DNA of 21,901 nt from Zygnema cylindricum (Eukaryota; Streptophyta; Zygnematophyceae; Zygnematales; Zygnemataceae): the NCBI GenBank assembly GCA_037447655.1, contig JBBHKE010001053.1, positions 150,509-172,409 of the forward strand, written 5' to 3'. The first letter of the stretch is position 1. Each line of letters begins with the position of its first letter. The position numbers and the translations under genes are program-made. The notes under the pieces were generated by a model, which searched no databases, was not told the origin of the DNA, and saw only the letters and a program-made list of their open reading frames with translations. Below, in pieces: positions 1 through 21,901 of this stretch.

Positions 1-31
1 TCTCTCTCTCTCTCTCTCTCTCTCACCCGCT

Positions 32-106
<75 letters not shown>

Positions 107-137
107 CTCTCTCTCTCTCGCTCGCTCGCTCTCTCTT
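1..137. repeat. (CT)n microsatellite
   Basis: Almost pure CT dinucleotide repeat with a few CG and CC interruptions, grading into a pyrimidine-rich stretch to about position 200. It lies upstream of the FTA exon at 584, so it is probably intronic, although the 5' part of that gene is outside the window. Seen directly. Confidence 0.95.
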
Positions 138-583
138 TTTCTATCTCTTTTTATCTATCTCGTTCCCCTCGCTCATCTCTCTTTCATTTTCTCCTCTTTT
201 TACAACTTTGAAGAGTAAGGGGATGGAGAGAAATTGCGGTTAGCACAAAACAAGGGACAGAGTTTCCGTAAAGCTGAGTTGTATGGAATATGAAAACTCT
301 AATTTTAAGTCAATACTCATGGTGATCTATGGTATTTCAGTTTCTTTTTCCTTTCACTTCTTTCCTTGGTGTTTTCGTTTTCCTTTTCTTCTTTTCCTCG
401 ATCCTCTCATTTTATATTGGAATTCTTGTTTTTATTCCTCTGCCCTCCACCTTTTTCCCTTCTTGTTTTTTCTCCCTTTTTTCCTTTTTTTCTGAGTTTG
501 TCTTTCTCCCATTTTTGTCATTTTCTCTGTGTTTTTCTCCTTTTTTTTTCTTCTCCTATGAATGTCATTTGTTTTGCTTCCAG

Positions 584-679
584 TGGGTTTTGCGAGAATT
601 GGGAGGGTGGGAAAATGAGCTTCAGTTTTGCGAAAAACTTTTGGACAAAGACATTCGCAACAATTCTGCGTGGAATCAG
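584..679 (+). CDS. FTA: Protein farnesyltransferase / GGTase-I alpha subunit, internal exon
   Basis: This 32-codon exon encodes one prenyltransferase alpha (PPTA) repeat unit with the family signature WVLRELGGW, then a stretch ending NNSAWNQ. The acceptor is a pyrimidine-rich tract ending TTCCAG before 584; the donor is CAG|GTATTT at 680; both junctions are phase 0. The product is the shared alpha subunit of the two heterodimeric CaaX prenyltransferases, which attach farnesyl or geranylgeranyl groups to C-terminal cysteines of cytosolic proteins such as small GTPases. The alpha subunit forms the helical-hairpin crescent around the catalytic beta subunit. Earlier exons with the preceding repeats must lie before position 1 or in the low-complexity region upstream; I do not see them. 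Family recognition is from motif knowledge, not a search. Confidence 0.9.
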
Positions 680-1124
680 GTATTTTTTACTCAATTGTAT
701 GAGCTTCACTTGACTTTTTAATGTTTTGTTCTCTCCCTTTTCTTTTCTTGTCCTCCTCCCATTTCCCATTTCTTCTTAGTTGCAGCTTTTTGTTCTGAGA
801 AAATTTTAAATAACCTACTTTTTACAAAAGAGAGGAAAGAAAAGAGCCAAGCGAAAAGAGGAAAGAGAAGGAAAGAAAGATGCGTGATTATTCGATTTTG
901 CAAACCTTTTACTCCCTCCCCATGAATTGTGTGGACAATTTTTTTTCCGAAAAAATATTGTGTTTCAGCATTTAAATAACTTTCCTATAGCAAGTGTCAT
1001 ATTTCCTTCTTTCTGTGTCTGAATAACTTGAATCTAAGTTAGTTTTTCTATTGCATGTATTTCCACTCCATGACAATTAGAGTGAATGAGTTTTCCTGTC
1101 TCTTTTTGCCTTTTGATTGTTCAG

Positions 1125-1544
1125 CGGTTCTTTGTGATCACACAAAGTCCTCTGTTGGGAGATCTTTCCGTTCAACGGTCTTCTGAAGTACAGTTCTGTG
1201 TCAAAGCTATCCACAAAGTTCCGTCTAATGAGAGCCCATGGAGATACCTTCGAGGATTGTACGAACGGAAATGGGATTTGATTATTAAGGATACGAATGT
1301 TTCGACTCTATGTCGAGATATTATTCGCCTACACCCAGAATGTATTCATGCCAAGAGTCTTTTGCTTGATCTCTATTTGTGGGGACTTGAATCTCAGCCG
1401 TCGGATTTCAATCTTCTCAACATCGATAAAGCACCGTCAAAGTATGAAGCTTCTCTCAAACTCTGTGATTTGTTGGAGGCTTTGGATCCCATTAGACAAC
1501 ACTTCTGGGAACATAAAAGGCGGTTGGTAACAAATGTTTCATGA
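1125..1544 (+). CDS. FTA: Protein farnesyltransferase / GGTase-I alpha subunit, last exon
   Basis: This exon continues from 584-679 across a 445-bp intron (680-1124; acceptor TTGTTCAG before 1125). Phase 0 is kept, so NNSAWNQ joins RFF at the conserved place in the family. It encodes 139 residues and ends at TGA 1542-1544. Visible family features are ITQSPLLG, a further PPTA-type unit with NESPWRYLRGL around residues 35-45 of the exon, and a helical C-terminus with SLKLCDLLEALDPIRQHFW. The usual plant protein also ends shortly after this Trp-containing helix, so the C-terminus looks complete and the gene intact here. The codons show no break. It converges tail-to-tail with the OCP3-like gene on the other strand. 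Confidence 0.9.
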   Translation, partial: RFFVITQSPLLGDLSVQRSSEVQFCVKAIHKVPSNESPWRYLRGLYERKWDLIIKDTNVSTLCRDIIRLHPECIHAKSLLLDLYLWGLESQPSDFNLLNIDKAPSKYEASLKLCDLLEALDPIRQHFWEHKRRLVTNVS

Positions 1545-3121
1545 GTTATTGTAGTTTTGGAAGTTGTGTTTTGAAAGAGTGTGGAGAAGGTTTGTAGTTT
1601 TGGAGAGAACTTTAGTTATGTGTGTGTGTAGTTTTCGGGATATAGGATGGTATGTGCTCTCATATTAAGGACAACAACTACACAACAGTGGAAGTATGGG
1701 TTTATATGGAGGACTTTTTAGGTCTATTAGAATTATTGACATTTTGGTACAGTTTTTCCACCATGTCTTTTCAGTATATTGTGCTTCATGATGTAACTTT
1801 ATTGCATACTATCTATCAAAAACGTGATACTATTTTCAACATTTCTACAGTGAACCACTTATGGTGCCCTGCTGGATTTGTTCCATACAGCAATGATAAT
1901 CGGGAAACTGATGATTTAGGGTAGATGTCTGTACAGAATGTAACGTGATGACATCCGGTCGAATTTACTTTATAGATGAAAGCCACTTTTAAGAATGACA
2001 GAAAGAAGATTTATCAAAGTGCCAACAAGTTGTCGGCAAACTTTCCATGTGTAGATAATGTAAACACCGGCCTATCAAATGATGAAATACAAAGCAGCTG
2101 CATACGAATGCTGCACTTATAGATGATCTCACACCGTATCTATTTGAGAACAGTTCTCATACCTTTTGTTGTTATGGTAGGTACTTTTTAGAAACCCTTT
2201 ATATTTCATAAATAACTATGGCCCGACGATGAGGCGCATTCACAGTTAGTCTGGTACTTGACACTAAAGTAATTTTTTTTCAGTTATTAACTTAAAGAAC
2301 GCCGGAGTGTACTGTACATGTCAAGCCCTTCTGTAGAAAGGCATGGTATGACCTCAGAAATTTGGTGATGAAAGATCACATGGGGCAACCTACAAACAAA
2401 TTGTTTTATTGGTCACTAAACACTTTGACAAATGTCTATTAAATGCAACCCCGAAAAATAACATCTATGTTTGTTGTGTTGCCTACCTTTCATCCTGCAT
2501 GTCTTTTGAATAGCTCCCATATGACAGTCCTACGATTTCAGGGGACCAAAATAAATGTAGTGAACAAATTTAGAGACCACATGTCTTGTAGACATGTATA
2601 ACTCATCGAATGACGCCCTGAAGATGAGTCTTGTCTTGCTCTGCAAAACTCAAAAACTATGTTTTGAGTGTGTCGGGTCTCTTGTAAGAAAACATGAAAT
2701 ATTTCTCCTCTAAGAATTTTTACCATTGCTTTCAATTTCTTGTTCTCAATGTGAGTTCTGCTGAAAAATGTGGAGTTAATCTCATTTGACTCCCTTGTAG
2801 ATGCTGAAATCAATAGACAATTTCATTTACATCCTGATGTCATTGAAGAGCATATTATGTTAATAAATCCGTGTCCACCAGCACACTTCAAGCATGCGAA
2901 AAACTTCCCGCATACATGGGTCACACATCAACTTCAGAATTAGAAATTACAGGCAACTTGATAGAAAAACATGCCGCGCCTTTTCCCACATTATTATCAA
3001 ATAAAATAGCGTCTATTATTATCGAATAAAATAGCGTTGCTGTTTAGAAGTGCAACTTCAACAACCATCTAGATTTCCCTAAACGGACACTACAAAACAA
3101 GAAAAAAGTACTGCGTTAATT
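1545..3121. other. Intergenic, no supported gene
   Basis: AT-rich sequence between the FTA stop and a possible exon at 3130. Open frames of up to about 90 codons exist on both strands (for example 1652-1924 plus, 2538-2813 minus). None shows a recognisable domain, splice context or codon pattern. The FTA 3' UTR must begin here. A 25-bp-spaced tandem duplication is listed separately. Confidence 0.6.
2991..3037. repeat. Two-copy tandem repeat, 22-bp unit
   Basis: Units at 2991-3012 and 3016-3037 are identical except for one A/G difference (TTATTATCRAATAAAATAGC followed by GT), separated by 3 bp. A simple local duplication of AT-rich DNA; no function is suggested. Confidence 0.85.
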
Positions 3122-3129
3122 TTGTTCAG

Positions 3130-3361
3130 GTCGCACAGGATTGATAGCGGTCAAACTGCGGCCGTCGGTTCGTGGCCGGTCTTGCTCGCGACGCTCACTA
3201 AACCATTCCAGAATGCGCCGTCTTGGGACATGTGTCAACTCTACAAGGTTCTGTACCATGGAACCCTGCATGTTGTAACAGAGAGAAGAACAGATGTTAA
3301 AACAAAAGGATGGATGTTCATGTCCTTGGAACCCTCAACCAAGCAGATGTTTTTAATGTGA
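3130..3361 (+). CDS. Possible exon of an unrecognised gene
   Basis: An open frame that is more GC-rich than its surroundings follows an acceptor-like TTTTGTTCAG ending at 3129 and runs to TGA at 3359-3361. The peptide contains AAVGSWPVLLATLTKPFQ and SWDMCQLYKVLYHGTLHVV, which look protein-like, with bulky hydrophobics and Trp. I do not recognise the family. A donor could lie at AAG|GTTCTG (about 3247), which would shorten it. No neighbouring exon in a compatible frame was found, and it lies just beyond the unresolved 3' end of the minus-strand OCP3-like gene. It may be a remnant, or non-coding by chance. Confidence 0.25.
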
Positions 3362-3593
3362 CTGAATCTCATTCGAAATCGCTCATAGTTCTCCAATTAC
3401 CAACGTGATTGTCTTTTGACTCCAAAACAGGCAACCACCATCTCTTGTACAAACTACTCATAGCATTTAGCGTGCTAATTCGTTTAAAAGCCCACCAACT
3501 TTAAGGGTTCAGGAAAAGGCTAGGTGTTCAATACTTTGCCGTCATCATCAAGCAGGTCAACTACAAGAAAGAGCAAAAGTGAAGAATACTTAC

Positions 3594-3929
3594 GGTTGGA
3601 TAGCGACTACCCTGGTATATTTTCTCAAAAGTGGAAAGATGTTCTTTTCGCAATCGCTTTCTTCCATGCCAGTCTTTTTGGACATTGGGAGTCCATGGCC
3701 CTGTCTTTGTTGAGCTCGCCATATCGCTGTCATCGTCTTCTTTTGAACTCAATTTTTTTCCACGTGATTTGTCAACTACACTCTCCAACTGATCCTCCTT
3801 TGGAAGCTCCCCATCCTCCGTCTCTCCATCTATTCCCAGGTCCAATTCATCAAGACCTGCTGGAGGGTTGGCAAGAAAAGCTAATACATCGCGTCGATCA
3901 AGTTTTGTTTCTCCCACCAGCTCACGAAT
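3594..3929 (-). CDS. OCP3: OCP3-like homeobox protein, exon 3 (first half of homeodomain)
   Basis: A 112-codon exon with acceptor CTACAG before 3929 and donor ACC|GTAAGT (3593-3588), phase 0 at both ends. It starts IRELVGETKLDRRDVLAFL and continues with NPPAGLDEL, matching the conserved block after the GRR motif in plant OCP3 proteins, where a basic helix is followed by a Leu-Asp-Arg helix and a PP turn. After an acidic linker comes KRLRKEHLSTFEKIYQGSRY, helix 1 and the turn of a divergent homeodomain. The exon stops just before helices 2 and 3, so the DNA-recognition helix with its Trp-Phe pair must be in a further exon. I could not locate that exon with confidence. In Arabidopsis, OCP3 is a defence and drought regulator also reported to act in plastids. 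Confidence 0.8.
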
Positions 3930-4227
3930 CTGTAGCACACACAAAAAAACGTCCCCTCTAAACAAAAAAATATGATGAACTCCAAAACAAGCAAACTGCT
4001 CACCTAATACAAAGGACAGGGGTCCCAAATCAACATTTTGAACTAGTGATTTTGCTCACATTCCTGGCACTCTCACATGCAATCAAGTCTTGTCTCCGTT
4101 TTCAAAGGAGGAACTGACAGGTTTGCTGCTAAAAGAGACTAAAAAGTCCTCAACAATCATTCACACAAGGCATCTCAGTTTGGCCTATCAGCCTATGAAT
4201 ACCAGTTAGTTATGGAATTTTATTTAC

Positions 4228-6396
4228 ATTCACATGTCGTCTCCCGATTTTAACTGCTGCCGCTAACTTCTGTAACTGCCAACGCGACAATTGTACTCTT
4301 CTCCTTGTGTCATCTTCCTCCACAGTTTCCTGCACCACCTGTGGTTTCTCCGGTACATTGGAGATATCAACTGGTGCCATGCTTATTTTTTCTTCACTCT
4401 CTTTCTGTTTTGGCTCTTTTTTCCCTAAGGAACTCGTTTGGCCTGTAATTACAGCTCCAGCTGTCACACCTAAAACTCCTAAGGCACCTGTCACTACAGA
4501 TGCCTCTTGCTTTTCTTTTGCCTGTCCCTCCTCTTCTCCACTGATTCCTACAGCCTCCAGCACTTCTTGCTCAACTCCCTGCTCTCCCTCCTGCCTCTCG
4601 CTAACCTTCTCGATCTCCAATTGGCCGGAGTCTGCCTGTCTAAGTTTTTCATTACCCACGCTATTCTTTCCATCCAAAAGTGAAGCCTCCAATTTCTGGG
4701 CTGTTGTCTGTACCTCTACCTCTTGGTCCCCTCCCTCTAATTGATCCTCCTCCTCCTCCTCATCCTCCTCCTCCTCATCCTCCTCGCCTTCATCTACAAT
4801 TTGCCTCAAAAATGCCGCTGTTGTCTCCAATTCATCGTACTTCAAATCCAAAAGCTGACAAAGTTTTTCCCCTCCATATTTAAAACCACCAGTACCCCCC
4901 ACATCCCCCTCTTCAATAACCTCCAATATCCTATCTACAACATCAAGTGCCAACTGTATCTCCTCTCCATCGGCCTCAATCTCTCCTCCTGCGTCCCTCT
5001 CTCCCTCCTCCACCTCCTTATTTATCTCCTCCAAACGATGCAGCATCTGACCAGTTTTCTTCACAACTGTCTCCACCTTTCTTGTCCACTCAAGCTCCTT
5101 CGCAATTTTCATTAACGTCTCCCCTCCAGGCTTTTTCCTTTCCCTCATTTTCACTAAAAGCTTATCAAACACACCGGCTGCCACCAGTATGTCCTCCACA
5201 TTATAATCGTCAACCTCAAAATTGTCGCTCTCCACTTCTTCCTCTCCCTCTCCCTCTCCCTCTCTTTCACCACCCTCAATTGAGCTCGCCACTGCACCAA
5301 CCTCCTCCTCCAAAGCCCCCGTCATCTCCTCCTTCCCCTCTCCTCGCTCTCCCAATCCCTCTGAATCCAATCCCACCATCTCCTCCCCCTTATCTCCACC
5401 AATTCCGAGCAGTTTCACTCCAACGATTTCTTTATCGGTAACTGTCGCCTTAACATCAATTACGTCTCCACCTTCTTCATCAGTCAACAACCCCAGATCT
5501 TCTCCATCCACATTATTTTCCAAACTCTCTCCTGACGCCATAATTTGCTCCAAAATATTACTCGCCACCTCCAAACCGTCCAAATCCACTCCAAGATTCG
5601 CTAAAAGCTCATCCCCTACCCCAGGTTGATTTTTCTCTCTTCTCTCATAAACCTTTCCCACTTGCTCCAAAACTTTCAAAGCCACCTGTACTTCGTCCTC
5701 ATCTAGCTCAAAAAGTTCGTCATTTTCAGCATTTTTGTCAACTATTTTCTCATCATCAGCAACAATTAAAGAAGAATCTTCTTCAACATCGGCGGAATCG
5801 ATGAAAAATTTAACATAAGATGCCGCAACATTAACCGCTTTTGTCCGTTTTGGTGACCACTTGAGTTCAGAAAACGGACCCCCTTTTTTGGCATTTTGCT
5901 CTCCAACAGTTCCTTCCATCTTTTCTAATAAGGACAAAAGAACCTCTTGAGCTCGTTGGAGCTCATTTCGATCAAAATCATCAAGACTCACACTTACATC
6001 TTCAAGTTCGTCTTCCGAGTCTTCAAAATATGAAAAAAAGTCTTCGTCATCGTCAACTTCATCTTGATCTTCATCTTCGTCCTTACTCCCTTTTTTAGAC
6101 TGTACAGACAGCCCTCTCTCTTTTGGCCCTCCTCCTCCTTCGTCCAAATCACTATCAGAATCTTCGTCTTCTTCCAGAAACCTTCGCCCTCCTGCTGCTT
6201 CAAGTGCTCTGTTAAGATCTTTTTCAAATTGCAACATTTCCTCTTCCGTGAGCTCGGCGTCCATATCAATATCATCTTCCCCTAAATCTTTCGCAAGTTG
6301 CTTGAACAAGTCATTAAGGGCTTTGTCAGTCATTTCCTCATCTTCGTCGTCATCCTCTTCTTCTTCCTCTTCTTCAGTTCGCTTTTGAGGGACCTT
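4228..6396 (-). CDS. OCP3: OCP3-like protein, exon 2 (long acidic, repeat-bearing)
   Basis: 723 codons without interruption. The acceptor is GTGCAG|AAG and the donor AAT|GTAAAT (4227-4222), both phase 0. The first part carries a Glu/Asp run followed by MTDKALNDLFKQLAKDLGED and LTEEEMLQFEKDLNRALEA, which match the conserved N-terminal block of OCP3 homologs. The last part carries LSRWQLQKLAAAVKIGRRH, the conserved block just before the exon 3 sequence, so the two ends bracket an OCP3 gene. Between them is a very long acidic insert with four degenerate helical repeats (5973-4789), Glu-rich runs and a Gly/Glu run. The Arabidopsis protein is about 350 residues in total, whereas exons 1-3 here already give 942 codons, so the middle is greatly expanded. 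The insert's function is unknown. Confidence 0.85.
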
Positions 6397-7043
6397 CTGC
6401 ACCATACAATACCACTCAATATTTGCATTCAGGTTTGTTTAAGGTTTTTAATGATAAACTTGAATAATGAAACAATTGAGCATAATAAAATTGAAAAAAG
6501 ATAGAATCGAATTGTTATACACTTGAATTATAACACAAATGACAGTAATCCAATTGAATAATAATACATTTTAATAATTAGGTTTAGCGTGTCTACTGAA
6601 TTGGCATACAATTTGATGAATAAACATTATTCCATAATCAGTCAAATATCTCACTCACAGAACATTCTGGCCATTTAAAACTTAAAAAAATAATAAATAG
6701 TAAAACAAGTCATCTTTTTGTCATCGATAAAATAACACTGAAATAAGGAGCGCCAATTCTTATCTGACACTCTCAGCCAAACGTCACTTGAAAAAAAAGA
6801 AATAAAAGGGCACACCAATATATCAAACAACGAGTGCTGCAATTAATAATTCAGTCATTAAGTTATAGAGCTTTAAAATAATAAAAGTCGAAAAACGTTG
6901 ATAACCCCCAACAGCTCATTCCGAATAATATACATAAAATAAATGAAATAAATATGGAAAATTTGAAGAAATATGATGCATATTATACAAAAATAGGTGA
7001 AATTGGAGAAATAGTAATTTCAAACTTTATTTAACTCACTCAC

Positions 7044-7364
7044 ACGCTTACGTCGAGACGAAGTCGACGACGTGTCACCAGTATTCCCAGCCATGGCCGC
7101 CATGGCTGCCCCACACCCTTCATTTCTTCGCAAAAGGTCAAAAAAATTACTTCTTATTCCATTAAAATTTGTGAAGTGACAGTTACCAGGGCGACAGGAC
7201 ACGTGTCTGCAGAAAAAAGCCTTGCTCCTGCTGTCAGAAACTGCCAAAGGAGAATGAAAATGATGGAAAGGTTGAGTTTTCAATCTTCCTGTAGTTCGTG
7301 TTTCGGACAAAGAGTGGAATCCGAGGACTGCTTGGACAGTTTGCTGTACGGACAGGGTACCCAT
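7044..7364 (-). CDS. OCP3: OCP3-like protein, exon 1 (transit-peptide-like)
   Basis: 107 codons from ATG 7364-7362 to donor CGT|GTGAGT (7043-7038). The next exon begins at 6396 in the same phase after a 647-bp intron. The first 70 or so residues are rich in Ser, Thr, Arg, His and Phe and almost free of acidic residues, as in a chloroplast transit peptide. That agrees with the reported plastid localisation of Arabidopsis OCP3. The exon ends in a basic stretch (SSRRKR) that would join the acidic exon 2. An alternative donor GTAAGC lies 8 bp upstream but is out of phase with the chosen acceptor. Start choice: first ATG of the frame; the transcript start is unknown. Confidence 0.7.
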
Positions 7365-7750
7365 AGCGAGTAGCTAAGCTATTCTGCAGTTGCTTCAATC
7401 TGAAGAGCTTGGTGATTCGAAGAACAGAAAAGGCTTACAGTTTTCGCATTTTAGGGTCCAGAATTGCGGTGGATTAGACAAATTTGCGACAAGCCACAAG
7501 CTTGCCAAATCGTACAGCATCACAGTCTCTCCCAAAACTGAAACTTCTCCAAGTACTGTACTATTTGTGTACTTTTTGTGTACAGTTTGTGTACATCTAT
7601 GTATGATGTGATTCAATCTTTTTCGTCTGGAGGTTTTTTTTGGCAAATTCTTATCAATGACTGCGGATGATGACGCCATTTTTATCAAAATCGTGCATAT
7701 GTGGTTCATAGCCGTACATATCATCATGCAGTACTTTCTGGGGTTTAATA
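7365..7750. promoter_or_regulatory. Region upstream of the OCP3-like gene
   Basis: 386 bp between the OCP3-like start codon on the minus strand and an open plus-strand frame beginning at 7751. It must hold the OCP3-like 5' UTR and proximal promoter, and could be bidirectional if the plus-strand frame is real. No TATA box or recognised cis-element can be assigned with confidence. Open frames inside it look like chance. Confidence 0.35.
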
Positions 7751-8053
7751 ATATCTGCCGTATGGGATTATGGATCGGATGAAAAGTGCTTGTCGGTGGA
7801 CACGCTTCCAGGACCCTGGCAGGCAGAATTTTTGCTTCTGGAACGTCGGTACTCGGGAGAGACGGATTCGAAAATTCGAGACTTCCTCACTCGTGCGACA
7901 CATTTTGTAAACGAAGTCCCCAGTCAAAAGTGCGTCGTGACAAGTCTCGTGGCGGATTTTGATTCGCTGAATAGTTTTTTATTGAGAGTTTACGGTACGG
8001 TACCTCCTTTATTTAGACTTTTAGAGTTTTGTGAGTACAAGTTGCGGCGCTAA
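7751..8053 (+). CDS. Possible exon of an unrecognised gene
   Basis: A frame open from 7751 to TAA 8051-8053 in a locally GC-richer stretch. The residues look protein-like: LPGPWQAEFLLLERRYSG, then an amphipathic helix with RDFLTRATHFV, then CVVTSLVADFDSLNSFLLRV. Candidate donors (GTACGG or GTACCT) lie near 7995-8003; the frame is low in information after them, so a real exon probably ends there. I do not recognise the family. No following exon was found before the repeats at 8234, so it may be a truncated or decayed gene. It is divergent from the OCP3-like gene. Confidence 0.3.
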   Translation: MSAVWDYGSDEKCLSVDTLPGPWQAEFLLLERRYSGETDSKIRDFLTRATHFVNEVPSQKCVVTSLVADFDSLNSFLLRVYGTVPPLFRLLEFCEYKLRR

Positions 8054-8233
8054 TATTTGTTTAGCGTAAGATTTTCAACATGGAAATCAAATCGGATCAA
8101 TCAACAAGAAAAGAAATTGTCAAGCGAGATTTGGGAGAGCTTCAGCGATTTTGATAGTTCACAAAAGGTTGGAAACACCTTATCATTTCCTGAAAGAAAA
8201 TGTACAAGCCATGGGCCTTAACCATCACATTAA

Positions 8234-8445
8234 GCTCTTTTGTTTGTTTGGATTGAAAGCACGAGGTAGCTCGCCATTGAGCCTCCTTGTTGCTTTCTAC
8301 CGCCAGTGTGTGTTGGTTGCCCTCCAAAGAGCTCAAAGCCGTGGTCGTCCTCCGACAGGCTATGATGGTCAATAACAAGAGATAGAATTTCGGTGGTTTC
8401 CACCAAGAGAACTGGTTCACACCTACAACCTCCACGCCTTTGAAC
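8234..8445 (+). repeat. Dispersed repeat, copy A
   Basis: First of three related copies. Shared landmarks, in order: TTTGTTTGTTTG, a CCTCCTTGTTGC-like block, AGCTCAAAGCCGTGGTCGTCC, and a tail around TTTCCACCAAGAG followed by ACCTCCACGCC. In the plus frame it reads VALQRAQ inside a short open frame, a motif also kept in copy C. It may therefore descend from a coding element or gene fragment. The family was not recognised. Confidence 0.65.
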
Positions 8446-8469
8446 CTAATTTGATAGGTGATTGCTTGA

Positions 8470-8650
8470 TGCTTGTGTTTGTTTGAATCAACAGCATCGG
8501 GTCCTTCTTGTCGCTTTGGTTTCCTCCCAACAAGCTCAAGCCGTGGTCGTCCTCAAAAAAGTATGGTTGTAATGATAAATGTGGAATTCTTGATCTTCCA
8601 TCAAGACAAACCGTCCACACCGAACCCCCCGATGACCCCCACGGTGGTGG
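8470..8650 (+). repeat. Dispersed repeat, copy B
   Basis: Lies about 236 bp after copy A and shares TTTGTTTG, CTCCCAACAAGCTCAAGCC, the next GTGGTCGTCCTC block and the tail CTTCCATCAAGAC with CCGTCCACACC. It lacks an internal block present in copy A and its reading frame is broken. Together with copy A it looks like an old tandem duplication. Confidence 0.6.
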
Positions 8651-9535
8651 AAATTAGCTTCATGTAGTTGGGATTAATGACTTAGTGTAGGTTCCTCTAC
8701 GGCACGAGCAATCATGTAAAAAAGTTGCATGTTTTATTTACATATTTTGGTGGGTGTTGATTAGTCCTCGTCTTTTTGGGTTAGGTTATCATTTTTAGAC
8801 TCTAGTCTTAAAAAACACCACATTGTGCTTTTTATCTCTCTTATTCATATGGTATATTATGCTAATTGTGCAATAAAGAGCTTATTTTTTTTTATTGTAC
8901 ATTCCTCTTACATTAGTCCATTTCGTTCAACCGTGAATATGTGCACACAAACTACTTGTAAGGACGAAAGATTAGGGTATGTTTTTAAAAGTAAAACGGG
9001 GTAGTAAAAGTAGAAATCAAACAAGTGTTTCTTAATGAGAGTTTTTCATTGCACGCACGACCTTCCACAAAAAGAATCTTTATTAATTGTCCAAATTACG
9101 AGATTACACAAAAGGGGTGTTATTGCTCACTACCAACAGATTCTCAAAGTAGTAAAATAGTTGAAAATCTACAGTAAAGGAGAACACGAAAGTTCTATCC
9201 CTCTTATCACCTTAAGTCTTTCGAGCAACAAATCTTTTATCCAAGAAATTAGGTTGAATGAAGCTTTTTTTCTTAAACGCCAGCGCGCCATGAGGCTACG
9301 TGCTTAACCTTCCGTATGACACCACAAGTATGATGGACAATAATCTGCAATGAGTGCACTCGCTCCTTCAACGTCCGTGCCCACCTAGCAAATGACGTAA
9401 ACCCGTTTGGCGCCCCCTTATTCATCACATGCTCTCCACTCCACCGCATACTCTGCCCGATTCACAGCCGTTACGTCACAACCGTTTTCTTGAAAAGTTA
9501 TTGAGAGAGACTCTAAGCTAGTTTTCTGCGTGAAG
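8651..9535. other. Non-coding AT-rich spacer
   Basis: No open frame or RNA gene that I can support. It contains T-rich tracts, a polyadenylation-like AATAAA near 8872, and a GC-richer patch at 9340-9490 with TGACGTAA- and TTACGTCAC-type motifs. Those resemble bZIP sites but have no associated gene in view. Confidence 0.5.
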
Positions 9536-9740
9536 AAAACATTTGAGACCAGGGGTCTAGGAAGCCCTCCCCCGAGCATTCTCGTTACGATTTACCGTCA
9601 ACGAGTATCAGTGGCTCTTCAACGAGCGCAAGCCGCGGCCCTTCTACGGCGGAGCACGGTGGAGGATGACCGGCGAGACCTCCCAGATCTTCCACCAAGG
9701 GATCCTATCAACATCCACGATCTTCGGGGGTGTGAAGTTT
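9536..9740 (+). repeat. Dispersed repeat, copy C
   Basis: Third, more GC-rich copy. It aligns with copy A over roughly 115 bp (CGAGCATTCTCGTTACGATT, the YRQ.V.VALQRAQ reading, GCAAGCCGCGGCCCTTCT) and with copies A and B in the tail (CTTCCACCAAGGG, then ACATCCACGATC). It stays open in the plus frame from 9530 to 9742. I estimate about 60% identity by eye. Confidence 0.6.
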
Positions 9741-9744
9741 AGTT

Positions 9745-11250
9745 TGTTAGGGTTGTCATGCCGTAAAGCATTGGCGGGTATTATTGTTGAATCCTATACT
9801 AATTCGCGTGTATGTGACGTGATAGGTTCGTAATTTCTTTTACAGCTGAAGGTACAAGATGATCAAAGGTCGTATTACATTCACGTACGACACAACGGGA
9901 AGCCGCCGTGGAACTGGATTGCGGTTTGGCATCGGTTGCCAGGAACTCAAACGGCTCCAAATTTGACACATGGCTAAGTCGTGAACCCTCAAAGGTTCAT
10001 GCATTATTTTTGGTAGCATAGGGAGGGTTTTTATCCTCGATAAGAAAAAGATGTAAGGCATTTCGAGGCGGCCATGCAGCGACCGTCTCTAGAAACTGGC
10101 AACGTTTGCACATAGAAGCCTGCTTGCTCAAAGACATACAAGAATTAGTGTAGTTGTACGATAGGCAACAACATAGGATAAAAGCCATGTGGCTGCGTTG
10201 GAATAGTTGCAAATTACAACGCGGGAATCCAACAATGGGAATTTGTTGTTTTCTGGCAATCTTTTGTTATCGGAATTTGTCAAACTTGGTCCGGTTAGGG
10301 TTTCAGCCGTATATTTAGCATCAAGCTAATTGCTGAGTTAGGATTTATTTTCCGTATCCTTAGTTTTTGCTAGCGATTGTCTGTGAGCTTTCTATCTTTT
10401 CTTCTTTTGTACCTAAGTCCTTACTTAATCTACCGGCGTAAGTCAGCCTGCAAGGTTCCCCTCTTACCACTTGCCGTGGCTTATGAATCCTGGTGTACAA
10501 ATCTAGTGTTTTCTGGTTGCTTATACGTTGACTCCGCAGTCCAGCATCCTTCTAGTCTAACTTCGGAAGTGCCAGCCTTCTCGGCTTCTTCGTTCGGTTA
10601 CGGAGTGTTTGCTGTATGCTGGTTGGACTCCTAAAGGGAATATTGAAGACTTCAGGGCCTAGTGGCTACTGTCGCAAATATTCCAGTGGTGTAATTTGCA
10701 ACTGTCTTTTGCAGTCAGTATTAATTGGTGGTTTGGTTTTCTTTTCAGTCTAGTTTGTTTCTTTTGGTTGCTTTAATCTAAACGGGTTTCCAATTTCTAG
10801 GGTTTTGTTGTTTGGTGGACTCTGAGTTTGATATTTCTGATCTTGTTCGGAAATCCGGTATAGTTTCTTCTTTTTGTCTTCCTACCGGATTAACTCACTC
10901 AGAAAACCTAGCAAACCTAAAAACTTATAAAAAAAAAAAAAATCCATATTCAAAACCAAGAAAAAAAAAAACAAATATATATTCATTTAAATATATAAAT
11001 TAGCTTGCACGAATTATCACATAAAATTATAACTGCTTTAATAGTTGGGTAGAGCGTGGCTTAAAGCTGATACGCGTACCCTAACAGGCTACTAACTACG
11101 TTGGTATTTTGAGTTGTGATCTCTTCTCGACAATTCGGAATTGGAGGGAGGTTGGAGCATCGCTTGGAGACCTTACAGATCGCGCGAGGTGAGTAATCGG
11201 GTCCTTGTGGTTGCAGGCGCGTGATAGGTTGATTAAGCGCGATAACCTAG
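9745..11250. other. Non-coding region upstream of the retroelement leader
   Basis: No supportable gene. Notable contents are a 14-bp inverted repeat (10205-10218 and 10690-10703), two A-rich tracts (about 10929-10971), and a stretch resembling a tRNA D-arm/A-box at 11041-11060. If a 5' LTR exists it should lie here or just downstream, but nothing here matches the sequence that follows the 3' polypurine tract. Confidence 0.5.
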
Positions 11251-11261
11251 AGGGGTTATGA

Positions 11262-11700
11262 TCCGACCGAAGGCTGTGCCTTCCTTTTCGCATAGGCATT
11301 GTGGTTGCATTTTCTCTAGATCTGACCGTGATTGGTCTTGGATAGCGACTTCTTGTCTATAACATTTGGCCTTGTAGGGCCAGGATAATTTCCTGTTTAC
11401 TACATCTGGCCTTGTGGGCCTTGGATAGTTTTCTTTTTTATTAAATCTGGCCACAAGTGGCCTTGCATAGGTGACATGTTTCTTCTTGGAGTGGCTTGAA
11501 GTGACTTATTGTGGGATTGCTTAGATCTGGCTGTGAACAACCTTGTTAGGGGTGTCCACGATTAGACTAACTCCGGTGATACAGAATAGATCAAATCGTT
11601 TACGGGGGTAATTGTTTGCGTGGGTGCTTGTTTGCGTGAATTTGAAGACTTCCTGTGTGATTTGATTATTAGATCTGGCGGTGGGCATTTGCACACTGAC
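11262..11700 (+). repeat. Retroelement leader: degenerate ~40-bp repeats with GGCC stems
   Basis: Copies start near 11320, 11364, 11404, 11445, about 11488, 11525 and 11673, with a weaker one near 11262. Consensus is roughly ATCTGGCC, a short loop, GGCCTTGGATA, then a T-rich filler. Several start-to-start spacings are 40-44 bp, or near a multiple. In most units the GGCC and GGCC-like halves can pair as a small hairpin. The array sits directly upstream of the Gag start at 11755, in the position of a retroelement 5' leader or R-U5/packaging region. The repeat structure is seen; the role is inferred. Confidence 0.65.
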
Positions 11701-11754
11701 CCTGAGTAGGGTCCGGCATCTAGTTGCATCCAGATAAGACGACTGTCTGTTTAC

Positions 11755-13940
11755 ATGCCAACAGACTGGAACAATTTACCGTTTCCAGCTGGTACCACTA
11801 GGAGCTCCAGTCTTTACCGTGGACCGGATCGGGATTTGATTCCCGCCCGCTCACCTCCTGTCCAGCTTTTAGGTCATACTGGTCAGTATGATCGGTCTCA
11901 GCTTACGGGTTCACCCAACTCTAGATCTGGTATTACCACTACATATAGATCTACATCATCTGTCTCCTCATCCTCTTCCCATAGTTGGGGGGAAGATTCG
12001 GATATAGACTCCTTTGATATCCAGGATCTAAATCTACCACCTTCGCTTTTGCCTTTGAGCGGAAATATACACACAAACTCCAATTTCTATTTTGGGGATA
12101 TGGCCTCGCCCATAGACACCGGAGGAGGTAGAAATCAGTTTTGTTTTTCGGGTCTCAAAGACACTATGTCCTTGTCACATTTTCGAATGCTTTTCGATAC
12201 CGAGATGCGCGATCTCGCATTCCGGTGTCAAGACCGTTATGATTTACGGGTGGCTTTTTCGTTACTTGGGCGATACCTTAGGGGATCGGCCCTATCTCTA
12301 TATACACGGAAATATGCGGCAATTTGTGCTATGACAGAAATGGCACCCGCATATTCTGGATCTTTAGCCATAACAGGCAGTCCAGAAATTCTTTTCCAAG
12401 CTGCGGTACCCGCAGTTTATGACTCTGCAGGTGACGAAATTTCACCGGAAATACCTGAGGTCCCTCATCAGTTCGCCGTTGCAGCTCGGGCAGCAATTCC
12501 AGCTCGTCCAGCAATGCTGGTTCCTCTAAGGGATCCGGTATCGTTTGTCTTCAGTTAATTACAGGAAGAATACCGTATGCAGAATCCCGACCAGGATAAA
12601 GAACTAATGAATTTTGAACGTCGCCCAGGCGAAACCGCTCCGGCATTGCGAGCACGTATGGAAACATTACGTGAAGCACTGCCAGATCTCATGTCAGACG
12701 CGGAGGCTGTTCAGAAATTTGTGGGGCAATTCCCCACGCAATCTCGACGTTTCATTCAAAGCCATCTGACCGAGGCATATGGCCTCAAATTTACTTTCGA
12801 GCAGGCGGCAGAATACGCCGTACGATATGAAATGCAGACCAGCTGGTGGGACGCTCACGAGCGACCTAAGTCTTCTCCCAATGGAAACCCGAATCCTAAT
12901 CCTAACCCACGCAACCCATGGCCTAATCCGAGACCTCCAAGGGCTTCGGCCATGGGCACATTACCGACAAATCTCGGTGTTCGTATATGTTTTCGATGTG
13001 GTAACACTGGTCACGACGCACGCAGCTGTCCGGATAAGACCGCCACATGTACTCATTGTTATCAAACGGGTCATTATGTACATCGATGTCACATTAAAAA
13101 TTCCGATTTCAGTTATCAAAATCAAATCAAAAACGGCGGTATACCTGCTCGCTCGGCAAAATTGGTCACTCCACCCAAAGGGGTAGAGAAAGACAACCCT
13201 CCCAAAATCAGCAAGAGGGACCGAGAGAAAGCCGAGATGCAGGCTACCGTAGCGGCTATGATGAATGAGCAGTTTGCCGCGCTTATGGCGCAGGTCAAAC
13301 CGCAATTAACCGGAATGGCCCGAACTGTGGTCCATATGCCCTCTTTTGCTGGGCGATCCCTTCGAGAGTCCACTGTTCAACAGCGGGCAGCTCAGTTTAA
13401 AGGGACTCCCGATCATAATCGCGAGTCTAAACCCATTAACACACGAATCCCATTATCATTTGCCAAAGAACCTCGCTCACCTATTCCAGAATCGGCCTCA
13501 AGCATCACCGCGGAGGCGTTAACTATTTTAGAGAGGAGTATACAAGACACATATAAGGTCAAAGAACGTTTATCCATCCTGTCTACCATGCTTCCCGAGT
13601 TGGATAGCAACGAAAAACCTTTAGATCTAACTCCGTCAGCAGTTGCGTTACAAGCATTACAAAACCATCGTAATGCTCTCTCTCTTCAAGCTATTACTCT
13701 TGAAGAGCGGTCTAGCCTCACTCCTCACATCAGTTTTCTAGATAACAAATTGGGCGTTTTTACGGTTAATGGGTTTGCTCCATCACTTCCTCTCATGGAT
13801 ACAGGCGCAAAGCCAATTATCCTCGGTTCTGATTTTGCCATCAAAATAGGTCTTACAGCAGATAAGTTAGAACCCACTACCACACGTCTATTGACTTCCG
13901 CAGGTACCACAAGCCAGTCCTCGGTATTACGATATAACCA
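11755..13940 (+). pseudogene. Gag region (capsid-like and nucleocapsid), one in-frame stop
   Basis: The frame opens with ATG 11755, is broken by TAA 12556-12558 and continues in the same frame. The N-terminal ~100 residues are Ser-rich and disordered-looking. A capsid-like segment follows (FRMLFDTEMRDLAFRCQDRY and LLGRYLRGSALSLYTRKYA), then a Pro/Ala-rich stretch (about 12330-12550), then RRPGETAPALRARMETLREAL typical of the capsid C-terminal domain. Two CCHC zinc knuckles lie at 12988-13089 (CFRCGNTGHDARSC and CTHCYQTGHYVHRC), the nucleic-acid-binding nucleocapsid part. A spacer of about 200 residues leads to the protease. The stop could be a decayed Gln codon (CAA to TAA). Gag would form the virus-like particle that packages element RNA. 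Confidence 0.8.
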
Positions 13941-14110
13941 ATCTGTTTTCAGTTTCAGAGTCAGTCAGCGACGGAATTCGCAGAAATTTATGCTCACGCC
14001 TTGGTCACCAAGTGTAGTGACTATGAATGCTTGGTCGGTCAAGACGTTATTTTTCGAGTTGGGGGGGGGGTTGATATGCATGATCAGACATTTTCGTACA
14101 GACCGAACAA
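13730..14110 (+). pseudogene. Retropepsin-type aspartic protease, frameshifted
   Basis: The active-site motif LMDTGA has its catalytic Asp at 13798-13800, followed by the usual hydrophobic IILG strand. The C-terminal half (YECLVGQDV, then a Gly-rich flap and SYRP) is in the -1 frame, so one base appears lost between 13938 and about 13980; upstream of 13938 that frame is closed by TAA at 13935-13937. No canonical X-XXY-YYZ slippery heptamer is visible, so I read this as damage rather than programmed frameshifting. The protease would cleave the polyprotein. A run of ten G (14061-14070) lies in the C-terminal half. Confidence 0.75.
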
Positions 14111-16739
14111 CTTTCCGGAACGTAGAATTTGCTTACCCCTTATCTCGGCCCGGCAACCCATGCCTACTACGGCCCATTCGGCGCTGATCGTGCCAGCCTA
14201 TGCGGCAATTGGCATAGGTGCAGACATCCTTGAATCTGTTACAGCGGATGAAATCTCACCAGATCCCCCAGGTTTACCAGAATTATTTAGTACACAGGTA
14301 TTTATCATAAACTCTTCGGAGTTTGACCAGCTTTATAAATTTAGTATACCAATACCTTTATCTAGTATTCCAGATCCACCCTCTAGTGCGATAGATCCTT
14401 CCGGGTTCTTGCCCATTAAATGGACACCGGTCAATTTACAACCTCACCAAAACGGTCTCCTCATCTTAGACCTTTTTGCGGGAATAGGGACTTCACTTCT
14501 CTCTTGCCTTCGGAACGGTCTTCTGATAAAACATTACTATTCCGTAGATATTGATCCTTTGGCCAGACGCGCTCAGTTGCACCACTGTCAAGTCTTGCAC
14601 GAACAATATCCTCATCTCTTACCTCAATCTGCTTTTCACGATATGCATTCGGCGTTGCCACAGGATATCCGGCTAATAGGAAATCATCATTTAATGGAAT
14701 TGGAACCAATTGATCTCCTCTTTGCCGGATGGGAATGTCAGGGCATGTCCAGGGCCGGGAAAGGTTTAGGTCTCGCAAATCCATGTACTAAGTTGTTTTT
14801 CGAGGTGGTGCGTCTTATCCACTTCTTCCAAAATTTGGACCGTCCTTTTGGATACATCTTAGAGAACGTCGCAGCTTATAATGACCCTCGACCTACGGTC
14901 CTCGCAGATTATAAACGCATTAAATCATTAATTGGACCACCACTGATCATTGATGCCGCACGCCACGGTTCGTTGGCCCACCGGGTTCGTTCCAAGTGGA
15001 CTAACCTGGTGGACATGGGTCGGCTCCGAGAAGCTAACCTCGCTGTACGTCCACCTAATCTTTCCATCCAGGATGCACTTCTTCCATTTCATAAGGTCCA
15101 GACCTGTATACAGACTGACTGTCCTCCGGCATTTGGTCTTAACATCCCGGGCCAACCACTACGTGCACTGCCTACACTAGTTGCATATCCACACTCTCAC
15201 GCATACTCATATAATGGACCGGGCATGCTTCTGAATACTCATACAGGCAGCTTAGAGGAACCTACTGCCACAGAACGAGAACATCTCTTACATTTCATCT
15301 CAGGCACCACTGCTGCTCCGGGACTCACTGAGAGGCAGCGTTGCACCTTACTTGGTCGTGTCATGGATCCCCAATCACTGTCATTTGTATTACGCATGGG
15401 GTTCGCAGCTGGTCGATACGCACTGAACCATCCGTCTCAATCAGCTGGGGGGGGGCATACACCATTTAAACACACAGCTTCCAAGTCCTCACCTTCTCTT
15501 CGGGGTACAACTTTTCAGCTTGCCCTCTTTCCTTTCCCCGCTACGTCTGACAAAGATCCCACTATTTATGATTTTTTGGAACATAGTCACATGAGTTGGT
15601 CTCTCCCAGCATACACAGCCGCTAGATCTGAAGTACTGGTACGGGCATCGCCACACTGGACAGCTGCATTTCCGTCTAGAAGTTGGCATCACGCTGTAAA
15701 TTGTTTGCATCAACTTCCTGTCGAGTATGAGTTGGGTCACTCCTTGATAGCAGATGAACAGCTAGCATATGCACAAGCCATGGAAGCCATGACCATTAAC
15801 ACGCCTGAAAAATCGACATGGAAATTCGGAACGGGACTAACAAAAATTGAACACGAACTGTTAGATGAAGTCATAAACCGAAACGTAGACGCATTTGCTT
15901 TCTCCATGAAAGACTTAGGTCGACACACCACTTACAAAATGTCGATTGACTTGGAAGATGACAGACCTATATTTAAGCCCAAGCATCGTTTATCAGAAAC
16001 TGAATGGGAATCCGTGGACAAACGATGCGCAGAATTAGAAGAGGCTGGTCTGATTTATAGGTCCGATTCCACCTTTGCGGCCCCTACCGTCATGCCTCGT
16101 AAGAAAGACGCGGAGTGGAATTTTACAGAACGTCGCATGTGTGGAGACTATCGAGAACTTAACTCACGTACAATCCAGGACCGACATCCGATGCCGTTGG
16201 CCGAGGATATTTTCGATCACGTTGGAGGAGCTAAATATTTTAGCATCCTAGATCTGCGACAGGGATTTAATCAGATCGAAATAGAGGAAAAAGATCGACA
16301 TAAAATTGCATTTTGGGGTAGTGACGGACGTTGGGAATGGGCGGTTATGCCTTTTGGACTGAAAAATGCACCGGCAGTATTCCAGAAAGTCATGGACTCA
16401 GTCTTAGGGGGATGTAAGTTTGCCCGTTGCTATATTGATGATCTAATCATCGCTTCAGCCTCTATAGAAGAACATGCAGTGCATATAGAGTGGGTGTTGA
16501 AGGAATTAAAAAAGGTAGGACTTAAATGTCATCCTGCCAAATGTACCTTTGGGGCCGAAGGGGTTTCATACCTTGGGCACTTTATCTCATCCGAGGGAAT
16601 TACTCCACTAGAAGTCAAAGTGGAAGCAATTAGTAAACTACCGGCCCCAACTGATTTGACTAGCATGCGTGCATTTCTGGGGTTAGCCAATTATTACCGA
16701 CGGTTTGTTCCTAGTTCAGCACAGTTGCATCTCCATTAA
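13938..16739 (+). CDS. Pol segment: protease end, DNA methyltransferase, connector, reverse transcriptase
   Basis: About 930 codons without a stop, the longest intact piece of the element. Order: end of protease (to ~14110), a Pro-rich linker, DNMT (14454-15419), a connector of about 180 residues of unknown role containing a G9 run, then RT from about 15978. The frame ends at a stop at 16737-16739, caused by an apparent single-base loss near 16712-16724, because RT thumb/connection sequence continues in another frame. The DNMT sits in frame with both protease and RT, without a stop or splice signal between them, so it was part of the polyprotein and is not a later insertion into a dead copy. 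Confidence 0.85.
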   Translation, partial: PICFQFQSQSATEFAEIYAHALVTKCSDYECLVGQDVIFRVGGGVDMHDQTFSYRPNNFPERRICLPLISARQPMPTTAHSALIVPAYAAIGIGADILESVTADEISPDPPGLPELFSTQVFIINSSEFDQLYKFSIPIPLSSIPDPPSSAIDPSGFLPIKWTPVNLQPHQNGLLILDLFAGIGTSLLSCLRNGLLIKHYYSVDIDPLARRAQLHHCQVLHEQYPHLLPQSAFHDMHSALPQDIRLIGNHHLMELEPIDLLFAGWECQGMSRAGKGLGLANPCTKLFFEVVRLIHFFQNLDRPFGYILENVAAYNDPRPTVLADYKRIKSLIGPPLIIDAARHGSLAHRVRSKWTNLVDMGRLREANLAVRPPNLSIQDALLPFHKVQTCIQTDCPPAFGLNIPGQPLRALPTLVAYPHSHAYSYNGPGMLLNTHTGSLEEPTATEREHLLHFISGTTAAPGLTERQRCTLLGRVMDPQSLSFVLRMGFAAGRYALNHPSQSAGGGHTPFKHTASKSSPSLRGTTFQLALFPFPATSDKDPTIYDFLEHSHMSWSLPAYTAARSEVLVRASPHWTAAFPSRSWHHAVNCLHQLPVEYELGHSLIADEQLAYAQAMEAMTINTPEKSTWKFGTGLTKIEHELLDEVINRNVDAFAFSMKDLGRHTTYKMSIDLEDDRPIFKPKHRLSETEWESVDKRCAELEEAGLIYRSDSTFAAPTVMPRKKDAEWNFTERRMCGDYRELNSRTIQDRHPMPLAEDIFDHVGGAKYFSILDLRQGFNQIEIEEKDRHKIAFWGSDGRWEWAVMPFGLKNAPAVFQKVMDSVLGGCKFARCYIDDLIIASASIEEHAVHIEWVLKELKKVGLKCHPAKCTFGAEGVSYLGHFISSEGITPLEVKVEAISKLPAPTDLTSMRAFLGLANYYRRFVPSSAQLHLH
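14454..15419 (+). CDS. C5-cytosine DNA methyltransferase domain inside Pol
   Basis: Would transfer a methyl group from S-adenosylmethionine to C5 of cytosine in DNA. Motifs appear in the usual order. Motif I (SAM binding) is LDLFAGIG at 14466-14489. A motif II-like VDIDP follows. Motif IV, with the catalytic Cys, reads GWECQG at 14727-14744, where most enzymes have PCQ or PCN. Motif VI ENV is at 14862-14870. A motif VIII-like RHGSLAHRVRSKWTNL comes next. The motif IX-X region has PTATERE and LTERQRCTLLGR. About 320 residues, close to the size of a DNMT3-type catalytic domain. The order is linear, so it is not the rearranged DRM type, and no chromodomain is embedded, so it is not CMT-like. No frameshift or stop lies within it. 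Whether it is active is unknown. Confidence 0.88.
15978..16715 (+). CDS. Reverse transcriptase domain (gypsy type)
   Basis: Contains CGDYRELNSRTIQDRHPMPL, YFSILDLRQGFNQIEIEE with the first catalytic Asp, AVMPFGLKNAPAVFQKVMD, and YIDDLIIAS with the two catalytic Asp at 16434-16439. It then has SYLGHFIS and GLANYYRRFVP. All seven RT blocks are recognisable and the catalytic residues are present. It copies element RNA into DNA. The frame breaks just after YYRRFVPS, and the RT connection (VASPLNELLKK) is read one frame earlier. Confidence 0.92.
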
Positions 16740-17230
16740 ATGAACTCTTGAAGAAATCTGTCCCGTTCACGTGGGGACCCTCACAGATCGAGGCATTTCA
16801 GGGATTAAAAGACGCACTGTCCACCGCTCCCATCCTTCGTCCACCGAATCATAAGTTACCATTTTGCCTACAGACTGACTTTGGTAAGCCAGGTATTGCG
16901 GCCATCCTAACTCAGCGTGAACTCACAGGTGAAGAATATGTGGTGGCTTATGCCAGTCGAAGCAACAACCAAGCGGAATCAAATTACAGTAGTTATGAGG
17001 GAGAATGCCTTGCCGCAGTTTGGGGTATTGTGCATTTCCGACATTACCTTTATGGCAAGCCTTTTACCCTTCTTACTAACCATCAACCGTTGCATTGGCT
17101 CATGACCAATGACAAGCTATCCGGCAAATTAGCCCGTTGGGCTCTTATTTTACAGGAATATGATATGGAAATAATTCACCGACCCGGGCTCCTCAGCTTG
17201 AATGCCGACGGGCTCTCCAGGAATCCTTTG
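16725..17230 (+). pseudogene. RNase H domain with a catalytic Asp replaced
   Basis: Frame 2 relative to RT. Visible blocks are FTWGPSQIEAFQGLKDAL (RT-RNase H connection), QTDFGKPGIAAIL with the first Asp, YEGECLAAVWGI with the Glu, LLTNHQPLHWL, then HRPGLLSLNADGLSR with the last Asp. Gypsy RNase H normally has TDH at the fourth block. Here codon 17078-17080 is AAC (Asn), which should remove a metal-binding catalytic residue. GAC to AAC is a single G-to-A change. The domain would degrade RNA in RNA:DNA hybrids during reverse transcription. Confidence 0.85.
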
Positions 17231-17499
17231 CCCAACTCCATTGATAATGGGGTACGACAGGATTTTGACGTCGAAACGGTTGCCTCCCTATCGGCCGGAG
17301 CGCATCTGATCTACAGTTTTTCCGCACCTACATATCACAAAACCGAACAATATCCATGGCGGGACAGCCATTTAATCCTTTTCCTATCTACTCAGTCTTT
17401 TCGGGCGGGCACCTTACCAATGGAAGAGGAGCGTGTTCGTAAGAGAGCACAGAGTTACTTATGGATGGGGGGCTCACTTATTTGTCTTCTCTCAGATGG

Positions 17500-18534
17500 A
17501 AGTCACCGGCACGTCCCACGACCGTCGGAGCGACTATCACTTATCAACCAAATTCATACTGACCTTGGACACTATGGCACCAAACAAACTTTGAGCTTGG
17601 TACAGGCACGGTATTGGTGGTCTGGCATGCAGGCTGATGTGGCGGCTGTGTTGCAAGAATGTAGCACCTGTGACCGGCTACGAACTTCATTTTCTAACCG
17701 ACAAACCTCCCTTCAGCCCTTGCCTATTTGGGGTCTCTTTTACAGGTGGTCGTGTGATCTTGCAGGTCCCTTTCCCATTTCTCGAAGGGGCAAGCAGTAC
17801 ATTATGATTATGATCGAAACTTTCAGCAAATGGGTGGAAGTGGTGGCCCTTTCACAGAAAACTGCCAGACTCACCACGGCTGCTTTCAAAGAGCATGTGC
17901 TTCTCCGATACGGAGCCCCCGCAGAAGTACTTACCGACCAAGGAACCGAGTTCCGCGGTGAATTTCGGAGATGTTGGACGAGGCGTTAATCGATTACCGG
18001 CGGACGAGCCGAGATCATCCTCAAGGAGACGGTTTGGTAGAGAGAGCAGTACAAACCTTTAAGCGTGCTTTGCGTAAACATTGCTTGGAAAAACAGATTA
18101 CAGTGTGGGATGAATCATTGGGATATATTGTCATGGGTTATCGCATGTCTGTACAGGCTAGTCTAGCAAATTTCAGCCCCTATTATGTGTTGTTTGGTCG
18201 AAAACCGCTACTAGGTAGGAATGTACAGAAAGCCGCGAGCTTACATCTACCTTTTATATCGGATTCTTTGTTTTTGGAAGAACTGACGAACCGAGCGTTG
18301 CTTTTCGCTAGAGAAATGCCCATGGCTTTTGAAAACTTGCATATTGCCCAACATCGCGACTCCTTACGGTTTGCAACAACTCGCAGTGGCAGTTATCGGC
18401 CGCAACAAAAACCCTTCCGGGTGGGGGATTACGTTTATTTGCGGCGGCAAACGTTTGATACACTCGACACGGATGTTTCAGCTCACATCTTGAGGATAAC
18501 AAAAATCGACCCGAATGGATTATTAAGCCTATAA
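17500..18534 (+). pseudogene. Integrase: HHCC, D-D-E core, GPY/F-like tail; one frameshift
   Basis: The zinc-binding domain has H (17555), H (17570), CSTC (from 17660). The catalytic core has Asp in CDLAGP (17756), Asp in LTDQGTEF (17936), and Glu in GDGLVERAV (18040) after a frameshift. The sequence GAATTTCGGAGATG at 17960-17973 appears to lack one base, after which the frame moves by -1. All D, D, E residues are present. The C-terminal part, GDYVYLRRQTFDTLDT to the stop at 18532-18534, resembles the GPY/F or SH3-like integrase tail. The protein would insert the cDNA into host DNA. The stop TAA is in frame with the PHD finger that follows. Confidence 0.85.
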
Positions 18535-18825
18535 GGGGCCGACACGCGAACTTTGCGGGAGCATTCAAAGAATTGTGCCCCCTGCTATCTACCCGATCTT
18601 TCCCACAGCATGGACCCTTCGCGGATGCCGATTACTGAGGCCACAGAGTGCCAGTTTTGCCGGCGATCTGACGGAGAAACAACAATGCTCCTTTGTGACT
18701 ATTGCAATCTAGGATTCCATATGGAGTGTTTGGTTCCACCTCTGCACACTATCCCGGCTGGACAGTGGTTTTGCCACGGGTGTCGCAATCTACCGGCTGT
18801 CCTTACCAGCTCCCCCGCAGGCTAA
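18535..18825 (+). CDS. PHD finger at the integrase C-terminus (after an in-frame stop)
   Basis: Same frame as the end of integrase, separated only by TAA 18532-18534, ending at TAA 18823-18825. Eight zinc ligands in the C4-H-C3 order of a PHD finger lie at 18649-18783: CQFC, CDYC, H in GFHMEC, C in MEC, then CHGC, with the usual LLCD before the third pair and Trp in QWFC. PHD fingers bind histone tails, often H3 unmodified or methylated at Lys4. Continuity across the stop, with no new start context and no spacer, suggests it was the polyprotein C-terminus. The first in-frame ATG after the stop is at 18610. It takes the position of the chromodomain in chromoviruses. Histone preference cannot be read by eye. 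Confidence 0.85.
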   Translation, partial: GADTRTLREHSKNCAPCYLPDLSHSMDPSRMPITEATECQFCRRSDGETTMLLCDYCNLGFHMECLVPPLHTIPAGQWFCHGCRNLPAVLTSSPAG

Positions 18826-18842
18826 GGAGCTGGGGGGGGGGG
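18826..18842 (+). other. Polypurine tract (second-strand primer)
   Basis: GGAGCT followed by eleven G, directly after the PHD stop codon. In gypsy elements the polypurine tract resists RNase H, primes plus-strand DNA and abuts the 3' LTR. The position fits, but the sequence after it (AATTCCATCC) has no TG start and no match upstream of Gag, so the LTR boundary is not proven. Confidence 0.6.
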
Positions 18843-19029
18843 AATTCCATCCTTACTTACTTAAGCTTGTTTTGTCTTTTCTTCCTTTGCTAAGTCCATG
18901 TTTTCGGAATAATTTGTTTGTTTTTCGAGCAGATTCATTTATTATTTCTTGCAGTATATATGCTTTGTACACCGATTGTGGTCACAAATACTGTACATAT
19001 GTAATGGTCATTCATTTTCTGGTGTTTTT
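18843..19029 (+). repeat. Possible remnant 3' LTR
   Basis: T-rich segment between the polypurine tract and a PBS-like motif (TGGCGACCCACGCGGGA, 19030-19046). It would be a short LTR if both borders are right, but it has no TG...CA ends and I find no second copy in the window. Low confidence. Confidence 0.2.
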
Positions 19030-19046
19030 TGGCGACCCACGCGGGA

Positions 19047-21901
19047 TGTGATGCATGCCATTCACGGTTGTACTATCATGCACGACATAATAAAAAAAAC
19101 ATTTTTTTAACTTTCTTGTTATCTTTTTGATATCGACATAATAAAAATTTATTCCATTGTAACGTGCTTAAGCGCACACATAGTGGCAAAGGCAACTAAA
19201 ACGAGTGTGTTTGATTAGACAAATTGAATCTCCATACCAATGAGGTAGTTAGTCAAACTAAAACTATGCACTGGAGTCTTTTCCTTCTCAATATCGGTTT
19301 TGTAATCAATATTTTGTAATATTGGTTTTACGATGATACACTCGCGGAATATGTGAAGCATTATCCAACTTTATTTCGTATAAAATAAAGCTTTGAGAAA
19401 AAATATTTTGTAAAAAATAAATAATTAGAATAAATATCTAGCGAGCCAGTATCCGAGAGTTAATAAAATTTGCACATAAAAAATCACATATAGGGTTATA
19501 TGGACAATCGTATCCGCAACCTTCTAATGCAGACGGGGACTTTCAAACTGAAAGCTATGTTGAAACCGAGCAACGGTCCAGTGATACAACTCAAATAAAT
19601 AACCCAAATAATAACACTAGATAGTCTAATTTAGTAGTGAGCGGGCAATTTGTGGGTATGGGGACCGTTATGACTCGAAGAAGACAAAAATTTAATCAAT
19701 GGTGGGAGAGCAAACAAAAGCCATTACGAAAATCTTCGAGACCAATGCAAGTTTTTTATACGTTCTACCACTCATTCAATGTTTGTCTGTTATAAGGTGT
19801 GGATAATCACTTAATCCACAAAACAATGAATCAAACCACAAAAAGGTTAGAGATCCATCGAAACATGAACACGTATTTGGTATTTTGTTTCCGTAAATTT
19901 GGGGTGGTTGTAGGGACTTATCGCAGGGTCTGAGCAAAAATTAGGTTGAACAAGAGACTAGTAGGAGAGGGGAGACTTGTAAGAGAGACAGACAATGGAA
20001 TAATCAATAACCATTTTTTCCAAAACACAATAATAAACCTCAAAATTGACAATAATTTAAAACAATGTATAAAGCTCAAAGCTCCTCGCTTACGACAGCT
20101 TGATGCTTTTAATTTTCAATTAACAATTTTTTGATGTAGGGGTAATATATTGTATGAGAAGATACCATAACTACACAACAATTTAAAAGGGTAAAAATAT
20201 TTTTTTCCCACTTAAGGTTAAACTTTATACAAAAACCCATAGATGACGACAACTCTATTGTATAAGGTAGTGGAGAGGTGATTCAACTTCCAAACTAGGA
20301 TGCAAAATGTAAGCAGATACAACACCCATAGGATCATTTTCCTCAGGGAAAACATTTAGTTTGAGTTTTTGGTTGGATTCGTTGTAAAAAATTACATTTT
20401 TGGAGCGACAAACAATGAGATGTGATTGTAGCCGCCAAGCATTTGCAGGTCTATAGTACGGTGTGATGTTGCGTAGGCCATAACTGATATTATTTTATTA
20501 GTGTAAGAGTTTCTTTTGTGACTCGAACCAATGTCGATTGTCAATTTGACAAAGTTTTCAAATAGGTCTCCTAAATCGCCAATTCATAATAGCTTAAATA
20601 ACACCCAAACATAACATCATGGTCTAAAAGTTTTGCGCCCCATCAAAGTATTGTAGATAGAAATTGTAAGGGTAAGAGTAAAAAGCAAGGACAAAGCTTG
20701 ATAGGTCCAAACATAATCGTGTGGGATAAACCACCCCGGAAACAATGGTGAAAAGGATTATAACAACGTTTTTCCTCTTATACTGTTTTTTGTGTTACAC
20801 GACATTTGCGAACGAGTGCGTTCAATGTTTTCAAAATTGAGTTAATAAAGTGTTTATTTAATTTTTTTGTGATATAGAAATTTGGCTTTTTGTTCAAATA
20901 ATGACACAAGATCATTCAAATTATTTAACGGGGCTTTAAAAGTGTTTTATATATTTTGAACATGTGATTCATTTGTTTTGTTTCTCCATCTATTTTTCGT
21001 TCGGAAGGTCGTGGACATAGACGGACGAGTAGCTAAACCTCCACATATTCCACGTTAGAAGACACTTTTGAACCGGAAATGCGTAATGAGCATTATCTAG
21101 TAAGTTGTGAAGTTTTCACACATCATAAAGAAATAATATAGTTGCACATGGAACATGTATTTATTTGGTAGTAAGTTAACGGCTCTTCACATTTGCTGTA
21201 GCAAATCAGTTTTTACTTGTCGCGGAAGGTTGTGTGATGAACTCTACTTCACGGAAAAATGATGTAAAATCTATGCTCACTTTGGGCGAATATTGTCAAA
21301 ATATCATCATATTTTGTAATATTCTAACCCTAACCGTTTTTGTAAGATTTTGCGTGGGTATGCCTCATGTGTTTTAATATAATTTATACCATTTTTATTA
21401 CATGATAACCATGTAAAATCTTGACAATGATTTTATAATCGTAAAAGTTGCATAAGAGTATTAATAACATTTGGGTGTCATGAGTATCGATTGTTTGAAG
21501 CTTTGAGGTCATATATTACCTTAGTTTGTTAATCTTGAAGTGGGGAATGTTGTTCTACAACTACTGTTGCAGGCGGAGAACCAGCAGTAGTAGTAGAAGT
21601 AGACATGAAAAACAGCAGAAACTATCAAAGTACCTACTCAACAGCCAACTTTGAACTGACATAGAATATGACTCAGAACCCCAATATGTTTCAAATTTTA
21701 AACAGTGATACAAAATACAGTAAACTGACAATTCCCATAATTGCAGCCCAAATGACTTAGTAAACTATAAGATATGATGTCTGGAAGTTTCCCAAAAACT
21801 GCCCTTAGAAAATCATATTCCCAAAACTGGACACTACAAAATTGGCTAAGTCTTAATTTATATACTCACAATGTGTATCTACTGATTTACACTAATTCGG
21901 G
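19047..21901. other. AT-rich intergenic sequence, no gene found
   Basis: About 2.9 kb without a supportable coding region, RNA gene or repeat. Short frames such as 19946-20134 have no recognisable content. A CAG/TAG-rich patch occurs near 21581-21603. Several AATAAA-like motifs are present but have no gene to serve. Confidence 0.6.

What the first reader, a model, noticed from the sequence alone, without database searches (positions are those of the whole stretch)
14454..15419. Cytosine DNA methyltransferase embedded in gypsy Pol between protease and RT
The domain carries motifs I, IV (with the catalytic Cys), VI, VIII-like and IX-X in order and is in one uninterrupted frame with protease before it and RT after it. 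DNMT-encoding retroelements are established for dinoflagellates and charophytes, where self-methylation of new copies was proposed. This window places such an element beside land-plant-type genes. Its long intact DNMT inside an otherwise broken element could mean selection on the DNMT or simply chance.
Basis: partly seen in the sequence, partly recalled or inferred. Interest (0 to 1): 0.88.

Follow-up and report, generated by a model that had tools for sequence, protein, structure and literature searches.

The report
Cytosine methyltransferase inside a gypsy retrotransposon
This stretch is one damaged copy of a large, recently active family of jumping genes in a green-lineage genome that carries, as a conserved part of its own replication protein, an enzyme domain of the kind that puts methyl marks on DNA; such elements were already known from one alga, and kin in a liverwort and another green alga turned up here.

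The parts
9754..10679 (+). Repeat A1 (5' terminal repeat; starts TGTCATGCC, ends just before the primer binding site)
   Evidence: 71-75% identical to the A repeats of copies C1344, C2310, C605, C1112; edge read
10205..10228 (+). Presumed self-primer sequence (5' end of the RNA, inferred), complementary to the PBS
   Evidence: 21 of 24 pairs with 10680-10703; covaries in 8 copies
10680..10703 (+). Presumed primer binding site directly after A1
11710..13761 (+). Gag-like region (ORFs 11710-12558 and 12559-14187) with a CCHC zinc knuckle at 12985-13032
   Evidence: zf-CCHC 0.0048, below cut-off; ORFs
13762..13941 (+). Aspartic protease, in a different frame from the DNMT in this copy
   Evidence: Asp_protease_2 0.0015, below cut-off, at 402-461 of the ORF
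14418..15425 (+). Dnmt3-type C5-cytosine methyltransferase domain; motif IV reads ECQ (catalytic Cys codon 14736-14738)
16125..16580 (+). Reverse transcriptase, same frame as the DNMT
   Evidence: RVT_1 1.8e-29
16772..17161 (+). RNase H (after a frame change at 16715-16739)
   Evidence: RT_RNaseH 3.2e-34, RT_RNaseH_2 4.1e-31
17522..17956 (+). Integrase, H2C2 zinc binding and catalytic core (frame change follows at 17962-17989)
   Evidence: Integrase_H2C2 1.5e-15, rve 4.7e-10
18649..18783 (+). PHD finger ending the polyprotein (in the same open frame as RT and IN in copy C1344)
   Evidence: PF00628 9.7e-12; C1344 3.1e-10; PDB match PHF12 8.2e-16
18832..18842 (+). G-run at the place of a polypurine tract, just before repeat B
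   Evidence: sequence; a G-run stands before B1 in 7 of the 8 copies printed
18840..19087 (+). Repeat B (ends CATGCACGACA); the A2-B2 part that follows it in full copies is absent here

Best explanation
The window holds one decayed copy of a Ty3/gypsy-type element in which a Dnmt3-derived C5-methyltransferase is a standing, selected part of Pol (shown). A sister copy, C1344, has gag region-protease-DNMT-RT-RNase H-integrase-PHD in one open frame (shown). Reverse transcription is probably self-primed: the RNA's 5' end would pair with a site just behind repeat A (covariation shown, priming inferred). The integrated form A1-body-B1-gc-A2-B2 has TG...CA outer ends and 4-bp target duplications (shown in 3 of 5 copies), so integrase inserts it (inferred); the simplest route is that the LTR is B-gc-A, two LTRs are joined end to end, and integrase opens the CA-gc-TG site inside one of them (inferred). 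The DNMT most likely methylates the element's own double-stranded cDNA in the particle or nucleus, so that the new copy arrives already marked like the host's silent DNA, while the PHD finger helps integrase choose chromatin (inferred; I give self-methylation of cDNA about 0.45, any catalytic role on DNA about 0.7).
Against: No activity shown. The Pro before the catalytic Cys is Glu here. The Klebsormidium gypsy DNMT gave no methylation in yeast, called inconclusive by its authors because DNMT3B also failed (PMC5890265, section 10). CG/CHG decay can come from host enzymes alone, and transversions are raised too (CHG p=4e-6, CG p=0.03), so the spectrum is not clean. Two of five copies lack a clear 4-bp duplication, and so does the window (GGGT against TAAT). 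The 22 of 100 listed junctions that lie within 12 kb of a listed DNMT are all on its 3' side; a two-LTR circle opened at random should give the other form half the time, so the route must be polar in a way I cannot explain. Copies without the DNMT were not looked for with success (RT search unanswered).
Confidence: 0.65

Rival explanations
1. The DNMT acts in trans on the host genome or on chromatin at the insertion site (with the PHD finger as aiming part), not on the cDNA.
For: PHD finger in the same polyprotein; its best PDB matches are PHDs of chromatin proteins (PHF12, KDM5-type Lid, BAZ2B); mammalian DNMT3 enzymes are themselves regulated by a PHD-like histone reader (recalled).
Against: No data on location; an element that methylates its host at large would be costly (inference), and Klebsormidium, which has such elements, has a land-plant-like methylome (PMC5890265, section 9).
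Confidence: 0.2
2. The DNMT is kept for a non-catalytic job, such as nucleic-acid binding or polyprotein folding.
For: Glu instead of Pro beside the catalytic Cys in 18 of the 28 relatives whose motif could be read (4 of 32 not readable); no activity of the Klebsormidium domain in yeast.
Against: The Cys, ENV, AHR.R and motif I sites are largely kept among relatives and in copies; dN/dS close to RT's.
Confidence: 0.15
3. The DNMT methylates RNA (the element's genomic RNA).
For: Suggested by de Mendoza et al. for the LINE type (section 11).
Against: Known RNA C5-MTases of this fold are DNMT2 (recalled), while this one is closest to DNMT3, a DNA enzyme.
Confidence: 0.08
4. Split repeats are copied as such by a DIRS/PAT-like templated circle, with no end-joined two-LTR intermediate.
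For: Same A1-B1-A2-B2 layout as PAT elements (PMC4157794 passages); strict 3' position of the junction, 22 of 22 near a DNMT.
Against: The A2|B2 joint differs by a base or two in C1344, C1915, C2310, C605 and C449, and the A2 match stops about 230 (C1407) and 430 (C232) bases short of the A end, as end joining would give; integrase and 4-bp duplications instead of a tyrosine recombinase.
Confidence: 0.3
5. A host DNMT gene or fragment fused to this one copy by chance.
For: Only that the window copy is broken elsewhere.
Against: At least 120 genomic places, the same order in the 30 copies examined, homologous Pol proteins in other hosts.
Confidence: 0.01

Closest known systems
KnitGypsy-Dnmt3 of Klebsormidium nitens (de Mendoza et al. 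2018, PMC5890265; sections 9, 10, 11 and passages read)
   Same: Dnmt3-type, unrearranged DNMT inside gypsy Pol; repeat structure like DIRS with gypsy domains (Fig. 4 legend); purifying selection on the DNMT (Ka/Ks < 0.2 there); direct sequence kinship (P0008, E=2e-53).
   Different: Another host (K. nitens protein P0008 is 36% identical); motif IV ECQ, not PCQ; PHD finger (the word PHD is absent from that paper's main text); primer pairing, 4-bp duplications and the CA-gc-TG junction are described here.
SymbioDIRS-Dnmt3 and SymbioLINE-Dnmt of Symbiodinium (same paper)
   Same: Retroelements carrying a DNMT; SymbioDIRS domains methylate CG in yeast.
   Different: DIRS and LINE elements; the paper calls the acquisitions independent.
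PAT/DIRS tyrosine-recombinase elements (PMC4157794, passages)
   Same: A1-body-B1-A2-B2 split direct repeats.
   Different: They use a tyrosine recombinase without target duplication; here a DDE integrase and 4-bp duplications. Their MT is another enzyme (adenine type; PMC5890265 discussion).
Tf1/Sushi and plant Tcn1 gypsy elements (PMC6317226, passages)
   Same: Predicted self-priming of reverse transcription.
   Different: Chromoviruses, usually with a chromodomain; here a PHD finger. RT kinship to them was not tested.
Mammalian DNMT3A/B/C catalytic domain
   Different: About 25% identity; no ADD or PWWP match in the Pfam scans of the element's ORFs; ECQ where DNMT3 has PCN.

Membership tests
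C5-cytosine methyltransferase (PF00145) | Profile match above the curated cut-off | tested here: met
   42.9 bits against 22
C5-cytosine methyltransferase (PF00145) | Catalytic Cys of motif IV, ENV of motif VI, R.R of motif VIII, motif I, in order | tested here: met
   (motif names recalled)
Canonical motif IV PCQ/PCN (usual in the family as recalled; not used here to define it) | Pro before the catalytic Cys | tested here: not met
   ECQ here and in 18 of 28 readable relatives; lowers the claim of ordinary activity, not of kinship
Dnmt3 family | Closer to DNMT3 than to other C5-MTases by sequence | tested here: met
   DNMT3A 4.3e-23; 4onj 2.8e-11; DRM2 2.7e-9; HhaI 2.8e-7 (60 of 71 rows shown); DNMT1/CMT are not among the rows shown, which excludes nothing
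Dnmt3 family | Grouping with host DNMT3 genes in a tree | not tested
   no host DNMT3 sequences were put in the trees
DRM (plant) | Rearranged motif order | tested here: not met
   motif I at 14469, C-terminal motif at 15348
Ty3/gypsy LTR element | Order PR-RT-RH-IN with H2C2 and DDE core | tested here: met
   the protease match is below Pfam's cut-off
Ty3/gypsy LTR element | Short target duplication at TG...CA ends | tested here: inconclusive
   4 bp in 3 of 5 copies with both ends seen; absent in the window copy
KnitGypsy-Dnmt3 kind | Dnmt3 in Pol of gypsy, under purifying selection, DIRS-like repeats | tested here: met
   repeats seen in sister copies, the window has only A1 and one B
DIRS/PAT | Tyrosine recombinase | tested here: not met
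   no such domain in the Pfam scans of the window ORFs or of the two C1344 ORFs; an integrase is present
Chromovirus | Chromodomain at the C-end of integrase | tested here: not met
   a PHD finger stands there
Tf1-like self-priming | PBS complementary to the RNA 5' end | tested here: inconclusive
   complementarity and covariation seen; the transcript start is not known

The most novel reading that the evidence does not exclude
DNMT-gypsy elements are an old lineage of the whole green line, from chlorophytes (Haematococcus) through charophytes to a land plant (Marchantia), that carries both a writer (Dnmt3) and a reader (PHD) of chromatin marks, has moved its DNMT once from between protease and RT to between RNase H and integrase, primes itself, and integrates a two-LTR joined form through an attachment site inside its LTR.
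Probability: 0.45. Interest if true: 0.78.

Novelty: new member of a known kind. Interest (0 to 1): 0.58.

Why it matters
Why a parasite would carry the enzyme that its host uses to silence parasites is unsolved. The finding itself is a further case of a published kind, but the family is large and young enough to measure selection, and its kin in Marchantia polymorpha, a plant with genetics and methylomes, would make the question open to direct test. The joined-LTR form with an integrase could also explain why such gypsy elements look like DIRS elements at their ends.

Tried and rejected
Insertion of a DNMT into this copy alone: rejected. DRM or bacterial identity of the domain: not favoured. 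'Broken element with a specially preserved DNMT': stops per 1000 codons in 30 copies are 4.7 in DNMT, 4.6 in the spacer before it, 5.4 in the linker and 7.6 in RT, so the DNMT is not singled out after insertion. Conventional LTRs in the window: none found; the A and B repeats appeared only when other copies were fetched. IMG/VR scan with the window DNMT: no relative. tRNA genes: none. A two-LTR circle opened at random: in conflict with 22 of 22 junctions on the 3' side. In the primer test eleven rows were tried: C1407 and C46, whose fetched 5' pieces show no A1 match, and C2526 gave no pair above the shuffle level and were left out; for the window the script's own best pick was another site, and I placed the row at the site found; partners were picked as the longest complementary run, which favours pairing (runs 15 to 21 in the seven others, shuffles 6 to 11). 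For 'relatives that lack the DNMT' the database rows near the window's RT mostly begin just before RT and cannot tell. The search of the own genome for RT was asked nine times and never answered, so copies without the DNMT are untested. A whole-protein count of motif IV is cruder than that and gives ECQ 17, PCQ 7, PCE 2 and six unread or false of 32. DNMT1, CMT and DNMT2 did not appear among the structure rows shown, which excludes nothing. Library searches for print (full text of open papers, mostly no subscription journals, no preprint library): KnitGypsy is named in PMC5890265 alone of the 19 papers listed; no listing or passage seen describes a Marchantia or Haematococcus DNMT-gypsy. PMC12344493 (passages) speaks of DNMT3 members in LTR Copia and DIRS elements of streptophytes and dinoflagellates, citing the 2018 paper; I did not see its trees or supplements, so it may hold more of this kind.

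Corrected on recheck: the 30 copies were picked by their DNMT, so that they keep it is given and only the order and spacing count; 16, not 14, of 24 primer positions vary; the confidence was lowered from 0.66 to 0.65 for the untested DNMT-less copies.
Full report
What is there. ORF 13938-16739 (+), 933 codons, holds a C5-methyltransferase and a reverse transcriptase in one frame (PF00145 5.3e-11, RVT_1 1.8e-29). Before it lies a gag-protease ORF in another frame (12559-14187), behind it RNase H, integrase and, in a separate small ORF, a PHD finger (18649-18783, PF00628 9.7e-12).

Family in the own genome. The window is G000:C783:150509-172409 of a genome of 352.8 Mb in 2689 contigs. The DNMT has at least 120 places, of 65% identity or more (the search scored 120 of 1861 candidates, so this is a lower bound). 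The 30 best were cut out; they were picked by the DNMT, so its presence is given. In them the RT segment follows at the same spacing (90% or more of it in 29, 83% in one) and a protease match lies in the 1500 bases before the DNMT in 28. Copies without the DNMT could only be sought by RT, and that search did not complete. dN/dS by Nei-Gojobori over pairs with dS 0.4-0.8 (ratio of summed values): DNMT 0.128 (70 pairs), RT 0.123 (103), protease-DNMT spacer 0.185 (94), linker 0.351 (135); for dS 0.2-0.4: 0.241, 0.190, 0.331, 0.421; for dS under 0.1: 0.57, 0.49, 0.85, 0.80 (7 to 13 pairs each), as expected of copies that decay after insertion. Codons with stops or gaps and pairs with under 40 synonymous sites were dropped; pairs share copies, so they are not independent. 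A second DNMT-gypsy subfamily, 40-42% identical, lies in the same genome (L001, L002, L003, L006, L008); its copy in L006 has PCQ.

Ends of the element. Ten copies were compared as separate 5' and 3' halves. Eight show the B repeat twice (matched over 143-243 bp) and seven the A repeat twice, in the order A1-body-B1-A2-B2; C46 and C1112 show neither. B1 and A2 are joined by CACGACA-gc-TGTCATGCC; the junction with any two spacer bases occurs at 182 places, reversed control 0. The spacer is GC in 69, AC in 15 and GT in 10 of the 100 listed (my count of the list). Of these 100, 22 lie within 12 kb of one of 121 listed DNMT places, and all 22 are downstream on the same strand, 14 of them at 3.1-3.9 kb. 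The outer ends are TG and CA; of five copies with both outer ends in view, three have a perfect 4-bp duplication (TTGG, CCCT, CCAT), C449 and C2526 do not. A1 and A2 are identical over 931 bp in C1344 and 99.5% alike over 1475 bp in C1915, so the family moved recently; in five others they are 80-97% alike. The window copy has A1 (9754-10679) and one B (18840-19087) and no duplication at its edges (GGGT, TAAT).

Priming. Right behind A lies a site complementary to a stretch 451-553 bases upstream inside A. In eight copies (window included) the complementary stretches differ in sequence but stay paired: 126 of 144 cells in register against 25 to 52 when slid by 1 to 3; 16 of 24 positions show two or three kinds of Watson-Crick pair. 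C232 and C1915 share one sequence. Three further rows gave no pair. Primer sites for tRNAs were not sought. Self-priming is what Tf1/Sushi and Tcn1 elements are said to do (PMC6317226, passages).

A model for the ends. If the LTR is B-gc-A, it starts behind the G-run and stops at the primer site, as an LTR should; A2|B2 is then an LTR-LTR joint, which varies by a base or two among C1344, C1915, C2310, C605 and C449 and lacks the last 230 and 430 or so bases of A in C1407 and C232; C2526 is unclear. The integrated form is then a two-LTR molecule opened at CA-gc-TG. The strict 3' position of the junction is not explained by random opening.

Methylation trace. In seven trios drawn from the 30 copies, C-to-T change is 6.3% at CG (148 of 2355), 6.5% at CHG (148 of 2277) and 3.0% at CHH (254 of 8602); Fisher p about 1e-12 to 1e-13 against CHH. 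Transversions are raised as well (CG 3.2%, CHG 4.3%, CHH 2.4%), so part of the effect is not deamination. This speaks for methylated copies, not for who methylates them.

Spread. Searches (DNMT region; RT region; 120 of 642 rows listed) bring kin from Klebsormidium, Closterium, Mesostigma, Haematococcus and Marchantia, besides many unnamed contigs. The two Marchantia polymorpha proteins (P0152, cluster with a 29.6-Mb contig; P0160, 870-kb contig) have DNMT before RT and RNase H. The Haematococcus protein (16-Mb contig) has RT-RNase H-DNMT-PHD. So there are two architectures: type I with the DNMT before RT, and type II with the DNMT behind RNase H and, where integrase is seen, before it (P0002, P0003, P0006, P0013, P0014, P0020, P0032; also P0163). 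In the DNMT tree (50 rows, unrooted) 18 rows that hold the type II ones form one group (100/98), next to type I row P0102 (98/90); some of the 18 are too short to show their order. The RT tree (87 rows) puts the DNMT-bearing rows outside a 15-row group of other gypsy elements, with weak deep forks and long type II branches. One relocation is the simplest reading; the trees have no host DNMT3 and do not prove one capture.

Host. The neighbouring gene is a farnesyltransferase alpha subunit: best hit an unnamed protein at 74%, then rows at about 40%, of which the named ones are seed plants (60 proteins). The host is a streptophyte; I infer an alga, its name is not known.

How it likely works and how sure. 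Shown: fold prediction, motifs, selection, order, split repeats in sister copies, covarying primer site, recent movement. Inferred: catalysis, cDNA as substrate, self-priming, two-LTR route, PHD as chromatin reader. The published Klebsormidium domain was inactive in yeast, which its authors call inconclusive. I hold cDNA self-methylation at about 0.45.

Novelty. The kind is published (PMC5890265; sections 9, 10, 11 and passages read). The window element is a new member. The PHD finger, the priming, the duplications, the two architectures and the land-plant and chlorophyte kin were not found in the papers and passages that I saw (searches named under Tried and rejected); supplements were not open to me.

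Noticed in passing
P0152, P0160 (Marchantia polymorpha): Annotated Marchantia proteins are DNMT-gypsy Pol pieces (DNMT-RT-RNase H); a Marchantia methylome paper (PMC5784723, passages) lists five host DNMTs and the passages seen do not mention these.
   Followed up: partly
P0032 (Haematococcus lacustris) and P0002, P0003, P0006, P0014, P0020: Second architecture with the DNMT behind RNase H.
   Followed up: partly
P0014 residues 701-735: A G-patch domain (3e-5) between DNMT and integrase in one type II element.
   Followed up: no
P0121, P0148 (JGI): Retroelement polyproteins are named 'site-specific DNA-cytosine methylase' in metagenome annotation.
   Followed up: no
P0165: A gypsy polyprotein is filed under a bacterial MAG (Chthonomonadaceae), probably eukaryotic contamination.
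   Followed up: no
own genome, 100 listed junctions: Only 22 of 100 B-gc-A junctions lie within 12 kb of a listed DNMT place; the others may be unlisted copies, decayed copies or DNMT-less kin. Spacer bases other than GC are mainly AC or GT, which would fit CHG-type decay of CAGCTG.
   Followed up: partly
L045 (copy C46, reversed) 134-1023 and 5333-6222: Two direct repeats of 890 bp, 97.8% alike, around a long open frame, perhaps a nested element.
   Followed up: no
window 4210-6438 (-): A 742-codon open frame of acidic, repetitive make-up without a Pfam match.
   Followed up: no
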